Assembly (NCBI RefSeq): GCF_000143985.1
Contig: NC_014364.1
Span: forward strand, 4,352,582 to 4,416,581
Direction: 5' to 3'
DNA: 64,000 bases
DNA from: Sediminispirochaeta smaragdinae DSM 11293
Lineage (GTDB): Bacteria > Spirochaetota > Spirochaetia > DSM-16054 > Sediminispirochaetaceae
Positions 1 to 64,000 of the stretch are shown one piece after another. Below the pieces are notes generated by a model that was not told the origin of the DNA, searched no databases, and saw only the letters and a program-made list of their open reading frames with translations. The position numbers and the translations under genes are program-made. Each line of letters begins with the position of its first letter. Positions within the stretch are counted from its first letter, which is position 1.

Positions 1-63
1 AATCCGTATGACTTTCGTGGTTACTTAGGGGGGACCTACGGTCTGACAGTGACAAAGCAGTAG
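1..63 (+). CDS. C-terminal end of an unidentified protein (partial)
   Basis: An open frame runs in from the window edge and stops at TAG (61-63), giving 20 residues that end in GLTVTKQ. A good terminator hairpin follows about 40 bp later, as expected at the end of a gene. The piece is too short to assign a family. Confidence 0.45.
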   Translation, partial: NPYDFRGYLGGTYGLTVTKQ

Positions 64-100
64 CATATTTTTGTTACCAACCCAAAAAAGTAGATAATGA

Positions 101-135
101 GGGCTGACTGAGAAGCAATCTTGGTCAGCCTTTTG
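101..135 (+). terminator. Rho-independent terminator
   Basis: A GGCTGAC...GTCAGCC hairpin (about 102-130) is followed by TTTTGTT. It closes the gene entering from the left edge and isolates it from the thioesterase gene at 170. Confidence 0.75.
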
Positions 136-169
136 TTGTCATTTCTCCATCGTAATAGTAACTTAGGAT

Positions 170-991
170 ATGAGCTTGAGTTGTTTTTTTAAATTTAATA
201 AAAAAGGTGCAAAGGATACTCCCGTGCAAAAACTTTCTGAAACCCCCAAAATTCTTCCCTTATGTACCAGCCAGATAATCGTTCCCTACTATGATGTAGG
301 CTTCGACTTCGAGCTTACTCCGGCTGCCGTTCTTCACTATGCAGAGAATGCGGCGGCGGGTCATTGTGCCGCCATCGGAAAGCCGATCCCCATGCTGATG
401 AAAGAAGGGTTCATCTGGATGCTGGCCAGGGGGCAGATGGAAATGCGCCGGTACCCCCGTTATGGCGAAACCATCACGATAAAAACGTGGCTCAGTGAGC
501 GGTCGGCGGTTCATGCTTGGCGTGAATATCACATTATCGATTCTGCAGGAACCCTTATCGGATGCTGTCGAGGAGATTGGGTCTTCATCGATATAAAAAA
601 GCGACGCCCCTGCCGAATCATCGATGCTTTCATCCAAGGTTGGCCCGTGAATCAGGTAAAGGCATTGGAACGACCGATGAGCAAACATCCCCAGCAACAT
701 GACGAATTTAAATTCGAATTGGAGTTTATGGTCCGCAGGGGAGACATCGATACAAATCGGCATGTAAATAACGTGCGCTATCTGGAGTGGGCCACGGAAG
801 CCATACCTCAGCAGTGGTATGAATCGAAAAAGCTTACATATATCGAAGGCAACTTCATGCAAGAAACAGGCTATGGTCGTACCGTAGTTTCAGCAGTCAC
901 CCCGTATAACAACGGCTTCATCCATGTAGTATCCGATAAGGAGGCCGGGATAGCGCTTGCAAACGCAATAAGCGAATGGAACGCCCGCTAA
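170..991 (+). CDS. Acyl-ACP thioesterase (FatA/FatB-like)
   Basis: Predicted cytoplasmic thioesterase of 273 residues that releases fatty acids from acyl carrier protein. Two hotdog domains are visible. The N-terminal half carries the substrate-side motif around GFIWMLARGQMEM. The C-terminal half has the catalytic signature DIDTNRHVNNVRYLEW near residues 194-209, with the Asp/Asn/His pattern of bacterial and plant FatA/FatB enzymes. The first about 30 residues look like a non-conserved extension, so a later start cannot be excluded. The ATG at 170 has only an AGGA placed too close to serve as a normal ribosome binding site. It stands alone between a terminator upstream and the 2-hydroxyacid dehydrogenase downstream. 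The family call is firm; the chain length released is unknown. Confidence 0.85.
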   Translation: MSLSCFFKFNKKGAKDTPVQKLSETPKILPLCTSQIIVPYYDVGFDFELTPAAVLHYAENAAAGHCAAIGKPIPMLMKEGFIWMLARGQMEMRRYPRYGETITIKTWLSERSAVHAWREYHIIDSAGTLIGCCRGDWVFIDIKKRRPCRIIDAFIQGWPVNQVKALERPMSKHPQQHDEFKFELEFMVRRGDIDTNRHVNNVRYLEWATEAIPQQWYESKKLTYIEGNFMQETGYGRTVVSAVTPYNNGFIHVVSDKEAGIALANAISEWNAR

Positions 992-995
992 CGGC

Positions 996-1024
996 TTGCC
1001 TTTCGTTTCTTTATTTACTACTTT
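996..1024 (+). promoter_or_regulatory. Promoter for the D-lactate dehydrogenase-like gene; predicts a leaderless mRNA
   Basis: TTGCCT (996-1001), a 17-bp spacer, then TACTTT (1019-1024). The ATG at 1031 follows only 6 nt after the -10 box and there is no Shine-Dalgarno sequence, so transcription should start at or next to the ATG. Confidence 0.5.
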
Positions 1025-1030
1025 TTTAGT

Positions 1031-2086
1031 ATGAAAAAGAAGCTTCGCGTTGCCTTTTTTGATACAAAGCCCTATGATCGGCATTTTTTTGACCTGGCGA
1101 ACACAGGAGAAACCTCGTATGAGATCACCTACATACCGGAAAGGCTTTCCCGAAGAACAGCTCATCTTGTAGAAGGGTTTGATGCCGTCTGCGCTTTTGT
1201 GAACGACGACCTTTCAAAGCCTGTTCTTGATCATCTTGTCGAAGCCAAGGTGCCGGTGGTAGCTCTACGAAGTGCAGGCTACAATAATGTCGATCTCCAG
1301 GCCGCCTGGGAAAGGATACACATCCTTCGCGTCCCTGCCTATTCACCTTATGCCGTTGCCGAACATGCCGTTGCCATGATGCTTAGTCTCAATAGAAAGC
1401 TCCACAGGGCCTACTATCGAACCCGTGACAACAATTTCTCCATCAACGGCTTCCTTGGATTCGATATGAACGGGAAGACGGCAGGTGTTATCGGGACGGG
1501 AAAAATAGGGCGAACCTTACTATCAATTCTCAAGGGTTTCGGTATGCGGATTATCGCCTATGATGCCTTTCCGAATGAAAAAGCCGCCGAGGAGATCGGT
1601 TTTAGCTATCATACTCTCGAAGAGTTGTATGCAGAGAGCGATATCATCAGCCTCCATTGTCCCCTGACACCGGATACACACCACCTGATCAACCACGAGG
1701 CAATCTCCAGGATGAAACCCTCGGTGATGATTATCAACACCAGCCGCGGCCAGTTGGTAGATACCGACGCCCTTCTCGACGGGCTGAGGGAGAAGCGGAT
1801 AGGATCCGCCGGACTCGATGTCTACGAAGAAGAGGGTGAATACTTTTTCGAAGATCTCTCAAACGAGGCCCTCGACGACGATCGTCTTGCTCGACTGCTT
1901 ACGCTTCCCAACGTATTGGTTACCAGCCATCAGGCCTTTTTTACGGAAGAGGCACTCAGGAAGATTGCCTCCACCACCCTATCCAACCTGGATGCATGGT
2001 TTGCCGGAGAAGCACTTGAAAACGAAATTTGCTATCGCTGTAATGAACCGGAATGCCGAAAAGAGAAGGCAGGTCGCTGTTTTTAA
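1031..2086 (+). CDS. ldhA: D-lactate dehydrogenase-like 2-hydroxyacid dehydrogenase
   Basis: Predicted NAD-dependent D-lactate dehydrogenase of 351 residues, reducing pyruvate to D-lactate at the end of fermentation. The Rossmann motif GTGKIG is at 155-160, with Asp178 placed for NAD preference. The catalytic set fits Arg239 (SRGQ), Glu268 and His300 (TSHQAFFTEEA), and DVYEEE is typical of the LdhA branch. An unusual C-terminal tail past about residue 333 has four cysteines (CYRCNEPEC...RCF), absent from the usual roughly 330-residue enzymes, and could bind a metal or sense redox state. The gene is monocistronic, with its own promoter, and converges on pckG across a shared hairpin. Assignment to LdhA rather than another D-2-hydroxyacid dehydrogenase is likely but not certain. 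Confidence 0.82.
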   Translation: MKKKLRVAFFDTKPYDRHFFDLANTGETSYEITYIPERLSRRTAHLVEGFDAVCAFVNDDLSKPVLDHLVEAKVPVVALRSAGYNNVDLQAAWERIHILRVPAYSPYAVAEHAVAMMLSLNRKLHRAYYRTRDNNFSINGFLGFDMNGKTAGVIGTGKIGRTLLSILKGFGMRIIAYDAFPNEKAAEEIGFSYHTLEELYAESDIISLHCPLTPDTHHLINHEAISRMKPSVMIINTSRGQLVDTDALLDGLREKRIGSAGLDVYEEEGEYFFEDLSNEALDDDRLARLLTLPNVLVTSHQAFFTEEALRKIASTTLSNLDAWFAGEALENEICYRCNEPECRKEKAGRCF

Positions 2087-2120
2087 CTAAATCGTAAAGT
2101 TTTCCACAGATACCAATTAC

Positions 2121-2153
2121 AAAAAGGCTGTCTGAGAAATTTCTCAGACAGCC
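2121..2153 (-). terminator. Terminator between convergent ldhA-like gene and pckG
   Basis: A perfect 12-bp stem (2126-2137 with 2142-2153) and AATT loop. The T5 run lies on the minus-strand side (2121-2125), so it mainly terminates pckG; it can also slow readthrough from the plus strand. Confidence 0.8.
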
Positions 2154-2180
2154 TTGCATAATGACTAAGAAAGCAGGGAA

Positions 2181-4079
2181 TTAACCCTTGTAGTCTCCCG
2201 GCTTGATTTCGTCGCCGTACTTCTCTTTTGCCGCATTGATCTTGGCAATGGCCGCATCCCAGTAGTCATAGATCTCTTTGGGAGTATTGGCATCCATCTT
2301 TTCATAGAAGGCCTTGGTCCGTTCAAGCTTCTGTACCCATTTGCTACAGCGAAAGGTAAAGAGATAGGTGTAATCGGCCTCGGAGAAGTCCTCATCCAGG
2401 TACTTCTTGAAAAGTTCTTTCACATCCTTGTACAGAGGGATCTTTCCGGTAGGAGTATCGTAGGTCTCGTATTCTCCGTGGATTCGTCCTTCGGCCCAGT
2501 GGAGCCACACCTTTTTGGCAAGCTTACTGGTCATGAATTCACCCTTGGGGCCTCTCATGAAGTAGTTGGTGCTGAACACCTTGGGACAGTTCTTCACAGA
2601 TTCACCGAACTTGATATTGTTGATGGTGTATTCGCCCAGAGGATAGGAAACAAAGTCCATATTCGCCATGGGAGAAGGCTTTCGAACCCCCTCGGCACCA
2701 AGGGTTGCGGAAGTGGTTTCAGATTCCAGGGTGGCGGCCTTCAGAAGAATACCGTCTTTCCAGTTGGGGGACTCTTCGACAGGAACAGTGGTGTCGCTGT
2801 CGCGGCCTCCGTACAGGATGCCTTCGACCTTTACGCCATCCTTGGCATTGAAACCCTTCTCGTCGATATTGTCGAGGTAATCAAGGCGCATGGTGTAACG
2901 GGCGTTACCATGTGCGACACCGACCTCGTTCCCTTTTGCATCCTTTACACCCTTCTTCCATTCACCGAAATGGTTAAGTCCCTCGTCGGGAGCATCGACA
3001 CCCTGGCCGAGCCAGTAGGGTTTCTTGTCTTTACCAAGCAGAATGTTGGAGAAAATAACTTCCTGGTCCTTCATCAGATTTTCGTAGATAACAGGATCGT
3101 CTTTGGCGTTTACATCCTTGATGATACCGAACATACCGAACTCAACGTTTACGGCCCGGAATTCACCATTGATGTTGCGGAAATAGGCAATATCGTCACC
3201 GACAATCTGCTCGCCGGGAATCATGGCCGTAGAGGTCTTTCCACAGGCAGAAGGATAGGCACCGGTAAAATAGGTCTTTCTGTTCTTCTCTTTGTTTACA
3301 CACGCCATGACGAACATGTGTTCACACAGCCAACCTTCCTTTCCTGATTTATTGATGGCAAGACGCATGGCGTGTTTCTTCAGCCCGACGGAGTTTCCGG
3401 CATACTGGTCATTCATCGAGTAGACGATGTTATTCTGGGTGTCCATGTAGATCCGACGTTCGTCAAGATTTACCGAACATCCCCGGTCATCGAGCTTTCC
3501 GGCGGAATGAATAAACCGGAAAAAGTCGCCTTTCTCACTCTCTTTCATGTTGAGAAAATGCTCATAAGCGGTGCGATAGAGTATTGATTCTGAATGAGCA
3601 ACGTACCAGCTGTCGGTAAACTGGACACAGGGGATGGTAAAAACGCTGCCGGTAGGTCCTTCGGCAAAAAACTTAACCACCGCATCCTTTCCCTTCATGT
3701 TGTCTTTTGCAATGCCCATGATCTCCTTATAGCCTTCATCATAGGCAACAGAGTTGAGGGTTTTCATCTTTTCGAGGTTTTCAGGATAGACCATGTAACG
3801 GGTATTAACCTTGTCCCGGGCCTGATCACCGTAGCCGTCCCAGTGGATGGTCTGCTTGGAGAGGGCCATGGAATGCTCTTCTCCCTTTGCCAGAGCCTGA
3901 TCACGAATGTACTGATTATCTTTTTCGCTGTCGTCACAGACGAAAATAGAGGCGGGATCGCAATGTTCGGCAAATTCGCCGACAAAATCGTACACCTTTT
4001 GATTCTTGAGCGCAGTAAGCTTAGCATAGCTTTCGGCGCTCATCTTGCTTTTCAGCAGATCGTCATATTTTGGATTCAT
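2181..4079 (-). CDS. pckG: Phosphoenolpyruvate carboxykinase (GTP)
   Basis: GTP-type PEP carboxykinase, 632 residues, interconverting oxaloacetate and PEP with GDP/GTP in the cytoplasm. In fermentative anaerobes it often runs toward oxaloacetate and succinate. The P-loop ACGKTS is at 278-283, inside the kinase-2 context AYPSACGKTSTAMIPG, followed by GDDIAYFR, which places it in the GTP family rather than the ATP family. Length is normal. The start has a good SD (GGAGAGG) and a promoter about 45 bp upstream. The gene is monocistronic, diverging from a 2-hydroxyacid dehydrogenase and converging on the lactate dehydrogenase-like gene. Confidence 0.95.
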   Translation of the reverse strand: MNPKYDDLLKSKMSAESYAKLTALKNQKVYDFVGEFAEHCDPASIFVCDDSEKDNQYIRDQALAKGEEHSMALSKQTIHWDGYGDQARDKVNTRYMVYPENLEKMKTLNSVAYDEGYKEIMGIAKDNMKGKDAVVKFFAEGPTGSVFTIPCVQFTDSWYVAHSESILYRTAYEHFLNMKESEKGDFFRFIHSAGKLDDRGCSVNLDERRIYMDTQNNIVYSMNDQYAGNSVGLKKHAMRLAINKSGKEGWLCEHMFVMACVNKEKNRKTYFTGAYPSACGKTSTAMIPGEQIVGDDIAYFRNINGEFRAVNVEFGMFGIIKDVNAKDDPVIYENLMKDQEVIFSNILLGKDKKPYWLGQGVDAPDEGLNHFGEWKKGVKDAKGNEVGVAHGNARYTMRLDYLDNIDEKGFNAKDGVKVEGILYGGRDSDTTVPVEESPNWKDGILLKAATLESETTSATLGAEGVRKPSPMANMDFVSYPLGEYTINNIKFGESVKNCPKVFSTNYFMRGPKGEFMTSKLAKKVWLHWAEGRIHGEYETYDTPTGKIPLYKDVKELFKKYLDEDFSEADYTYLFTFRCSKWVQKLERTKAFYEKMDANTPKEIYDYWDAAIAKINAAKEKYGDEIKPGDYKG

Positions 4080-4124
4080 AGAACCTCTCCTTACATAGTA
4101 GGTGTTCGTATTTTACTACGTAAT

Positions 4125-4154
4125 ATCTTACCTTTTTTTTCACCTTTATTTCAA
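4125..4154 (-). promoter_or_regulatory. Promoter for pckG
   Basis: On the minus strand TTGAAA (4149-4154), an 18-bp A-rich spacer, and TAAGAT (4125-4130). The predicted leader is about 40 nt and contains the pckG Shine-Dalgarno sequence. Confidence 0.55.
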
Positions 4155-4202
4155 GGTATTAACTATTTACAAGAGAAAAAGTAACACTCCCTTAAAGAGA
4201 TG

Positions 4203-4231
4203 TTGACTTCCATCTTAGCCTGTCTCAGGAT
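4203..4231 (+). promoter_or_regulatory. Promoter immediately upstream of the 4238 gene
   Basis: TTGACT (4203-4208), 17-bp spacer, CAGGAT (4226-4231). The ATG lies 6 nt after the -10 box, predicting a leaderless transcript; the GAGGG abutting the ATG has no room to act as an SD. Confidence 0.45.
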
Positions 4232-4237
4232 AGAGGG

Positions 4238-5209
4238 ATGACGTTATTAGTATGGCTTACAAGTAAGGAAACCGAATGCTGGAACCTTTCGTGCAATCAG
4301 GAAATACGGATACAGGAAGCCTTACCCCAATGGAAGATCATAGTTGTTCGTGATGCAGACGCCTTCGTTTCTGCATTGCCAAGGGCCGATGCAATAGCAT
4401 CATGGCTTTTTCGCCAGGAGTGGTTTGCTCTCGCTCCGTCGCTTCAACTGCTGAAAACTCCGGCCGCCGGGCTTGATTATTTTGAGATCTCCCCACCTCG
4501 ACATATAATCTTCGAAGGAAGCAGATTCCATGGTCTTCTGATGGCGGAGACGGCAATAGGCTATCTCCTGGCTCATGCCAGAGGAATTTGCAGAGCCGAG
4601 CGGAACATGAGCAAGGAGTCCGCACAAGAAAAAAGCTGGCCCCGCTGGGAACTTGCCGGCAAGATGCGGACCGTGAAAGGGAGCAGGCTGACGATTCTCG
4701 GCTTCGGATCCATTGGCAGCGAAGTAGGTCGTAGAGCCAGCCTCCTCGGCTGTGAGGTCACCGGTATCAAACAAAAACCGACATCGCATCTGCCAGTATG
4801 GTTTGGTCCGGAGGATCGGCTTTTCCCAACAGAAAAGGAGCCTTTGGCCTCGCTTTTTCTGCGAATTCTCCCCAGCACCGACCACCTGCTCATCGTTTTG
4901 CCGGGAAATAGGAAGACCGATGCGATCATCGGCAAGAAAGAACTTTCCCTTCTGCCTGATAACGCCGGAATATATAACATCGGCAGGGGAAACGCCATAG
5001 AAGAATCGGCATTGATAGACCATTTAGCAGAGCACCCCGCAGCAGAGGCCTTCCTCGATGTATTTGAACAGGAACCACTGCCTGCAGCATCTCCGCTAAG
5101 GGCCTGCACCAATGCCTATCTCATGCCCCACCTCTCGGCCGCGGCGCCTGAATATCTGGATCTCTTTATCGACGAGCTGGCTTCAAGGTGCCTTGCCCTT
5201 GTTCATTGA
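4238..5209 (+). CDS. D-isomer-specific 2-hydroxyacid dehydrogenase family protein
   Basis: A 323-residue oxidoreductase of the NAD-binding 2-hydroxyacid dehydrogenase superfamily. The Rossmann motif GFGSIG is near residue 155. The catalytic Arg fits IGRGN, the Glu FEQEPLP and the His MPHLSA. It is diverged from the lactate dehydrogenase at 1031, and the substrate could be glyoxylate, hydroxypyruvate or another 2-keto acid. It converges with the signalling gene at 5212, with two bases between the stop codons, and no terminator was seen at that junction. Superfamily assignment is secure; the reaction is not. Confidence 0.8.
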   Translation: MTLLVWLTSKETECWNLSCNQEIRIQEALPQWKIIVVRDADAFVSALPRADAIASWLFRQEWFALAPSLQLLKTPAAGLDYFEISPPRHIIFEGSRFHGLLMAETAIGYLLAHARGICRAERNMSKESAQEKSWPRWELAGKMRTVKGSRLTILGFGSIGSEVGRRASLLGCEVTGIKQKPTSHLPVWFGPEDRLFPTEKEPLASLFLRILPSTDHLLIVLPGNRKTDAIIGKKELSLLPDNAGIYNIGRGNAIEESALIDHLAEHPAAEAFLDVFEQEPLPAASPLRACTNAYLMPHLSAAAPEYLDLFIDELASRCLALVH

Positions 5210-5211
5210 TT

Positions 5212-6507
5212 TCAGGCAAGGGCCGTGCGTTCTTCGTTCGAACGGGCAAGCTTCCTGGCAAGTAGTTTTGAAAGAAAAATGCCGTAATGGGGATAGTGTT
5301 TCATTACCTCAACAAAAGACTTTCGGCTGATCTTTACCAGCTTGGCATCCTCATCGGCAATGACGGTTGCACTCCGTCGATTATTTAACAAAAAGCTCAT
5401 TTCTCCCATGAATATATCCGCTGGAGTCAGGCTTCCTACCTGATGTCCCTTGTGATAGACGGAAAAATGGCCGCTGGAGATGTAATAAAGGAAATCCCCC
5501 TGTTCTCCCTCGCTGAATATTTGAGCCCCCTTACCGGGACAGATAACCTCTTCTCCCGAGAACCCCTCCGGGGTCTGACGGCCGCCCCCCTCCGAATGGT
5601 AGACCGTAAAGCTCACCTCGTTTCCTTTGCCATTATAGGAAAGTTCGCTGCAAAATAACTCCGCCATCTTTATTCCACGACCGTGAAAAGCATAGGGGTC
5701 CTGAGATGCAGTCTTCCGACGCATCGAGGAAACATCGAAGCCCAGCCCCTCATCCCGGATTACAAACTTCGTCTTTTTCTTGTCGCTTTCCCAGGTAAAG
5801 CGTACCCGCTTTTTGTCGATCTCCGGATCAGTACATTTTTCCATTACCAGGTCGACCACGCTCAAGCCATGCGCCATTCCCGCGCTTTTCTCTTCATAGG
5901 TAATACCGCAGTTGCCATGCTCAATGGCGTTGACAATCAGTTCGGAAAGGGCAAGCTGTAATCCCATCTTATCCTCGGAATGTAAAAACCCCATCTGAAC
6001 CAGGTTGGTAACGGGAATGCTCGCATAGATAGGAACCGCCAGGGTATCGTTTTCAATAAGGAAAGAACCGCTCATATTCTCAACGAGGCGATTGGATACC
6101 TCTCTCTGGAAAATGAGTTGCCAATTCTCAATGATAATGGAGACACATTTTAAGAGATGGCTCCTGATTCTGCTGTAATCAAGCATCACTAGAAGATTAA
6201 GGTCCCGAAGTTCTTCGGCAAGGGCCTTTTCATCCTGCTTTGAGGAATCGTAAAGTCCGATAATGCCGAAGCTGTGGAGCCAGGAGTCTTTCCTGACTTG
6301 ATCTGCAATGGCGGATAAACGAATAACCGGATCCCCGCAATTCATCATCACAAGCTCCGGTAAGTCATAGTTCAAAGACTCCTGCACCCTATGCTCGGCG
6401 GCAATCACACGAACCGAGTATCCAATATTTTTTCCACCGTGGCGAAATGCCTCTCGAACCTTTCCCAGCACCGCTTTGTCGGAGTTCACCAATGCAATGA
6501 GTCCCAT
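5212..6507 (-). CDS. Signalling protein: receiver-like, HATPase and cyclic-nucleotide-binding domains
   Basis: A 431-residue cytoplasmic protein with three parts. Residues 1-120 resemble a response-regulator fold but lack a clear phosphoacceptor motif. Residues about 165-310 form an HATPase domain of the RsbW/anti-sigma type (LALSELIVNAIEHGN as N-box, then DEGLGFD and GRGIKM). Residues about 320-420 are a cyclic-nucleotide-binding/Crp-like beta barrel (GEQGDFLYYISSGHFSVY ... GEMSFLLNNRRSAT) without a DNA-binding helix-turn-helix. This could couple a small-molecule signal to anti-sigma or kinase-like ATP binding. No partner gene is adjacent. The domain calls are good; the pathway is unknown. 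Confidence 0.75.
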   Translation of the reverse strand: MGLIALVNSDKAVLGKVREAFRHGGKNIGYSVRVIAAEHRVQESLNYDLPELVMMNCGDPVIRLSAIADQVRKDSWLHSFGIIGLYDSSKQDEKALAEELRDLNLLVMLDYSRIRSHLLKCVSIIIENWQLIFQREVSNRLVENMSGSFLIENDTLAVPIYASIPVTNLVQMGFLHSEDKMGLQLALSELIVNAIEHGNCGITYEEKSAGMAHGLSVVDLVMEKCTDPEIDKKRVRFTWESDKKKTKFVIRDEGLGFDVSSMRRKTASQDPYAFHGRGIKMAELFCSELSYNGKGNEVSFTVYHSEGGGRQTPEGFSGEEVICPGKGAQIFSEGEQGDFLYYISSGHFSVYHKGHQVGSLTPADIFMGEMSFLLNNRRSATVIADEDAKLVKISRKSFVEVMKHYPHYGIFLSKLLARKLARSNEERTALA

Positions 6508-6564
6508 CCTATTCCCCTTCTTTCGTTTATCCTCTTTCTATAGTTGTAATGGGGAAATGATTTC

Positions 6565-6592
6565 TTGACAAGTTAAGGGATTCATGTAATAG
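6565..6592 (+). promoter_or_regulatory. Strong promoter for a short transcript
   Basis: TTGACA (6565-6570), 16-bp spacer, TAATAG (6587-6592). It drives the unit holding the 31-codon ORF and the terminator at 6762-6794. Confidence 0.65.
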
Positions 6593-6642
6593 ATTAAGTA
6601 TCTTTTTACATACTAAGAAGAAATCTTAGGAAGGAGACGGAT

Positions 6643-6738
6643 ATGGATAAGATGTTTGTTATGTGCCGGCAGATTCTCACCGGTCCGACCATTCTGTTCG
6701 TAACCATATCGCCATATCCGTGTCTGCAAATCCAGTAA
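6643..6738 (+). CDS. Small ORF of 31 codons inside a structured short transcript
   Basis: ATG at 6643 is preceded by a strong SD (AGGAAGGAG) and reads 31 residues beginning MDKMFVMCRQIL and ending CLQIQ, mildly hydrophobic in the centre. The SD/start segment ACGGATATGG (6637-6646) is exactly complementary to CCATATCCGT (6711-6720), so the RNA can fold over its own start codon. It could be a leader peptide, a small protein, or incidental to a regulatory RNA. No amino-acid run suggests classical attenuation. I do not recognise it. Confidence 0.45.
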   Translation: MDKMFVMCRQILTGPTILFVTISPYPCLQIQ

Positions 6739-6761
6739 AAAGAACTTCATAAGCACGGTTT

Positions 6762-6794
6762 ACCGCGGTCTGTTACGGACCGCGGTTTTTTTTT
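6762..6794 (+). terminator. Strong rho-independent terminator
   Basis: Stem ACCGCGGTC / GACCGCGGT with a 7-nt loop, then nine T residues. It ends the about 195-nt transcript from the 6565 promoter and lies before the small gene at 6826, so readthrough could feed that gene. Confidence 0.9.
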
Positions 6795-6825
6795 GCTCCG
6801 TTACCGATGTACAAGGAGGTACACC

Positions 6826-7017
6826 ATGTTTAACGACGGGCTTATGGATCATCTTGCGAAAATCAGACAGCAGGAACTCCTGGCCTCGGCCAGAAGTTCC
6901 AGGCCCGCTTCCCGACGTGGGAAGGGGCCGTCATTCCCCGGGCCAATCACCAGGGCAATTGCCCTCGGAATGATTACTCTCGGAATCAAACTACTCAGGC
7001 GAGAAGGCAAGATGTAA
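6826..7017 (+). CDS. Small basic protein of unknown function
   Basis: A 63-residue protein starting at ATG 6826, chosen for its perfect AAGGAGG at normal spacing. The N-terminal third looks helical and polar (DHLAKIRQQELLASARSS). A basic, Pro/Gly-rich linker follows, and then a hydrophobic stretch (ITRAIALGMITLGIKLL) ending in RREGKM, which suggests a peripheral membrane or nucleic-acid-binding role. No family is recognised. It follows the terminator of a short transcript and is followed by its own hairpin at 7028-7063. Confidence 0.65.
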   Translation: MFNDGLMDHLAKIRQQELLASARSSRPASRRGKGPSFPGPITRAIALGMITLGIKLLRREGKM

Positions 7018-7027
7018 CATGACGTTG

Positions 7028-7063
7028 GCCCCTGTCCGATTTTGTCACAGGGCAGGGGCTTTA
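7028..7063 (+). terminator. Terminator between the small protein gene and asd
   Basis: GCCCCTG (7028-7034) pairs with CAGGGGC (7053-7059), followed by TTTAT. The T run overlaps the last codon of asd on the other strand. Confidence 0.65.
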
Positions 7064-8095
7064 TGCATCGTAATAGCGTCTGACAAAGGCTTCGGCATTC
7101 TGAATTGATCCGCCGGCTGCCCCTTTAACCACATTGTTGACCATCAACATAAAACCGATACGGTTCCTCTCCTCTTTAATCCGTCCGGTATACACAACCA
7201 TCCCCTTGGGATTGCCGTAAAAGGCATGCTTTGACTGGGGGAAGTTCTCTTGGGGAAGGTAGGTGACGGGATGCTTCGGAGAGGATGGTAGTGAGGGATC
7301 CATCAGGACAAAATCATCCCAGGCGTGTAAAACGTCCTCAGGACTCGGATTCGTCTCGAATTCTATCCACACGGACTCGAGATGCCCGAACATCACGGGG
7401 ACTCTAACGCAAAAGGGAAAAATTCGGGGATCAATCTCAAGGATCTTCTTAAGCTCCTTCACCATCTTCTCTTCTTCCCCGCCGATAAAGGGAATAACGT
7501 TATCGGTAATATCAAAGGCGGAAAGTCCCGGATAACCGGCACCGCTTACCGACTGATAGGTACTTACGGTAACCTCTTTGATACCAAATTTGCGAAGAGG
7601 AGCAAGGGCAACGACAAGTCCCGTGGTGCTGCAATTGGCATTGGTAACGACGAAGCCGTTAGAAGGATAACCTTGTCGTTCAATCCATGAAAGCTGCGAT
7701 AGATTGGCCTCAGGGATAAGAATGGGTACGTCCTCTTGGTAACGCATTGCACTGGCATTGGAAAAAACAAAAAAGCCGGCGTCCCGTAACTTAGGCTCCC
7801 ATTCGGAGGCGAGATCAGCGGGCATTGCGGAAAAAACGATCTCAATACCTTCTTTCTTCATGTGGTCGATATCCAGCTCGTTGAGTTCAAGGTTCATCAT
7901 CGAATGAGGGATTTCCTGGGGAACAACCCAATGCACCTCGTCTCCATATAGATTGCCCTTTCTGGAAGAGGAGGCTGTGATGTGGCAGGTCTCAAACCAA
8001 GGGTGGTCCTGAAGCATCCACATAAAGACTTGGCCCACTGCACCTGTAGCCCCGAGCACCGCCGTTTTTATTTTCTTTTCGCGCGTAAAATCCAT
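7061..8095 (-). CDS. asd: Aspartate-semialdehyde dehydrogenase
   Basis: 344 residues; NADPH-dependent reduction of aspartyl phosphate to aspartate semialdehyde, feeding lysine/diaminopimelate, threonine and methionine synthesis. The N-terminal Rossmann motif is GATGAVGQ (residues 15-22). Catalytic Cys155 sits in NANCSTTGL, and the substrate-binding region includes GHLESVW. The sequence and length fit the archaeal/fungal-type branch rather than the E. coli type. I placed the start at the ATG at 8095, which has AGGAGG seven bases upstream; an in-frame start about ten codons further out lacks one. It is a single gene facing the small protein at 6826. Confidence 0.93.
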   Translation of the reverse strand: MDFTREKKIKTAVLGATGAVGQVFMWMLQDHPWFETCHITASSSRKGNLYGDEVHWVVPQEIPHSMMNLELNELDIDHMKKEGIEIVFSAMPADLASEWEPKLRDAGFFVFSNASAMRYQEDVPILIPEANLSQLSWIERQGYPSNGFVVTNANCSTTGLVVALAPLRKFGIKEVTVSTYQSVSGAGYPGLSAFDITDNVIPFIGGEEEKMVKELKKILEIDPRIFPFCVRVPVMFGHLESVWIEFETNPSPEDVLHAWDDFVLMDPSLPSSPKHPVTYLPQENFPQSKHAFYGNPKGMVVYTGRIKEERNRIGFMLMVNNVVKGAAGGSIQNAEAFVRRYYDA

Positions 8096-8256
8096 AGAAC
8101 CTCCTGTCGTCCAAAAACTTACCATTAAGTTTCATTATCTGAACAACAAATCGATCCTCTGTCAACCAACAAGGGCCAACAGGAACCAAAACACTTGCCC
8201 TGCCTCAAGAAGAAACGTATACTTGCATATATTTATCGCGAATGGGAGGCTTGCAA

Positions 8257-8496
8257 ATGGGAGCTCCGATCTACAACGAACGAGTTAAGGAAAATGGAGA
8301 GGCCTACACCTTTCAGATATTCCGTGATGCAGCAGGGATTCGCGTCATAGTCTTTGACGCCTGCGGTGAAGCCCTTGCATCTTCCGTCCTTGCCGAGGCC
8401 AACGATGAGAAAATAAAAACGGCAGCAAGGGATTTTTGTGAAAATTATGCTATCGACCGTGAAGACAAAATGAACTATCGCGGCATTGCCTGTTAA
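8257..8496 (+). CDS. Small soluble protein of unknown function
   Basis: 79 residues from ATG 8257, chosen because GGGAGG lies at the right distance; an earlier in-frame ATG (8242) lacks an SD. The sequence predicts mixed alpha/beta (YTFQIFRDAAGIRVIVFDACG) with three cysteines and no signal peptide. It lies alone between asd and the mla operon. No family recognised. Confidence 0.6.
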   Translation: MGAPIYNERVKENGEAYTFQIFRDAAGIRVIVFDACGEALASSVLAEANDEKIKTAARDFCENYAIDREDKMNYRGIAC

Positions 8497-8531
8497 AACG
8501 CGATGATGGATTTCCGGCAACGGATCTCTTT

Positions 8532-9944
8532 TTAGGGCGAAGGAACGTACTGAATAATCCCTTTAAGATCATTATCAAAGAAGCGAAGTCCTACGCCGAA
8601 GTGGTAATCAAAGTCATCCTGAATCACAAAATCCCTCACCCCTGCGGTCATATACAGCCACCGAAGAGGATTCTCACTTGTGGGGTCGAAGAAGGGGTAG
8701 AAGGTTCCCGAAGCGTCCATTACCGGACCAGCATCCCTGCCCAAACGGTACATCTGGGTAGACAGTTCCACCTGGCGAAGCGGCCGCAGATCAAAACCAA
8801 TCCCACCGCTGCTTTCGATAATCCCCCCCCGAATGGCTAAGGGACCATACCGGCGAACAAGTTCTGCTGATATGTTTACGTCGGCATCGGAATAATCATC
8901 GCTACCCGGTGGAACGGTAACCCCGACCCAATATTCTTTAGGCTTTTCTCCGGGGATAAGGCGGAGTTCGGCACGGGTTTCCATTCCCGAGGCCTGCACC
9001 ATATAATCACCCTGCAAGCCAAGCTCAACATTCATCCCCACCGTTGAGTCGACAAAGCCTTCAACATTCTCGGTGATACCGACTATTCGATGATAGAGCT
9101 CTTCATCATTTACCAATTTTCCGAGATTTCCCTCACCGTCGTCGATCTTTCTGGCGATTGATCGTGTCGATTCCAAAACTGCAGTAAGGGTTTCCGCACT
9201 TTTTCTCATCTCTGCAACGGCCTGCTCCAGATTCCTATCATTCTCAGCCAACATCGTATCCAGCCGCTCGGTAAGACGAGCAGTATGGTCGAGAATGGTG
9301 GAAATATTGTCGCTTTCCGCCTCGCTCTGGGCATTTAGACGTTCGGCAACGGCAGCTATATCGGTCATTGCCGAACGAAGGATGAGAAGGTTTTGCTGCA
9401 CAAGATCTCCCGTGACCGCCACGGTGCTCTTTGCAGAAACAAGGATGTCGTTCATTTCCGAATAGCCTGAGTTGTTCATGAATGTTCGAAACTCCGCAAG
9501 GAGCTGCTCCAGTTCCTCCGCCACCTTCTGGGTTGATTCAAAGGCCTTATTCATCGCCGTGGAGCTCTCGACATACCGGACGACCCCATTGGGAGGAATT
9601 ATTCCCGTATTCATGTTTCCAGGCACAATGGAAACGATCGAGTTTCCGAGAATCGAGTCCATCTTTTTCACTACCCGGGCATCCTGATAGATGGGAACCT
9701 CGGCATTCACCTCCATGGTGACCTTTGCTTTTCCGTCTTCAAGTACGATCTTCGTAACCTTTCCGATGTTTACCCCGGAAAGTCGGACGAGGCTCTCGGG
9801 TAAGAGGCCGCTGGCATCATCCATATAGGCATGAATCAACTTTGTCTCATCCGCATCAATCGCTTCCACGGTCTGCATGATGTAGACAATAGAAACAGTA
9901 CCGGTGATAGCAACAAAGAGCCCTATTTTCAGGAGTCTCGACAT
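8532..9944 (-). CDS. mlaD: MlaD-family (MCE domain) lipid transport protein
   Basis: 470 residues; the substrate-binding subunit of the Mla ABC system that moves phospholipids between membranes. Residues 7-25 form a single membrane anchor and 37-115 an MCE domain (LIHAYMDDASGL..GVNIGKVTKI). Residues about 130-290 are an extended helical/coiled region. The remainder is beta-rich with alternating hydrophobic residues and ends in GVGLRFFDNDLKGIIQYVPSP, a long C-terminal addition compared with the roughly 180-residue proteobacterial MlaD. It is the last gene of mlaE-mlaF-mlaD and overlaps mlaF by 16 bp. Confidence 0.85.
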   Translation of the reverse strand: MSRLLKIGLFVAITGTVSIVYIMQTVEAIDADETKLIHAYMDDASGLLPESLVRLSGVNIGKVTKIVLEDGKAKVTMEVNAEVPIYQDARVVKKMDSILGNSIVSIVPGNMNTGIIPPNGVVRYVESSTAMNKAFESTQKVAEELEQLLAEFRTFMNNSGYSEMNDILVSAKSTVAVTGDLVQQNLLILRSAMTDIAAVAERLNAQSEAESDNISTILDHTARLTERLDTMLAENDRNLEQAVAEMRKSAETLTAVLESTRSIARKIDDGEGNLGKLVNDEELYHRIVGITENVEGFVDSTVGMNVELGLQGDYMVQASGMETRAELRLIPGEKPKEYWVGVTVPPGSDDYSDADVNISAELVRRYGPLAIRGGIIESSGGIGFDLRPLRQVELSTQMYRLGRDAGPVMDASGTFYPFFDPTSENPLRWLYMTAGVRDFVIQDDFDYHFGVGLRFFDNDLKGIIQYVPSP

Positions 9945-10708
9945 TGGTTGTCCTCATAAGCGTCAAAGTTGGTAAAGGAATACTCGAGAAATTTACGCAA
10001 AACAGGGTGATTCGATCGTGCAAGTTCTCCCGGTTTTCCTTTAGCCGCAATCTTTCCATCGGCAAGAAACGCAATGGTATCGGCATAGGCGAACATGCCG
10101 GCAATATCATGACTGATAACGATACAGGTCATCCCCAACTCCCGGTTAACTCTGCTTATTAACTCATTAATGCTTTCGGACAAAACCGGATCAAGCCCCG
10201 TAGTGGGTTCGTCAAAAAGAAGAATATCGGGTTCGGGCGCCAAGGTGCGGGCGAAACCCACGCGTTTTCGCATACCACCGGAGAGTTCGGCAGGAAACTT
10301 TTTTTCAATCCCTTCAAGATCTACCCAGGAAAGCATCTCCCGTACCCGCTCCCGGATTTTTTTTCGGTCTTTTATTCCCAGCATCTCCCGCAAGGGAAAA
10401 GCTATATTCTGTTCCACGGTCATGGAATCAAAAAGCGCAGCATTCTGAAAAAGATAACCGAATCGCCGCCGGGCCTCTAAAAGCTCTTTTTCTTCCATCG
10501 CTTCCATAGGTTTTCCGTCAAGTGCAATGGAACCCTCATCAGCTTGAAGAATTCCGTTGACCGTTTTCAAGAGAACGCTTTTGCCGGTCCCGCTCTGGCC
10601 TATAATGGCGGTTACTTTCTTTGCTTCAAAATCAAGATCAATACCGTCAAGGACGATATTAGCTCCGAATCGTTTTTTCAGGCCAGAAATATGAATAATT
10701 TTAGCCAT
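9929..10708 (-). CDS. mlaF: Mla-type ABC transporter ATPase
   Basis: 259 residues from the ATG at 10708 (MAKIIHISGL). Walker A is GQSGTGKSV, signature LSGGMRKRVGFAR, Walker B ILLFDEPTTGLDP and the switch His is in VISHD. LSGGMRKR and the absence of fused membrane segments match MlaF. It energises lipid exchange with MlaE. It begins 10 bp after the mlaE stop with a weak SD (GGCGA), so it probably relies on coupling. An upstream in-frame extension overlapping mlaE is possible but not expected. Confidence 0.88.
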   Translation of the reverse strand: MAKIIHISGLKKRFGANIVLDGIDLDFEAKKVTAIIGQSGTGKSVLLKTVNGILQADEGSIALDGKPMEAMEEKELLEARRRFGYLFQNAALFDSMTVEQNIAFPLREMLGIKDRKKIRERVREMLSWVDLEGIEKKFPAELSGGMRKRVGFARTLAPEPDILLFDEPTTGLDPVLSESINELISRVNRELGMTCIVISHDIAGMFAYADTIAFLADGKIAAKGKPGELARSNHPVLRKFLEYSFTNFDAYEDNQCRDS

Positions 10709-10718
10709 AAATTCGCCG

Positions 10719-11480
10719 TCAATAAAGTATTTTAAGCATGATATCGGACATAATATAGTCGGAAACGAGCACCGCGACGGAAGCGGTAACAACAGCCTTT
10801 GTCGAAGCTGTCCCTACCTCCTTGGAACCTCCGCTGGTCGTAAAACCGAAAAAACAACAGATTAGACTCACGAGGGCACCCATTATCGCTGCTTTTATAA
10901 AACCGGACCAAATATCGACGGGATCGACAAAGCGATATAGTTGATCAAGATAACCGGCGGGGTCCACCCCCTTCATGTGGATCGAAACAACATAACTGCC
11001 CAGCACACCGACCACGTTCGATAGGGCCGTAAGAATAGGGAATACAATGATCGATCCTATGATCCTTGGAACCACAAGATATTGAATAGGGTTGACCGAC
11101 ATCGTTTCCATGGCATCGATTTGCTCGCTTACCCGCATGGTACCTATCTCGGCAGCCATTGCAGAACCGTTTTTCGCTACAAGCATCAGACTGGTAAAAA
11201 CAGGTGCAAGCTCTCTGCCCATAGTCATAGCGACGGCCGATCCGACCATGGTCTCCGCGCGAAACATGGCCATAAGATCGGTAACCTGCAATGAAAAAAT
11301 CATTCCAATGGAAAGACTGGAAAGAGCGATAATCAGAACCGAATCGACACCAATGTGCTCTGCCTGCTCAAGAACAAGCCCAGGCCTCCATGGACGTCGA
11401 AATGTCCAGCGAAAAGAATCTAAAGCAAAAAGGCAAAAAGAACCAAATTGCTCAAAGGTTCGAACAAGTCTCCGCTCCAT
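10719..11480 (-). CDS. mlaE: Mla-type ABC transporter permease
   Basis: 253 residues, MlaE/YrbE family permease with an amphipathic N-terminal helix and five or six membrane segments. Family-typical stretches include GREIAPV-like GRELAPVFTSLMLVAKNGSAMAAEIGTM (about 108-135) and MRVSEQIDAMETM. It is the first gene of the mla operon and probably sits in the inner membrane as a dimer with MlaF and MlaD. A small gene at 11531 lies upstream on the same strand, 50 bp away. Confidence 0.9.
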   Translation of the reverse strand: MERRLVRTFEQFGSFCLFALDSFRWTFRRPWRPGLVLEQAEHIGVDSVLIIALSSLSIGMIFSLQVTDLMAMFRAETMVGSAVAMTMGRELAPVFTSLMLVAKNGSAMAAEIGTMRVSEQIDAMETMSVNPIQYLVVPRIIGSIIVFPILTALSNVVGVLGSYVVSIHMKGVDPAGYLDQLYRFVDPVDIWSGFIKAAIMGALVSLICCFFGFTTSGGSKEVGTASTKAVVTASVAVLVSDYIMSDIMLKILY

Positions 11481-11530
11481 GGAGTAAAAATACTACCATC
11501 ATGTTAGAAAACCAACAGGTAAATATTAAA

Positions 11531-11755
11531 TCAAGCTATTCCGCTAGCCGCTTTTTCTTCTTCTCCGGCATCAGATAGAAAATAGCCGGTTCGAATACAG
11601 GTTTCAAACAACTCTCTACTAAGCATATCGGTGGTTTCAGAGCTCCCCCACTCATCTTCACGGATCATCCGTATCCGATAACCTTCGGAACTTTGCTGGA
11701 GAACTTCCACAAAGGTCTTCTTATTTCCCGTTCCCTTTATTCGATAGCGCTGCAT
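11531..11755 (-). CDS. Small protein of unknown function upstream of the mla genes
   Basis: 74 residues from ATG 11755 ([20 protein letters not shown]), chosen because AGGAGG is seven bases upstream; a TTG two codons earlier is less likely. It has a beta-strand-rich start, an acidic C-terminus and one cysteine. It is compact and soluble with no signal peptide. The 50-bp gap to mlaE would allow co-transcription. Family unknown. Confidence 0.6.
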
Positions 11756-11801
11756 TGGCAATCCTCCTGTTGTATCTATTTTCGGCAGCTATTGCTCGGT
11801 C

Positions 11802-11830
11802 TTGACTCCGGGAATTCCACTATCGATACT
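11802..11830 (+). promoter_or_regulatory. Promoter placing the transcript start at the chemoreceptor ATG
   Basis: TTGACT (11802-11807), 17-bp spacer, GATACT (11825-11830), then seven bases to ATG 11838. There is no SD. A possible TTG start at 11802 coincides with the -35 box and is therefore unlikely to be translated. Confidence 0.6.
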
Positions 11831-11837
11831 AGATAGC

Positions 11838-13979
11838 ATGAAAGCGCAACAGAAACAGAAAAGAGGCATAGGATATAGGTTAATGATGGTCATAGTCCCC
11901 CTTGTCTCAATCGTTGTACTGGTAATTGGAATTCTCGACACGAAACGGATTACCGGAAATCAGCTGGAACTGACCAATCAACTCATCGATGCCCAGACCC
12001 GCCAATATAAGCTTATTCTCGAAGAGTTTATCAATGAGCATGTCGAACGGCTGACGAAAGTAGCGGCCGCATTCTCCGGCAAAGAGCACGTCAACGCCGA
12101 AGCCCTCCGGACCGAGGCCAGTCTTATCCACCGTTTTGTTCCCGATGTTACGACAGATAATTTCTTCTATGTAAATGAGGAGGGAATACTGCGGCAGGGA
12201 GATCTCAGACTCGATGTCTCCGACCGTGACTATTTCACAAAGGCAAAGGAAAGCGGAAAACCCGCCATAGGTAACGTTCTCATCAGCAGAGAAGATGGGA
12301 AATCGCTCATTACCGGCTTTTCCGCTCCCATCATCGGTTCAGGTGGGCAGTTTCAGGGAGTCCTGGCAGAAGCTCTCAATCTCACCGAACTCCAACAGAA
12401 ATTTAGCGATATGGATCTTGCAGGAGCCAGCTACTTTTACCTTTTTGATCCGCAGGGAACCGTCATCGCCCACACAAATCATGATTTCGTCGGGAAAAAG
12501 GTACAAGACATCATCCCTCCTTCCCTTCTCAAACGCTTTCAGGAAACACTTTTCGTACAAGATTCAGGAAACATCGAATACAGCTTCAACGGTACCAGCG
12601 TCATTGCCCACTATAAAACTATAACTCCGTCAAATTGGAAGATTGCCGTTGCATTTGATAAGCAGATCATTATTGACAAAAGAAATCAGGCTATTCTTTT
12701 CGCTCTCGGCCAGTTTTTGATTGCAGGTGGAGGTACGATTTTGTTGATCTTCCTGCTGATCAGACCGGTAACGCGAAGGATTAAACGAGTTGGAGGGCGT
12801 CTCGACGAAATCAGCAAGGGAGAGGGAGATCTTACCAGAAGAGTGTACGTCTCTTCCGACGACGAACTTGCCGACCTTGCCGAGGCATTCAACCAATTCG
12901 CAGAGACGATGAGGGAAATGATCGGAAGCATCAAATTCGAAACAAGAAAACTTCTTGCTGTCGGAGAAGAGCTTTCCGCTAATACAGAGCAAAGTGCGGC
13001 ATCGATAAACGAAATCACTGCAACGATCGAAAGCATCTCCGAACTCTCGGAGAGCCAGAGCGAAAGTGTCGGGAAAGCATCATCTTCCGTAGATCAGATA
13101 ACCGGCGCCATTAATAATCTTGGAGAGCTTATCGAGCGGCAGGCTACAAGCGTAACAGAGTCCTCTTCCGCCATTGAAGAGATGATTGCAAACATCAGAA
13201 GCCTTGCCGAGCATACCGAACAAATTGGAACGCATATGGAATCTCTCGTCGACGCCTCCCGTAACGGCAAAGAAAAGCAGCGGGAAACCGACGAGTTGAT
13301 AGCCCAGGTGGCGGAACGATCGAAAAAGCTACAGGAAACCAACGTGGTTATTGCAAAGGTGGCCGCCCAAACAAACCTCCTTGCCATGAATGCAGCCATC
13401 GAAGCAGCTCATGCAGGAGATGCAGGAAGAGGATTTGCCGTGGTTGCCGAAGAAATTCGAAGGCTTGCCGAACAATCTTCAGGACAGTCAAAGGGAATCA
13501 AATCGAGCCTTGGGGAGATCAAAACCTTCATCGACCGCATCGTGGAATCCAGCACGGAAACAGGCTCCGCTTTCGAATCGGTACTGGAAGCCGTGGAAAC
13601 AGTCAGAAACCTTATAGAAGAAGACAGAGCCGCCATGCAGGAACAGGCATCCGGGGGGAGGCAGGTCCTCGAAGCGCTGACGGAAATCAACAACATTACC
13701 GAACAGGTACGACAGGGAAGCGAAGAGATGAAGGAAGGCGGTACGGCCATCCTCAAAAATATCGGTTCGGTTTCACGACTCAGTCAGGAGATGCAATCGA
13801 GCCTATCCGAGATTAACAATAGTGCGGTGGAAATCAACCATGCCATAGAAGAAGTACGGGAACTCACCCGCTCCAACAAAGAGGGAATAGAACTGGTAGG
13901 AAATAGTGTCGGCCGTTTCAAGACTGAAGAAGAAACACATGAAGAAGAGATAAACAAAGAGAAGCCAGAAGAAACATAA
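11838..13979 (+). CDS. Methyl-accepting chemotaxis protein
   Basis: 713-residue transmembrane chemoreceptor. TM1 is at about 11-34. A periplasmic dCache-type sensor (about 37-285) contains the FFYVNEEG and [12 protein letters not shown] segments typical of such domains. TM2 follows at about 287-310, then a HAMP domain, and a long coiled signalling domain with the conserved hairpin [20 protein letters not shown]. There is no C-terminal NWETF-type CheR tether. It is a single gene ended by a strong terminator. The ligand is unknown. The nearby adaptation gene cheR is broken by an insertion, so receptor methylation would depend on another CheR. Confidence 0.92.
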
Positions 13980-14000
13980 AGGCGGGCTTTGCCCGCCTTT
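13978..14000. terminator. Bidirectional terminator
   Basis: AAAGGCGGGC-TTT-GCCCGCCTTT: a 10-bp stem flanked by A and T runs on both sides, serving the chemoreceptor gene on the plus strand and the RRM gene on the minus strand. Confidence 0.85.
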
Positions 14001-14018
14001 CATCGCCATAAAAATCGC

Positions 14019-14285
14019 TTAGAAGCGGGGTCTTCTTTCCCGTTCCTTGGCTTCGTTTACACGCAGTTCTCTACCGTCAAGAGAAGTGCCGTCGAGAGCA
14101 GAAATCGCCGCTTCGGCTGCATCCATCTCTTCCATCTCAACGAATCCGAATCCCTTGCTCTGACCCGTGTACCGATCGGTAATAATGTTCACGCTGTTAA
14201 CCTGACCATACTGACCGAAAAGATCCTGAAGACTCTCCTCTCGAGTCGAATAATTCAGGTTCCCAACATAGATTTTTTTAGCCAT
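14019..14285 (-). CDS. RNA-binding protein with a single RRM domain
   Basis: 88 residues, essentially one RNA-recognition motif. RNP2 is KIYVGNL (4-10) and RNP1 is KGFGFVEM (44-51), with the aromatic residues that stack on RNA. The tail is short and charged (KERERRPRF) rather than glycine-rich. Such small bacterial RRM proteins are often abundant and cold- or stress-induced. It is monocistronic, with an SD (AAGGAGC) and the shared terminator at 13978. Confidence 0.93.
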   Translation of the reverse strand: MAKKIYVGNLNYSTREESLQDLFGQYGQVNSVNIITDRYTGQSKGFGFVEMEEMDAAEAAISALDGTSLDGRELRVNEAKERERRPRF

Positions 14286-14488
14286 AAAAGCTCCTTTGTG
14301 TCTCTACACTATAGAGAAGCACAGTACTGATTTCCTCTGTTTCGCGATTAGTCAATTGGCAGGATGTTCAGGTGAAGCATGAAAACGACAGGCTACCGAA
14401 AAGGTCCAGAAACAATTGCAACCGAAGAAAAGAAGTTACTTACTGTATAGCATGCCCCGGGGCATACGTCAAGGCTTCTTTTTCTACC

Positions 14489-14513
14489 AAAAAAAGCCGC
14501 TCTGTTGAGCGGC
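14489..14513 (-). terminator. Terminator of tRNA-Leu
   Basis: Minus-strand GCCGCTC-AACA-GAGCGGC followed by seven T residues, starting four bases after the tRNA discriminator base. Confidence 0.9.
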
Positions 14514-14516
14514 TTC

Positions 14517-14600
14517 TGCCCGGAAGAGGACTCGAACCTCCATGCTCCATTGAGCACCAGACCCTGAACCTGGCGTGTCTACCAATTTCACCATCCGGGC
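14517..14600 (-). tRNA. tRNA-Leu (anticodon CAG)
   Basis: 84-nt class II tRNA. The acceptor GCCCGGA pairs with TCCGGGC. It has a D arm with GGTAGACAC, anticodon stem CCAGG/TCTGG with loop TTCAGGG (CAG, reading CUG), a long variable arm GCTC..GAGC, and T loop TTCGAGT. The discriminator is A and CCA is not encoded. It has its own promoter and terminator. Confidence 0.96.
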
Positions 14601-14613
14601 ATATTGTGGACAG

Positions 14614-14642
14614 ATAGTACAAATTTCATCACGAGATGTCAA
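14614..14642 (-). promoter_or_regulatory. Promoter for tRNA-Leu
   Basis: Minus-strand TTGACA (14637-14642), exactly 17 bp, TACTAT (14614-14619), about 14 bp before the tRNA 5' end. Confidence 0.8.
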
Positions 14643-14646
14643 GGCG

Positions 14647-14670
14647 TCGGGAGGATCCTGCCTCCCGACA
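14647..14670 (-). other. Perfect hairpin downstream of the small membrane protein gene
   Basis: GTCGGGAGG and CCTCCCGAC form a 9-bp stem with a 6-nt loop, without a T run. It may stabilise the 3' end of the hsp20 transcript or act as a weak terminator before the tRNA promoter. Confidence 0.5.
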
Positions 14671-14682
14671 TACACTCACTAT

Positions 14683-14811
14683 CTATTCCCATCGTCCCCG
14701 GTCGTCTCTGTGATTATCACGAAGCGATCTGACGATCCGGCCGACCACTCTATCAAGCTGAGGTTTGAAAAAATATCCCAAAACAACTCCGACAAGAATC
14801 CAGAAAATCAT
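14683..14811 (-). CDS. Small single-pass membrane protein coupled to hsp20
   Basis: A 42-residue protein whose ATG overlaps the hsp20 stop as TAATG and is preceded by GGGAGG at good spacing. Residues 2-14 (IFWILVGVVLGYFF) form one membrane helix. The rest is strongly basic then mixed-charge, with several Arg and Asp residues (DRVVGRIVRSLRDNHRDD), likely cytoplasmic. The start-stop overlap and SD argue it is a real gene translated with hsp20. No family recognised; a role in membrane association of the small heat-shock protein is only a guess. Confidence 0.6.
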   Translation of the reverse strand: MIFWILVGVVLGYFFKPQLDRVVGRIVRSLRDNHRDDRGRWE

Positions 14812-15296
14812 TATGCATCCTCCCTGACAATTTCGATCTTGATTCCATCTTTTGTTTCGATGATCTCGTTCGGCGGGATGACGACCCTAAGGACGCCGTT
14901 TATGAAGGTTGCCTTTACCTTTTCCCGGTCGTACTTATCTTCGGGAACAAAATAGCGCTGTGCCTCAATCGCTTTGAGTTTCAAGCGCCGTTTGAAATAA
15001 TGCACTTCCCCCTCAGGCTCAAGGTTCGGGCTCTTTGCCGAGAAGATCATATAGTCTCCCTGGAAACGAAGGTCCAGATCTTCTTCCCGAAATCCCGCAA
15101 GTGCGAATTCAAGGACCATGCTTTTATCGGCTGTAATGTAGACGTTAACGGGGGGATATGAGTAAGAAGGGTAAAAATCGACCTTCTCATTCCAACCGCG
15201 TTTCATCTCCTCCTGAAACGACTCGCCAAAGTTACGAGTGGCTTCAAAGACCTCGTCGAGTATCTGTCCGAGATCAATGACGAAATTCTCTTTCAT
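14811..15296 (-). CDS. Small heat-shock protein (Hsp20 / alpha-crystallin)
   Basis: 161 residues. A variable N-terminal arm (1-45) leads into the alpha-crystallin beta-sandwich (about 48-145), with FALAGFREEDLDLRF as an early strand pair and NGVLRVVIPP as the conserved GVL strand near the end. The C-terminal extension contains an IEI motif used in oligomer contacts. It acts as an ATP-independent holdase chaperone. It is first in a two-gene unit with the 42-residue membrane protein. No clear CIRCE operator was seen upstream. Confidence 0.92.
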   Translation of the reverse strand: MKENFVIDLGQILDEVFEATRNFGESFQEEMKRGWNEKVDFYPSYSYPPVNVYITADKSMVLEFALAGFREEDLDLRFQGDYMIFSAKSPNLEPEGEVHYFKRRLKLKAIEAQRYFVPEDKYDREKVKATFINGVLRVVIPPNEIIETKDGIKIEIVREDA

Positions 15297-15449
15297 ACGT
15301 CACCTCTCATTGAGCGTGATATCGGTCCCTCATACGAGGCGACCAGAACAAAATAGTCCCAAACGGCGGCTATCGTTCATCTTTAATATACGAAATCCAC
15401 ACAAAGAAGGAAAGAAAATATGCAAGTTGAGAGAGCGTGAGCCATATGC

Positions 15450-15478
15450 TTGGCCAAAGCTGTCAATTCTGGTAGGCT
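15450..15478 (+). promoter_or_regulatory. Candidate promoter adjacent to the YmdB-like start
   Basis: TTGGCC (15450-15455), 17-bp spacer, TAGGCT (15473-15478), then eight bases to ATG 15487 with no SD. The -10 box is weak. Confidence 0.35.
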
Positions 15479-15486
15479 TTTCATCT

Positions 15487-16302
15487 ATGCCAGTACGAGT
15501 CCTTTACATAGGCGAAATCGTCGGAAAACCCGGCATCCATTGCATAAAAAAAGCCCTCCCCCTCTTGAAGGAACAACATCGTATCGACTTTGTAATTGCC
15601 AATGGTGAGGGAGCCACAGGTGGCTTTGGTATTGGAAAAAACCATTCAATCCAGATCCACAAATTGGGAGTCAATGTCATTACGGCCGGTGAAAAGGTCT
15701 ACTACAAAAAGGATATGGTCACCCATATTCCGAAGTCTCCCTACCTCATTCGGGCGGCCAATTTTCCCTACGGCAACCCGGGACGGGGATGGAGGACCTA
15801 TACCGCAGGGGGGATGAAACTTGCCGTAGTAGTCCTTCTCGGTCAGTCGGGGTTTCAACGAGTTCATCCGGCAAATCCTCATCTCATGCTCCCTCAGCTG
15901 GCTTCCAAACTGAGAGAAGAGCATGACGCGATCATCGTCGATTTTCATGCCTGCACGACGGCAGAGAAGGCAAACCTCTTCTATCGAATGGACGGAGAGG
16001 TAGCGGCAATCTTGGGTAGCCACACAAAGGCTTTGTCGGCAGATGGACGAATTTTACAAGGGGGAACAGCCGTTATCAGCGATACGGGCCGAACAGGAAG
16101 CCTTTTTGGTATCGGAGGACTCGAACCTCAAACAGAAATTGGCAAATTCCTTACCCAAATCCCGGAACGATCGAAAGAGTATTGGGAAGAGCTGGAGTTA
16201 CAGGGTGCCGTTGTCGAAATAAACGAAAAGGGAACGGCAAACGAGATTTACACCGTCAGGTTTCCGGTTTCCACCGAAAACCGTATGGAGGATGATTCAT
16301 GA
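15487..16302 (+). CDS. YmdB/TIGR00282-like metallophosphoesterase-family protein with altered metal site
   Basis: 271 residues resembling Bacillus YmdB, a cyclic-nucleotide phosphodiesterase with a two-metal site. Framework motifs are present: YIGEIVGKPG, ANGEGATGGFGIG, RAANFP, VDFHACTTAEK, LGSHT and GGTAVISDTGRTG. By recalled alignment, several ligands differ from YmdB: Asp8 is Glu10, Asn40 is Gly42, Asn67 is Glu69 and His177 is Lys181, while Glu41, His154 and His179 are kept. This suggests a non-catalytic or repurposed protein. The ATG at 15487 was chosen because upstream extension runs antisense to hsp20. It overlaps the next gene by ATGA. Confidence 0.75.
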   Translation: MPVRVLYIGEIVGKPGIHCIKKALPLLKEQHRIDFVIANGEGATGGFGIGKNHSIQIHKLGVNVITAGEKVYYKKDMVTHIPKSPYLIRAANFPYGNPGRGWRTYTAGGMKLAVVVLLGQSGFQRVHPANPHLMLPQLASKLREEHDAIIVDFHACTTAEKANLFYRMDGEVAAILGSHTKALSADGRILQGGTAVISDTGRTGSLFGIGGLEPQTEIGKFLTQIPERSKEYWEELELQGAVVEINEKGTANEIYTVRFPVSTENRMEDDS

Positions 16303-16715
16303 CGGAAACAGTAACCATAGTTTCAATTTCGGGACGACTTGCAAACGTCACTTGTTTGGAAAGCGACAGTTGCAAAGGCTGTGCCGGTAATTCATTTTGC
16401 AACGCGAAAGGACGCAGCTTCGAAGCGAAAGTTCCCAGCGAACTGGCCCAAAGCCTTATTCCGGGAGACAAAGCCGAGGTTTTGATTCCTCCCGGAAAGA
16501 CCATTTTTGCAGGATTCATGGTATTGATAGTGCCGCTACTGCTTTTTATTGCGGGATTTCTGCTCGCATCAATTCTGATTCCGGACTCGGGCGAGGGGAC
16601 TCAGGCTATTATGGGAATTATCGGGCTGGGACTGGGCTTTTTGCTTGCCTTTGCTTACAACAAACTGACGGGAACCAAAAACCTACCCATCGTTGTAGGA
16701 AAAGTCACGGAATAG
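16299..16715 (+). CDS. RseC/MucC-family membrane protein
   Basis: 138 residues. A cysteine cluster near the N-terminus (CLESDSCKGCAGNSFC) is followed by two adjacent membrane helices (about 67-90 and 100-120). This is the layout of RseC, which works in SoxR reduction or with Rnf-type electron transfer. The start overlaps the YmdB-like stop (ATGA), indicating coupled translation. The end overlaps cheB by 11 bp in convergent orientation with no terminator. The family call rests on architecture and the Cys pattern; its redox partner is not in this window. Confidence 0.75.
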   Translation: MTETVTIVSISGRLANVTCLESDSCKGCAGNSFCNAKGRSFEAKVPSELAQSLIPGDKAEVLIPPGKTIFAGFMVLIVPLLLFIAGFLLASILIPDSGEGTQAIMGIIGLGLGFLLAFAYNKLTGTKNLPIVVGKVTE

Positions 16716-17898
16716 AGGCGGAAAATTCTTTCGCCTTTGCCGAAAGGACCGAAGCCATCTCACTAAGCGGGACAATATGCTGTATATGCCCTAGCTCCGC
16801 CGCAACCTTTGGCATACCGTATACGATACTGGAAGCAGCGTCCTGAGCAATGGTAAGTCCGCCTTTGCGGTGGATTTCGCCAATCTTCCGGGCCCCGTCA
16901 CGTCCCATTCCGGTCATGATGACGGCAAGAGCCCTCCCTCCGAACTCTTCAGCCACCGACTCAAAAAGTACATCGGCAGAAGGCCGATGGCCGTTTACGG
17001 GATCGGCGCTTGAAAGCGAAACGACCGCCGCAAGGCGCCGCCTGTGCACCTGGATATGAAAATTACCAGGGGCAATAAGCACCCTACCCCGTTTCACCAG
17101 ATCACCTTCCTCGGCCTCTTTGACCTCCAAAGCGCAGATTCGATCGAGACTCCTGGCAAATTCCAGAGTGAAACCGGCAGGCATGTGCTGGACGACCAAA
17201 ATGGGAAGGGGGAAATCGGCAGGAAGCTCGGAGAAAACGGTACGCAGGGCATTTGGGCCACCGGTAGAGATACCGATGGCACAAATTTCCAAAGGTCCGG
17301 CATCCTGCCTGGCAACAGGAGAGGCCACTTCTCTCGGTTCAAGTTTTCCGGCACCGGGAACAAGTTCGGAACGCAGGATCTCAGGAATGATAGTACGCTC
17401 TACTTTTCGAACGGGCCGTTCGGCAGGAGAGGGGATCGGCCGCTCCTGATCCCGTTTTTTCCTTTCGGCAACCGACAGAGACCGGCGGTACTGGAGGCCG
17501 TAAGCATACACCGTTTCCACCACCTGCTTCTCGACCAGGTGGATGTCTTCGCTGACGGAACCGGAAGGCTTCATGATAAAGTCGGAGGCACCGAGAGACA
17601 GCGCCTCCATGGTTATCTTTGCACCGCGTTTCGCTATGGATGAAAGAATCACAACAGGAATATCAATTCCGAGTCGCTTTCGTTCTTTTAAAAATTCGAT
17701 ACCGTTCATTTCCGGCATCTCGAGATCAAGGATAATCACATCGGGGTTCAGCCGCGGGATTTTTTGGAGCAAGAATTTGCCGTTCATTGCTTTCCCGACA
17801 AGCTCAAGCCCTTCCGCCTTTTCCACCATTCTGCCGACAAGATTCCTCATCAGAGCCGAATCATCACATATCATTACGGAAACGATTTCTTTATCCAC
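16705..17898 (-). CDS. cheB: Chemotaxis response regulator protein-glutamate methylesterase
   Basis: 397 residues. The N-terminal receiver has CDDSALMR and phosphoacceptor Asp58 (IILDLEMPEMNG). The linker at about 140-205 is long, charged and proline-rich. The C-terminal methylesterase has the Ser of GISTGGP, His of VVQHMPAGFT and Asp of MTGMGRDGA. It removes methyl groups from chemoreceptors in response to CheA. It lies 12 bp downstream of cheR on the same strand. Because cheR carries an insertion, cheB expression may also be polar-affected unless the element supplies a promoter. Confidence 0.96.
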   Translation of the reverse strand: MDKEIVSVMICDDSALMRNLVGRMVEKAEGLELVGKAMNGKFLLQKIPRLNPDVIILDLEMPEMNGIEFLKERKRLGIDIPVVILSSIAKRGAKITMEALSLGASDFIMKPSGSVSEDIHLVEKQVVETVYAYGLQYRRSLSVAERKKRDQERPIPSPAERPVRKVERTIIPEILRSELVPGAGKLEPREVASPVARQDAGPLEICAIGISTGGPNALRTVFSELPADFPLPILVVQHMPAGFTLEFARSLDRICALEVKEAEEGDLVKRGRVLIAPGNFHIQVHRRRLAAVVSLSSADPVNGHRPSADVLFESVAEEFGGRALAVIMTGMGRDGARKIGEIHRKGGLTIAQDAASSIVYGMPKVAAELGHIQHIVPLSEMASVLSAKAKEFSASIP

Positions 17899-17910
17899 AA
17901 AAAGCCTCTG

Positions 17911-18612
17911 CTACAAAAATTTCCGATAAATACAGGCCCAGTCGGTTTTCAAAAATTCAAATTTTGTTTCCATACCGAACAGGGATTCACTGTGCCCTAT
18001 AAAAAGATAGGAATGGCGGCTGAGCGCATCCCAGAATTTATTGATGACCGCCTGTTGGGCGGCCTCATCAAAATAGATGATGACGTTACGACAGAATACC
18101 ACATCGAGATTTCGTTTCCCGCTATCGTTCTTCAGATTGTGGTAATCGAAGGTCACCATCTTTTTTATTTCATCCTTAACCGTATAGCCGTTACTGACTC
18201 GCTCAAAATAGCGTTTCAAATAATGCTCGGGTACCCCGTTCATACGATTATCCGGATAAAACCCCTCTTTTGCCGTCATGAGTGATTTCAGGCTCAGATC
18301 GCTTGCGGTAACCTCCCCGGAAAAACCTGCAGGCAACTGATCCTTCAGCATCATTGCGATTGAATAGGGTTCCTCACCGGTTGAACACCCTGCGCTCCAT
18401 ATTCTGACAACCTTATCACCAGCCTCACGCTTAAAAGAGACGAGATCGGGAATGACATAGTGTTTCAGCGTATCAAAATGAGCGGTATTTCGAAAAAACC
18501 GAGTGAGGTTCGTCGTTACCGAGTCGAGAAGAATTTTCATCTCCTCGTCCTTCATGCTGATCAGTTTAAAGTAGTCATCGATCGTTTCCAGTCCCGATTT
18601 TCGCAGACGTTC
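17911..18612 (-). pseudogene. cheR: cheR, C-terminal part, cut off by an insertion sequence
   Basis: C-terminal S-adenosylmethionine-dependent methyltransferase domain of CheR. Visible motifs are LTRFFRN, WSAGCSTGEEPYS (SAM-binding loop) and DVVFCRNVIIYF. The fragment is open up to the insertion boundary and could restart at an internal ATG 18555 (MKDEEM), giving 214 residues without the N-terminal helical domain that binds receptors. Joining it to the fragment at 20263 after removing the element and one CGTTC copy restores one continuous frame (..LKERLRKSGLETIDDY..). Loss of full-length CheR is expected to impair adaptation unless a paralogue exists. Confidence 0.9.
18608..18612. repeat. Target-site duplication, left copy
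   Basis: CGTTC, repeated exactly at 20263-20267 on the other side of the insertion; one copy belongs to the original cheR sequence. Confidence 0.8.
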
Positions 18613-18618
18613 GCTTTA

Positions 18619-18636
18619 TGTCAACATAGATTACGC
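18619..18636. repeat. Insertion sequence inverted repeat, left
   Basis: TGTCAACATAGATTACGC; exact reverse complement of 20238-20255. It begins with TG as IS3-family ends do and contains the stop codon of the transposase gene. Confidence 0.9.
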
Positions 18637-19680
18637 GCTCTTTGAAATATTTTGTGAAGATTTTTTGCCTTCGGTAGAGGATTGTCCTTCATAGTTTTTA
18701 CCAGGATTCAGAACCACCACATTAGATGGCGTCCACTTCCTGACGGATCGCTTTCCCCATCGTTCAGCATGAGAGTTTCGAGCAGCTTCCATCGTGGCGT
18801 TTCTCCGCTTGAACAGCTCGGAATCCTTGCCGGTTCTTTTCTCATTGGGGGTGATGTATCCGAGCGCTGAATGCAGATGGTGATAATTATACCAGTCGAT
18901 GAAATCGGCCATCCAATTACGGGCATGATCTATGTTTCTGAATCTTCCCGGATAACCGGTGGTGTATTTCAGGGTTTTGAAAAAACTTTCGATAAACGGA
19001 TTATCGTTGCTGACCCTCGGACGGCTGAATGAATATCGCACTCCAAGCATGTACAGCAGGGCAAGTAATGAGAGGCCCTTCATCGGAGATCCGTTGTCGG
19101 AATGCAGATGCACCCCTTTCAGGTTCATTCGAGTGGAAAGCCGATGAAAAAGATCTCTGGCCAGAGCTGCATCTTCACGTTCATGGATCTCCCAGCCGAC
19201 GATTGATTTGTCGTAGATATCTATGATCACATAGGCAAACAGGAATATCCCTCTGACTGCTGTTGGTAACCAGGTAATGTCCCAGCTCCATACCTGATTC
19301 GGCGCGGTTGCAACAAGCTCAGGCGGATTGCTCACATTCCGTTGAGGCTTTGTATTCTCACGATGGTGGAGCTTGTTTTCTTCTTTCAGGATACGGTACA
19401 AGGTACTCTCAGAGGCGTAATAAAAGCCCTCCTGAGCAAGAATTGGAACGATCTGGTTCGGTGTCATATCTTTGAACCGTTCGCTGTTGCATGCCTCCAG
19501 AATCTGCTGTCTTTCCTGTTCGCTCAGCTTTCTGGGAACTTTTTTGGAAGCACCTTTGCGCCTATCGGTGGTACCGTGATTTTTCCAGTTCTCCAGCGTT
19601 TTCGCCGAGATGCCGATCATCCGGCAGCATTCCTTTTTGCGAGCTCCAGCCTGCACTACATCGTGTACCGCTGAGAGCAC
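18631..19680 (-). CDS. IS3-type transposase, OrfB (DDE integrase core)
   Basis: 349 residues from a GTG. An N-terminal helix-turn-helix region (about 20-110) is followed by an rve integrase core with the DDE triad: Asp in WSWDITWLP, Asp in HLHSDNGSPMKG and Glu in NDNPFIESFFKTLKY, the expected spacing for IS3. The stop TAA lies inside the terminal inverted repeat. The frame is open upstream in -1 phase into OrfA, consistent with production of an OrfAB fusion by frameshifting. Confidence 0.93.
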   Translation of the reverse strand: MLSAVHDVVQAGARKKECCRMIGISAKTLENWKNHGTTDRRKGASKKVPRKLSEQERQQILEACNSERFKDMTPNQIVPILAQEGFYYASESTLYRILKEENKLHHRENTKPQRNVSNPPELVATAPNQVWSWDITWLPTAVRGIFLFAYVIIDIYDKSIVGWEIHEREDAALARDLFHRLSTRMNLKGVHLHSDNGSPMKGLSLLALLYMLGVRYSFSRPRVSNDNPFIESFFKTLKYTTGYPGRFRNIDHARNWMADFIDWYNYHHLHSALGYITPNEKRTGKDSELFKRRNATMEAARNSHAERWGKRSVRKWTPSNVVVLNPGKNYEGQSSTEGKKSSQNISKSA

Positions 19681-19703
19681 CTGCTCTCTGGTGTGCTGAG
19701 CTA

Positions 19704-20186
19704 TCAGTCGTCCTCGTTTTCCTCCAAGATCCGGTGGAGTTTTTTTTTCAGTGCAATCAAAGCGGCCATTTCGGCTAACGCCTTATCTTTTCGGTTCAGT
19801 TCTTTTTCGAGCTGCTGTATTTTTTTCTTCGCGTCTTTCAGTTCCTGCTTGTGCTGTGTGTCTTTTTCAGTCACGGTCTCTCTCAACTCCTGCTGCCATA
19901 ATTGCAGATGCTCTGAGTGAAGACCTTTCTCGCGGATCCATCCGCCAAGCTGCTCTTCCGGGACCCCGGCCGCTTCAAGTACAAGCTGAAACTTTTCTCT
20001 GTTGCCCAGAGCGGCAGGTCCTAACTCTGCATCCAGGTTCAGTATACCGTTATTTACCTGCTCTATCCAGTTTCGGATGGTCTGATCGTTTATGCCGTAT
20101 TCCAGGGCTACCTCACGGATACTCCGCTTCTCAGGGGGTAAGACTTTTTTCAAGACTGATTCTTTGATGGCTCTGCTGTACCTCAT
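19704..20186 (-). CDS. IS3-type transposase, OrfA
   Basis: 160 residues. The N-terminal helix-turn-helix (REVALEYGINDQTIRNWI, about 24-41) should bind the element ends. The C-terminal half is a coiled coil (ETVTEKDTQHKQELKDAKKK...) with leucine-type heptads. Near the end an A9 run on the coding strand (19740-19748) encodes a lysine string and is a plausible slippery site for -1 frameshifting into OrfB. It is longer than the usual about 100-residue OrfA. Confidence 0.88.
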   Translation of the reverse strand: MRYSRAIKESVLKKVLPPEKRSIREVALEYGINDQTIRNWIEQVNNGILNLDAELGPAALGNREKFQLVLEAAGVPEEQLGGWIREKGLHSEHLQLWQQELRETVTEKDTQHKQELKDAKKKIQQLEKELNRKDKALAEMAALIALKKKLHRILEENEDD

Positions 20187-20237
20187 ACTGTCTCCATAGT
20201 TCTGTTCTCTGATGAAGAAATTAAATTCTCACATCAG

Positions 20238-20255
20238 GCGTAATCTATGTTGACA
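20238..20255. repeat. Insertion sequence inverted repeat, right
   Basis: GCGTAATCTATGTTGACA, exact reverse complement of 18619-18636. Confidence 0.9.
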
Positions 20256-20262
20256 CAGGGGG

Positions 20263-20267
20263 CGTTC
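20263..20267. repeat. Target-site duplication, right copy
   Basis: CGTTC, matching 18608-18612. Confidence 0.8.
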
Positions 20268-20432
20268 CTTCAGCCTGCTTTCGAGAATCGTTCGATTCGA
20301 GGGGGAAAAGTGTATACCGCTTTCGTCGTAAATACGATCACGAAATTTCTTAAACTGTACTTCCGAAAGAAATCTTTCCATTCTGCTTCGTGCCTCACCT
20401 AAAAGTGTAGGGTCCAGCTTTTCCGGTGTCAA
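20263..20432 (-). pseudogene. cheR: cheR, N-terminal part, cut off by the insertion
   Basis: N-terminal helical domain of CheR (FLSEVQFKKFRDRIYDESGIHF...ILESRLKER). The frame opens at TTG 20432; an ATG at residue 18 (MERFLSEVQ) with GGTGAGG upstream is an equally plausible start. Translation now runs a few codons into the element and stops. It diverges from the gene at 20476, so the cheR-cheB promoter should lie in the short gap between them. Confidence 0.88.
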
Positions 20433-20460
20433 TAGAACAGGTTTTTTCAGGTGATCGTGC

Positions 20461-20466
20461 TATATT
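20461..20466 (+). promoter_or_regulatory. Candidate -10 box for the bifunctional nuclease-like gene
   Basis: TATATT lies nine bases before ATG 20476 and there is no SD. No convincing -35 was found at 16-18 bp. Confidence 0.35.
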
Positions 20467-20475
20467 AAAAATACC

Positions 20476-20967
20476 ATGAAAAGATTCCTGTACTGCTTTT
20501 CCGTTCAAGGAATTGCTCTCGACGAAATAACCGAATCGCCCTTTGTGATTCTACACGATGTAAAACATGATATCACCCTCCCCTTGCAGATCGGAGCATC
20601 GGAAGCAAGTTCTCTTATCCTTGCTATGGAATGCAGAGAGAAGCAGGAAGAAGAAAGCGGATACGACCTTGCGGTAGAGTTGTTTCGAAAACATCGTTTT
20701 GCCCTTCGCGGCCTTGAAGTCCGCCGCAATAAAGGGGGTCATCACAAAGGAACCCTTGTATACAAGAAAGGTATACGGACCTTTCGAACCGAGGTCAACC
20801 CGAGTACCGGCATTGTACTCTGTGCAAAGCTTGGTGCTCCTATTTTCTTCGATAAAGAAGCAGCGGATGCCGCTGATTATGATAACAGGGTACTCATTGA
20901 ACTCGCGGGAGGAAGTGCGGAGCTTCTCTATCTCGACCCGACCCATCATCCGATGCAAATCATGTAG
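20476..20967 (+). CDS. Bifunctional nuclease-family (BFN, DUF151) protein
   Basis: 163 residues. The core has the DUF151 pattern: a beta-strand start (PFVILHDVKHDITLPLQIGASEASSLILAM), a central HKGTLVY segment and VNPSTGIVLCAKLGAPIFFDKEA, matching the usual SDAIALAVRxxAPIFV region but with substitutions. Homologues include nucleases and many proteins of unknown role linked to DNA or RNA metabolism. It sits between cheR and pyrG, with pyrG having its own promoter. Confidence 0.8.
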   Translation: MKRFLYCFSVQGIALDEITESPFVILHDVKHDITLPLQIGASEASSLILAMECREKQEEESGYDLAVELFRKHRFALRGLEVRRNKGGHHKGTLVYKKGIRTFRTEVNPSTGIVLCAKLGAPIFFDKEAADAADYDNRVLIELAGGSAELLYLDPTHHPMQIM

Positions 20968-20986
20968 CCGTGTAGCTTCCCGCGGA

Positions 20987-21015
20987 TTGCGTAACAGCTC
21001 CCCCTTAAGTATAAT
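20987..21015 (+). promoter_or_regulatory. pyrG promoter; predicts a leaderless mRNA
   Basis: TTGCGT (20987-20992), exactly 17 bp, TATAAT (21010-21015), then eight bases to ATG 21024. No SD is present in the gap. Confidence 0.6.
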
Positions 21016-21023
21016 CAACCCAC

Positions 21024-22640
21024 ATGAAGAAATACGTATTCGTCACCGGCGGAGTATGTTCCAGCCTGGGCAAAGGAGTCGCAGCGACTTCTCTCGGCAA
21101 CCTTCTCGAGAGTAGAGGGCTGCAGATTCGTATGGTCAAGATCGATCCGTACATCAATGTTGATGCCGGAACGATGAGCCCCTTTCAACACGGTGAGGTT
21201 TACGTCACCGACGACGGCGCGGAAACCGATCTGGATCTCGGAAACTACGCTCGTTTCACCAATGCTCCTCTCTCAAAGGTAAACTCCATCACCACCGGCC
21301 AAGTCTACCAAGAAGTGATAAAACGGGAACGGGAAGGCCGTTACCTCGGTCGAACCGTACAGGTAATCCCCCATATCACCGACGAAATCAAGCGAAGGAT
21401 CTATCTTGCAAGTGAAGATCCCGAGGTGGATGTTACCATCATTGAAATAGGAGGGACGGTTGGTGACATCGAATCCGTCCCATACCTGGAAGCAGCCCGT
21501 CAGTTCATTCACGATCTCGGAAAAGAGCATGTACTCTTTGTTCATCTCACGCTCATACCCCTTACGGTAGGGGGAGAGCTCAAAACAAAGCCGACCCAGC
21601 ACTCGGTAAAAGAGCTGCTCGAAATAGGTATCCAGCCGGACATCCTTCTTTGCAGGGCCCCTTACGCCCTTGAAGATGAGATGATTCGCAAAATCAGCCT
21701 CTTTACAAACGTGGAAAAAAGAGCCGTTATTTCAGCTTATGACGTAAAGACCACCATCTATGAACTGCCGATTGTGTTCCATCAACAGCATCTCGACGAA
21801 ATCGTGTTGGAAAAATTCGCCATTGAATGCAAAGACGCCGATCTTCGCTGCTGGACCAGAATGGTCGAAACAATTAAGAAGGCAAAAAAAACGGTAACGA
21901 TCGGTGTGGTCGGCAAGTATATCGAGCTCCACGATTCCTACAAATCGGTCTACGAGGCCTTGGTTCACGGTGGTATAGCCAATCAGGCCAAGGTCGTGCT
22001 TCGAAAAGTCGACAGTGAAGAGATCGAAACCAATGAAAAGGCAGTCGAACTTCTTGCAGGCATAGACGGCCTTCTTGTTCCCGGAGGCTTTGGAGAACGC
22101 GGTATTGCAGGGATGGTCAAGGCGGTCAAATGGGCCAGAGAAAATAAGATTCCCTGTTTCGGTATCTGCCTCGGAATGCAAGTCATGGTCATCGAATACA
22201 GCAGATCGGTACTTGGCCACGACGATGCAAATAGTACCGAATTTTCTCACCAGACGACCTTCCCAGTTATCAGTCTGCTCGAAGAGCAGATTGACGTAAA
22301 GGCCTACGGCGGGACTATGCGGCTGGGCAGGAGTGCCTCGAAGCTATGCTCGGGAACAATGATATCTAACATCTATGACACCGAACTCATCTACGAGCGC
22401 CATCGGCACAGATACGAGGTAAACAATATCCACAGAAAGGAGCTTGAAGAAGGAGGCCTCATCATCGCAGCGACCACTCCCGAAGATGAGCTGGTTGAAT
22501 CGGTTCAATGGCCTGATCATCCCTGGGGAATTGGGGTACAATATCATCCCGAATTTAAATCAACACCAATTCTTCCGCATCCCCTCTTTTCCAGTTTTAT
22601 CGGTGCAAGCCTGAAACATGCGGAAGTTGAAAAGAAATAA
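21024..22640 (+). CDS. pyrG: CTP synthase
   Basis: 538 residues; amination of UTP to CTP with ATP and glutamine. The synthase domain (1-265) starts with KYVFVTGGVCSSLGKGVAATSLG, carrying the ATP-binding loop, and includes IDPYINVDAGTMSPFQHGEVYVTDDG. The glutaminase domain (about 290-535) has the nucleophile in FGICLGMQ and the His/Glu pair in QYHPEF. Length is normal. It begins the run pyrG-lptC-lptA-lptB and overlaps lptC by 23 bp. Confidence 0.98.
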   Translation: MKKYVFVTGGVCSSLGKGVAATSLGNLLESRGLQIRMVKIDPYINVDAGTMSPFQHGEVYVTDDGAETDLDLGNYARFTNAPLSKVNSITTGQVYQEVIKREREGRYLGRTVQVIPHITDEIKRRIYLASEDPEVDVTIIEIGGTVGDIESVPYLEAARQFIHDLGKEHVLFVHLTLIPLTVGGELKTKPTQHSVKELLEIGIQPDILLCRAPYALEDEMIRKISLFTNVEKRAVISAYDVKTTIYELPIVFHQQHLDEIVLEKFAIECKDADLRCWTRMVETIKKAKKTVTIGVVGKYIELHDSYKSVYEALVHGGIANQAKVVLRKVDSEEIETNEKAVELLAGIDGLLVPGGFGERGIAGMVKAVKWARENKIPCFGICLGMQVMVIEYSRSVLGHDDANSTEFSHQTTFPVISLLEEQIDVKAYGGTMRLGRSASKLCSGTMISNIYDTELIYERHRHRYEVNNIHRKELEEGGLIIAATTPEDELVESVQWPDHPWGIGVQYHPEFKSTPILPHPLFSSFIGASLKHAEVEKK

Positions 22641-23247
22641 ACAAAGTCTATGCATCAAGGGAAGGAGGCTTCTCCTTCCCGGCTTTTTTCATGTTTCAGC
22701 TCTTCTTTTCATTGTATGGATCGTTGCCGCTTGCTCGGTGGATTACGAAAAGGCAAAAATGGCCGAAGACCTTGGAGAAGAGACGCCGGAAACAGTCATG
22801 CACGGTTTTAGGCAGGCAAACGTCATAGGCCATCACATTGTGTACGAAATAGAGGCTACTCAGGTGGAAAGTTATCCTCGCCAGAAGGTTCTAAAATTAT
22901 CGGACGTCGATTTCCGGGAATTCGATCAAAACGGCGATCAGGTATTCCTCAGTACGGCGGGTAGCATGGAGTATGATCTCCGTGAAAAACGTATCGATTT
23001 GGGATCGGGGGTAAAAATTCTCAGAACAAATGAGAACGGTTCTACGGAAATTGAGGGAGACGCTTTTTCTTTTGATGAAAAGGAAAAGCTGATAACGGCC
23101 CCCCCCACATCCCTGGTACGCTTCTCCGATGAAGAGAGCGGAGGAGTGTTGGCGGGACGCGGCTTTTCGGCGGAAACCGACAGCGGAACGATCCAATTCA
23201 GCGGGGGAGTATCGGGAACATACGGGGAGGATACCCATGAGCCGTAA
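22618..23247 (+). CDS. lptC: LPS export protein LptC-like lipoprotein
   Basis: 209 residues. The N-terminal hydrophobic segment ends in IVAAC (about residues 35-39), which fits a lipobox, whereas E. coli LptC is anchored by a transmembrane helix. The remainder is beta-rich, as expected for the LptC beta-jellyroll (VLKLSDVDFREFDQNGDQVFLSTAGSMEY). It would pass LPS from the inner-membrane LptBFG complex to LptA. The start codon lies within the end of pyrG. The assignment leans on the adjacent lptA and lptB because LptC sequence is poorly conserved. Confidence 0.78.
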   Translation: MRKLKRNKQSLCIKGRRLLLPGFFHVSALLFIVWIVAACSVDYEKAKMAEDLGEETPETVMHGFRQANVIGHHIVYEIEATQVESYPRQKVLKLSDVDFREFDQNGDQVFLSTAGSMEYDLREKRIDLGSGVKILRTNENGSTEIEGDAFSFDEKEKLITAPPTSLVRFSDEESGGVLAGRGFSAETDSGTIQFSGGVSGTYGEDTHEP

Positions 23248-23908
23248 GACGATATTCTTCCTCTCCCCCCTTCTGATTGTCTTTTTTTCCATGGTTGCGA
23301 CGGCCGAGGAACATGATACGAATGGGAATTCTTTCTCGTTTAGGGGGAATACAACCACCATCACCCTCCAGGAGGGGGAGCGGAAAACTGTTCTTAGCGG
23401 AGATGCCCGCATCACATTTGACGAAACAAGCATAAAAGCCGATGAGATTACCCTTTCGGGCCCAGATTTCCGTTATATCGAATGTACGGGGGCTGTCCTC
23501 ATGGAGGATACAGAAAAGGGGATTACATTAAAAACAAAGAAGCTGCTACACGATCGGACCCTTCGCCAGACGCGGGGCAGCGGCTATACCGAAATTGTCG
23601 ACACGGAGAACGAACTCAGCGCCCGTTGTTACTATTTCGAACAGGAAGAGGAAACCGAGACAATGTTACTCCAGGTGGGGGTACGTATCGACACAGTCAG
23701 CGCCGAGAAAGCAGTGGTCTGCCAATCGGAGCTTGCCCGCTATAACAGAGAGGAGAAGAGCCTTGAGCTGATCGGCTCTCCGTCCGTAGAATGGAAGGGA
23801 GACGAATACCAGGCCGACAGGATTCTGATCAATATGGGAAACGATACCATTGTCATGGAGGGATCGGTATCAGGCTCTCTCACCGAAGAAGAGGAGAAGG
23901 CAGAGTGA
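23237..23908 (+). CDS. lptA: LPS export periplasmic protein LptA (OstA-like)
   Basis: 223 residues from ATG 23237, chosen for its GGGGAGG; a signal peptide (ILFxxSP-type, about residues 1-23, ending TAEE) precedes repeated beta-jellyroll segments typical of OstA_N domains (TVLSGDARITFDETSIKADEITL, and YIECTGAVLMED). It forms the periplasmic bridge carrying LPS. It overlaps lptC by 11 bp and lptB by GTGA, so the three are translationally coupled. Confidence 0.85.
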   Translation: MSRKTIFFLSPLLIVFFSMVATAEEHDTNGNSFSFRGNTTTITLQEGERKTVLSGDARITFDETSIKADEITLSGPDFRYIECTGAVLMEDTEKGITLKTKKLLHDRTLRQTRGSGYTEIVDTENELSARCYYFEQEEETETMLLQVGVRIDTVSAEKAVVCQSELARYNREEKSLELIGSPSVEWKGDEYQADRILINMGNDTIVMEGSVSGSLTEEEEKAE

Positions 23909-24654
23909 ATCAGTCTCAAAGCCCGCAATCGGATATATTACGAGTGGAGGGCCTTGTCAAACGCTACGGAAAGAAAAAGGTGGTATGCGACGTAGGGTTT
24001 TCCATGAAACGGGGAGAGATCGTGGGACTGTTGGGACCGAATGGTGCCGGAAAAACCACCATTTTCTACATGATTGCCGGCTTCCTCACCCCCTCGGCAG
24101 GAACTATTTTTCTAAACAACGATAAACTCACCCGCTTACCCATGTTCAAGAGGGCCAGAAAGGGCATTAGTTATCTCCCCCAGGAAGCGTCTGTCTTTCG
24201 GAAACTCAGTGTCGAAGACAATATTATGGCCATTCTGGAGACAAGGAAAGAATTGAGCAAACGAGAACGGTCATTGCGCTTGGAATCGCTGCTCGATGAA
24301 TTTGGGATTCAAACGATACGAAAGCAGCAGGCCTATACCCTCTCGGGAGGAGAACGCAGGAGAACAGAAATTGCGAGATCCCTGGCCATTGATCCCAAAT
24401 TTCTCCTCCTGGACGAACCCCTTGCCGGGATCGATCCCATTGCCGTACATGAAATAAAAACCATTATACGGGGTCTGTCTGAGAAATCCATTGGAGTTCT
24501 GATAACCGATCACAATGTTCGCGACACCTTGGAGATTACCAACCGGGCATACATTATCAACAGGGGAGAGCTCGTCGTGAGCGGCGACAGGGAGACCCTT
24601 CTGAACGATCCCATTGCCCGTCAGATCTACCTCGGCGATTCCTTTCGCATGTGA
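23905..24654 (+). CDS. lptB: LPS export ABC transporter ATPase LptB
   Basis: 249 residues from GTG 23905 (GTGA overlap with lptA; GAGGAG upstream). Walker A is GPNGAGKTT, signature LSGGERRRTEIAR, Walker B LLLDEPLAGIDP and switch His ITDHN. LPQEASVFRKLSVEDNI is a hallmark of LptB. It powers LPS extraction with LptF/LptG, which are not in this window. Confidence 0.95.
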   Translation: MNQSQSPQSDILRVEGLVKRYGKKKVVCDVGFSMKRGEIVGLLGPNGAGKTTIFYMIAGFLTPSAGTIFLNNDKLTRLPMFKRARKGISYLPQEASVFRKLSVEDNIMAILETRKELSKRERSLRLESLLDEFGIQTIRKQQAYTLSGGERRRTEIARSLAIDPKFLLLDEPLAGIDPIAVHEIKTIIRGLSEKSIGVLITDHNVRDTLEITNRAYIINRGELVVSGDRETLLNDPIARQIYLGDSFRM

Positions 24655-24662
24655 ATGCAGCA

Positions 24663-24691
24663 TTGACAATTACCACTACCAGTAGCATCAT
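24663..24691 (+). promoter_or_regulatory. Candidate promoter for rpoN
   Basis: TTGACA (24663-24668), 17-bp spacer, CATCAT (24686-24691). The GTG start at 24701 lies nine bases after the -10, without an SD. It lies in the 46-bp gap after lptB. Confidence 0.5.
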
Positions 24692-24700
24692 ACAGAAGTC

Positions 24701-26086
24701 GTGCAGTATCAGAAACCGGTATTAATACAGGAACAGAGACTCAAACTGAGCCCCCAGATGCTTCAGTCTATTCAGTTGATGGCCCTGCCGATCACCGAGC
24801 TTAAACTTCGTATAGCAGAGGAAATTGAACGGAACCCTGCCCTTGAGGTACTTGAAGATCGTTCGCAGGTGAGTTACGAGGAAATTGATCATTCCACAAG
24901 GTCAGAGGAGTACGATTTTTTCGAAAATAGTTCTGATCCCGGTTATTCGAAAAGCTACGACAGCGAAGCTTCGGATGCAAAGCAGAAATTTCTCGAAGGC
25001 GCCATTGCCCGCTCCGAGTCTCTCCATGATCATCTTTTGTGGCAGCTGAGGCTTCAACCCCTCGATGAGGAAGATTTTGCCGTTGGGGAAAAGCTCATCC
25101 TCAATCTCGACGACAATGGGTTTCACATCGAACCAATAGAAGAACTTTTTCCGGATTCCGAATGCCAGCGGGTCCGGCGCATGATCGCTCTTATCCACGA
25201 GTTCGAGCCGACGGGAATCTGTGTGGCCGACTTTCGTGAGTCTTTGCTTCTCCAGATTTCTCTTGATCCGGAAGCCCCACCCTATGCCGACGACATTGTT
25301 GCAAACCATCTTCCCGCGCTGGAGAAAAACAGGATACAGGAAATTGCCCGGGACCTTTCCGCTTCCGTCCAAGAGATAGAGGAGGCCGTTGCCTTTATTC
25401 GCCGCCTAACCCCCTTCCCCGGACGCCTCTACAGTAATGAGACACCTCACTATGTGGTCCCGGATGTTTCGGTACGCTTGGAAGAGGGAGAGTTCAAGAT
25501 CTATCTTAACGACATAGAGATTCCGGTCCTTGGTATTTCCGCATTCTACGCGGGCCTGCAAAACGGAAAAAAACATCATACCGCGGACCATGAGAAATCG
25601 GCTCAAAAATTCGCAGGCGATCATGTGCGTGAAGCCGAATGGTTTATCAACTCGATACGGCAAAGAAATCGGTCGCTCATGAAAATAGCAAAAGCGATTA
25701 TCGAATTTCAACGGGATTTCTTCCTAAAAGGCCCCAAGTATCTTGTTCCTCTCACTCTGAAAGATATTGCAGAAGAGGTTTCGGTTCACGAAACAACGGT
25801 CTCCCGCATTGCCAATGCAAAGTACATGCAAACCGAATGGGGAATTTACCCCATAAAGTATTTCTTTACGAACTCCATCAGCGGAGCAGGTTCTTCCGGT
25901 TCCCGCTTCTCAAAGGAGGGCGTAAAAGAGATGATCCGGGAAATTCTGGAAAACGATACCGGCAAGAAAAGGCTTTCCGACCAAAAAATCAGTGACCTCT
26001 TGAAAGAGAAGGGGGTCTCCATAGCACGGCGTACCGTAGCAAAATACCGAAACGAACTCAATATCGATTCTTCCTTTGACCGCTAA
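24701..26086 (+). CDS. rpoN: RNA polymerase sigma-54 factor
   Basis: 461 residues from GTG 24701. Region I is glutamine/leucine-rich (QEQRLKLSPQMLQSIQLMALPITELKLRIAEEIERNPALEV). Region II is acidic, then comes the core-binding domain, and the C-terminal DNA-binding part has the helix-turn-helix (TLKDIAEEVSVHETTVSRIANAKY) and the RpoN box ARRTVAKYR near 446-454. It directs transcription from -24/-12 promoters, activated by AAA+ proteins such as NtrX downstream. hpf, hprK and ptsH follow, the order seen around rpoN in many Gram-negative bacteria. Confidence 0.97.
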   Translation: MQYQKPVLIQEQRLKLSPQMLQSIQLMALPITELKLRIAEEIERNPALEVLEDRSQVSYEEIDHSTRSEEYDFFENSSDPGYSKSYDSEASDAKQKFLEGAIARSESLHDHLLWQLRLQPLDEEDFAVGEKLILNLDDNGFHIEPIEELFPDSECQRVRRMIALIHEFEPTGICVADFRESLLLQISLDPEAPPYADDIVANHLPALEKNRIQEIARDLSASVQEIEEAVAFIRRLTPFPGRLYSNETPHYVVPDVSVRLEEGEFKIYLNDIEIPVLGISAFYAGLQNGKKHHTADHEKSAQKFAGDHVREAEWFINSIRQRNRSLMKIAKAIIEFQRDFFLKGPKYLVPLTLKDIAEEVSVHETTVSRIANAKYMQTEWGIYPIKYFFTNSISGAGSSGSRFSKEGVKEMIREILENDTGKKRLSDQKISDLLKEKGVSIARRTVAKYRNELNIDSSFDR

Positions 26087-26148
26087 GTTTGATTTTCATC
26101 ATAGAAATACTTATCCTGTATATAGAAGAAACAGCTGAGGAGGTTCCT

Positions 26149-26469
26149 ATGAATCTGGAAATCAAAGGTGTTCATTACGATGTGAGTGACAGCACGAAGG
26201 AATTTATCACCAAGAAGCTGGAAAGAGTCGATTTTGCAAAAGAGTATATGGTCGATCTTGCCATCACCATCACCAAAGAAAAGCCGGGATATACGGTAGA
26301 GGCATCGGTCCATTTTCGTTGGGGACGATCTTCCCATGTTGCGGCTCCCCCGACACATGAATTGTACGAAGGAATCGAACAAATGATCGATAAGCTCGAG
26401 CATGTTGTACGAAAAGAGAAAGATAGGATCAAAGACCATCCCAAACCACAGGATGACGTGATAGAATAG
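26149..26469 (+). CDS. hpf: Ribosome hibernation promoting factor / sigma-54 modulation protein (short form)
   Basis: 106 residues from ATG 26149 with AGGAGG. It has the beta-alpha-beta-beta-beta-alpha fold of HPF/YfiA (MNLEIKGVHYDVSDSTKEFITKKLERV... EASVHFRWGR ...YEGIEQMIDKLEHVVRKEKDRIKDH). It binds the ribosomal decoding centre in stationary phase. The short length indicates the gammaproteobacterial-type short HPF rather than the long dimerising form. Confidence 0.93.
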   Translation: MNLEIKGVHYDVSDSTKEFITKKLERVDFAKEYMVDLAITITKEKPGYTVEASVHFRWGRSSHVAAPPTHELYEGIEQMIDKLEHVVRKEKDRIKDHPKPQDDVIE

Positions 26470-26475
26470 GGGGCA

Positions 26476-27459
26476 ATGAGAAGTTATACGGTATTAGACC
26501 TTCTTGATCTTGATCTGAAGGAACATAACGCCCTCGATTTGAGGTGCATAGGAGGGAGGCCTGGTCTTGCCCGTACCATCTCGGAACAGGAAATTAATCG
26601 GCCGGGTCTTTCCCTCAGTGGCTATTTTGAAGAATTCGCAAACAACAGAATCCAACTATTTGGGATGGGTGAGGCCTCGTATCTCACCAAACTCGAATCT
26701 GAGGATCAGATGGAAACGGTAAATAAAATGTTTACCTATCCTATTCCCTGTGTCATCTTCACGCATGGCAATCAACCGGGAAAACGATTTATGGAATGTG
26801 CGGAAAAGTCCGGTTGCCCGGTGCTTCAGACGCACCTTCCGTCCGGTGAGTTCAGCATGCGGCTCATGCGTGCTCTTAACGACATGTTCGCACCGAGAAA
26901 ATCGATTCATGGGGTTCTTGTTGAGGTATATGGTATCGGCGTGTTGCTTTCTGGTGACAGCGGCGTAGGAAAGAGTGAGACGGCATTGGAGCTGATTGAA
27001 CGAGGCCATCGCCTCATTTCCGACGATATGGTGGAAATCCGCTGTATGAACGGAAATATCCTTATGGGAGCCGGCAGGAATCCGGTACTTGCCCACCACA
27101 TGGAAATCCGCGGTCTCGGAATTATCAACGTCAGTAATCTTTTCGGTGTCGGAGCGATTCGAGATAAGAAACAAATTCAGCTTATTGTGGAGCTGGAGGA
27201 GTGGGATTCTTCAAAAAATTATGACAGAATTGGTACGGGAGAGATGTCACGGGAAATTCTCGGTGTTAAGGTTCCGCTTCTGCAGGTTCCGGTAAAGCCG
27301 GGACGAAATATCCCGATTATCATCGAGACGGCGGCTATGAATGAACGCCTGAAAAAGATGGGTTACCATTCTGCTCAGGAGTTCAACCAGAACGTCTTGA
27401 AGTGGCTGGAGAGCGAGAATGCCCGGAACCTCTATTTCAACAAAAAGGATACGTTTTAG
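26476..27459 (+). CDS. hprK: HPr kinase/phosphorylase
   Basis: 327 residues; phosphorylates and dephosphorylates Ser46 of HPr in response to glycolytic intermediates and phosphate. The C-terminal kinase domain has Walker A GDSGVGKSE (160-168) and the family signature MEIRGLGIINV (about 209-219). It starts seven bases after hpf and is followed by ptsH, so sensor and substrate are made together. Confidence 0.96.
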   Translation: MRSYTVLDLLDLDLKEHNALDLRCIGGRPGLARTISEQEINRPGLSLSGYFEEFANNRIQLFGMGEASYLTKLESEDQMETVNKMFTYPIPCVIFTHGNQPGKRFMECAEKSGCPVLQTHLPSGEFSMRLMRALNDMFAPRKSIHGVLVEVYGIGVLLSGDSGVGKSETALELIERGHRLISDDMVEIRCMNGNILMGAGRNPVLAHHMEIRGLGIINVSNLFGVGAIRDKKQIQLIVELEEWDSSKNYDRIGTGEMSREILGVKVPLLQVPVKPGRNIPIIIETAAMNERLKKMGYHSAQEFNQNVLKWLESENARNLYFNKKDTF

Positions 27460-27467
27460 GAACACCG

Positions 27468-27734
27468 ATGATTGAGAAGAGCGTTACTATCATGAACCGT
27501 GCGGGAATTCATGCACGGCCGGCGGCCCTTATTGTGCAGACCGCCAATAATTTTACCTCTGACATTTTTTTTGAAAAGGAAGATGTACGCATAAACGGAA
27601 AGTCTATTATGGGAATCATTACCCTTGGTGCCGGTTATAAAAGCACCCTGCAGGTTATCGCCGAAGGGGACGACGAACAGGAGGCCGTTGATGCCATCGT
27701 CCGGCTCTTCGAAAATCGCTTCGAAGAGGAATAG
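27468..27734 (+). CDS. ptsH: Phosphocarrier protein HPr
   Basis: 88 residues from ATG 27468. Both regulatory sites are present: His15 in GIHARPAA, phosphorylated by enzyme I, and Ser46 in NGKSIMGI, the HprK target. No enzyme I or sugar-specific PTS gene is in this window, so it may serve mainly in regulation. Its end overlaps the start of the DUF4390 gene by 44 bp. Confidence 0.96.
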   Translation: MIEKSVTIMNRAGIHARPAALIVQTANNFTSDIFFEKEDVRINGKSIMGIITLGAGYKSTLQVIAEGDDEQEAVDAIVRLFENRFEEE

Positions 27735-28293
27735 GAAACGCTCAGCGACCGGACTGTTTTGGTGTATGCTGTTTGTGCTTGTTGCTCAGACAGCTGCAGG
27801 CCAAGGAGCACTGTTGACGGCTCGATTAAAAGCTGATGTCGCGGTTGTGTCGTTAAGCATGGTAGAGACCTCAGAAAAACTTCTCGTAAAAAGTGCATAT
27901 GATGGACAAATGGCTCAGGTTCGCTTCGACCTGCGAATCTATCATAAGGGGAAGGGTTTCCTCGGCATTGCAGGGGATAGAATCATCAGGGAAAAAACTA
28001 TCGAACAATATGGCCGGTGGGATCCCTTTTCCGGCCGCTTCATCATTACCGATACCGAAGGCCACCAATGGACAACCCCACGTGCCGAAGAATATACCAA
28101 AAGACTGCTTTCCCTTTCCGATACAGTCATTACGGGGATAGCCCGGGACGAGGAGTCGTATCTTCTGGCCAGGGTAGGCTTGAAACGGGTAAAGCTTCAG
28201 GTTCCTTTTAATCTTCTGGATCTTTTTCTTCCCGAAACAAAAATCGTGACCCCCTGGGTCCGATGGGATTTCAATTTCGGGGAGCAAAGTTGA
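27691..28293 (+). CDS. DUF4390-type exported protein
   Basis: 200 residues from ATG 27691, chosen for AGGAGG seven bases upstream inside ptsH. A basic N-terminus and hydrophobic stretch (ATGLFWCMLFVLVAQTAAGQG) make a signal peptide. The mature part is beta-rich (RFDLRIYHKGKGFLGIAGDRII) and ends in TKIVTPWVRWDFNF. In other bacteria such genes precede NtrY-type kinases, as here, with a TGATG overlap. Function unknown; a periplasmic partner of the kinase is possible. Confidence 0.75.
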   Translation: MPSSGSSKIASKRNRKRSATGLFWCMLFVLVAQTAAGQGALLTARLKADVAVVSLSMVETSEKLLVKSAYDGQMAQVRFDLRIYHKGKGFLGIAGDRIIREKTIEQYGRWDPFSGRFIITDTEGHQWTTPRAEEYTKRLLSLSDTVITGIARDEESYLLARVGLKRVKLQVPFNLLDLFLPETKIVTPWVRWDFNFGEQS

Positions 28294-30080
28294 TGAATCA
28301 CAGAAGAAAGGGAGGAGACCTTCCCCTTGCATCTCTTTCCGCCATAGCGTTTCTCTATCTTCTGCTTATCGTCTTGCTTCTTTTTTTCTCCCGTCAGGTT
28401 CTTCAAGATCTGGCGGAGGGCGAAACCCTTACCCGTTTGGTCTTTATACCCCTCGGTATTGCACTACCTATCTTTCTCTTTTTCTCTTTTACCATCCAGC
28501 TCTTTCGCCTTATTCGGGATAATAGAGAAGGCCGACCGGGAAGCCGGTTCAAAACACGGCTTACCGGTTTTTTTCTTTTCATCACGCTTTTTGCCTCAAT
28601 TCCCCAGGGGATTCTCACCATCACCTTCATCTCATCTGCCCTTGAGGCGTGGTTCAATACAGAAATGGAAGACGCCCTCGAAGGAGGTCTTTCGGTCGCA
28701 CTGCGCTATAACAACGAAGCGGTGGCAGAATTGGAATCACTCTCCACTTCACTGGTGTTCGGCAATATGCTGGAAGCCGACGCAGGGCGCGGAGAAGCGA
28801 AACTGTGGCATTCCTTGACGGCAATAGCTCCCGAGCTTTCGGGCCTCCAGCTCTTCGATACAGAGGGTCGGCCGATCGCCTTTTTTGGTGCACCGGAGGC
28901 AATGATCAACGGCCCTTTGCCGGATGGCCCTGAAGGGGCTGTCGGAAGATATCAGGTGGGGGGAAGGACCTATCTGCGGGCTCTAAGGAAGTACCCTATT
29001 TTCCGGAACGAAAAGGTTCATACGGGCCAGGCTTTGCTCACCAGAGCGATGCCGATAGGCTTTGAAGAGGATGGGAAGGCCCTCACCGATGCCATTCAAG
29101 TCTTCGGTCAATACCGTTCCTACCGTTCTTCCTTCTCGATTGCCCTTATTTTGCTTTATACCATCTTTGCCGTCCCCCTTCTTTTGATAGCCCTGCTTAC
29201 CGCATTCCATACCGGTAACGAAATTGTTAAGCCGCTAGTACATCTCGAAGAGGCCATGAGGCGGGTGATGGAAGGTGACTATTCCATCAGGCTTCTTTCA
29301 GAAGGGCGCGACGAGTTATCAATATTGGTAACCTCGTTCAATGAGATGCTCTCCGAACTGGAACTCTCAAGAGCGAAACTGCTGCAAACCGAGAAGGTAA
29401 CGGCCTGGCAGGAGATCGCCCAAAGGCTTGCTCACGAAATAAAAAACCCCCTTACCCCTATTAGACTTTCTGCGGAACGAATTCTCAGAGCCTATCATAA
29501 TAATCCTGAACAGTTGGGAAGAATCGTCGAACGGTCCGTCGACTCCATCATACAGGAGGTAGACGGACTTACCACCATGCTACAGGAGTTCAGAGACTTT
29601 GCACGGCTTCCCGCACCCCGCCTTAAAAACACTGCATTGTTGCCTCTCATCGAGGAAGTTGCCGCTATCTATGCTCCCGTATATCCCAATACGGATTTCA
29701 GCATCGCATCCCCGGATCCGAATGCAACAATCTCGGCCGATTCGGCACAGATTAAACGAGTTTTCTCAAATTTGCTAAAAAATGCATTCGAGTCGGTGGC
29801 AGACAAAGAAAAGGGAAAGATCACCATCGGAAGCGATCTTGTCAGAAAGGGGAATACCCATTACTGTAGGATATATATTGAAGACAACGGCGGAGGCATT
29901 CCGGAGGACCTGAAAGAAAAGGTGTTTCAACCCTACGTCACAACGAAAAAAAACGGTACAGGACTGGGCTTACCCATCGTGGAGCGTATCATTGCAGACC
30001 ACAGGGGACAAATCTGGTTTGAAACAGAAAGCGGCATAGGAACGACCTTCTTTTTAGATCTGCCGACGGAGAATTCTTAA
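28293..30080 (+). CDS. ntrY: NtrY-type membrane sensor histidine kinase
   Basis: 595 residues from ATG 28293 (GGGGAG eight bases upstream). Four membrane helices are visible: three in the first about 105 residues, and one at about 285-310 after an extracytoplasmic domain. HAMP follows (about 310-365), then HisKA with RLAHEIKNPLTPIRLSAER, then HATPase with NLLKNAFESV, DNGGGIP and GTGLGLPIV. It should phosphorylate NtrX, encoded directly downstream with no gap. NtrYX systems elsewhere respond to nitrogen, redox or envelope conditions; the signal here is unknown. Confidence 0.9.
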   Translation: MNHRRKGGDLPLASLSAIAFLYLLLIVLLLFFSRQVLQDLAEGETLTRLVFIPLGIALPIFLFFSFTIQLFRLIRDNREGRPGSRFKTRLTGFFLFITLFASIPQGILTITFISSALEAWFNTEMEDALEGGLSVALRYNNEAVAELESLSTSLVFGNMLEADAGRGEAKLWHSLTAIAPELSGLQLFDTEGRPIAFFGAPEAMINGPLPDGPEGAVGRYQVGGRTYLRALRKYPIFRNEKVHTGQALLTRAMPIGFEEDGKALTDAIQVFGQYRSYRSSFSIALILLYTIFAVPLLLIALLTAFHTGNEIVKPLVHLEEAMRRVMEGDYSIRLLSEGRDELSILVTSFNEMLSELELSRAKLLQTEKVTAWQEIAQRLAHEIKNPLTPIRLSAERILRAYHNNPEQLGRIVERSVDSIIQEVDGLTTMLQEFRDFARLPAPRLKNTALLPLIEEVAAIYAPVYPNTDFSIASPDPNATISADSAQIKRVFSNLLKNAFESVADKEKGKITIGSDLVRKGNTHYCRIYIEDNGGGIPEDLKEKVFQPYVTTKKNGTGLGLPIVERIIADHRGQIWFETESGIGTTFFLDLPTENS

Positions 30081-31445
30081 ATGAAAGAGCATACCATCCT
30101 GATCATCGACGATGAACCGGGTATCAGAGCAGTCCTCACCGATATTCTCGAAGACGAAGGTTATTCGGTCCGAAGCGCGGGAGACGGCATTGAAGGCCTT
30201 TTAATGCTTGACGATGCTTGTGTCGATGTGGTGATCCTGGATGTGTGGCTGCCGAATAAAGGTGGTATCGATGTTCTCAAGGAGATCAAAGAAAAGCAGC
30301 CGGAGGTGGAGGTCATTATCATATCCGGCCATGCCAATATCGATCTTGCGGTCAAGGCCGTTAAGCTGGGTGCCTTCGATTTCCTTGAGAAACCGCTTGC
30401 CCTCGAACGCATCATTACCATTACGAAAAACGCCCTTGCAATCGAGAGCCTGAAAAAGGAAAATAAACGTCTGAAAGCGGGAATACCTCCCGAGGACGAG
30501 ATGATCGGGAGCAGCAAGGCGATAAACGCCGTACGGGAACGGATTGCACAAAGCGCACCGAGTGATGCAAAGGTCCTGATAACCGGAGAAAACGGAACGG
30601 GTAAAGAGCTGGTGGCGCGTCAGCTGCATAGATTGAGCAAGCGATCGAACGGTCCCTTTATCGAGGTAAACTGTGCCGCCATACCGGATACGCTTCTTGA
30701 AAGTGAATTATTTGGTCATGAGAAGGGGGCCTTCACCTCAGCCGTTGCCAGGCGGAAGGGAAAATTCGAGATCGCCGACGGGGGAACGCTTTTCCTCGAC
30801 GAAATCGCCGATATGAGCCTAAGTGCACAAGCAAAGGTTCTGCGGGTGATACAGGAACAGAAATTCGAACGGGTTGGAGGAGATGAATCCCTTACTGTGG
30901 ATATACGACTGATCGCCGCCACAAACCAGGATATTCAGGAAGCCATAGCCTCAGGAGCCTTTCGCGAGGATCTCTTCTACCGCCTCAATGTCGTACCTAT
31001 CGTTGTGCCTCCTTTACGGGAACGAAAAGAAGACATTCCCCTCTTGTGTAGCTATTTTCTCGAAAAGTTTTCCGGAAAGGAATCTATCCGTTCCATTTCG
31101 ACGGCGGGAATGGAGCTGCTTCTCGCGTATCGTTGGCCGGGAAATGTCCGGGAATTGAAAAATTTCGTCGAACGTATTACGATAATGAGTGATGAAGAAG
31201 AGGTCTCTTCGGAAACCGTCGGCTTTTTCCTTAATGAGAAACGGAAAAGCGTTCGCCCGGAAGAGATGAAACCCTTTGCCGGAATGAAACTTTCCGAGGC
31301 CAGGGATGCCTTCGAACGCCGTTTCATAGAAATGAAATTGAAAGAGCACGAATATAATGTTAGTAAATGCGCGGAGGCTATAGGCGTCTATCCTAGTAAT
31401 CTCCATGGGAAAATCAAGAAGTTCGGGATAGAACTGAAGCGATGA
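30081..31445 (+). CDS. ntrX: NtrX-type sigma-54-dependent response regulator
   Basis: 454 residues. Receiver with Asp54 (VVILDVWLPNKGG); AAA+ domain with Walker A GENGTGKE, Walker B GTLFLDEIADM and the sigma-54 contact loop reading GAFTSA instead of the usual GAFTGA; C-terminal Fis-type helix-turn-helix (VSKCAEAIGVYPSNLHGKIKKFGI). It activates sigma-54 promoters, and rpoN lies 4 kb upstream on the same strand. It overlaps lexA by ATGA. Confidence 0.93.
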   Translation: MKEHTILIIDDEPGIRAVLTDILEDEGYSVRSAGDGIEGLLMLDDACVDVVILDVWLPNKGGIDVLKEIKEKQPEVEVIIISGHANIDLAVKAVKLGAFDFLEKPLALERIITITKNALAIESLKKENKRLKAGIPPEDEMIGSSKAINAVRERIAQSAPSDAKVLITGENGTGKELVARQLHRLSKRSNGPFIEVNCAAIPDTLLESELFGHEKGAFTSAVARRKGKFEIADGGTLFLDEIADMSLSAQAKVLRVIQEQKFERVGGDESLTVDIRLIAATNQDIQEAIASGAFREDLFYRLNVVPIVVPPLRERKEDIPLLCSYFLEKFSGKESIRSISTAGMELLLAYRWPGNVRELKNFVERITIMSDEEEVSSETVGFFLNEKRKSVRPEEMKPFAGMKLSEARDAFERRFIEMKLKEHEYNVSKCAEAIGVYPSNLHGKIKKFGIELKR

Positions 31446-32056
31446 AAGAACTAACGGAACGACAGCAGGAGGTCCTCGATTTTCTTGGTTGCTTTATAGA
31501 AGAGCATCAATATCCTCCGACGATGCGGGAGATTGCCGCCCATTTTGATATCTCAGTGAGGGCGGCATATGATCATATCAAGGCACTTGAGAAGAAAAAC
31601 GCCATTCGGACCGATCTTAACCGTTCCCGTGCGATTGAGGTACTCAATCGTGAAGCCTCCCCCGAAGTCCAGCCGGAGCTGATAGATGTTCCTCTTTTGG
31701 GAAATGTTGCGGCAGGTCAACCTCTTATTGCCGAGGAAAACTGCGAGCAGGTATTGAAGATTCCCGCATCGGCACTTCGTCCGGGAAGATATTTTGCACT
31801 CAGGGTCAAGGGTGACAGCATGCTGAACGCCGGCATCTTGGACGGCGATACGGCGATTATACAGCAAACTGAACAGGCACGAAACGGGGATATCGTCGTT
31901 GCAAGGGTCAACGACGAAGCTGTTACGCTAAAACGCTTTTATCGGGAAACCAACAGAATTAGGTTGAAAGCGGAAAATCCGGTTTATCCTCCTATCTTTA
32001 CCCAGCATGCCAGAATTCTCGGCAAGCTCTGTTTTATTATTCGGGATTACACCTGA
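31442..32056 (+). CDS. lexA: LexA repressor
   Basis: 204 residues; SOS regulator. The N-terminal winged helix (1-65: TERQQEVLDFLGCFIEEHQYPPTMREIA) is close to the canonical family. The S24 peptidase domain has the cleavage site Ala91-Gly92, Ser126 (KGDSML) and Lys164 (VTLKRF). It is translated from within the ntrX stop codon, unusual for lexA, so its autoregulation would need either a promoter inside ntrX or control of the whole operon. It overlaps holA by one base (TGATG). Confidence 0.95.
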   Translation: MKELTERQQEVLDFLGCFIEEHQYPPTMREIAAHFDISVRAAYDHIKALEKKNAIRTDLNRSRAIEVLNREASPEVQPELIDVPLLGNVAAGQPLIAEENCEQVLKIPASALRPGRYFALRVKGDSMLNAGILDGDTAIIQQTEQARNGDIVVARVNDEAVTLKRFYRETNRIRLKAENPVYPPIFTQHARILGKLCFIIRDYT

Positions 32057-33084
32057 TGGCTGCGAAAAAAGGGTCGATTCCCCCGGTTTTTCTTCTCCTT
32101 GGACCGGAAGAAGGAGAAAAGGCAGCCTTCATAGCAGAGATAAAAAAGCGCATTGCGGCGGAAGATCCCGGCTATGAATCCACACGTTTTTATCCCTATG
32201 AAACGGAAATCTCAAGCATTGTCGGAGTCTTGCGAAACGGCTCCCTCTTTTCCAGCAGAAAACTGGTGATCATCCAAAACGTGGAGGCGATCAAGCGGGA
32301 TGATGCTGCGCTCCTCGGGGAATATCTTAAGAATCCTTCGACCGATGCCACATTGATCATGGTAAGCAACGGTATGGAGCGGGACATTGCCAAGGCCATA
32401 GCCTCTGCCGTTCCCAAAGAGCACAAGAAGATGTTTTGGGAACTCTTTGAAAATCAAAAACGCTCTTGGTTGGCAAACTATTTCGGACGGCAGCATATTG
32501 AGGTAAGTCCGGAGGCTCTGGACCTCATTCTCGAATTGGTGGAGAACAATACCCGTGAAATGAAGATTGCCTGTGATCAGCTCGCTCTTCATTTTGGCCC
32601 CGGCAGCTGTATCGACGAAGAAGATGTGGATGCCTTTATCTTCCATTCCAAGGAAGAAAATGTTTTTACCCTTTTCGCTAAAATAGGAGCATGTGATTTT
32701 TCCGGCGCCATCGAAGCCCTTCGGAAACTGCTTCTCTCGGGTGAGGGGAATCCCATACAGCTCTTCGCAGGGCTCTTGTGGCAGTTTAAGCGACTTCTAA
32801 GCCTGTCAGGCCTGACAGACCTTCAATATGCACCACAAGAGGCCTGTACAAAGGTGGGAATCCGAGGTAAACGAAACCAAAGCAATTACATTGTTGCCAA
32901 CAAAAACTACTCAACCGATGAACTAAAACATATCATCGTGCTTATCGCCCGCTTTGACTCTCTGGTCAGAGAAACAAGGGCGGAAATGCAGACGGTTCTT
33001 ACCGAACTTTTTCTTTATTATGTCATTATAAAAAAAGGTGCGGTACCCGAAGCCTACTGCGCCATGGGTAACCGCACCGCATAA
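32056..33084 (+). CDS. holA: DNA polymerase III subunit delta
   Basis: 342 residues. The clamp-loader delta fold starts with PPVFLLLGPEEGEKAAFI, a degenerate P-loop region without the Walker lysine, as expected for delta. It continues through LVIIQNVEAIKRDD to a C-terminal helical collar (FAGLLWQFKRLLSL). It opens the sliding clamp. It ends the ntrY-ntrX-lexA-holA run. A terminator for the opposite strand lies within its last 60 bases. Confidence 0.92.
   Translation: MAAKKGSIPPVFLLLGPEEGEKAAFIAEIKKRIAAEDPGYESTRFYPYETEISSIVGVLRNGSLFSSRKLVIIQNVEAIKRDDAALLGEYLKNPSTDATLIMVSNGMERDIAKAIASAVPKEHKKMFWELFENQKRSWLANYFGRQHIEVSPEALDLILELVENNTREMKIACDQLALHFGPGSCIDEEDVDAFIFHSKEENVFTLFAKIGACDFSGAIEALRKLLLSGEGNPIQLFAGLLWQFKRLLSLSGLTDLQYAPQEACTKVGIRGKRNQSNYIVANKNYSTDELKHIIVLIARFDSLVRETRAEMQTVLTELFLYYVIIKKGAVPEAYCAMGNRTA
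33029..33076 (-). terminator. Terminator of the quinone operon, lying inside the holA 3' end
   Basis: On the minus strand TGCGGTTACCC pairs with GGGTACCGCA, with a long loop, and is followed by ACC and a T7 run. It lies 25 bp past the end of the solute-binding protein gene at 33101. Confidence 0.65.
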
Positions 33085-33100
33085 AGCTCATTAATTGCCT

Positions 33101-34060
33101 TTACGGGGCAAGCAGCGAGCCGTCGACAAGATCTTCATAGCGATATTCGATATCGATGAGGGAGTGGGACAGCAACCACCGGACAACTTCACGGACCTCG
33201 TTCTCGGCAGGGAGGCGGGCAGACGTATAGGAAGGAAAGTGAAGGACTCCTCCGACACTTTCGGGAAAGCCCATTACCTTGATGATATCGTCAAGCTCGG
33301 CTTCCGAGAGTTCCCCATTCAGATAGGTCACGGCATGGTTATAGGCACCCCAAAAGGCCTTTATTTGATCGGCTCTTTTGTTCCTGGCATCGGAGGAGAA
33401 GACAAGGACCCCCGGGTTAATACCAAGATCCTCTGCAGATCCAAGCACCGTTGCGCCCGATGCTACAGCAGAGGAGGCCAGAGGCTCCGGCAGGGTTGCC
33501 CCCGCGAGCTTCCCACTGTTGAGCATCTCCAGACGTACGGGAATCTGAGGGATCGAAACCTTTTCAATGAAGTCCGAATCCTTTCCCTCGGCAGCAAGGA
33601 TTCGATCGGTAGAGTACTCAATGATCGTATTTCGGGATAGGGCAACACTTTTTCCTTCCAAAGCGTCAATGCTCTCAATACCAAGGGCACTACTTCCCAA
33701 AAGCACATAGTCGCCGTCGGTCTTTGCCACCGCGGCGAGGCGAAAGCCTCCTTTCTTGGCAAAGGCAACGGCAAGCAAATCGGAAACCGCGCCGTCGATC
33801 TCTCCCGCCTGAAGGGCGGCATCCCGATTCATGGGGTTCTTAAAGGAGACAAGTTCAACATCGACTCCTGCATCCTTGTAATACCCCAGCGTTTCAGCCA
33901 TCACAAGCGGAACGGAATCGACATCCGGCATGATACCGATTCTCAGAGCCGAAGCCCCGTTCCCATCTGCTTTTTCGGAAGCCCCGCCAGCAAAAAGCGG
34001 AGATACCGAACACAAGAATATGGCCACCGTCGACAAGGCGGCACAGACAACCTTTCTCAT
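33101..34060 (-). CDS. ABC transporter solute-binding protein (NMT1/SsuA-like) in a quinone operon
   Basis: 319 residues. The signal peptide ends near FAGGASEK, a sequence common in spirochaete binding proteins. The mature part is a type II periplasmic binding fold (LRIGIMPDVDSVPLVMAETLGYYKDAGVDVELVSF ... GEIDGAVSDLLA), like binding proteins for thiamine precursors, taurine or nitrate. It is the last gene of ubiD-ubiA-ubiX and overlaps ubiX by ATGA. This context suggests an aromatic or quinone-precursor ligand, by inference only. No permease is adjacent; the ATPase-permease pair at 41086-42569 is a candidate partner. Confidence 0.8.
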   Translation of the reverse strand: MRKVVCAALSTVAIFLCSVSPLFAGGASEKADGNGASALRIGIMPDVDSVPLVMAETLGYYKDAGVDVELVSFKNPMNRDAALQAGEIDGAVSDLLAVAFAKKGGFRLAAVAKTDGDYVLLGSSALGIESIDALEGKSVALSRNTIIEYSTDRILAAEGKDSDFIEKVSIPQIPVRLEMLNSGKLAGATLPEPLASSAVASGATVLGSAEDLGINPGVLVFSSDARNKRADQIKAFWGAYNHAVTYLNGELSEAELDDIIKVMGFPESVGGVLHFPSYTSARLPAENEVREVVRWLLSHSLIDIEYRYEDLVDGSLLAP

Positions 34061-34668
34061 AGCTCTTCTCCCCAGGAGTGTATAAGTTCTCTTCCGACTC
34101 CGAGCTGTTCCATGACCCTTCCCACGGTCTGCAAAACAAGCTCTTCAACGGTAGTGGGGTGATGATAAAAACCGGGAGTCGGAGGCACAATCACGGCACC
34201 GGCCTCGGCCAGTGTTGTAAGATTTCTAAGATGAATAAGGTTCATGGGACTCTCCCGGGGGACAATGACCAAAGGACGCCGTTCTTTCAAGGTGACGTCG
34301 GCTGCACGGCCGAGCAGGTTTGAGACTGCTCCGGAAGCGAGAGCGCCCAGGGTTCCCATTGAGCAGGGAACGATAGCCATCCCTTCACAATGAAAACTGC
34401 CGCTGGCAGGAGCGGCAAAAAAATCATCAGGCTCATGGACTATGAAACGTCCTACGGTACCGGGATTATCATTCTCTTCTTCGGCCCTGTTCAATATTTC
34501 GTCGATAGCTTCATCAAGCCCCATACCGATCTCATAGTCGAACACCTTAAGGCCGTTGACCGAAGGAAGAACATGGACCTCGACGCCCCTTTTTACCATT
34601 GCTTCCAGCAACACTTTGGCATATATGGCACCGCTGGCACCGCTTATTCCGACAAGATATCGTTTCAA
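34057..34668 (-). CDS. ubiX: UbiX-family flavin prenyltransferase
   Basis: 203 residues from TTG 34668, chosen for GGGGAGG six bases upstream and a TTGA overlap with ubiA. Motifs are GISGASGAIYA (FMN-binding), VPCSMGTLGALASG and VPRESPMNLIHLRNL. It makes prenylated FMN, the cofactor of UbiD decarboxylases, and ubiD is two genes upstream. In futalosine-type menaquinone synthesis the equivalent pair carries out the late decarboxylation. Confidence 0.93.
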   Translation of the reverse strand: MKRYLVGISGASGAIYAKVLLEAMVKRGVEVHVLPSVNGLKVFDYEIGMGLDEAIDEILNRAEEENDNPGTVGRFIVHEPDDFFAAPASGSFHCEGMAIVPCSMGTLGALASGAVSNLLGRAADVTLKERRPLVIVPRESPMNLIHLRNLTTLAEAGAVIVPPTPGFYHHPTTVEELVLQTVGRVMEQLGVGRELIHSWGEEL

Positions 34669-35564
34669 AACAAACCTCCCCGCACTAGGAAATCGCCGAC
34701 AACGGCGATAAAAAAGACAAGGCCCACAATCTGGTTCACGGTATAGGACGCAAAGAATACCTTTTCGAGCCACCCGGGCCGCACAAGACGATGCTGATAG
34801 AGGAAGAGTACCCCAATCACTCCTACACCAAGGTAATAGAAAAGCCCAAGGCCGACCACTATTCCGAATCCAATCAGCAAAAGTAGTGTGAGAAAATGCG
34901 CAACAGCTGCAAAGACGAGGGCAAGGGTAACGCCGAAGACCGAAGGAATTGAATACAGCCCCACAATCCTGTCATGTTCGGCATCGCTGGTGGCATAGAT
35001 GATATCGAAGCCCATGACCCAGAGGGCATTGGCAGCCCCGAGAAGAAGGACCTGCCAGGAAACCGTCCCGGTAACGGCCACCCACCCTCCCACGGAGGCA
35101 GCGGCACAGGTGGCTCCAAGAAAAAGATGACAGAGCCAGGTAAATCGTTTGGTAAAGCTGTACAGGAGGAAAAGGGCTCCGGCCAAAGGAAGAAGATAGA
35201 CACAGGTACGATTCAATCGAAAAGCGGCAAAGACAAGAAGACCGAAGAAAAAGAGGGCGAGGAGTGTCGCTTCCGCAAGAGAAACCCTGCCTGAAGGAAG
35301 GTGTCGCCCCGCTGTTCTCGGATTCTCCGCATCGATTTTCCGATCAACGATCCGGTTCACGGCATTTGCGCTATTCCGGCCCCCAAGGAATGCAACGACA
35401 ACCCACAGCAGTGTATTCCAACCGGGAAAGCCCTTTGGAGTAGTCAACGCCCCTGCAAGAGCAAAGGGAAGGCTGAACACGGTATGGCTGAACATCACCA
35501 TTCGCCCGTAGGCAACCAGCCTGCTTTGTCGTTTTTCTTCTCTCAAATCCCGTATTCCTTCCAT
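34665..35564 (-). CDS. ubiA: UbiA-family prenyltransferase
   Basis: 299-residue membrane protein with eight or nine helices. The first Asp-rich motif is NAVNRIVDRKIDAENPRT (NxxxDxxxD, about 68-85), with HLPSG following; the second is DIIYATSDAEHDR (about 190-202). It attaches a polyprenyl chain to an aromatic acid. Between ubiD and ubiX it fits 4-hydroxybenzoate or 1,4-dihydroxy-6-naphthoate prenylation (MqnP-like). The window holds no other quinone genes, so which ring is used is open. Confidence 0.9.
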   Translation of the reverse strand: MEGIRDLREEKRQSRLVAYGRMVMFSHTVFSLPFALAGALTTPKGFPGWNTLLWVVVAFLGGRNSANAVNRIVDRKIDAENPRTAGRHLPSGRVSLAEATLLALFFFGLLVFAAFRLNRTCVYLLPLAGALFLLYSFTKRFTWLCHLFLGATCAAASVGGWVAVTGTVSWQVLLLGAANALWVMGFDIIYATSDAEHDRIVGLYSIPSVFGVTLALVFAAVAHFLTLLLLIGFGIVVGLGLFYYLGVGVIGVLFLYQHRLVRPGWLEKVFFASYTVNQIVGLVFFIAVVGDFLVRGGLF

Positions 35565-36982
35565 CGTTGATTGACAAGAGCACGAATATCCTCGCTCATG
35601 GTGATTTCATCAGGCCAAAGCCTATCGTGGCCCTCTTCGGGCAGGGTTTTGGTGGCGTCGATTCCCAGCCTGGTCCCGTAATGGGGCAGAGGCGAGGAGT
35701 GATCGAGCGCATCCAGGGGCCCTTTACTCAAAACCAGGTCCCGGGATGCATCGATATTGTTGAATACCTTCCAGGCAACCGTGGAATAATCGTCAGGCCT
35801 TACATCTTTGTCTACCACGACAATCATCTTGGTATACATCATCTGCCCCATTCCCCAGAGGGCATTCATCACCTTACCGGCGTGGCCCGGATATCGTTTC
35901 TTGATGGAAACGATGACGCAGCCGTGGAAAACCCCCTCAAAAGGAAAGGAAATATCGACAATCTCCGGCAGCTGTAACTTTATCAGAGGCAAGAAGAGGC
36001 GTTCGGTCGCTTTTCCTATAAAGCAATCCTCCATAGGCGGCTTGCCGACCACGGTAGCGGGATAGACGGGGTGCTTTCGCCGGGTCATACGCTCAAGGTG
36101 AAAGACAGGATACCGATCCGCCAAGGAATAGTACCCTGTGTGATCGCCAAAGGGCCCTTCGGTGCGAAGGGGTTCCGCGGGATCAACATACCCTTCAAGT
36201 ATGAACTCTGCCCCCGAAGGGACACGAATATCATTGCTTCGGCACTTGGTAGTGGTAACGGGAAGACGGCGAAGAAAACCAGCAAAGGCAAGTTCGTCGA
36301 TTCCGAGGGGCAGTGGAGCGGTCGCCGCGTAGATGATCGCAGGATCGCAGCCGAGAGCAACCGAAACGGGCATCTTCTCTCCACGCGTGCGATATTTCTC
36401 CCAGAGCATACGCCCGTCCTTGTGAAGGTGCCAGTGCATCCCTGTGGTAGTTTTGTCGAAAACCTGCATGCGATACATCCCCATGTTCTGCTGTCCGGTA
36501 TCGGGATCCATGGTGATGACCAGGGGAAGGGTAAGAAATCGCCCCGCATCTCCGGGCCAGCAGGTAAGAACGGGAAGCTTATCCAGATCAGGCTCCTCCT
36601 CCACCGCCTGGCAGGAAGCGGTCGCCGAACCAAGGGGAAAGACCGCCGCAAATCGGGAAAGATCGGGAAGAGATCGAACGGCTTCCAGGGGATTACGGTA
36701 GTGGGAAAGATCGAAGATCTTATTCATAGTCTCTTCAAGTCGATCGATCGAATCGACCCCCAAGGCGAGGGCCATACGCTTCATACTGCCGAAAAGATTA
36801 ATGGCGACCGGAAACTCAGAGCCCCTAGGGTGTTCAAAAAGAAGGGCCGGTCCTTGGGCTTTCACAACCCGATCGTATATTTCGCTTATTTCAAGGTGGG
36901 GATCTACTTCTGCGGAAACCCGCTTCAATTCCCCCTGCTTTTCCAGGGTCGATATAAAATCCTGTAGGCCTTTATATGCCAT
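35543..36982 (-). CDS. ubiD: UbiD-family decarboxylase
   Basis: 479 residues from ATG 36982 (MAYKGLQDFI), preferred over an ATG 14 codons upstream because family members begin here and CGGAG lies upstream. Typical motifs include MGMYRMQVFDKTTTGMHWHLHKDG, the prFMN/metal region, and EGPFGDHTGYYS with the catalytic Glu-Arg-Glu area (LRTEGPFGDHTG). It decarboxylates a prenylated aromatic acid using prenyl-FMN from UbiX. It is the first gene of the four-gene operon and overlaps ubiA by 22 bp. Confidence 0.92.
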   Translation of the reverse strand: MAYKGLQDFISTLEKQGELKRVSAEVDPHLEISEIYDRVVKAQGPALLFEHPRGSEFPVAINLFGSMKRMALALGVDSIDRLEETMNKIFDLSHYRNPLEAVRSLPDLSRFAAVFPLGSATASCQAVEEEPDLDKLPVLTCWPGDAGRFLTLPLVITMDPDTGQQNMGMYRMQVFDKTTTGMHWHLHKDGRMLWEKYRTRGEKMPVSVALGCDPAIIYAATAPLPLGIDELAFAGFLRRLPVTTTKCRSNDIRVPSGAEFILEGYVDPAEPLRTEGPFGDHTGYYSLADRYPVFHLERMTRRKHPVYPATVVGKPPMEDCFIGKATERLFLPLIKLQLPEIVDISFPFEGVFHGCVIVSIKKRYPGHAGKVMNALWGMGQMMYTKMIVVVDKDVRPDDYSTVAWKVFNNIDASRDLVLSKGPLDALDHSSPLPHYGTRLGIDATKTLPEEGHDRLWPDEITMSEDIRALVNQRWKEYGI

Positions 36983-37074
36983 GAGTGCGCTCCGATTATT
37001 CGCTTCGATGACTATTTTTATCATGATTGTATCTATTTTTCTATAGTGTTATAAATCTTGGCAAAAGAATCTAT

Positions 37075-37758
37075 TTAAGAATTTTCTAACAACTTTATCG
37101 TATTTTTATGAATAAGAATTAAGCCGGCTTGCTGCATGCGGCTCAGTTCTCGGCAAACAGAACTTCTGTCAGCTGAAACAAGTGAAGCAAGAACCTCTCG
37201 TGTGAAGGTCAAATGAACGGTCCGACTTTTTTGTTCTCTGGAAAGATTTTCGAAAAACAACAAAAGTTTATCTTTTAATGTCCTTTGCCCAAGTAGCTGG
37301 ACCTTTTTATTCAGAACGACGGCTTTTTCCGCCAGATCACGGACAAGATTCCGGAGAATTACATTGTAATACGGGCAATCCCTTTGTTTTCTATTCTCTT
37401 TTGAAGGCAGGGCAAGGAGAAGTAGTATCGTGTCAGAAGATGATCGGATGTCAAGAAAATCATTGCTTGATGCACTACAGACAAACGCTTCTGCAATTAA
37501 GTCCCCTTTCCCCATTCTGGAAATAAGAATGAGATGACCATCCCTGTTGATCTGTGAAATGTCCACACTCCCTTTTAGGATAATGGCTGCTCTCATCGGT
37601 TTTTCCCCAACAGGATATAAGACTCTTTCTTTGTCTACCTGTTCCTTTTTCCCCCGTAAGCAGTTGAGTGCATAGAAAATGGTATCTTTTGTAAAACCGT
37701 CGAAAAGGGGAGCTTTCAACAGCAAATCAATTTCTTCTTGAGTCCAATTTTCTTTCAT
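37075..37758 (-). CDS. Crp/Fnr-family transcription regulator
   Basis: 227 residues from ATG 37758; a TTG six codons upstream is an alternative, and neither has an SD. The N-terminal cyclic-nucleotide-type barrel (about 20-120) keeps KGSVDISQINRDGHLILISRMGKGDLIAE. There is no Fnr-type N-terminal cysteine set; single cysteines occur at CLRGK, FVCSASS and DCPYY. The C-terminal winged helix has VLASLVSADRSSVCRELSRMQQAG. It diverges from the binding-protein/permease/ATPase/cupin operon and probably controls it. Lower GC than its neighbours. Confidence 0.85.
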   Translation of the reverse strand: MKENWTQEEIDLLLKAPLFDGFTKDTIFYALNCLRGKKEQVDKERVLYPVGEKPMRAAIILKGSVDISQINRDGHLILISRMGKGDLIAEAFVCSASSNDFLDIRSSSDTILLLLALPSKENRKQRDCPYYNVILRNLVRDLAEKAVVLNKKVQLLGQRTLKDKLLLFFENLSREQKSRTVHLTFTREVLASLVSADRSSVCRELSRMQQAGLILIHKNTIKLLENS

Positions 37759-37846
37759 TTCTATCAAGTCTATCAAGAGCTAATTAAGTCAAAACAAACT
37801 AAATTTATAACCTTTCCAATGGCAGAAAACCATAAATGTCCTAATA

Positions 37847-37862
37847 TGTTGCCGTTGCAACA
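37847..37862. promoter_or_regulatory. Candidate operator palindrome between regulator and transporter operon
   Basis: TGTTGC-CGTT-GCAACA, a perfect 6-bp inverted repeat with 4-bp spacer, the size bound by Crp/Fnr dimers, placed 58 bp before the transporter start and about 90 bp before the regulator start. Confidence 0.45.
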
Positions 37863-37920
37863 GAATAGATAATTAGGTAAAGCTATTATACTTAAGATAC
37901 CATACTTTAAGGAGCATGTA

Positions 37921-38934
37921 ATGAAAAAAAGAAATATAATTCTTTTGTATTTAGTTGTTCTGACAACAACTGTCGTTTCTCTTTTATATGCAGGTGGATC
38001 TCAAGAAAAAAAACGAGCGGAGAATTCCTCTGTTATATCGGATCCTTTAACCATAACGTGTGGAATTCCTACGGCTCCTCCTGCCCTACCTCTTTTGCGG
38101 ATGATAGAGACGCAGGCGTTAGGTGAATATGTTCATTTTGAATATACTTTGTGGACTTCTCCTGAACAGCTTGTATCTATGCTCCAAGGGAAGGAAGGCG
38201 ATATGTTTGCTTTTCCGTTAACCCTTGCCGCCAAGTTGTATAATAAAGGCATAGGCTTGGCTCTTACTAATGTCAATACCTGGGGAGTAACCTATTTCAC
38301 AACTATAGATCCTGATTTCAAGGATTGGACAGATCTTAAAGGTAAAACGATCTATATCCCGCTTCGATCTTCTCCTCCTGACTGTCTGACACAAGTATTT
38401 CTCCAAAACGCGGGAGTGGATTTGAAAAAAGATATAGAAATTATTTATTCAACACAGGCCGAGATCGCCAACCTCATGGCTGCGGGAAAGATTGAATATG
38501 CGACCCAAATAGAACCCCAATGTACCATGTCTATGATGAAAAACCCTGAGATTCGGTCTGTTTTTTCTTTTACCGAATGTTGGCAGGAACTGAAACAGAA
38601 CGATACGGACCAACCGAATGCTGGTTGGGGCGTGCGAACTTCTTTCATTGAAGCGCATCCTGAACTTATGGCACAATTCGAGGCTGAGTATAAAAAGGCA
38701 GTCGAATGGGTCGTTACAAATCCGGCTGAAGCGGCTCAGCTTGCCCATGAAAAGCTTCATATGTCAGCTGCGGTTTTTGAGAAAGGAATCCCCCGTATGG
38801 GCATACGATATCAGACAGCGCAGGAAGCAAAAGACGATTGTATAGCATTGTTTACATTGCTTTACTCCTTTGATCCTAAAACCATCGGAGGGAAAATACC
38901 GGACGGCGGTCTGTACTATGATGGGCAAGACTAA
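37921..38934 (+). CDS. ABC transporter solute-binding protein
   Basis: 337 residues. The signal peptide ends in LLYAGGSQEKK. The mature protein is a type II binding fold of the NitT/TauT class (TITCGIPTAPPALPLLRMIETQALGEYVHFEYTLW ... DWTDLKGKTIYIPLRSSPPD ... AAGKIEYATQIEPQCT). AAGGAGC provides an SD. It is first in an operon with permease, ATPase and cupin, all in short overlaps. The ligand is unknown. Two cysteines in the mature part are unusual. Confidence 0.85.
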   Translation: MKKRNIILLYLVVLTTTVVSLLYAGGSQEKKRAENSSVISDPLTITCGIPTAPPALPLLRMIETQALGEYVHFEYTLWTSPEQLVSMLQGKEGDMFAFPLTLAAKLYNKGIGLALTNVNTWGVTYFTTIDPDFKDWTDLKGKTIYIPLRSSPPDCLTQVFLQNAGVDLKKDIEIIYSTQAEIANLMAAGKIEYATQIEPQCTMSMMKNPEIRSVFSFTECWQELKQNDTDQPNAGWGVRTSFIEAHPELMAQFEAEYKKAVEWVVTNPAEAAQLAHEKLHMSAAVFEKGIPRMGIRYQTAQEAKDDCIALFTLLYSFDPKTIGGKIPDGGLYYDGQD

Positions 38935-39640
38935 GGCAAGCGTGACAGCCCTTGTTCTGGTAATAGGGGTCTGGGGCATTCTTTCTTTCATCTATCCGCC
39001 CCTTGTAATACCAACTATTCCTTCTGTATGTGTGAAAATTGTAGAAATCATGACACATGCAGATATGCTGCAAATCATTCTGGTTAGCTTTACCCGTCTT
39101 ATCACGGCACTTACAGTGGGAACGATAGCCGGTTTTGCCATAGGAATTCTCTGTGGAAAATTCACAGTCTTTCGGGAAATCACAGGTCCCCTTATCGGAG
39201 TCCTGCAAGTTATACCACCGGTGGCCCTCCTGATACTTGCGATCCTCTGGTTCGGATTTAATGGGAAACCGGCTATTTTCATTGCTTCCATGGCAATATT
39301 CCCAATAATGGTGATCAGTGTACAGCATGGAATAATGAATATTGATCCCAAAACGCTGGAAATGGGGGAGACATTCAGATTAACGAAACGTTCCATGTTT
39401 CTCGACATCATTATACCGTCAATTCGGCCGTCATTGACCTCAGGATGGAGGATATCTTTGGGACTTGCCTGCAAAACTATGGTAATGGGCGAAGTTCTTA
39501 CCACCCCTACGGGAATCGGAGGGGCCTTGTCTCAGGCGAGGATGAATCTTGAGCCGGAAACCGTTATAGCCTGGACGGTCATAACAGTTCTTATTTTTTA
39601 TGTTATTGATTGGCTTACGAAGGGGAAACGGCATGCTTAA
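38918..39640 (+). CDS. ABC transporter permease (NitT/TauT type)
   Basis: 240 residues from ATG 38918 (an adjacent ATG at 38921 is equally possible), overlapping the binding protein by 17 bp. It has about six helices and the EAA loop (ETFRLTKRSMFLDIIIPSIRPSLTSGWRISLGLA) that contacts the ATPase. It belongs to the BPD_transp_1 family with SsuC and TauC. Confidence 0.9.
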   Translation: MMGKTKASVTALVLVIGVWGILSFIYPPLVIPTIPSVCVKIVEIMTHADMLQIILVSFTRLITALTVGTIAGFAIGILCGKFTVFREITGPLIGVLQVIPPVALLILAILWFGFNGKPAIFIASMAIFPIMVISVQHGIMNIDPKTLEMGETFRLTKRSMFLDIIIPSIRPSLTSGWRISLGLACKTMVMGEVLTTPTGIGGALSQARMNLEPETVIAWTVITVLIFYVIDWLTKGKRHA

Positions 39641-40328
39641 AATCAAGCACCTTTCAAAGGTGTTTAACGGAAAACATTTAAAGGTCCTTGACGATATTTC
39701 TTTTCAAGTCGGACCTTCCGAAATTGTCATAGTAACCGGCCCTTCAGGGTGCGGCAAAACAACATTGCTTCGTATCATTTCCGGCAATATCACTCATTTT
39801 GAAGGGGCGATTAACACAAGCTTTAGCAAAACGGGGTTTGTCTTTCAGGAAGATAGGCTCCTTGAATGGAAAACTGTTTTTGAGAATGTTTGTCTGGTAG
39901 CTCAGGACGGTAACAAAGAACGTGCTATGGAGCTTTTACGGGAAGTAGGCCTGGGAGGATTCGAATCCTACCATCCCAAAGACCTAAGCGGGGGGATGAG
40001 ACAGCGATGCGCAATAGCTAGGGCTCTGTTCTACGGTTCCGATATCCTTTTGCTGGATGAGCCGTTTAGATCACTTGACCACAAACTTCGTCAGGAAATG
40101 CTGAAACTTGTGAACGAAATCAAGACAGAAGAAAAAACTGCTGTTCTTTTTGTAACGCATGATATTGATGAGGCTCTAAAACTTGCTGACAAAATTATTG
40201 TACTGACGAAGCGCCCAGCAAGAGTTGCGGGAGAATTCACAATTAGTACAGATACAAAACGAAGGAATCTCGATTCCTGTACATTTCAGAAATTAAAAGA
40301 AAAGATCATCTCGCTACTGGAGGAATAG
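39633..40328 (+). CDS. ABC transporter ATPase (NitT/TauT type)
   Basis: 231 residues from ATG 39633 (AGGGGAAA upstream). Walker A GPSGCGKTT, Q-loop FVFQEDRL, signature LSGGMRQRCAIAR, Walker B ILLLDEPFRSLD, and switch VTHDIDEAL. Pairs with the permease just upstream (overlap 8 bp). Confidence 0.93.
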   Translation: MLKIKHLSKVFNGKHLKVLDDISFQVGPSEIVIVTGPSGCGKTTLLRIISGNITHFEGAINTSFSKTGFVFQEDRLLEWKTVFENVCLVAQDGNKERAMELLREVGLGGFESYHPKDLSGGMRQRCAIARALFYGSDILLLDEPFRSLDHKLRQEMLKLVNEIKTEEKTAVLFVTHDIDEALKLADKIIVLTKRPARVAGEFTISTDTKRRNLDSCTFQKLKEKIISLLEE

Positions 40329-40330
40329 AT

Positions 40331-40993
40331 ATGGAATTTATTCAGAAACTCAAACAAGCAGAAATATTAGAAATTTCCAAACTTCTCATCCCGTCTCCCG
40401 GACAAATCTTCAGCACAAAACTTGCCGAAAACAGACTCTTAAGACTTGAACTATATGCTCTGGCCAAAGAAGAATCCATAAGCGGCCATAATCTTTTGGA
40501 GACAACCCTTTACCTCGTTACCGACGGAATTTTATCCATAAATGGCAGAGAGGTAAAGGATGGTGATTTTTGTATTGTAGAAAAGTCTGTTTGCTCAGAA
40601 TTGAAAGCAATAAAAAATTGCCAGGTTTTTATCTATACATTTTTTGATGAGATTGAATCTGAGATTTCCCTTAAGCATTTGCCGGTAGCTACTCCGGGAG
40701 CTTTGGCAGAATGGATAGAGGTCCGGGAACATTCAGTTTCCAGTAAAGCCATTATTCAACAAAAGGAACTTACATTAACTCTATTTGCTATGGATACAGA
40801 TGAAGGTCTTAGCACACATGCAGCGCCAGGTGATGCCATGATAATTCCGCTCTTTGGAGCAAATCATGTCGAAATTGATAATAGACCTTTTGAGATTCGA
40901 CAGGGGAATTTTATTATATTGCCCGCAGGAATTCCTCACTCCCTGAAAGCAATAACTCCTTTCAAAATGCTGCTCACCGTGGTCAAGGCATAA
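40331..40993 (+). CDS. Double cupin-domain protein
   Basis: 220 residues from ATG 40331 with GGAGG. Two cupin-like halves are visible: about 35-105 (GHNLLETTLYLVTDGILSINGREVKDGDFCIV) and about 140-218 (STHAAPGDAMIIPLFGANHVEIDNRPFEIRQGNFIILPAGIPHSL). The second half carries His residues suited to metal binding; the first has few. In this operon it may sense or modify the imported compound. It may be regulatory, since it lacks a DNA-binding domain. A weak AT-rich hairpin at 41012-41039 follows. Confidence 0.8.
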   Translation: MEFIQKLKQAEILEISKLLIPSPGQIFSTKLAENRLLRLELYALAKEESISGHNLLETTLYLVTDGILSINGREVKDGDFCIVEKSVCSELKAIKNCQVFIYTFFDEIESEISLKHLPVATPGALAEWIEVREHSVSSKAIIQQKELTLTLFAMDTDEGLSTHAAPGDAMIIPLFGANHVEIDNRPFEIRQGNFIILPAGIPHSLKAITPFKMLLTVVKA

Positions 40994-41048
40994 GCTCGAA
41001 AGTTCCGCAATAAGAAACAAAGCTCTATCTCTGTTTCTTCTGACTCAG

Positions 41049-41078
41049 TAGACCCAAAACCTCTTGCCGCCTTATACT
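41049..41078 (+). promoter_or_regulatory. Promoter for the ATPase-permease pair; predicts a leaderless mRNA
   Basis: TAGACC (41049-41054), 18-bp spacer, TATACT (41073-41078), seven bases to ATG 41086 and no SD. Confidence 0.5.
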
Positions 41079-41085
41079 CTGGTCT

Positions 41086-41832
41086 ATGCTGGAATTGAAG
41101 CATTGTAGATATGCCTATCCTGAACATAGCGATACGGCCGTTTTTCAAGATATCTCTTTTATTGCAGAAAGAGGTAGGACCATAGCGATTCTCGGTCCTT
41201 CGGGCTGTGGTAAGAGTACCCTTATCGCCATGATCGCCGGCATTCTGCGTGGAGAGGGAGAGGGCACGATCAGCCTCGACAGCCGCCCTATAGAACGAGG
41301 GCATAGAGGCATAGGTCTTATTCCCCAGCATTTCGGCCTGCTTCCCTGGCTTAGCGTCGAAAAGAATATCGAAGTGGGATTGCAGCTACGCCGAGTGGCA
41401 AAAAAAGTGCGCATGGCAAAGGCAGTCGAAGCCGCACGAGCCGCGGGCATAGACCGATACCTCGACCGTTATCCGGCTGCCTTAAGCGGCGGAGAACAGC
41501 AGAGGGTGGCCCTTGCCAGGGCCTTGGTTACCGAACCCGAATTGCTGCTCCTCGACGAACCCTTTTCAAGCCTTGATGCGATTACCAGAGAGGGGCTCCA
41601 GGAACTACTCGCCTCCATTACAGACGAGAAGATGATCGTCGTACTGGTGACCCATAGCATCGAAGAGGCGGCATATCTGGCCGACGCGACCCTGGTGATG
41701 TCGCCCGGTCCGGAGAGCAGCGGTAATTTGATAGAACTGCCGCCCAAAGGTGAGAAAAACCAACGAAGCTCTCAGTTATATTTTGAGCGATGCAGGCTGC
41801 TGCGAAATGCCCTTGAGGAGGCATGCCGATGA
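41086..41832 (+). CDS. ABC transporter ATPase (TauB/SsuB-like)
   Basis: 248 residues. Walker A GPSGCGKST, Q-loop LIPQHFGLLPWLSVEKNI, signature LSGGEQQRVALAR, Walker B LLLLDEPFSSLD, switch VTHSIEEA. GC content returns to that of the window here. There is no binding protein next to it. The binding protein at 33101 is a candidate since the two would be close if the AT-rich cassette between them were absent. Overlaps the permease by ATGA. Confidence 0.9.
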   Translation: MLELKHCRYAYPEHSDTAVFQDISFIAERGRTIAILGPSGCGKSTLIAMIAGILRGEGEGTISLDSRPIERGHRGIGLIPQHFGLLPWLSVEKNIEVGLQLRRVAKKVRMAKAVEAARAAGIDRYLDRYPAALSGGEQQRVALARALVTEPELLLLDEPFSSLDAITREGLQELLASITDEKMIVVLVTHSIEEAAYLADATLVMSPGPESSGNLIELPPKGEKNQRSSQLYFERCRLLRNALEEACR

Positions 41833-42569
41833 AGCGCTTCTTTTCCGGTCCAATCATCGGCCTCGGCGTGGTTATCCTGCTGTGGGCCGCGCTCAGCTCC
41901 TTCCGCCCGGAAATCATTCCGCCGCCGCTTTCAACCTTTGCGCTCTTTTTCTCCCTTCTACCTGGGGTCCTGCTGGCCCATGCCGGGGCTACCATGCTTC
42001 GGGCTGTTACGGCAATTGTCGTTACCTCGCTCATCGCCGTTCCTCTCGGGGTCGCAGCCGGACGTTGCAGGCTGATCGACCGCGTCCTCAGCCCGGTCAG
42101 TTACCTGCTCTACCCCATTCCCAAAGTGGCCCTGTTACCAGTGGTCATGCTGCTTTTCGGCCTTGGAAACCAAGCAAAGGTGATCCTTCTGATTTTGGTA
42201 CTCTTCTTCCAAATGATGTTGGCGATACGGGACGCTGCCGCCAACATTCCTGATCAGTACTTTACAACCATAGAGGTCCTGGGCGGCGGTCCTTTGGCGA
42301 AATTACGATATGTCATTATTCCTGCGGGATTGCCCCGATATGTAACGGCCCTCAGGGTGGGAACGGGAACAGCCCTTGCCGCCCTTTTCTTCAGCGAAAC
42401 CTTCGCCACTCATTATGGCCTTGGTTTTTTTATCATGGACTGCTGGATGAGGATAAACTATCCGGAAATGTTTGCAGGGATCATTGCCATGGGCGTGGTA
42501 GGCGGCATAATGTTTGCCCTCATTGATCTGGCTGAATATCTACTTATTCCCTGGAACCGACAAAAATAA
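41829..42569 (+). CDS. ABC transporter permease (NitT/TauT type)
   Basis: 246 residues from ATG 41829, which has AGGAGG seven bases upstream and an ATGA overlap with the ATPase; an ATG six bases earlier is too close to the SD. Six membrane helices, with EAA loop GGGPLAKLRYVIIPAGLPRYVTALRVGTGTA. Followed directly by the 149-bp repeat element rather than a terminator. Confidence 0.9.
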   Translation: MKRFFSGPIIGLGVVILLWAALSSFRPEIIPPPLSTFALFFSLLPGVLLAHAGATMLRAVTAIVVTSLIAVPLGVAAGRCRLIDRVLSPVSYLLYPIPKVALLPVVMLLFGLGNQAKVILLILVLFFQMMLAIRDAAANIPDQYFTTIEVLGGGPLAKLRYVIIPAGLPRYVTALRVGTGTALAALFFSETFATHYGLGFFIMDCWMRINYPEMFAGIIAMGVVGGIMFALIDLAEYLLIPWNRQK

Positions 42570-42573
42570 TATA

Positions 42574-42722
42574 TAGTGTTCGGAATCCTGGTGGTCAAAG
42601 CCTCTCAATTGCTTTTGTTGCCGCCAATTGCAGAAGTATAGGAACATACGATCAAGCAATCCTGGAAACCTAAGGAGTTTTCCGGGAAAGACGGCATGAA
42701 ACCACCAGGATTCCGAACACTA
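42574..42722. repeat. 149-bp inverted-repeat element, copy 1
   Basis: Ends are perfect 22-bp inverted repeats beginning TAGTGTTCGGAATCCTGG and ending with its complement at 42701-42722. The interior has no ORF. In reverse orientation it aligns end to end with 62122-62270, also exactly 149 bp, at about 60% identity by eye. The ends and the block CAATTGxCGG are best kept. It resembles a MITE whose transposase is not in this window. The ends differ from those of the IS in cheR. Confidence 0.85.
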
Positions 42723-42782
42723 CTAAAATAATACTATCGACAACCCCTTGCCTATCGGCCGAATTTGCCCGCTTCGATGGAC

Positions 42783-42811
42783 AAAAAAAAGCCGGCGCAT
42801 CGCCGGCTTTT
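42783..42811 (-). terminator. Strong terminator of a small minus-strand transcript
   Basis: GCCGGCG-ATG-CGCCGGC hairpin followed on the minus strand by eight T residues; T4 on the other side makes it partly bidirectional, so it may also end transcription from the permease operon. Confidence 0.9.
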
Positions 42812-42858
42812 AGGGGCTTGTAGGATCCGGCCAAAAGGCCTTCAACCTAATCAACGCC

Positions 42859-42939
42859 TCACTTTGTTTTGAAAGAGAAACGCAGAACGTTTCCCGTCAC
42901 TATGTTCTTCTTTCCTTCGCCGGGGCTCAATCCCGGCAT
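42859..42939 (-). CDS. Possible 26-residue peptide in the small transcript
   Basis: Begins MPGLSPGEGKKNIVTG and ends RFSFKTK; Gly/Lys-rich. Its frame continues upstream without a start codon to near the strong SD, whose own ATG (42965) is in another frame and stops after 12 codons. Either the first short ORF is the translated one or a frame change once joined them. Weakly supported as a real protein. Confidence 0.25.
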   Translation of the reverse strand: MPGLSPGEGKKNIVTGNVLRFSFKTK

Positions 42940-42985
42940 ATTCCGTAAGGTGGTTTCATGATCATTCCTCCTTATCAGTACTAGA

Positions 42986-43014
42986 AATGTACTACTCCTA
43001 TGCTCGGAAGTCAA
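42986..43014 (-). promoter_or_regulatory. Promoter overlapping the uvrC stop codon
   Basis: Minus-strand TTGACT (43009-43014), 17 bp, TACATT (42986-42991). The -35 box contains the uvrC stop TGA. Confidence 0.7.
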
Positions 43015-44816
43015 ATTTCGCGCTGCTTTTTTTTAACAATATCCTGTACCGCCTGAAGCACATCCGCAGCCCCATCCTGACCGTTTCCGGCTATCTCTGC
43101 AATCTTGTCGACACTTGCCTCGGCAATAGCCTCCAAGGAACCAAAAGTGCTGAGAAGCGCCGCGGCCCGCTTAGCCCCTATTCCGGGAATCGATTCGAGG
43201 GAAGAAAGTTTTACCCCTTTCTTTCGGAGATGCTTGTTGAACCCAGTTGCAAAACGATGGCTTTCATCCCGAACAGCCTGGAGAACCCGCAGGGCCTCAT
43301 TACCTTCGGGAAGTCGCACCGGTTCGCCGCTCCCCGGGAAATGAATCTCTTCGAACTGCTTGGCAAGACCGATCACTGCCACATCTTTCAGCCCTACGGC
43401 GTTGAGGATGGCCCTGGCGGCGTTCACCTGGCCTTTTCCTCCGTCGATCAGCACCAGATCGGGGCGTTCGATCCCCTCGTTGACCACCCTGGTATAACGG
43501 CGGGCAACAACCTCACGGATTGCCTCGTAATCGTCGATCTTTCCTTCAAGGGTCTTTATGTGAAAACGACGGTAACTGCCTTTATCGGGATTTCCATTAT
43601 AAAAAGATACCATGGATGCAACGGGATATTTTCCGGAAAGCTGGGCGATGTCAAAGCCCTCGATCCGGCGAGGCAGCTTCTTTAAACCGAGAATTGTACG
43701 GAGCTCCTCCAGACCGGGAATATTGGCCTCAGCCTTGAGCCGCTTTTCCAGATCGTGCAGGGCATTATCCAGCACCATACGCAAGATACGGGAATGTTTC
43801 CCCTCCTCGGGGATAATGATGGAGACGTCTTTGTTCCGTTCATTCTTAAAAAAGGAGGCTACCAGCTCCGTGTCGAAGCCGCCGGAGGTAAAGACCGTTT
43901 CCGGAATATCCTTGAGTTCCCCATAATAACGGAGAAAAAACTGAGAAAAAGCCTCATCTTCACTCGAAAGGGCCCGTCCGCGATAAAGATCCCGTCCAAC
44001 TAATTTACCATCCCGCATGCGAAAGACGGCAAAAGAACAGAGAGAATCGTTCATGGCGCAGGCAACATAGTCCCTGCTCTCTGAGCTGAAGTCGACCACT
44101 TCCTGATCCTTGCCCACCGTTTCAACGGCGGAGATGGTATCCCGCAGTTCTGCTGCCTTTTCAAAATCAAGACGGGAGGCAGCCTCCTCCATGCGCCGTC
44201 GGAGCCCGACAAGAAGTTCTTCGGTCTCTCCCGAAAGCAGGCGCCGTGCCCCATCCACATGGCGTAAATAACTCTCACGATCGATTTTCCCACAGCAGGG
44301 TGCAGAACAGCGGCCGATGTGGTAGTAGAGACAGGGGTGTTCACGCTTTTTGACCTTCCCCTTGCATTTGCGTAAAGGAAAAAGTCGTTCGATCAGATCA
44401 AGATAGACATCAATGTCCCCGACATTGGTGTAGGGGCCGAAGTATTCCGATCCATCCTGAATGATCCGGCGGGTACGAAAGATCCTTGGGAAGGGCTCTG
44501 CGGTAATACGAATGACAGGATAGCTTTTTCCATCCTTCAGGTTGATATTGTAGCGGGGCGTATGCTCTTTGATCAGGTTGTTCTCGAGCAGCAAAGCCTC
44601 ATACTCATTGCCGGTGGTGATATACTCGATCCTGTCGATCCGATCGACGAGGACCCGTGTTTTGACATCCTTGTTTCCGCTAAAGTAGCTGGAGACCCGT
44701 TTTTTCAGGTTTTTCGCCTTGCCGATGTAGATAATCACACCGCCGGTGTCCCGCATAAGATAGACACCGGGACTTCCGGGAAAATCCCGCACCGTGGCTT
44801 TCAACGCTTCGTACAC
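43011..44816 (-). CDS. uvrC: Excinuclease ABC subunit C
   Basis: 601 residues from GTG 44816, with GGGAG seven bases upstream; frames further out lack family similarity. Order: GIY-YIG nuclease (about 10-95, GSPGVYLMRDTGGVIIYIGKAKNLKKR), a Cys-containing segment (CLYYHIGRCSAPCCG), UVR motif, RNase H-like 5' nuclease (VLIDGGKGQVNAA) and C-terminal helix-hairpin-helix (LESIPGIGAKRAAALLSTFGS). It cuts on both sides of DNA lesions with UvrAB. Its SD is part of the upstream operon's terminator stem. Confidence 0.96.
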   Translation of the reverse strand: MYEALKATVRDFPGSPGVYLMRDTGGVIIYIGKAKNLKKRVSSYFSGNKDVKTRVLVDRIDRIEYITTGNEYEALLLENNLIKEHTPRYNINLKDGKSYPVIRITAEPFPRIFRTRRIIQDGSEYFGPYTNVGDIDVYLDLIERLFPLRKCKGKVKKREHPCLYYHIGRCSAPCCGKIDRESYLRHVDGARRLLSGETEELLVGLRRRMEEAASRLDFEKAAELRDTISAVETVGKDQEVVDFSSESRDYVACAMNDSLCSFAVFRMRDGKLVGRDLYRGRALSSEDEAFSQFFLRYYGELKDIPETVFTSGGFDTELVASFFKNERNKDVSIIIPEEGKHSRILRMVLDNALHDLEKRLKAEANIPGLEELRTILGLKKLPRRIEGFDIAQLSGKYPVASMVSFYNGNPDKGSYRRFHIKTLEGKIDDYEAIREVVARRYTRVVNEGIERPDLVLIDGGKGQVNAARAILNAVGLKDVAVIGLAKQFEEIHFPGSGEPVRLPEGNEALRVLQAVRDESHRFATGFNKHLRKKGVKLSSLESIPGIGAKRAAALLSTFGSLEAIAEASVDKIAEIAGNGQDGAADVLQAVQDIVKKKQREI

Positions 44817-44853
44817 AAAAAAACTCCCGCCGAAAAGATACTTCCGACGGGAG
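44817..44853 (-). terminator. Terminator of the sugar ABC operon, containing the uvrC ribosome binding site
   Basis: Minus-strand CTCCCG-T-CG pairs with CG-G-CGGGAG (44845-44853 with 44824-44832) and seven T residues follow (44823-44817). The 3' arm supplies GGGAG, the SD for uvrC, and GTG starts on the next base after the T run. Confidence 0.85.
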
Positions 44854-44860
44854 CCTATGA

Positions 44861-46057
44861 TCAACCCAAACCGGACTTTCTTCTCGTATAGATATCGTAG
44901 AAGACGGCAAGCAAGAGAACCAAAGCCTTCACGACATACTGCCAATCGGCCCCGATATTCATAAGAGACATACCGTTGTTGATGACACCCATAACCAGTC
45001 CTCCGGTGATGGCACCGATGATGGTTCCGATACCGCCGGTAGCGGAAGCACCACCGATAAAGCAGGAGGCAATGGCATCAAGCTCAAAGAGATTACCGGC
45101 CTGAGGCAGCGCCGAGTTCATGTATCCGGTAAAAACCAATCCTGAAAGACCGGTAAGTCCGCCCATGATAACGTGGACCACGAAGATGACCTGTTCCGAG
45201 TTGATCCCCGAAAGTTTTGCCGAACGGGCGTTACCGCCGACTGCATAGATATATCGCCCGATCACACTATTTTTCGTGACAAAAACAAAGACGGAAATGA
45301 CGATACCAAGAACTACGGCAATCATGGGGATCCCCCGATAATCGGCAAACTTATAGGAAAGCAAACCGATCATGGCGATAATGAAGGCTAATTTTAAAAC
45401 AAAGTAGCGCATGGGAAGAACATCAAAACCCCGTCGCAGTTTTGCCTTTCGCGTATGTATACTACTAAAGAGAAAAAGGACAATTAAGACAGCCCCGACA
45501 ATCAGGGCAAGGGTATGAAGTCCCCCGATATTAAGTGATTCAATGGTAATCGAACCGGAGGTGATCCGCTTAAAACCGTCGTCCCGCAGACTGATCGGTG
45601 TCACATCGGTGATGACGTAGGTAAGACCACGGAATAGAAGCATACCGGCCAGGGTCACGATAAATGCAGGAATCCTGGCATAGGCTACCCAAAATCCCTG
45701 CCAGACTCCGGCAAGAAGTCCCACCACAATGGTAAGAAAGATAGTAGGAACGATAGGAATTCCGGCATTATAGATCATTGCACTAATAGCGCCGATAAAA
45801 GCACAAAGCGATCCGACCGAAAGATCGATATTTCCGATGATGATAACAAGCACCATACCCACAGCAAGAATGAGGATATAGCTGTTCTGAATGAATATGT
45901 TGGTGATATTCCGCGAGGTAAAGTTTACGCCCCCGGTAAGGATAGAAAATACCACAAAAATCAACCCAAGCATGATAAACATCGAGTAGTTTCTGATATT
46001 TTCCTTCGCAAGCTGCAGGAACGTCACTTGTCCGCTGCTGTTTGTTGCTTTCGCCAT
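44861..46057 (-). CDS. gguB: Sugar ABC transporter permease (GguB/XylH/MglC family)
   Basis: 398 residues from ATG 46057 (AGGAG at good spacing). About ten membrane helices. Family motifs are GNIDLSVGSLCAFIGAISAM, RIPAFIVTLAGMLLFRGLTY, AVGGNARSAKLSGIN and FIGGASATGGIGTIIGAITGG. With the dual-domain ATPase and ChvE-like binding protein it forms a CUT2 monosaccharide importer. Last gene before the terminator and uvrC. Confidence 0.9.
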   Translation of the reverse strand: MAKATNSSGQVTFLQLAKENIRNYSMFIMLGLIFVVFSILTGGVNFTSRNITNIFIQNSYILILAVGMVLVIIIGNIDLSVGSLCAFIGAISAMIYNAGIPIVPTIFLTIVVGLLAGVWQGFWVAYARIPAFIVTLAGMLLFRGLTYVITDVTPISLRDDGFKRITSGSITIESLNIGGLHTLALIVGAVLIVLFLFSSIHTRKAKLRRGFDVLPMRYFVLKLAFIIAMIGLLSYKFADYRGIPMIAVVLGIVISVFVFVTKNSVIGRYIYAVGGNARSAKLSGINSEQVIFVVHVIMGGLTGLSGLVFTGYMNSALPQAGNLFELDAIASCFIGGASATGGIGTIIGAITGGLVMGVINNGMSLMNIGADWQYVVKALVLLLAVFYDIYTRRKSGLG

Positions 46058-46073
46058 ATATTTACTCCTGAAA

Positions 46074-47597
46074 TCAGTTTTCAAGTGCCATATGCATAAT
46101 CTTTTCCTGAGTCGCCTCGCTCCGGTCGAGTACCCCCTTTATTTGCCCCTCGTTCATCACGTAGATTCGATCCGCCATTCCGATTGCCTCCGGCATTTCG
46201 GAGGAGACCATGATGATGCTCTTCCCCTGGCTTGCAAGGGTATTTAAGATTGTGTAAATCTCATACTTGGCGCCGACATCGATTCCCCTGGTCGGTTCAT
46301 CCACAATGAAAATCTCCGGATCGGCCAGCAAGCAGCGGCTGAGTACCACCTTCTGCTGGTTCCCGCCGCTCAGATTCCGAACGAGCTGCATGATGGTAGG
46401 GGTTTTTATATTAAGCGATTTACGATAACGCTCGGCGGCATGGATCTCTTCAAAGTTATTGACGATGCCAAGCTTTGAGAGCTTATTCAAACTTGAGTTT
46501 GAGATATTCGTCTTAACATCCTGAATCAGGATAAGACCAAGGTCCTTTCGATCTTCAGAAACATACCCGAGCCCATGCCGAATAGCCTCATGGGGAGAGG
46601 AAAAATCGTGGGACTCGCCGTTGATAAAAAGTTCTCCCTCGCATGAAGAGCCATAGGATTTTCCGAAGATGCTCATCATCAACTCGGTCCGCCCCGCACC
46701 CATAGGCCCGCAAAAAGCAAGGATTTCTCCCTTTCGAAGAAAAAACGAAGCATTATCCACAACCTTCAGAGCGTGGTATTCCGGATGATAGACCGTCCAG
46801 TTTTTCACCTCGAACACCACGTTCCCAATATTGGGTGTTTTGGGAGGATAAAGATGCGTCATATCCCGTCCGACCATATCTTTTATGATCATCGATTTAT
46901 CGACCTTTTCCTGCCTGGTATCGTAGCTGCGGATCGATTTTCCATCGCGAAGAACGGTAATTGAATCGGCAATCTTCAAAACCTCATCAAGCTTATGGCT
47001 GATCATGATGCAGGTAAGACCGCCCTTTTTCAGCTCAAGGATCAGATCCAAGAGGTTTTCACTTTCGTCATCATTGAGAGAAGAGGTTGGTTCGTCGAGA
47101 ATCAGCAATTCGGTCTGCTTCGAAAGAGCCCGCGCTATCTCCACCAGCTGTTGCTTTCCCACGCCCATCTTGCTCACGATGGTCTCAGGTTTTTCAGTCA
47201 AACCGACCTTTTCCAAAAGGGGAACCGATTCGACAAGCATCTGATTCCAATCAACGATCCCCATTTTTGTTTTGGCATGGCCTAAAAAGATGTTTTCATA
47301 GATTGAGAGATAAGGACTGAGAGATAAATCCTGATGGACAATGGTAAGCCCCACCCTCTCACTGTCGCGGATACTTCGAAACGAGGTCTCCTTCCCATGC
47401 ATGAAAACCTTTCCTTCGTAGCCGCCTTTGGGGTATACCCCACTGACAACCCCCATCAGGGTCGACTTACCGGCTCCGTTTTCTCCGCAGAGGCAGTGGA
47501 TCTCCCCTTTCTGAACGCTGAAGCTCACCTGGTCGAGGGCCCGGACTCCCGGAAAGTCCTTTGTAACATTTTGCACTTCAAGTATATATTCGCTCAC
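46074..47597 (-). CDS. gguA: Sugar ABC transporter ATPase, two fused ABC domains (GguA/XylG/MglA family)
   Basis: 507 residues. The N-terminal ABC domain has GENGAGKST, signature VGKQQLVEIARALSK and LLILDEPTSSLNDDE. The C-terminal domain has the degenerate GPMGAGRTE P-loop and LSGGNQQKVVLSRCL, with FIVDEPTRGIDVGA. This is the CUT2 layout. Overlapping start codons are not seen, but the genes are only 16 bp apart from gguB. Confidence 0.95.
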   Translation of the reverse strand: MSEYILEVQNVTKDFPGVRALDQVSFSVQKGEIHCLCGENGAGKSTLMGVVSGVYPKGGYEGKVFMHGKETSFRSIRDSERVGLTIVHQDLSLSPYLSIYENIFLGHAKTKMGIVDWNQMLVESVPLLEKVGLTEKPETIVSKMGVGKQQLVEIARALSKQTELLILDEPTSSLNDDESENLLDLILELKKGGLTCIMISHKLDEVLKIADSITVLRDGKSIRSYDTRQEKVDKSMIIKDMVGRDMTHLYPPKTPNIGNVVFEVKNWTVYHPEYHALKVVDNASFFLRKGEILAFCGPMGAGRTELMMSIFGKSYGSSCEGELFINGESHDFSSPHEAIRHGLGYVSEDRKDLGLILIQDVKTNISNSSLNKLSKLGIVNNFEEIHAAERYRKSLNIKTPTIMQLVRNLSGGNQQKVVLSRCLLADPEIFIVDEPTRGIDVGAKYEIYTILNTLASQGKSIIMVSSEMPEAIGMADRIYVMNEGQIKGVLDRSEATQEKIMHMALEN

Positions 47598-47619
47598 ACC
47601 GTTACCCTGTTACCCGATA

Positions 47620-47658
47620 GCACGATGACGGCACCCCAACCGGGTACCGCCATCGTGC
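47620..47658 (-). other. Long intergenic hairpin between binding protein and ATPase genes
   Basis: GCACGATG and its complement CATCGTGC close a stem that continues with mismatches to a CCAA/GGTT loop. There is no T run. Such structures after a binding-protein gene commonly protect its mRNA or reduce readthrough so the binding protein is made in excess. Confidence 0.6.
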
Positions 47659-47669
47659 CCATTCGACTG

Positions 47670-48767
47670 TTAATCGATATCGCTTGCGGAGTAGTAACCG
47701 CTGTCGATCATGATTTCCTGATAGTTGTCCTTGGTAACATTAACCGGCTCGAGAAGGTACGATTTTACAATCTTTTTGCCGGTATCATAGGTCTCTTCAT
47801 CAAGACGGGCGCCCTGAATATTGGGGGTTTCGCCTTTCAAAAGGGCATCGGCCAGCTCGATGGCGGCGGTTGCAAGGTTTCTGGTATCCTTAAAAACGGT
47901 CATGTACTGCTTTCCGTCCCGAATGTACTGAATGGAGGCAATCTCTCCATCCTGACCGGTGACGACGGGAAGCCTGTCCACCGTGTTGTACTTGGCATCG
48001 GTCGAAAGCGCTTCGATGATGGCCCTGGCGAGGGTATCGTTGGGGGCAAGAACAGCATCAAGTACCACACCCTTGGCATCGTTGTTGAGGAGATTCTCCA
48101 TCCTGGCCTTGGCAAGATCGGCCCTCCAGTTTTCGGTAGCAATCCTGGTAAAATCGGCATCGGAAGATGAAAGGGGAGCGGGTCCGACGATTTCAAGAGA
48201 GCCCTTTTCTACGTAGGGGCGAAGGACCGACATAGCACCGTCGAAAAAGAAATTTGCGTTGTTGTCGGTGGGAGAACCGGCAAAAAGGGTGATGTATTTG
48301 GGATTATCACTGCTGACACTCCCAAGGCCAAGAGCCTCTTCGATAGCAGCGCCCTGAAACTGACCGACCTTGAAGTTATCAAAGGTGATGTAGTAATCGT
48401 AGTCATCGGAACCGGTAATAAGACGGTCATATGCAATGGTGATGATATCTTCCTTCGCAGCATCTTCGATAACCGAAACAACACCTTCGTTAACCGATCC
48501 GACGATGAGAAGTTTTGCACCTTTGGTGATAAAATCCTCGATTTGTTGATTCTGCTTGCTTTGGTCGGCATCGCCGTAAGCAACCTCGGCGTTGTATCCC
48601 TTGGCGGTAGCATCCTCAAGAAGTGCAGCACCATCTTTCTGCCACCGTTCAACATGGGTCTCCGGCATGGCAAGACCGATATCCAGCTTCTCTTTGGAAC
48701 TACAGGATGTAAACATGGCTACAGCAGCCACCAAAAGGACAGCAACACCAGCGACAATTCGTTTCAT
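47670..48767 (-). CDS. chvE: Sugar-binding lipoprotein, ChvE-like
   Basis: 365 residues from ATG 48767 (AGGAG upstream). The signal sequence ends MFTSC, a lipobox. The Peripl_BP_4 fold follows: IGLAMPETHVERWQKDGAAL, IAYDRLITGSDDYDYYITFDNFKVG and VLAPNDTLARAIIEAL. The DRLI and TFDNFKVG segments match ChvE/xylose-type proteins. It delivers a monosaccharide (xylose, glucose, galactose or arabinose; not determinable here) to GguAB. Confidence 0.9.
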   Translation of the reverse strand: MKRIVAGVAVLLVAAVAMFTSCSSKEKLDIGLAMPETHVERWQKDGAALLEDATAKGYNAEVAYGDADQSKQNQQIEDFITKGAKLLIVGSVNEGVVSVIEDAAKEDIITIAYDRLITGSDDYDYYITFDNFKVGQFQGAAIEEALGLGSVSSDNPKYITLFAGSPTDNNANFFFDGAMSVLRPYVEKGSLEIVGPAPLSSSDADFTRIATENWRADLAKARMENLLNNDAKGVVLDAVLAPNDTLARAIIEALSTDAKYNTVDRLPVVTGQDGEIASIQYIRDGKQYMTVFKDTRNLATAAIELADALLKGETPNIQGARLDEETYDTGKKIVKSYLLEPVNVTKDNYQEIMIDSGYYSASDID

Positions 48768-48890
48768 ATAAACTCCTCCGAACATGAATGGTTTTCTTCA
48801 GTATGGGGGGGATATGAACATCTGCACACAGGAGAAATTTGTCGACTACTTCAGATATTTTACCTGTATCACTATGAAAACAACACAATA

Positions 48891-48916
48891 GGAGAATTTT
48901 GTGGTCAAAATTCTCC
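48891..48916 (-). other. Perfect 11-bp inverted repeat at the end of the second binding-protein gene
   Basis: GGAGAATTTTG-TGGT-CAAAATTCTCC. The stop codon at 48905 is in the loop. There is no T run on the minus side, so it is likelier an mRNA-stabilising or partial termination structure, or an operator upstream of chvE, than a full terminator. Confidence 0.55.
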
Positions 48917-49963
48917 TTGTTGGTCGCGATAGACATCTTCAACCGAGTGAAAACCGTCCCGAATCACCGTTTCATCCATATTTTCCTTAAAAACAGCCCG
49001 AGGCATCTCGACAAAAAAAGGGATCTTGACCCCACTATCGTTCTCGACCATTCGATCGGGATCGGGCATCTCGCCCTTCGCCAGTTCAACGGCAAGAGCT
49101 GCCGCCCGACTCGCCAGTTTCTCGATCGGCTTGTAGACGGTCATGATCTGTAGCCCCTCGACAACCCGTTGGCACGAGAGGAGATCCGCATCCTGGCCCA
49201 CTACAGCGACATCTCCGGCCATGCGGCGTTCGGCAAGAAGTTGTATCGCGGCATTTGCAATCTGATCATTTCCAGCCGAGATGGCATCGATATCGGTAGT
49301 CCGCTCAAGCACCTCCCGAACTCTGACCGTGGCTTCGTCGCCGCTCCACTGTTCAAGCCACAGCTCATCGACGATGTGAATCTGCCCCGCCTCGATATAA
49401 GGGTCGATAATCTCATGCAGCCCATCATTCACTTCATAGCTGTTGTTATCCCGTATCGAGCCGTTGACAATCAGATAGTTGCCCCGGGGTACCTTTGACG
49501 TCAAAGCCTTTCCGAAAAGACGCCCAACCTCGCGGTTGTCGAAAGAGATATAGGCGTTCACCGGAACCCCCATGATCAGGCGATCGTAGGCCAACACCGG
49601 GATACGACGATCTCGTACTTCCTTAATGGCCCCCGCCAGTAGAGAGGTATCGTGGGCGAGAACCACCAGGATGTCGATATCCTTTTCAAGCAAATAGTGA
49701 ATTTGATCTATCTGGGCCTTTGCACCCCCGGCAGAGAGTTGGAGGATCACTTCTGCTCCAAGGTTCTTTGCCGCTGTCGTAAAAATTTTGATGTCCTTAT
49801 TCCACCGCTCGATGATGAAGGTATCAGTAGCGATGGAAAAACCGATGGTTACCTTACCCTCCTCTTTTTTTCCGTTCTCTTTCTCCCGCCCCCCCCAGCA
49901 GGATGATAAAAGAATAAGGACGGCAAACATACAAACGGATTGAAATCTAACGTTTTTCATCAT
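48905..49963 (-). CDS. Second sugar-binding lipoprotein (XylF/RbsB-like)
   Basis: 352 residues from ATG 49963 (AGGAG seven bases upstream). Lipobox at LLSSCWGG. The Peripl_BP_4 fold has IGFSIATDTFIIERWNKDIKIF, VLAYDRLIMGVPVNAYISFDNREVG and SAGNDQIANAAIQLL. It is related to the ChvE-like protein downstream but clearly diverged. It overlaps the response regulator by 17 bp, so it is produced with the signalling genes. It may be an alternative binding protein or a ligand presenter to the sensor. Confidence 0.88.
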   Translation of the reverse strand: MMKNVRFQSVCMFAVLILLSSCWGGREKENGKKEEGKVTIGFSIATDTFIIERWNKDIKIFTTAAKNLGAEVILQLSAGGAKAQIDQIHYLLEKDIDILVVLAHDTSLLAGAIKEVRDRRIPVLAYDRLIMGVPVNAYISFDNREVGRLFGKALTSKVPRGNYLIVNGSIRDNNSYEVNDGLHEIIDPYIEAGQIHIVDELWLEQWSGDEATVRVREVLERTTDIDAISAGNDQIANAAIQLLAERRMAGDVAVVGQDADLLSCQRVVEGLQIMTVYKPIEKLASRAAALAVELAKGEMPDPDRMVENDSGVKIPFFVEMPRAVFKENMDETVIRDGFHSVEDVYRDQQGEF

Positions 49964-51461
49964 CTCTTTGCTCCTGAAGAAAGCTGGTGGGGGGAATCCC
50001 TTTCTGTTTCCGAAAAATTCGACTGAAGTAGTTGGGATCCTGATAACCCACCGCATAGGCTATTTCTTTGATGGGTAGTCTGTTTTCCAACAAAAGTTCC
50101 TCAGCGACACGCATCCGAACAGAAGTAAGATAGTCGATAAACGAGGCTTCGAGATGCTCAGAAAAGAGTCGGCTGAGATAGCTTGGGGACACGCTGCAAA
50201 AGGAAGCAACATCGGAAAGCTGCAGCTGTTTTTCGTAGTTTCCCTGAATGTAATAGACCGCTCGGGCAAGAACAGATGGAAGCTGCCGCTCCCGGTAGGG
50301 ATTCTCAGCTTCAATTACAGCTCGAAGCGCCCTCCCCGCCCAGGCATCCCATTCCTCCTTTGTAGATAGGGCCATGATATCTCTGGCTGGTTCAAAGGGA
50401 AAAGCGGGCGGTTGTTCTCCCCCGAGGGAACGGACAAGGTCATCAAGTAAGAGGGTAAAAAAGGCAACCATACGAGCTTTGGCAACATGAAAAGGAGAGG
50501 AACGAAACACATTTTCGCTATATCGGAAAAAGGAAGGATAGGCATCATCCAAACTATGAGCCCTGGAAATTTGCCTTCGAAGTTCAAAAACCGCCTCCCA
50601 ATCCTCACCGACCCCCTGTTCTTCATCATCTTCCGATACATACTGTAAGGCCTCACCGCAAGAGCGAAAGAAAGAGTCGAAGGGGTGGGGGTGGCCCAAG
50701 CCGGTGGTGATTCGTACTTCTTGAGGAACCGAACGCTTCACAATGGTGTCAAGAACAGAACGAAGTCGCTCGGTTTCCAAATCACCGGGAAGGAAAACCA
50801 GCAGCTTTCCCAGATACTCGGTGGAAAGCTGTTGATATTTGAGGGATATTTGTCTCACGATCTCCTCGTGAAAACGGCTGCGCTCTTTCACCTCCACCCC
50901 GGTAAGTTTGATGAGGTACATCGAAGCGAGATCGCTATCGATGGAAAAAAGTTGCCGATATCGATCCCACTCCTTGCGGTTCAACCCCTTCCAGGTCGCC
51001 AACAAGAGAAAATTCTTCTCTTCCCAAACCCTGGAGTTCATACTTCCTTTTACATTGTCCAACCTGAGGGCATTACGTTCCCGCTCCTGATCAAGATGAC
51101 GACGGGCCTGCTTCAAGGTATCGAGAAATTTCTTCCGGGAGATCGGTTTAACAAGGTAATCGAAAACTCCGAGGGGAATTGCCTTTTTTGCAAGATCAAA
51201 ACGTTCGTACGCGGTAGAAAGCACAAACAACATGGCGGGATAGCTCCGCTGTAGCTCCTTTATGGTCTCCAGACCGTCGATACCCGGCATGCCAATATCC
51301 ATGAATACCAAATCGGGATGATTCTGGTGTGCCGAAGAGATGGCTTCGAATCCCGAATGAGCCTTTCCCGATACGGTAAAACCATCTGCAAGATGTTCGA
51401 CCATATACGAAAAGCTATTGAGAACCGGTTCCTCATCATCGACGATCAGAACTTTATACAC
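49947..51461 (-). CDS. AraC-type response regulator (YesN-like)
   Basis: 504 residues. Receiver with VDDEEP and phosphoacceptor Asp55 (LVFMDIGMPGIDG). A long middle domain (about 130-390) without clear motif follows. The C-terminal AraC double helix-turn-helix is at about 400-500 (LQLSDVASFCSVSPSYLSRLFSEHL ... IKEIAYAVGYQDPNYFSRIFRKQKGIPP). The cognate kinase overlaps it by 16 bp. It probably activates the downstream sugar transporter genes. Confidence 0.93.
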   Translation of the reverse strand: MYKVLIVDDEEPVLNSFSYMVEHLADGFTVSGKAHSGFEAISSAHQNHPDLVFMDIGMPGIDGLETIKELQRSYPAMLFVLSTAYERFDLAKKAIPLGVFDYLVKPISRKKFLDTLKQARRHLDQERERNALRLDNVKGSMNSRVWEEKNFLLLATWKGLNRKEWDRYRQLFSIDSDLASMYLIKLTGVEVKERSRFHEEIVRQISLKYQQLSTEYLGKLLVFLPGDLETERLRSVLDTIVKRSVPQEVRITTGLGHPHPFDSFFRSCGEALQYVSEDDEEQGVGEDWEAVFELRRQISRAHSLDDAYPSFFRYSENVFRSSPFHVAKARMVAFFTLLLDDLVRSLGGEQPPAFPFEPARDIMALSTKEEWDAWAGRALRAVIEAENPYRERQLPSVLARAVYYIQGNYEKQLQLSDVASFCSVSPSYLSRLFSEHLEASFIDYLTSVRMRVAEELLLENRLPIKEIAYAVGYQDPNYFSRIFRKQKGIPPTSFLQEQRDDEKR

Positions 51462-52927
51462 GGTTCCTCCTCCATGTCGATGGATATGATGACCTCTGTT
51501 CCACGATCAGGTCCCGACTGTATGGTGACAATGTCCGGATTGTCGGGATAGAAGAAATAGAGCCGCTGGATGACATTTTCCAGTCCCATCACCTTGGAAG
51601 TATGTTCCTGATCCCAGGAATAATGTTTGAGAAGGGAGTCCGTCATCTCCTTTGCGATACCGATTCCATCATCACGGACCGATAACATAATCATCTTTCC
51701 CTCTTTCCATACCTTCACCGAAATGCTCCCTTTTCGATGAACCCCTTTAAAGGCGTGTATGACCGAATTCTCTACGAGAGGTTGCAGAATCAGGGCTGGG
51801 ACCGAACAGGAATCGAGGAGAGGTTCCGAGACATCAAGCCTGCAGTCAAGGGTTTTCGGAAATCGAATCTTGAGAATGTAGAAATAGGAACGCAGTCCTT
51901 CAATTTCATGCCGAAGCGGAACAATCAACTTACGCTCGCGAATGTTATGGCGAAAGAAGGTTGCCAGATGTTCCATAAATTCGGCAGTCTTTTCGGCATC
52001 TTCCACAATAGCAAGCTGAACACCGGTATTAATCGTGTTAAAGAGAAAATGGGGATTCATCTGAGCCTGCATGGTATAGAGCTCCATACGCTTGAGCAGC
52101 TGTTCCATCTTCAAATTTCGCAGCTTTTCATTCATGTAGCCTTGCTCGATGCTTTTCTGACGCTGAATTTCGGCAATATTGTGCCGAATATCATTCTTCA
52201 TATCATTAAAGGCCTCGACCACGGCCTCTACTTCGCTTACGGCAGAGATATGAATATCCTCTATCTCGAAGTTCCCGGCCGACAGCTCTCCTGCCATCTG
52301 GGCAAGGCGGTGCATCGGATCGGTAACCTTGTTGATGGAAAAGAGCATCCAGGTTAAAGAAAAGAGAAAGGAAAAGATAATCATCAGAAGGTTTCGCAGC
52401 TGTAATTCCCGAGAGACATCGATAACCGACTCGTAAACCGCCAACTGCTTTCGTATTCCGGAAAGACTAATGGCATCGATCCTCGTAGTCAGGTAGGCAT
52501 TCAGATTTTTCATCTCTTCATATTTACGCGTATACTCGCCGATGGATCTCCCCCGCTTAAGGGCGATGGATTCTTCAACAAGGTCCAGATAGTTTCTCAA
52601 CATAAAGAAAATTTCCCGTTCGGCAAGCTGATATGCATCCGTTGTCACAGGAATTTCCTTTGGTATCATCTGGCGCAGTGTCTGTTCCCTGATGAGGAGT
52701 TCGGCCAATGCCTTGGAAGAACGGCTAGAAAGATAGGAGAGAATAGGGGTTCTGATTCGGGAAATTTCCAGCTGTAATTTCTGATAAAACTGTTCTTTAC
52801 GAAATTGGGTGTCGACAATTTCCTGAAGTTCCATGGCGCTGAAAAAGACATACGACATGGAAAAAACAATGGTGACAAGGCCCAGAATGATATTGAGAAA
52901 GAGTTGCATTCGGAGAGAACGTTTCAT
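51446..52927 (-). CDS. Membrane sensor histidine kinase (YesM/LytS-like)
   Basis: 493 residues. TM1 is at about 8-32 and TM2 at about 178-198, with a helical extracytoplasmic region between them and no obvious ligand-binding domain. HAMP follows, then the His_kinase box QMNPHFLFNTINTG and the ATPase N-box LILQPLVENSVIHAF with DDGIGI. The small periplasmic part fits a kinase that receives its signal from the separate sugar-binding sensor encoded just upstream (ATGA overlap). Confidence 0.92.
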   Translation of the reverse strand: MKRSLRMQLFLNIILGLVTIVFSMSYVFFSAMELQEIVDTQFRKEQFYQKLQLEISRIRTPILSYLSSRSSKALAELLIREQTLRQMIPKEIPVTTDAYQLAEREIFFMLRNYLDLVEESIALKRGRSIGEYTRKYEEMKNLNAYLTTRIDAISLSGIRKQLAVYESVIDVSRELQLRNLLMIIFSFLFSLTWMLFSINKVTDPMHRLAQMAGELSAGNFEIEDIHISAVSEVEAVVEAFNDMKNDIRHNIAEIQRQKSIEQGYMNEKLRNLKMEQLLKRMELYTMQAQMNPHFLFNTINTGVQLAIVEDAEKTAEFMEHLATFFRHNIRERKLIVPLRHEIEGLRSYFYILKIRFPKTLDCRLDVSEPLLDSCSVPALILQPLVENSVIHAFKGVHRKGSISVKVWKEGKMIMLSVRDDGIGIAKEMTDSLLKHYSWDQEHTSKVMGLENVIQRLYFFYPDNPDIVTIQSGPDRGTEVIISIDMEEEPCIKF

Positions 52928-53907
52928 TTTCCCTCCTCCACTTTTCGAAAGGTACTTACCTCGCTTTGCGTGATGATGCTAACGCCCGTATCGACATAGC
53001 CGGCAGAGTGTCCATTTCTCTTCAGCTCGGACAATACCTCGATTGCGTGATATCCGATGCTTCGGGGATTCGTCACAACGGTTCCTGCAAGAATGCCCTT
53101 CTCCACATAATCGAGGATGGTCTCTTCGGCCCCAAAACCGATCAATTGAACCGTTCCAACAAGGTTCATATCGATAAGTACCTGTGTCGCCGCAAGTGTA
53201 TCCCTGGCGTCGGTAAATACAATGGTAGAAATCCCCGGTTCATTACGAAGTATCCGATAGATCAGGGCTTCCGCATCCAGGGGATTCAGATTGGTCATTT
53301 TTGCAATAGGAGGCGACTCAAGTCGTTTGCCAAGAGCGGAGGTAATTCCCAAACCGACGAGGTCCTTTTCCGCATAAATACCGGGAGATTTTTCACTGTA
53401 GACTACTGCTATCTGAAGCGGATCGCTGCTTTGCAACGCTATCAATTCTCCGATTTTTCGTCCGATATCAAAATTATTTGTGCCCACAAAGGTCCATGGA
53501 GCATCATCGGAAATGGTATGTTCGACGAGAACCACGGAGATATTGTCGGCACTCAGCTGTTCCAGAATATTTCGAATCTGCTGTTCCTCAATATTCGGAT
53601 AGATTACCGCTCCGTCGATTCCGGAGAAATGAGCCATCGCGAGATCGGGAGAACCATAGCCGACAGGATGAAAGGAAAGTGCACAGTTATATTCCGTAGC
53701 AGCGGTTCGGGCTCCCTGAGCCACCTGATGAAAAAAACTGTAGGACTCCTCGGGCAGAAAAAGAGCAAAGTGATATTGAGCACTTTCACCTCCACTTTCG
53801 TCGCTGGTAATTCGTGCAAGATCGACGATCGTGTGGAGCGAGAGGACAAAAAAAGTGAGAAAGAGGAAGCCGAATAATGCCATCGGTATCCTTGCAAAAC
53901 GATTCAT
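52924..53907 (-). CDS. Membrane-anchored periplasmic sugar-binding sensor protein
   Basis: 327 residues. Uncleaved-looking N-terminal anchor (about 8-28, no lipobox Cys) followed by a Peripl_BP_4 domain (FALFLPEESYSFFHQVAQGARTAATEYN ... VVLVEHTISDD ... TFVGTNNFDIGRKIG ... IVFTDARDTLAATQVL). As first gene before the YesM/YesN pair it resembles XylFII-type sensors known in clostridia, which bind xylose and activate a LytS-type kinase. No SD precedes the ATG. Confidence 0.85.
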   Translation of the reverse strand: MNRFARIPMALFGFLFLTFFVLSLHTIVDLARITSDESGGESAQYHFALFLPEESYSFFHQVAQGARTAATEYNCALSFHPVGYGSPDLAMAHFSGIDGAVIYPNIEEQQIRNILEQLSADNISVVLVEHTISDDAPWTFVGTNNFDIGRKIGELIALQSSDPLQIAVVYSEKSPGIYAEKDLVGLGITSALGKRLESPPIAKMTNLNPLDAEALIYRILRNEPGISTIVFTDARDTLAATQVLIDMNLVGTVQLIGFGAEETILDYVEKGILAGTVVTNPRSIGYHAIEVLSELKRNGHSAGYVDTGVSIITQSEVSTFRKVEEGK

Positions 53908-53991
53908 AACATCAGTCCAAAATAGTCAGGATTATCAGTTCAGCGGCATTATATCACACATTAGGAGAGCAGAGAGCCCGAAGAGAGGGTT

Positions 53992-54020
53992 TTACTTCCG
54001 GCAAAAAGCGTCGATAATAG
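53992..54020 (+). promoter_or_regulatory. Candidate promoter for the LamG-TPR-HDOD operon
   Basis: TTACTT (53992-53997), 17-bp spacer, TAATAG (54015-54020), ten bases to GTG 54031, no SD. Confidence 0.4.
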
Positions 54021-54030
54021 ATACAAAGCT

Positions 54031-55602
54031 GTGAAGACAAGAGACGTTCTATTGAACCAAATAGTGAGAATAGTATTTCTCACCGCAGTATGGGCTATCC
54101 TTCCCCTCCCCCTTAGTGCCTCGGAAGTATCGATAGGCCGTTCCGCAGGGTGGGCTTCCTTATGCCTTTTATCCCGCACGACACTGAGGGTTCCTTCGGG
54201 CAGCGGTGAAACAGTTATCGGTGGGAACCGGATTAGCTTTGAAGAGAAATCGCAACAGGTTCTGATGCTCGACGAAGATTCTTATAGGCCGGATACGAAC
54301 ACCGACCTACTCCTTCATTTCGATAGAAGAAACGAGGTAAACGGCGGCCTCTATCGTCTTATGGAAGACGGAGCCCATTATCCCCGGACAGAACGAAAAT
54401 TCGGGCCGGGTGCGGCACTGTTCCGCAAGATGGAGAATGAGATAGCGTTGATGCCTGAAGCCTCTTCACTCCTGTACCCTGATACACTTTGGAGCGACTT
54501 TACCATAGAATTTTGGCTCAGACCCCAATACCTTGAACAGGGAGAGACGATACTGCTTTGGCAGAGCAGCCGTCAGATCGAAAAGGCACTAGCGGCCCAG
54601 GAGATTCAGGTGTATGTCTCAGGCAGAAGCCTTACCTGGCGCTTTGACAACATCTTTCTTCCCCCGGGAAACGGTCCGTTTTCTATAGAGATCGAAGGAA
54701 GAACCCCTCTGGTACCGGAACAGTGGCACCACCACAGCCTCTGTTTTAACGCAAAAACGGGAATGCTTCTTTATCAAGTCGATGGCAAGGATGAAGCGGT
54801 ACGCTACATAACGGCTACAGGGCAGGAGGGATCATCGGTATTTCTTCCCTACATAGGCGGTCCGGAAGCCGAGCCTTTACGCCTGGGAACAGGCTATACC
54901 GGCTTTCTCGATGAACTGAGGATCAGCAAAACCCTTATTGAAACGTCACATCTGAAACCCTATCCGCTGAAAAGTGGAACGGCAGAGACCATTCCCATCG
55001 ATTTGGGCGGCAAACACGCAAGGGTGGTATCCATTGAAACGGACAGCAGCATCGAAGGGATGAGCAGGATAGGATACTTCTACCGACAAAGTAATACGAA
55101 AAGCGATTATGAAGAACTTGAAGGGGCATGGAAACCATTTGTTCCGGGTACCCCATTCCCGGTGGAAAGCAAGGGACGTTTTCTTCAACTTCGCTTTGAA
55201 CTCTTTCCCGACAGTACGGGAAGCAAAAGTCCAATGCTCTCGGAAGTACATATCTTGTATGAACAAGATCCCCCACCAGTCCCCCCCTCGCTCATCAATG
55301 TTGTTCCGGAAGACGGATCTCTGACAATAAGCTGGAATGCCGTATCCGCACACGATCTCTCCGGCTATCTCCTTCTGTACGGAACGGCCCCTGATGATTA
55401 TCGGGGGAGTTCCGCACATGAGGGTATTAGCCCTATTAATGTAGGGAAAAATACCAGCATAACCCTCACGGGACTGGAAAACGGGACCCTCTATTTTTTT
55501 AGAATTGCAGCCTTCGATAACGACGATCCCCAGAGACCCGGCCCTTTAAGCCGGGAAGTGTACGGACGCCCGACACAAAACAACACGCAAGGAAGACCAT
55601 AA
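54031..55602 (+). CDS. Exported LamG-like / fibronectin type III protein
   Basis: 523 residues from GTG 54031. Signal peptide (about 1-30, ending LPLSASE). A concanavalin A-like LamG domain lies at about 90-305 (DLLLHFDRRNEVNGG ... WSDFTIEFWLRPQYLEQGETIL ... PEQWHHHSLCFNAKTGMLLYQVDG ... TGYTGFLDELRIS). A linker domain follows, then a fibronectin type III domain at about 425-515 (PSLINVVPEDGSLTISWNAV ... LENGTLYFFRIAAFDND). Such proteins bind glycans or peptidoglycan at the cell surface. First gene of an operon with a TPR protein two bases downstream. Confidence 0.82.
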   Translation: MKTRDVLLNQIVRIVFLTAVWAILPLPLSASEVSIGRSAGWASLCLLSRTTLRVPSGSGETVIGGNRISFEEKSQQVLMLDEDSYRPDTNTDLLLHFDRRNEVNGGLYRLMEDGAHYPRTERKFGPGAALFRKMENEIALMPEASSLLYPDTLWSDFTIEFWLRPQYLEQGETILLWQSSRQIEKALAAQEIQVYVSGRSLTWRFDNIFLPPGNGPFSIEIEGRTPLVPEQWHHHSLCFNAKTGMLLYQVDGKDEAVRYITATGQEGSSVFLPYIGGPEAEPLRLGTGYTGFLDELRISKTLIETSHLKPYPLKSGTAETIPIDLGGKHARVVSIETDSSIEGMSRIGYFYRQSNTKSDYEELEGAWKPFVPGTPFPVESKGRFLQLRFELFPDSTGSKSPMLSEVHILYEQDPPPVPPSLINVVPEDGSLTISWNAVSAHDLSGYLLLYGTAPDDYRGSSAHEGISPINVGKNTSITLTGLENGTLYFFRIAAFDNDDPQRPGPLSREVYGRPTQNNTQGRP

Positions 55603-55604
55603 CA

Positions 55605-58067
55605 GTGACGCCCCGGGAACTTTACGAGCTGGCACGTGATGCCCTCAGCCTCCATGATTACGAAACAGCAAAGCAATATACCGACCAGCTTGAAAGCCTT
55701 TATCCGGACAATCTCAGCGTGTTGATCCTTTCGGGAACAATAGCCATGAAGCGCGGGCGTTTTGCAGAGGCTGCGGGAACCTTCGAGCGTATTCTCTCCT
55801 TTGCCCCGGATAATGTGGAGGCATTGAATAACCTTGGAGTTGCTCTACGAAGTACCGGTGATATGGACAGTGCCTTAACATACCTTAAGCGCGCATACGA
55901 AACGGATCCTCAGAGGGCCGATGTTCAGTACAACATTGCAAACTGCCTCAAAAGCAAGAGAATCTACGATGAAGCAATCCGGTACTACCGTAATGCCATT
56001 TCTTTGAATCCCTCATTCAGTTTTGCTTATAACAATCTGGGAACCATCTACGAAAGTCAGGACCAGACGGACAGAGCCATTACGACATACGAAGAGGGAC
56101 TTCAGTACGATACAAACCATCCTACCCTTCGCTACAATTTGGGCATCTCCCTGGAGAGCCAGGGAGACTACGAGGCGGCCATTCGGGAATACAAGCGCAG
56201 TTTGAAGAGCCGTCCCGGCTGGCCTTCGGGAATCAACAATCTTGGAGTGGCCCTTCAAAAAGCCGGCAAACTCGAAGAAGCCGAACGGATGTTTCGAGAC
56301 CTGGTGAGGATCGCCCCCGGCAGCGTAAAGGGAAACAATAACCTCGGAACCGTTCTCGCAGAACAAGGAAAGGCGGAGGAGGCCGAACGTTGTTATCGAA
56401 AGGCCCTTAGCCTGGATGCCGGCTACGGGAAAGCGGCCTTGAACCTGAGTTCCCTGAAGCGGGAAACCGAAAGCCCCGAAGAAGCATTGAAATCAATCCA
56501 GGCGCTGGCCGCCGAGTTTCCCGACGATGTTGCCCTCCAACTTCGTTTTGTCCAGGCATATATCGATGCAGGGAAGGTCCACAAGGCTGGGGTGATCCTT
56601 GCGCCTCTGCTGAAAAACGACCCGGACAACGGTGAGGCCCACTGCCTGATGGGAAGGATAAGAAGGCAACAAGGCAAGAAGGAACTTGCCGAACAGCATT
56701 TCAAGCTCGCCCTAAAAAAAGATCCCCCGGCCATCGAAGCATGGCTTCATCTTGCATACATGGCAAAAGACGGTGGTGAGGTCGAGCAAGCAATGGGAGC
56801 GGTTGGGCACTATCTTGAGGCAAAGGGAGATTCTCACGAAGGATCACTTTTGCTTGCGGAACTACTTATTCAGAAAAACCTCTACACAGAAGCGTTGGAG
56901 ATGTACCAGGAACTCTATGCGGAAGATTCTCTCGACCAGCGTATTCTTACAGGGCTGGTCAATGTGAATCGCATGATGGGCAACCAGGCCGAGGCCGTCC
57001 GTTTCGCAAAGGAACTTGTTCACACGAAAGAGGGGCTTGGGGACGATATAGAGATCGAAGAACTGGAGGAAAGTCTCGATCTCTATGACAAGATGACCGA
57101 AGAGTATGCTGAAGAACGGGAGAAAGAGTGGAAACAGCATCTCATGGCCCTGGCAAAGGAAGAGACCCAAGAGCGTGAGGCCGAAAAGGAAACAGAGGAG
57201 GAGACTGAAAGCCTTATCGATGAAACCATTCCCGATTTCGGCCAGGATGAAGCAGCAATCATCGATATCGGCGGCATCGAACCGGTTATTGCCATTGATG
57301 AAGAGGAAGAAGAGCTTGATCTTCGTGAGCTTGAAGAGGATATTTTTATTCCTGATGAAATTCCTGATGAAGAAGATGAGAAGGATGAATCACCGGCCCC
57401 CCTCAGAGAAGCGAAGACCATTCAGGGTGAGCCGCAACATGAGCCACAAGAGGTGCCGCCTCCTGGTGGAACGGAAGGGTATGGAGCACCTCCTACCCCC
57501 ACAACTCCAGGCCCATCACCTCAACCTCAACCATCAGAAACTACACAGGACCCCAAACAGCCGCTCATGACTCAGCTGAACACTCCGGTAATATATACTG
57601 GAAAACCGCTACGTAAAGCACATCAAAAAGGCAATGCAACGGAAGAACCTATCGAAGAACTAAAACCGGTGGAGACAAGCGCTTCACACAAGAAAGAAAA
57701 AGAAGAAACGATTTCGGAGAATACCGCAGAAGAATCGGCAGATTTACTTGCATACCTTGAAAGCTTAGCCCAATATCTGCCGGAGGAACTCCGGGAAAAT
57801 TTTGAAGAAAGCGATATGCCGCTGAGAATGGAATCACTACGGGCTAAACTGAAAGGAAAGGAAGGATTAATAAAACGCCTTTCCGGGCCGACCGCAGTAA
57901 TAAAGCCGGAACCGCTTCCGGCCGAACCTCTTCGTAAGGCCAAGGTGAAAGACAGCTTCGCCTTCTTTGATGAATTGGCTTCCTATTTACCAGCAGAAGA
58001 GGTAAAAATATCCCTAAAACAGCGTATTGGGGCCATACTGAGACAAATCGACGGAGAGTCTGAATGA
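55605..58067 (+). CDS. Large tetratricopeptide-repeat protein
   Basis: 820 residues from GTG 55605. About a dozen TPR units in residues 1-500, with typical W/L-G-Y-A-F-A-P spacing (for example VEALNNLGVALRSTGDMDSALTYLKRAYETDP). An acidic, Glu-rich region follows (about 505-600), then a Pro/Gln-rich linker (about 610-665), and two related short segments near the C-terminus (DLLAYLESLAQYLPEEL and FAFFDELASYLPAEEV). No signal peptide. Likely a cytoplasmic scaffold. The two similar C-terminal motifs may be docking sites. Overlaps the HDOD gene by ATGA. Confidence 0.85.
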   Translation: MTPRELYELARDALSLHDYETAKQYTDQLESLYPDNLSVLILSGTIAMKRGRFAEAAGTFERILSFAPDNVEALNNLGVALRSTGDMDSALTYLKRAYETDPQRADVQYNIANCLKSKRIYDEAIRYYRNAISLNPSFSFAYNNLGTIYESQDQTDRAITTYEEGLQYDTNHPTLRYNLGISLESQGDYEAAIREYKRSLKSRPGWPSGINNLGVALQKAGKLEEAERMFRDLVRIAPGSVKGNNNLGTVLAEQGKAEEAERCYRKALSLDAGYGKAALNLSSLKRETESPEEALKSIQALAAEFPDDVALQLRFVQAYIDAGKVHKAGVILAPLLKNDPDNGEAHCLMGRIRRQQGKKELAEQHFKLALKKDPPAIEAWLHLAYMAKDGGEVEQAMGAVGHYLEAKGDSHEGSLLLAELLIQKNLYTEALEMYQELYAEDSLDQRILTGLVNVNRMMGNQAEAVRFAKELVHTKEGLGDDIEIEELEESLDLYDKMTEEYAEEREKEWKQHLMALAKEETQEREAEKETEEETESLIDETIPDFGQDEAAIIDIGGIEPVIAIDEEEEELDLRELEEDIFIPDEIPDEEDEKDESPAPLREAKTIQGEPQHEPQEVPPPGGTEGYGAPPTPTTPGPSPQPQPSETTQDPKQPLMTQLNTPVIYTGKPLRKAHQKGNATEEPIEELKPVETSASHKKEKEETISENTAEESADLLAYLESLAQYLPEELRENFEESDMPLRMESLRAKLKGKEGLIKRLSGPTAVIKPEPLPAEPLRKAKVKDSFAFFDELASYLPAEEVKISLKQRIGAILRQIDGESE

Positions 58068-58945
58068 GTGAGGATCGAGAGAAAAATCTGAGAATCGTTG
58101 CGCTGTACATTAATAAAATGCCGAGTCTTCCGACAAGCGTTGCAAAGGTCATGGAGATCAGCAACGATCCGAATGCAAGCCCCGCCGATCTGAACCGAGT
58201 CATCAGCATTGACCCGGTTCTCATGGGTAGGGTCATGAAGCTTATTAATTCCGCTTATTACGGACTCAATCAACGGATCACCAGCCTTGTTCGGGCGATC
58301 ATCATGCTCGGCATCAACACCGTAAAAAACCTTGCACTCTCTACGGCCATTCTGGGAAACCTAGGCGGTAAAGAACATTTCCAGGCTCTCAACATGGATG
58401 GATTCTGGCGCCACAGTCTCTGTGTCGGCGTTACCGCCAAGCAGATAGCGAAAAAAAGAAAGGTCGATCCGAGAAAGATAGAGGAATTTTTCGTCGCGGG
58501 TTTGCTTCATGATATTGGAAAGATCCCCTTAAACAATCGTCTATCGGATCAGTATTTTCTTGCAATGAGCATCGCGGACCGGGAAACAATGCCTCTTTAT
58601 AAGGCGGAAAAACGGGCAATGGCAATACATCACTGTGAAGCGGGACAACTTATTGCAAAGACCTGGAATCTCGGCCAGGAGATCAGCGACGCCATTATCT
58701 ACCACCACAGCCCCTCAGCTTATGAGGGAAAACATCGGGAGATGGTGCTGACCATAGCCGCCGCAAATTACCTTGCAAACTTCCTGGAGATAGGCTTCTC
58801 CGGTGACCGCTACCCGGAGAAGCTTCCGCTTGAGCTCTTTGACGAAATAGGTGTCAGTTTCGACTGGCTCGAAGAGATCGAAGAGGTGGTAAACGAGGAA
58901 ATCGAAAGGGCAAGGATATTCCTCAAATTGGGAGGTGAAGCATGA
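58064..58945 (+). CDS. HDOD-domain signalling protein
   Basis: 293 residues from ATG 58064 (GGAG upstream). The HDOD domain spans nearly the whole protein (MPSLPTSVAKVMEISNDPNASPADLNRVISIDPVLMGRVMKLINSAYYG, then LVRAIIMLGINTVKNLAL). It retains LLHDIGK and HH pairs (IHHCEAGQ, IYHHSP), as in HD phosphohydrolases. HDOD proteins usually act in chemotaxis, stress or c-di-GMP signalling without known catalysis. Coupled to TPR and metallo-beta-lactamase genes by overlaps. Confidence 0.9.
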   Translation: MSEDREKNLRIVALYINKMPSLPTSVAKVMEISNDPNASPADLNRVISIDPVLMGRVMKLINSAYYGLNQRITSLVRAIIMLGINTVKNLALSTAILGNLGGKEHFQALNMDGFWRHSLCVGVTAKQIAKKRKVDPRKIEEFFVAGLLHDIGKIPLNNRLSDQYFLAMSIADRETMPLYKAEKRAMAIHHCEAGQLIAKTWNLGQEISDAIIYHHSPSAYEGKHREMVLTIAAANYLANFLEIGFSGDRYPEKLPLELFDEIGVSFDWLEEIEEVVNEEIERARIFLKLGGEA

Positions 58946-59865
58946 TGAAGGTTCGTTTGTGGGGGGTTCGCGGTTCCATCCCTTGCCCCGGCCCAACAAC
59001 GGTTCGGTACGGGGGCAATACCGCCTGTATCGAACTGAGAGTCGGCGATGACGAACGCCTTTTCATTATCGATGCAGGTAGCGGTATCCGTCAGCTTGGT
59101 GATTATCTTATGAAAAACGACCTTCCCAAAGGGCCGATTAGAACAAAGATCTTTCTCAGCCACACCCATTGGGATCACATCATGGGTTTCCCTTTTTTCA
59201 CTCCCATTTTCATTCCGGGAAGTGAGCTGGAAATCTATGGTCCCGTCACATACGAAGACGAAGGACTGGATCGAATCGTCGGCGATCAGCTTCGGTATCG
59301 CTACTTTCCGGTAAAGCATAGTGAACTGGCCGCAAAGATCACCTATCATCCGATGAAAGAACGCAGCATGGAACTTGGAGACGGGCTCTGGCTCACCACC
59401 AAGTACCTCAATCATCCGATTCTTTGTCTTGGATATCGCTTCGAGTATAAGGGAAAGGTCTTTTGTACAGCCTATGATACCGAACCTTTTCGTAACGTAT
59501 TCCCCGAGGACCCAGAGGATCCCAATTACGATTCTGCCGCGGCGGAAGAGGGAGCCTTGGCTGCACGGGAAGAAAACGAAAAGATTCTGCGCTTTTTCCA
59601 GGGGGCCGACCTCCTTATTCATGACTCCCAGTACACCCTCGAGGAGTACAAAAACGGTAAGATCGGCTGGGGACACTCCTCCTTCGAGTATGCCATCAAT
59701 GCTGCTCACAAGGCTGGCGTAAAAAAACTGCTGCTGTTTCATCACGATCCGAATAGGAGCGATGATCAATTGGAAGCGATAGTAGACGAATACCGATCGA
59801 AAATTACAGGGAAAAGCGGGCTCATTATCGAAATCGCACGGGAAGGTTCCCTCTATTCGATTTAA
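58942..59865 (+). CDS. Metallo-beta-lactamase-fold hydrolase
   Basis: 307 residues from ATG 58942 (GGAGG). The metal-binding motif HTHWDH is at 74-79. Additional His and Asp ligands are in NHPILCLGY, YDTEP and FHHDPNRSDD. It resembles the branch containing cyclic-nucleotide phosphodiesterases and PhnP-like enzymes (RLWGVRGSIPCPGP, YGGNTAC), whose substrates are often cyclic nucleotides or cyclic phosphates. Following an HDOD protein, a role in nucleotide second-messenger turnover is plausible but unproved. Confidence 0.85.
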   Translation: MMKVRLWGVRGSIPCPGPTTVRYGGNTACIELRVGDDERLFIIDAGSGIRQLGDYLMKNDLPKGPIRTKIFLSHTHWDHIMGFPFFTPIFIPGSELEIYGPVTYEDEGLDRIVGDQLRYRYFPVKHSELAAKITYHPMKERSMELGDGLWLTTKYLNHPILCLGYRFEYKGKVFCTAYDTEPFRNVFPEDPEDPNYDSAAAEEGALAAREENEKILRFFQGADLLIHDSQYTLEEYKNGKIGWGHSSFEYAINAAHKAGVKKLLLFHHDPNRSDDQLEAIVDEYRSKITGKSGLIIEIAREGSLYSI

Positions 59866-59869
59866 TTAC

Positions 59870-59897
59870 TTGCGATAAGTTTTCTGCGGGATATAAT
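59870..59897 (+). promoter_or_regulatory. Promoter for the GntR gene
   Basis: TTGCGA (59870-59875), 16-bp spacer, TATAAT (59892-59897), giving a short leader with AAGGAG before TTG 59919. Confidence 0.65.
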
Positions 59898-59918
59898 TGG
59901 AAAGATAAGGAGATGTAG

Positions 59919-60635
59919 TTGGCGTTTAAAAGCGTGCATCGCAAACGAAACCTTTCTCATGAAATAGCTGCATCCATTCGTGAAGCGATTTTTCAGGGGG
60001 ATTATCCAGAAGGAAGCGCCATACCACCGGAACCGGAATTGGCCGATCAGTTTGGTGTCAGCAGGGCCGTCATACGGGATGCCACACGGATTCTCGAAGC
60101 ACGGGGCATGATCGAGATCATCCAGGGCAAAGGCATGTTTGTCACCCCCGATGCAAACGAAGCCTTCGCAGAGGTTTTGCTGAATGCCCTAAAAAAAAGG
60201 GGAGCCGCCACCGCCGATGTGGAGGGTGTAATCAGATATCTGCTCCCCGAAGCCTGTGGAATGTTGATCGCACAAGAAAACGAAAAATCCCTTGATGAGG
60301 TGGCAAAGGCCATCACAGCGTATCAAACCCTTCAACTCAAGGGGATTGAAGGGGCTAAGCTTACAGTCGCCTACCGTAACGTTGTTTCTCTCATTTTTCT
60401 GCTGAGCGGAAACAGGGTCATGGGCCTCATCGGTCCAGCACTTCTGAAACTGACCCCTTCCCGAATCGCCGAAGAGGGTGAAGAGCGCTTTTCAGATCTA
60501 TTCCTTACTCTGCTCGGGTCGGCAAACTCATACACAGCACGAGAACGAATACGGGAACTGTTGCGCAACGACTCTCAGGGTGGGCTTCTTGCACAGGCAT
60601 CGGAATTACGCCAGGAGGAGTTGCTGCTTCCGTGA
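59919..60635 (+). CDS. GntR/FadR-family transcription regulator
   Basis: 238 residues from TTG 59919, chosen for AAGGAG seven bases upstream. The N-terminal winged helix is typical (HEIAASIREAIFQGDYPEGSAIPPEPELADQFGVSRAVIRDATRILEARGMIEIIQGKGMFV). The C-terminal all-helical domain resembles FadR/FCD ligand domains but lacks an obvious metal-His set. It overlaps the radical SAM gene by GTGA, so it may regulate its own operon in response to a metabolite. Confidence 0.88.
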   Translation: MAFKSVHRKRNLSHEIAASIREAIFQGDYPEGSAIPPEPELADQFGVSRAVIRDATRILEARGMIEIIQGKGMFVTPDANEAFAEVLLNALKKRGAATADVEGVIRYLLPEACGMLIAQENEKSLDEVAKAITAYQTLQLKGIEGAKLTVAYRNVVSLIFLLSGNRVMGLIGPALLKLTPSRIAEEGEERFSDLFLTLLGSANSYTARERIRELLRNDSQGGLLAQASELRQEELLLP

Positions 60636-61966
60636 ATGCACCTCCGCCAGCACATATCTTTCCCGAAACTGAACAATATTGTTCTCTTTCCTATGAAGAA
60701 CGTCGTTTCCTGAAATCGGTATGGGCACAATATCGCTTTACCTTTCAGGAAATAAAACAGCTCATCGACTTTGCATCCGATGTAGAAATGTGGAATGAGG
60801 GAGAACTCTCCTCTCTATGGAACCCCGACCTCATTGCCCGCAACTATCCGAAGCTATCGGGAAAACCACTAAGAAGAAAGCTGATTGAGGGCGCGGAAGA
60901 AGTGTGGGAGCGCTTACGGAGAGGACCTAAAAGCTACGACTCCTTCACTCCCCCTGCTTCATCGGAACTGGGAGGAAAAAGCATACCGATAGACGCCCCG
61001 CACCAGGGTGAGATTCTCGGCACCTGCCCGGTTGCAAGCGAGCGGACACGCTGCTGCAATCTCGAGACCCTCGATGTGGTAAAACAGTGCGGCTTTGCCT
61101 GTTCCTATTGCAGTATTCAATCATTCTATGACCAGGGCCGGGTCTATTTTGTCGACAACCTCGACGAAAAGCTTGAGGAACTGGAACGACGATTTATCGC
61201 CGAACGGAGAAGTGGAGAAACGAGGCTGCGCCATATCGGAACCGGACAATCATCCGACTCCCTTATGTGGGGTAACAGAAACGGACTACTGGAAAAGCTA
61301 AGCGGCTTTGCAGGGCGAAATCCCGAAATCATTCTCGAACTGAAAACAAAATCGGCCAATACATCCTGGCTGGAAGAGCACGAGCTTCCTTCGAACATGC
61401 TTGCAACATGGTCCCTTAATCCACAAACCATCATCGATGCGGAAGAACACCTGACATCATCCCTGGATGACAGACTTGCCGCTGCCCGACGATGTGCTGA
61501 TAAAGGAATAGCCGTCGGATTTCATTTTCATCCCATCGTTCATTACGACCGTTGGAAGCAAGAATACGGTAATCTTTTCAGACGGGTGCAGGAGCTTTTC
61601 TTACCGGAAGAGGTGGTCACCATAAGCCTCGGGACCCTGACCTTCATTCGCCCCGTCATTCGACAACTTCGACGCCGAAAGCTGCGGAGTAAAATTCTGC
61701 AGATGCCTCTTAGCGATGCAGAGGGAAAACAAAGTTATCCCTTTGAGATAAAACGTGAGCTTTTTTCCTATGCCTACAACAGCTTTTCCGGAGCATGGAA
61801 GAGCGGTGTCTTTTTCTACCTCTGTATGGAGGAAATCGACTTATGGGAGCCGGTTTTCGGCCGTAGCTATTCGGACAATAGGGCCTTTGAAGAGGATATG
61901 AAGCGTTCCTATCGCAAGAAAATGGATTCGATCGCCTACTTGAAAAAAGCTTCCAAAATGGTATAA
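60632..61966 (+). CDS. Spore photoproduct lyase-like radical SAM protein
   Basis: 444 residues from GTG 60632. The radical SAM cluster motif is Cys153-X3-Cys157-X2-Cys160 (CGFACSYCS), preceded by CCNLETLDVVKQ. Length and overall pattern follow spore photoproduct lyase (SplB) of Bacillus, which repairs UV lesions in spores. Spirochaetes do not sporulate. From memory, the SplB hydrogen-donor Cys lies in a CTSD motif; the matching place here reads GTGQSSDS, without Cys. It may therefore repair DNA by another route or do different chemistry. A tRNA promoter overlaps its last codons. Confidence 0.75.
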   Translation: MNAPPPAHIFPETEQYCSLSYEERRFLKSVWAQYRFTFQEIKQLIDFASDVEMWNEGELSSLWNPDLIARNYPKLSGKPLRRKLIEGAEEVWERLRRGPKSYDSFTPPASSELGGKSIPIDAPHQGEILGTCPVASERTRCCNLETLDVVKQCGFACSYCSIQSFYDQGRVYFVDNLDEKLEELERRFIAERRSGETRLRHIGTGQSSDSLMWGNRNGLLEKLSGFAGRNPEIILELKTKSANTSWLEEHELPSNMLATWSLNPQTIIDAEEHLTSSLDDRLAAARRCADKGIAVGFHFHPIVHYDRWKQEYGNLFRRVQELFLPEEVVTISLGTLTFIRPVIRQLRRRKLRSKILQMPLSDAEGKQSYPFEIKRELFSYAYNSFSGAWKSGVFFYLCMEEIDLWEPVFGRSYSDNRAFEEDMKRSYRKKMDSIAYLKKASKMV

Positions 61967-61967
61967 T
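61940..61967 (+). promoter_or_regulatory. Promoter for tRNA-Ala, overlapping the preceding stop codon
   Basis: TTGAAA (61940-61945), 16-bp spacer, TATAAT (61962-61967); the radical SAM gene's stop TAA (61964-61966) lies inside the -10 box. The tRNA begins 15 bp later. Confidence 0.7.
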
Positions 61968-61982
61968 TCTTTCGCATTACAG

Positions 61983-62056
61983 GGGGCTGTAGCTCAGCTG
62001 GCTAGAGCGGTTGGTTCGCAATCAACAGGTCGTGGGTTCGACTCCCATCAGCTCCA
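61983..62056 (+). tRNA. tRNA-Ala (anticodon CGC)
   Basis: 74 nt. The acceptor GGGGCTG pairs with CAGCTCC and includes the G3-U70 wobble that defines alanine tRNAs. D stem GCTC/GAGC, anticodon stem GTTGG/TCAAC with loop TTCGCAA (CGC, reading GCG), T loop TTCGACT. The discriminator is A and CCA is not encoded. Confidence 0.96.
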
Positions 62057-62071
62057 TTATCTTGTACCCAG

Positions 62072-62104
62072 AAAACCGGTGAGCCTTGAGCGGCCGGTTT
62101 TTTT
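62072..62104 (+). terminator. Terminator of tRNA-Ala
   Basis: AACCGG (62074-62079) pairs with CCGGTT (62094-62099), continuing into a T7 run. Confidence 0.8.
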
Positions 62105-62121
62105 CTATCCAATTATATGGG

Positions 62122-62270
62122 TAGTGTTCGGAATCCTGGTGGTGATATGTCGTCTTTGCTGGAAAAACTCTTGCTTTTTTCTTCCTCGATTGATCTTTTT
62201 ATAAGAATCTTCGCAATTGACGGTAATAAAAAGAATTGCACCCTTTATACCACCAATATTCGTAACACTA
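62122..62270. repeat. 149-bp inverted-repeat element, copy 2
   Basis: Left end TAGTGTTCGGAATCCTGG is identical to copy 1; the right end has about four changes in 22 bases, so its terminal repeat is imperfect. Its length equals copy 1 exactly, and it aligns with the reverse complement of 42574-42722. No ORF. It sits between the tRNA-Ala terminator and the alcohol dehydrogenase, and may contribute to that gene's leader. Confidence 0.85.
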
Positions 62271-62292
62271 CCAATTACAATGGGGGCATGTC

Positions 62293-63453
62293 TTGAACTT
62301 TCCCAACACATTTCACTTCATCCTTCCGACAGAAATTCGTTACGGTAAAGGAATCATCCACGAGTTGCCGGCAGTACTCAAAGCAACCTCGGCAAGAAGC
62401 GTTATGCTGATCACCGATACGGCCATCCGCCGCCAACCATTCTGTCAGGAAATCATCAACCAGCTCAAAAACGGAGGGATTGAAGTTCACCTGTTCGACG
62501 GTGTCGAGGCCAACCCCAAGGATCACAACGTGGAAGAAGCGGCACGGCTTGCCACCGATTTGCATGTCGAAGCCTTGATTGCCCTCGGAGGCGGGAGCCC
62601 CATCGATTGCGCCAAGGCCGTCGGCGTCGTTGCAAGCCACGGAGGAGCTGCTCGTACCTATGAAAATCGGAATTTGATAGTAAAGCCGACCTTGCCGCTC
62701 TATACCATTCCCACCACGGCAGGTACAGGAAGCGAAGTGACCTTCAGTTCAGTCATCACGGACAGCCGGGAACGATTCAAGTTCACCATAAAGTCCCCAG
62801 CTATCGCCCCGAAGATAGCCTTTATCGATCCTACATATACCCACTCCATGCCTGCCGGACTTACCGCAGCAACGGGACTGGATGCACTCACCCACGCCAT
62901 CGAGGCCTTTACCGCCAAGGTTGCAACTCCCTTATCCGACGCGGCTGCCCTTTATGCTATTGAACGTATCAACAGCAATCTCAAACAGGCGGTCTTCGAA
63001 GGGGATAATGCTCAGGCCAGAGAGGCCATGATGACGGGAAGTCTTCTGGCGGGAATTGCTTTCAGCCATTCGGATGTTGCGTCCGTTCACTGCATTGCGG
63101 AGGCCCTGGGAGGTAAGTACGATGCCCCACATGGAGTTTGTAATGCAATCGCTCTTCCCGTTGTGATGGAGTATAATCTCGCTTTTGCTGCCGAGCGCTA
63201 CGCACGTGTGGCAAAGGCCATGGGGTTTCACTTTGCAACGGAACAGGAAGGAGCAGAAATGGCTGTCAGGCGGGTACAGCAGCTGGCAAAGGAAATCGGA
63301 CTTCCCGAATTTCGGTCCCTTGGAGTCCGGCCTGAGGATCTGGACGAGCTTGCGGAACACGCGACGCGAAACGGAAGCAACCGGGACAATCCCAGGCCTA
63401 TGGAAAAGAGCGACTACCTCTGCCTTCTGAAGACTCTTATGAATCAGAAGTAG
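62293..63453 (+). CDS. Iron-containing alcohol dehydrogenase (group III)
   Basis: 386 residues from TTG 62293, with GGGGG upstream; the nearby ATG at 62287 is out of frame. NAD-binding GGGSPIDCAKA and the TIPTTAGTGSEVT region are clear. Metal ligands fit an Asp in the ALGGGSPID-downstream region and His residues in GLDALTHAIEAF and VHCIAEALGGKYDAPHG. It reduces an aldehyde to an alcohol, or oxidises 1,2-propanediol or lactaldehyde, in fermentation; the exact substrate is not evident. It converges on folB with no gap. Confidence 0.92.
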   Translation: MNFPNTFHFILPTEIRYGKGIIHELPAVLKATSARSVMLITDTAIRRQPFCQEIINQLKNGGIEVHLFDGVEANPKDHNVEEAARLATDLHVEALIALGGGSPIDCAKAVGVVASHGGAARTYENRNLIVKPTLPLYTIPTTAGTGSEVTFSSVITDSRERFKFTIKSPAIAPKIAFIDPTYTHSMPAGLTAATGLDALTHAIEAFTAKVATPLSDAAALYAIERINSNLKQAVFEGDNAQAREAMMTGSLLAGIAFSHSDVASVHCIAEALGGKYDAPHGVCNAIALPVVMEYNLAFAAERYARVAKAMGFHFATEQEGAEMAVRRVQQLAKEIGLPEFRSLGVRPEDLDELAEHATRNGSNRDNPRPMEKSDYLCLLKTLMNQK

Positions 63454-63831
63454 CTACTGCATCTCTTCGCGGCCGCGTTCAATGACACAACCGGTGTGGT
63501 TGAAAATGCCGCCGATGGGGGCAGCCGGCTTTTTTACCGTCACTTTCACCCTGGATGCAGGGGTATCGGTAAAAACCTCTTCGATAATGCGATAGGCAAT
63601 CCGTTGAATCAGTTTGTATTCCTCATTTTCGACAACCCGTTTGGCAGCCTTAAAAAGGGCCACATAGCTAATCTCCCATACGAATTCATCCCGCTCGCAC
63701 ATATCGGTCATGTCGATCAACGCTTCAATATCTACAATAAACTCCTGACCCAACTTATTTTCTTCGGGAAAATAGCCGTGAGTCCCCCAGAAACGCATTC
63801 CTTCAACAAGCAGAATATCCTCTTTTCGCAT
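63454..63831 (-). CDS. folB: Dihydroneopterin aldolase
   Basis: 125 residues with GGAGG before ATG 63831. Family pattern: LLVEGMRFWGTHGYFPEENKLGQEFIVDI, a Glu of the substrate site, and Lys in VKVTVKKPAAPI near residue 100. It acts in tetrahydrofolate synthesis. The partial gene upstream on the same strand ends 55 bp away and may belong to the same folate operon. Confidence 0.92.
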   Translation of the reverse strand: MRKEDILLVEGMRFWGTHGYFPEENKLGQEFIVDIEALIDMTDMCERDEFVWEISYVALFKAAKRVVENEEYKLIQRIAYRIIEEVFTDTPASRVKVTVKKPAAPIGGIFNHTGCVIERGREEMQ

Positions 63832-63885
63832 AAACCGACCTCCGTGAAGATGATCATCGCATCATAGAGATTTCGGTCTAAAGGT

Positions 63886-64000
63886 TCAAGATGTAGATGT
63901 CTGTACAAGACGAGCGACCTCTTGGAGCACGGCTTGCGATTCGGGAAGGGGAAGCATGATGCCGGGATGTACCAGGCCTTCGATCTCATGAAGCTCGATA
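63886..64000 (-). CDS. C-terminal end of an unidentified protein (partial)
   Basis: A minus-strand frame enters from the right edge and stops at TGA (63886-63888), giving 37 residues ending in EVARLVQTSTS, with IELHEIEGLVHPGIMLPLPES before it. It lies upstream of folB on the same strand. The sequence is too short to name; a folate-pathway enzyme is a guess from position. Confidence 0.5.
   Translation of the reverse strand, partial: IELHEIEGLVHPGIMLPLPESQAVLQEVARLVQTSTS

Follow-up and report, generated by a model that had tools for sequence, protein, structure and literature searches.

Long-distance locks between the 5′ and 3′ regions of an mRNA have been described among type I toxin mRNAs, as in aapA/IsoA of Helicobacter and in hok/Sok (PMC6733600). 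Toxin mRNAs of the aapA type form transient hairpins and then a 5′-3′ lock, which is released by 3′ trimming (PMC6733600). Here we describe a locus of Sediminispirochaeta smaragdinae, analysed within a 64-kb stretch of its genome (hereafter the window), which resembles these mRNAs in having an ORF of about 30 codons, a predicted discrete transcript, a Shine-Dalgarno sequence and start region that are predicted to be buried by long-distance pairing with the 3′ side, and possible transient hairpins ahead of the final fold. It differs from them in that it is single copy, has no sequence relation to them and carries a lock that is a predicted one. Likenesses to other systems exist as well. The locus resembles 6S RNA in its length of ~190 nt, rod-like fold, closing stem and internal bubble, and it shares with attenuators and leaders such as the L20 leader the arrangement of a promoter, a structured leader, a terminator and an ORF with its own Shine-Dalgarno sequence; unlike such leaders, it has no antiterminator that we could find.

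Our preferred reading, to which we assign a probability of roughly 0.4, is that the locus specifies an independent, translation-locked small-ORF mRNA of ~190 nt that is intrinsically terminated. Directly in hand are the sequence, its predicted folds, the terminator and the retention of the element in one congener, and the element is probably a genus-specific structured transcript. The logic of such an mRNA would resemble that of the aapA-type toxin mRNAs at the level of prediction, and no membership of that family is claimed. No promoter- or terminator-supported antisense RNA was found at the element: there is no reverse-strand terminator within it, and its best reverse-strand promoter-like site is weak (rank 419), a missing signal of this kind being no proof of absence. 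As no such signal was found, the locus is not filed as a type I toxin-antitoxin system.

The element is flanked by two leftward genes, one for an ATPase/cyclic-nucleotide-binding-domain protein (5212-6507) and one resembling aspartate-semialdehyde dehydrogenase (7061-8125). On the forward strand a promoter is predicted at 6565-6595 from sequence, scoring and identity in the sister species. Its -35 box, TTGACA at 6565-6570, is a perfect consensus and can be combined with either of two -10 boxes, namely TAATAG (6587-6592), which follows after 16 nt, matches three of the six consensus positions and lacks the final T, or TAGATT (6590-6595), which follows after 19 nt and scores better with the same TTGACA. 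The preliminary description had proposed a strong promoter, TTGACA-N16-TAATAG. Both boxes are there and the -35 is perfect, but the strength was overstated, as the -10 is poor and the pair ranks ~254th in the 64-kb window, compared with 33rd for TTGACA-N19-TAGATT; the promoter weights are approximate and E. coli-like, and the ranks serve as a guide only. A consensus promoter scan called nothing at 6565-6595. From either -10 choice a transcript start is predicted at ~6599-6602, and 28 of 29 bases at 6565-6593 are the same in the sister species. A divergent promoter-like pair on the minus strand, TTGTCA-N17-TACAAC (6543-6571, window rank 87), shares the palindrome CTTGACAAG with the -35 of the small RNA, and the ATPase/cyclic-nucleotide-binding gene and the small RNA may therefore compete for polymerase.

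The predicted structured RNA (6600-6795, forward strand) is ~190-195 nt long and is retained in the sister species; with the terminator included, it folds with a minimum free energy of -61.2 kcal/mol and a z score of -4.7. Without the terminator, the z score is -3.9 for 6600-6744 and -2.6 for 6600-6760. A perfect 9-bp helix, P1, is predicted between UCUUUUUAC (6601-6609) and GUAAAAAGA (6735-6743), starting no more than 2 nt from the predicted transcript start. Through it the predicted 5′ end is held against the 3′ side and the entire domain is enclosed, so that the start codon of the 31-codon ORF sits inside a closed fold. The predicted fold further comprises the hairpin P2 (CUAAGA/UCUUAG, 6613-6629), a 3-bp helix at the Shine-Dalgarno sequence (6633-6635/6723-6725) and a perfect 10-bp helix, P3, between ACGGAUAUGG (6637-6646), which holds the start codon, and CCAUAUCCGU (6712-6721); the apical arm beyond P3 is less certain. 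The exact complementarity of the start region reported in the preliminary description, of ACGGATATGG at 6637-6646 to CCATATCCGT at 6712-6721 with 65 nt between them, is borne out, as is its strong terminator, an intrinsic terminator (6762-6794, forward strand) with a stem of 10-11 bp (ACCGCGGTCT/GGACCGCGGT, 6762-6786) and a T run to 6794, unchanged in the sister species. All the items that it had listed were located in the sequence, at or near the places it had given, and P1 and the hairpin at 6613-6629 are additions to them. Its proposal of a discrete structured transcript, still a predicted one, is backed by the structure, the terminator and the retention in the sister species. We also observed two copies of CCATATC, at 6704-6710 and at 6712-6718, either of which could pair with the start-codon region; in the sister species, C6704A weakens the first of them.

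Such an arrangement could also arise without any functional RNA, from chance inverted repeats and a terminator in the intergenic space between two leftward genes. Of 882 windows scanned across the 64 kb, 0.8% have a z score as low as the -3.9 of 6600-6744, and the stability of the terminator-free domain is thus unusual, yet not unique, while dinucleotide shuffling of the same segment yields a perfect stem of 10 bp or longer in 15 of 2000 cases (0.75%). That about 0.8% of windows fold equally well would suit a chance origin, as would the poor promoter, the lack of a homologue beyond the genus and a degree of conservation equal to that of other intergenic DNA. Chance would nevertheless have to bring together, in the expected order, a perfect -35, a Shine-Dalgarno sequence with its ATG and two perfect long helices, one of which closes exactly at the predicted 5′ end, and to supply a strong terminator where no upstream co-directional gene is there for it to serve. 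We consider this explanation improbable.

The 31-codon ORF MDKMFVMCRQILTGPTILFVTISPYPCLQIQ (6643-6738, forward strand; ATG at 6643, TAA at 6736-6738) is preceded by the Shine-Dalgarno sequence AAGGAG (6631-6636), which is well formed with a spacer of 6 nt and of which 6633-6635 are paired with 6723-6725 in the final fold. The window holds ten AAGGAG-N5..9-ATG sites, only six of which open a frame of at least 31 codons. Codon usage exceeds that of 96% of open shuffles, in a weak test (p 0.04), and the 31-residue peptide is moderately hydrophobic, with a best 19-residue mean of 1.54 (1.39 in the sister species). Neither this ORF nor the 63-codon ORF downstream has a match in Pfam, NCBIfam, PHROGs or PADLOC; a second match of the 31-residue ORF in the same genome (L065) is weak, lies antisense within a 512-codon ORF and was put down to chance. 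The five substitutions that separate the two species within the ORF comprise three that change an amino acid and two that are silent (dN/dS 0.42), and the ORF is less protein-like in this respect than the flanking genes, at 0.07-0.18. In the full RNA the predicted accessibility of the ATG is 0.00 in both species, the start codon being fully paired. The earlier suggestion of a small protein under structural control is plausible, given the good Shine-Dalgarno sequence, the pairing of the ATG in the predicted folds of both species and the mildly coding-like codon usage.

A different account of the same features would be a non-coding regulatory sRNA that acts by base pairing or protein binding, the 31-codon ORF being incidental. 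A compact closed fold in which the 5′ end is protected, together with the intrinsic terminator, would suit such an RNA, and the weak protein-level constraint on the ORF and the burial of its start codon in the predicted fold point the same way, whereas the well-spaced AAGGAG and the codon usage do not. Nor does the locus match a known family: in Rfam 15 every family scores below its gathering threshold here, and the best score (23.9 bits against 50, for Betaproteobacteria_toxic_sRNA) reflects essentially the terminator alone. The 6S RNA model (RF00013) has no match at the locus, the 6S RNA of this genome lying at C1:2772707-2772887 (74 bits), and the L20 leader (RF00558), whose gathering score is 58.7, was rejected at 22 bits. 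A phage or plasmid origin was likewise discarded, as neither DNA nor protein comparison gave a noteworthy match and two core patterns had none in IMG/VR. We regard the sRNA account as possible but doubtful.

Downstream of the terminator lies a 63-codon orphan ORF (6826-7017, forward strand), whose relation to the RNA is uncertain and whose perfect Shine-Dalgarno sequence, AAGGAGG at 6813-6819, is as the preliminary description had claimed. Its codon usage is better than that of 98.6% of open shuffles; its dN/dS between the two species is 0.45, as against the 0.07-0.18 of the flanking genes. For both ORFs pooled, the counts of silent and amino-acid-changing substitutions differ from those of the neighbour genes (p 0.04), and the two may both be real, fast-evolving orphan peptides or may be non-coding. 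The region of the longer ORF is rich in hairpins (6850-7014), with GGAACTcCTGGC/GCCAGaAGTTCC, GGCCCgCTTCCC/GGGAAGGGGCC and a closing CATCTTGC/GCAAGATG; within it, 6862-6935 has a fold z score of -5.1, and the opposite strand one of -6.1.

This ORF raises a further alternative, namely that the 63-codon ORF is attenuated by the RNA as its 5′ leader, transcription from 6565 mostly ending at 6794 and continuing into the ORF only in certain conditions. An intrinsic terminator does stand between the promoter and the gene at 6826, the Shine-Dalgarno sequence of the ORF is perfect, and RNA and ORF are retained together in the sister species. The ten highest-ranking promoter-like sites in 6500-6830 all begin at or upstream of 6605, and the 63-codon ORF would therefore depend on read-through. 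The earlier idea of a leader controlling this gene is weakly supported: no other recognisable promoter serves the ORF, but in none of the predicted folds does the terminator exclude the upstream fold. When the terminator is suppressed in silico, only pairs downstream of 6743 change, at a cost of ~10 kcal/mol; the upstream fold being unchanged, no competing antiterminator is apparent. A ribosome on the 31-codon ORF would stop at 6738, leaving 24 nt before the terminator, and would therefore not obviously disturb it, and the proposed target is itself an orphan with a high dN/dS and unusually many hairpins. Compared with an independent small transcript, such a leader is the less likely reading, and we judge it unlikely.

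The sole homologue found is in one congener (G001), here called the sister species, with 97% identity over a 298-nt query. The element is absent from two sister-genus genomes and from 198 genomes of the class, and a covariance model of it, run against 60 relatives, matches only in two Sediminispirochaeta genomes. In the sister genus the syntenic position (L018) is taken up by other genes or unrelated sequence, and the same applies upstream of the same neighbour gene at nine of ten further spirochaete loci, the tenth (L027) having no upstream sequence and so being left out of the nine compared. Short blastn matches in other spirochaetes were dismissed, as they cover just 18-50 nt, and the best own-genome blastn match (L003) was rejected as a second copy after its sequence had been read. 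Absence from related genomes, which the preliminary description had named as grounds for refutation, is found in all more distant spirochaetes examined, but one congener carries the element.

Between the two species there are six substitutions in 6600-6795, at 6672, 6690, 6691, 6694, 6704 and 6740. The last of these, A6740G in the 3′ strand of P1, keeps the pair by turning A-U into G-U, and the five within the ORF lie grouped in the apical arm, whose predicted fold is not the same in the two species. The outer 131 nt thus hold one substitution and the apical 65 nt five (Fisher p 0.016, for a partition chosen post hoc with the data already seen). A divergence of 3.1%, set against synonymous rates of 0.15-0.19 in the neighbour genes, had suggested strong constraint, an interpretation that was dropped after an intergenic control, in which the other intergenic regions of the two genomes, pooled, diverge by 4.4% (binomial p 0.24). 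The divergence of the RNA is ordinary for intergenic DNA, and the structural evidence is therefore suggestive only. With the element carried by two genomes only, no compensatory changes are countable, and the sequence comparison gives no covariation support and at most leaves the outer helices uncontradicted.

Other structured segments were seen in the window. The strongest fold z score among the scanned windows, -6.1, belongs to 20736-20880 (forward strand). Strong hairpins (z -4.5) occur in intergenic sequence near a tRNA at 14646-14790, and 14618-14810 shows a divergence of only 1% between the two species. A 14-bp hairpin, AAGGCTGTCTGAGAAATTTCTCAGACAGCCTT (in 2031-2175), lies directly downstream of a leftward phosphoenolpyruvate carboxykinase-like gene and is probably its terminator.

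Returning to the translation-locked mRNA, we propose that P1 would link the 5′ end of the RNA to its 3′ side over a long distance and that P3, with its 10 bp and the further 3 bp at the Shine-Dalgarno sequence, would bury the start codon of the 31-codon ORF. The full-length RNA would then be stable but untranslated, with the peptide produced only once the lock had been opened, for example by a nuclease that trims the 3′ strand of P1 or P3 or by a trans-acting partner. During synthesis, the U-rich 5′ tract and local hairpins could mask the Shine-Dalgarno sequence before the final helices form. In predicted partial transcripts this tract (UCUUUUU, in the 5′ strand of P1) can pair with the Shine-Dalgarno sequence, with a mean probability of 0.37-0.61 at lengths ending at 6655-6670 and 6690, and the accessibility of the Shine-Dalgarno sequence fluctuates between 0.16 and 0.5. 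As this pairing precedes P3 and P1, the ribosome site would often be covered from early on. Transcription, translation, the lock, its release and a role for the peptide are what we infer from these folds. To the more specific proposal of a genus-specific small-protein mRNA of free-living spirochaetes, silenced by its fold through sequential masking of the Shine-Dalgarno sequence, by the 5′ tract and then by P1 and P3, and working without an antisense partner, we give little credence.

A literature search on spirochaete transcripts yielded mainly transcript mapping in Borrelia, and nothing for Sediminispirochaeta. If the locus is a lineage-specific sRNA or a set of chance repeats, it would be of local interest only. 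If the preferred reading is true, a discrete small transcript that closes on itself and hides its start codon would offer a compact test case for the control of translation by RNA folding, and one that would stand outside the usual model bacteria.
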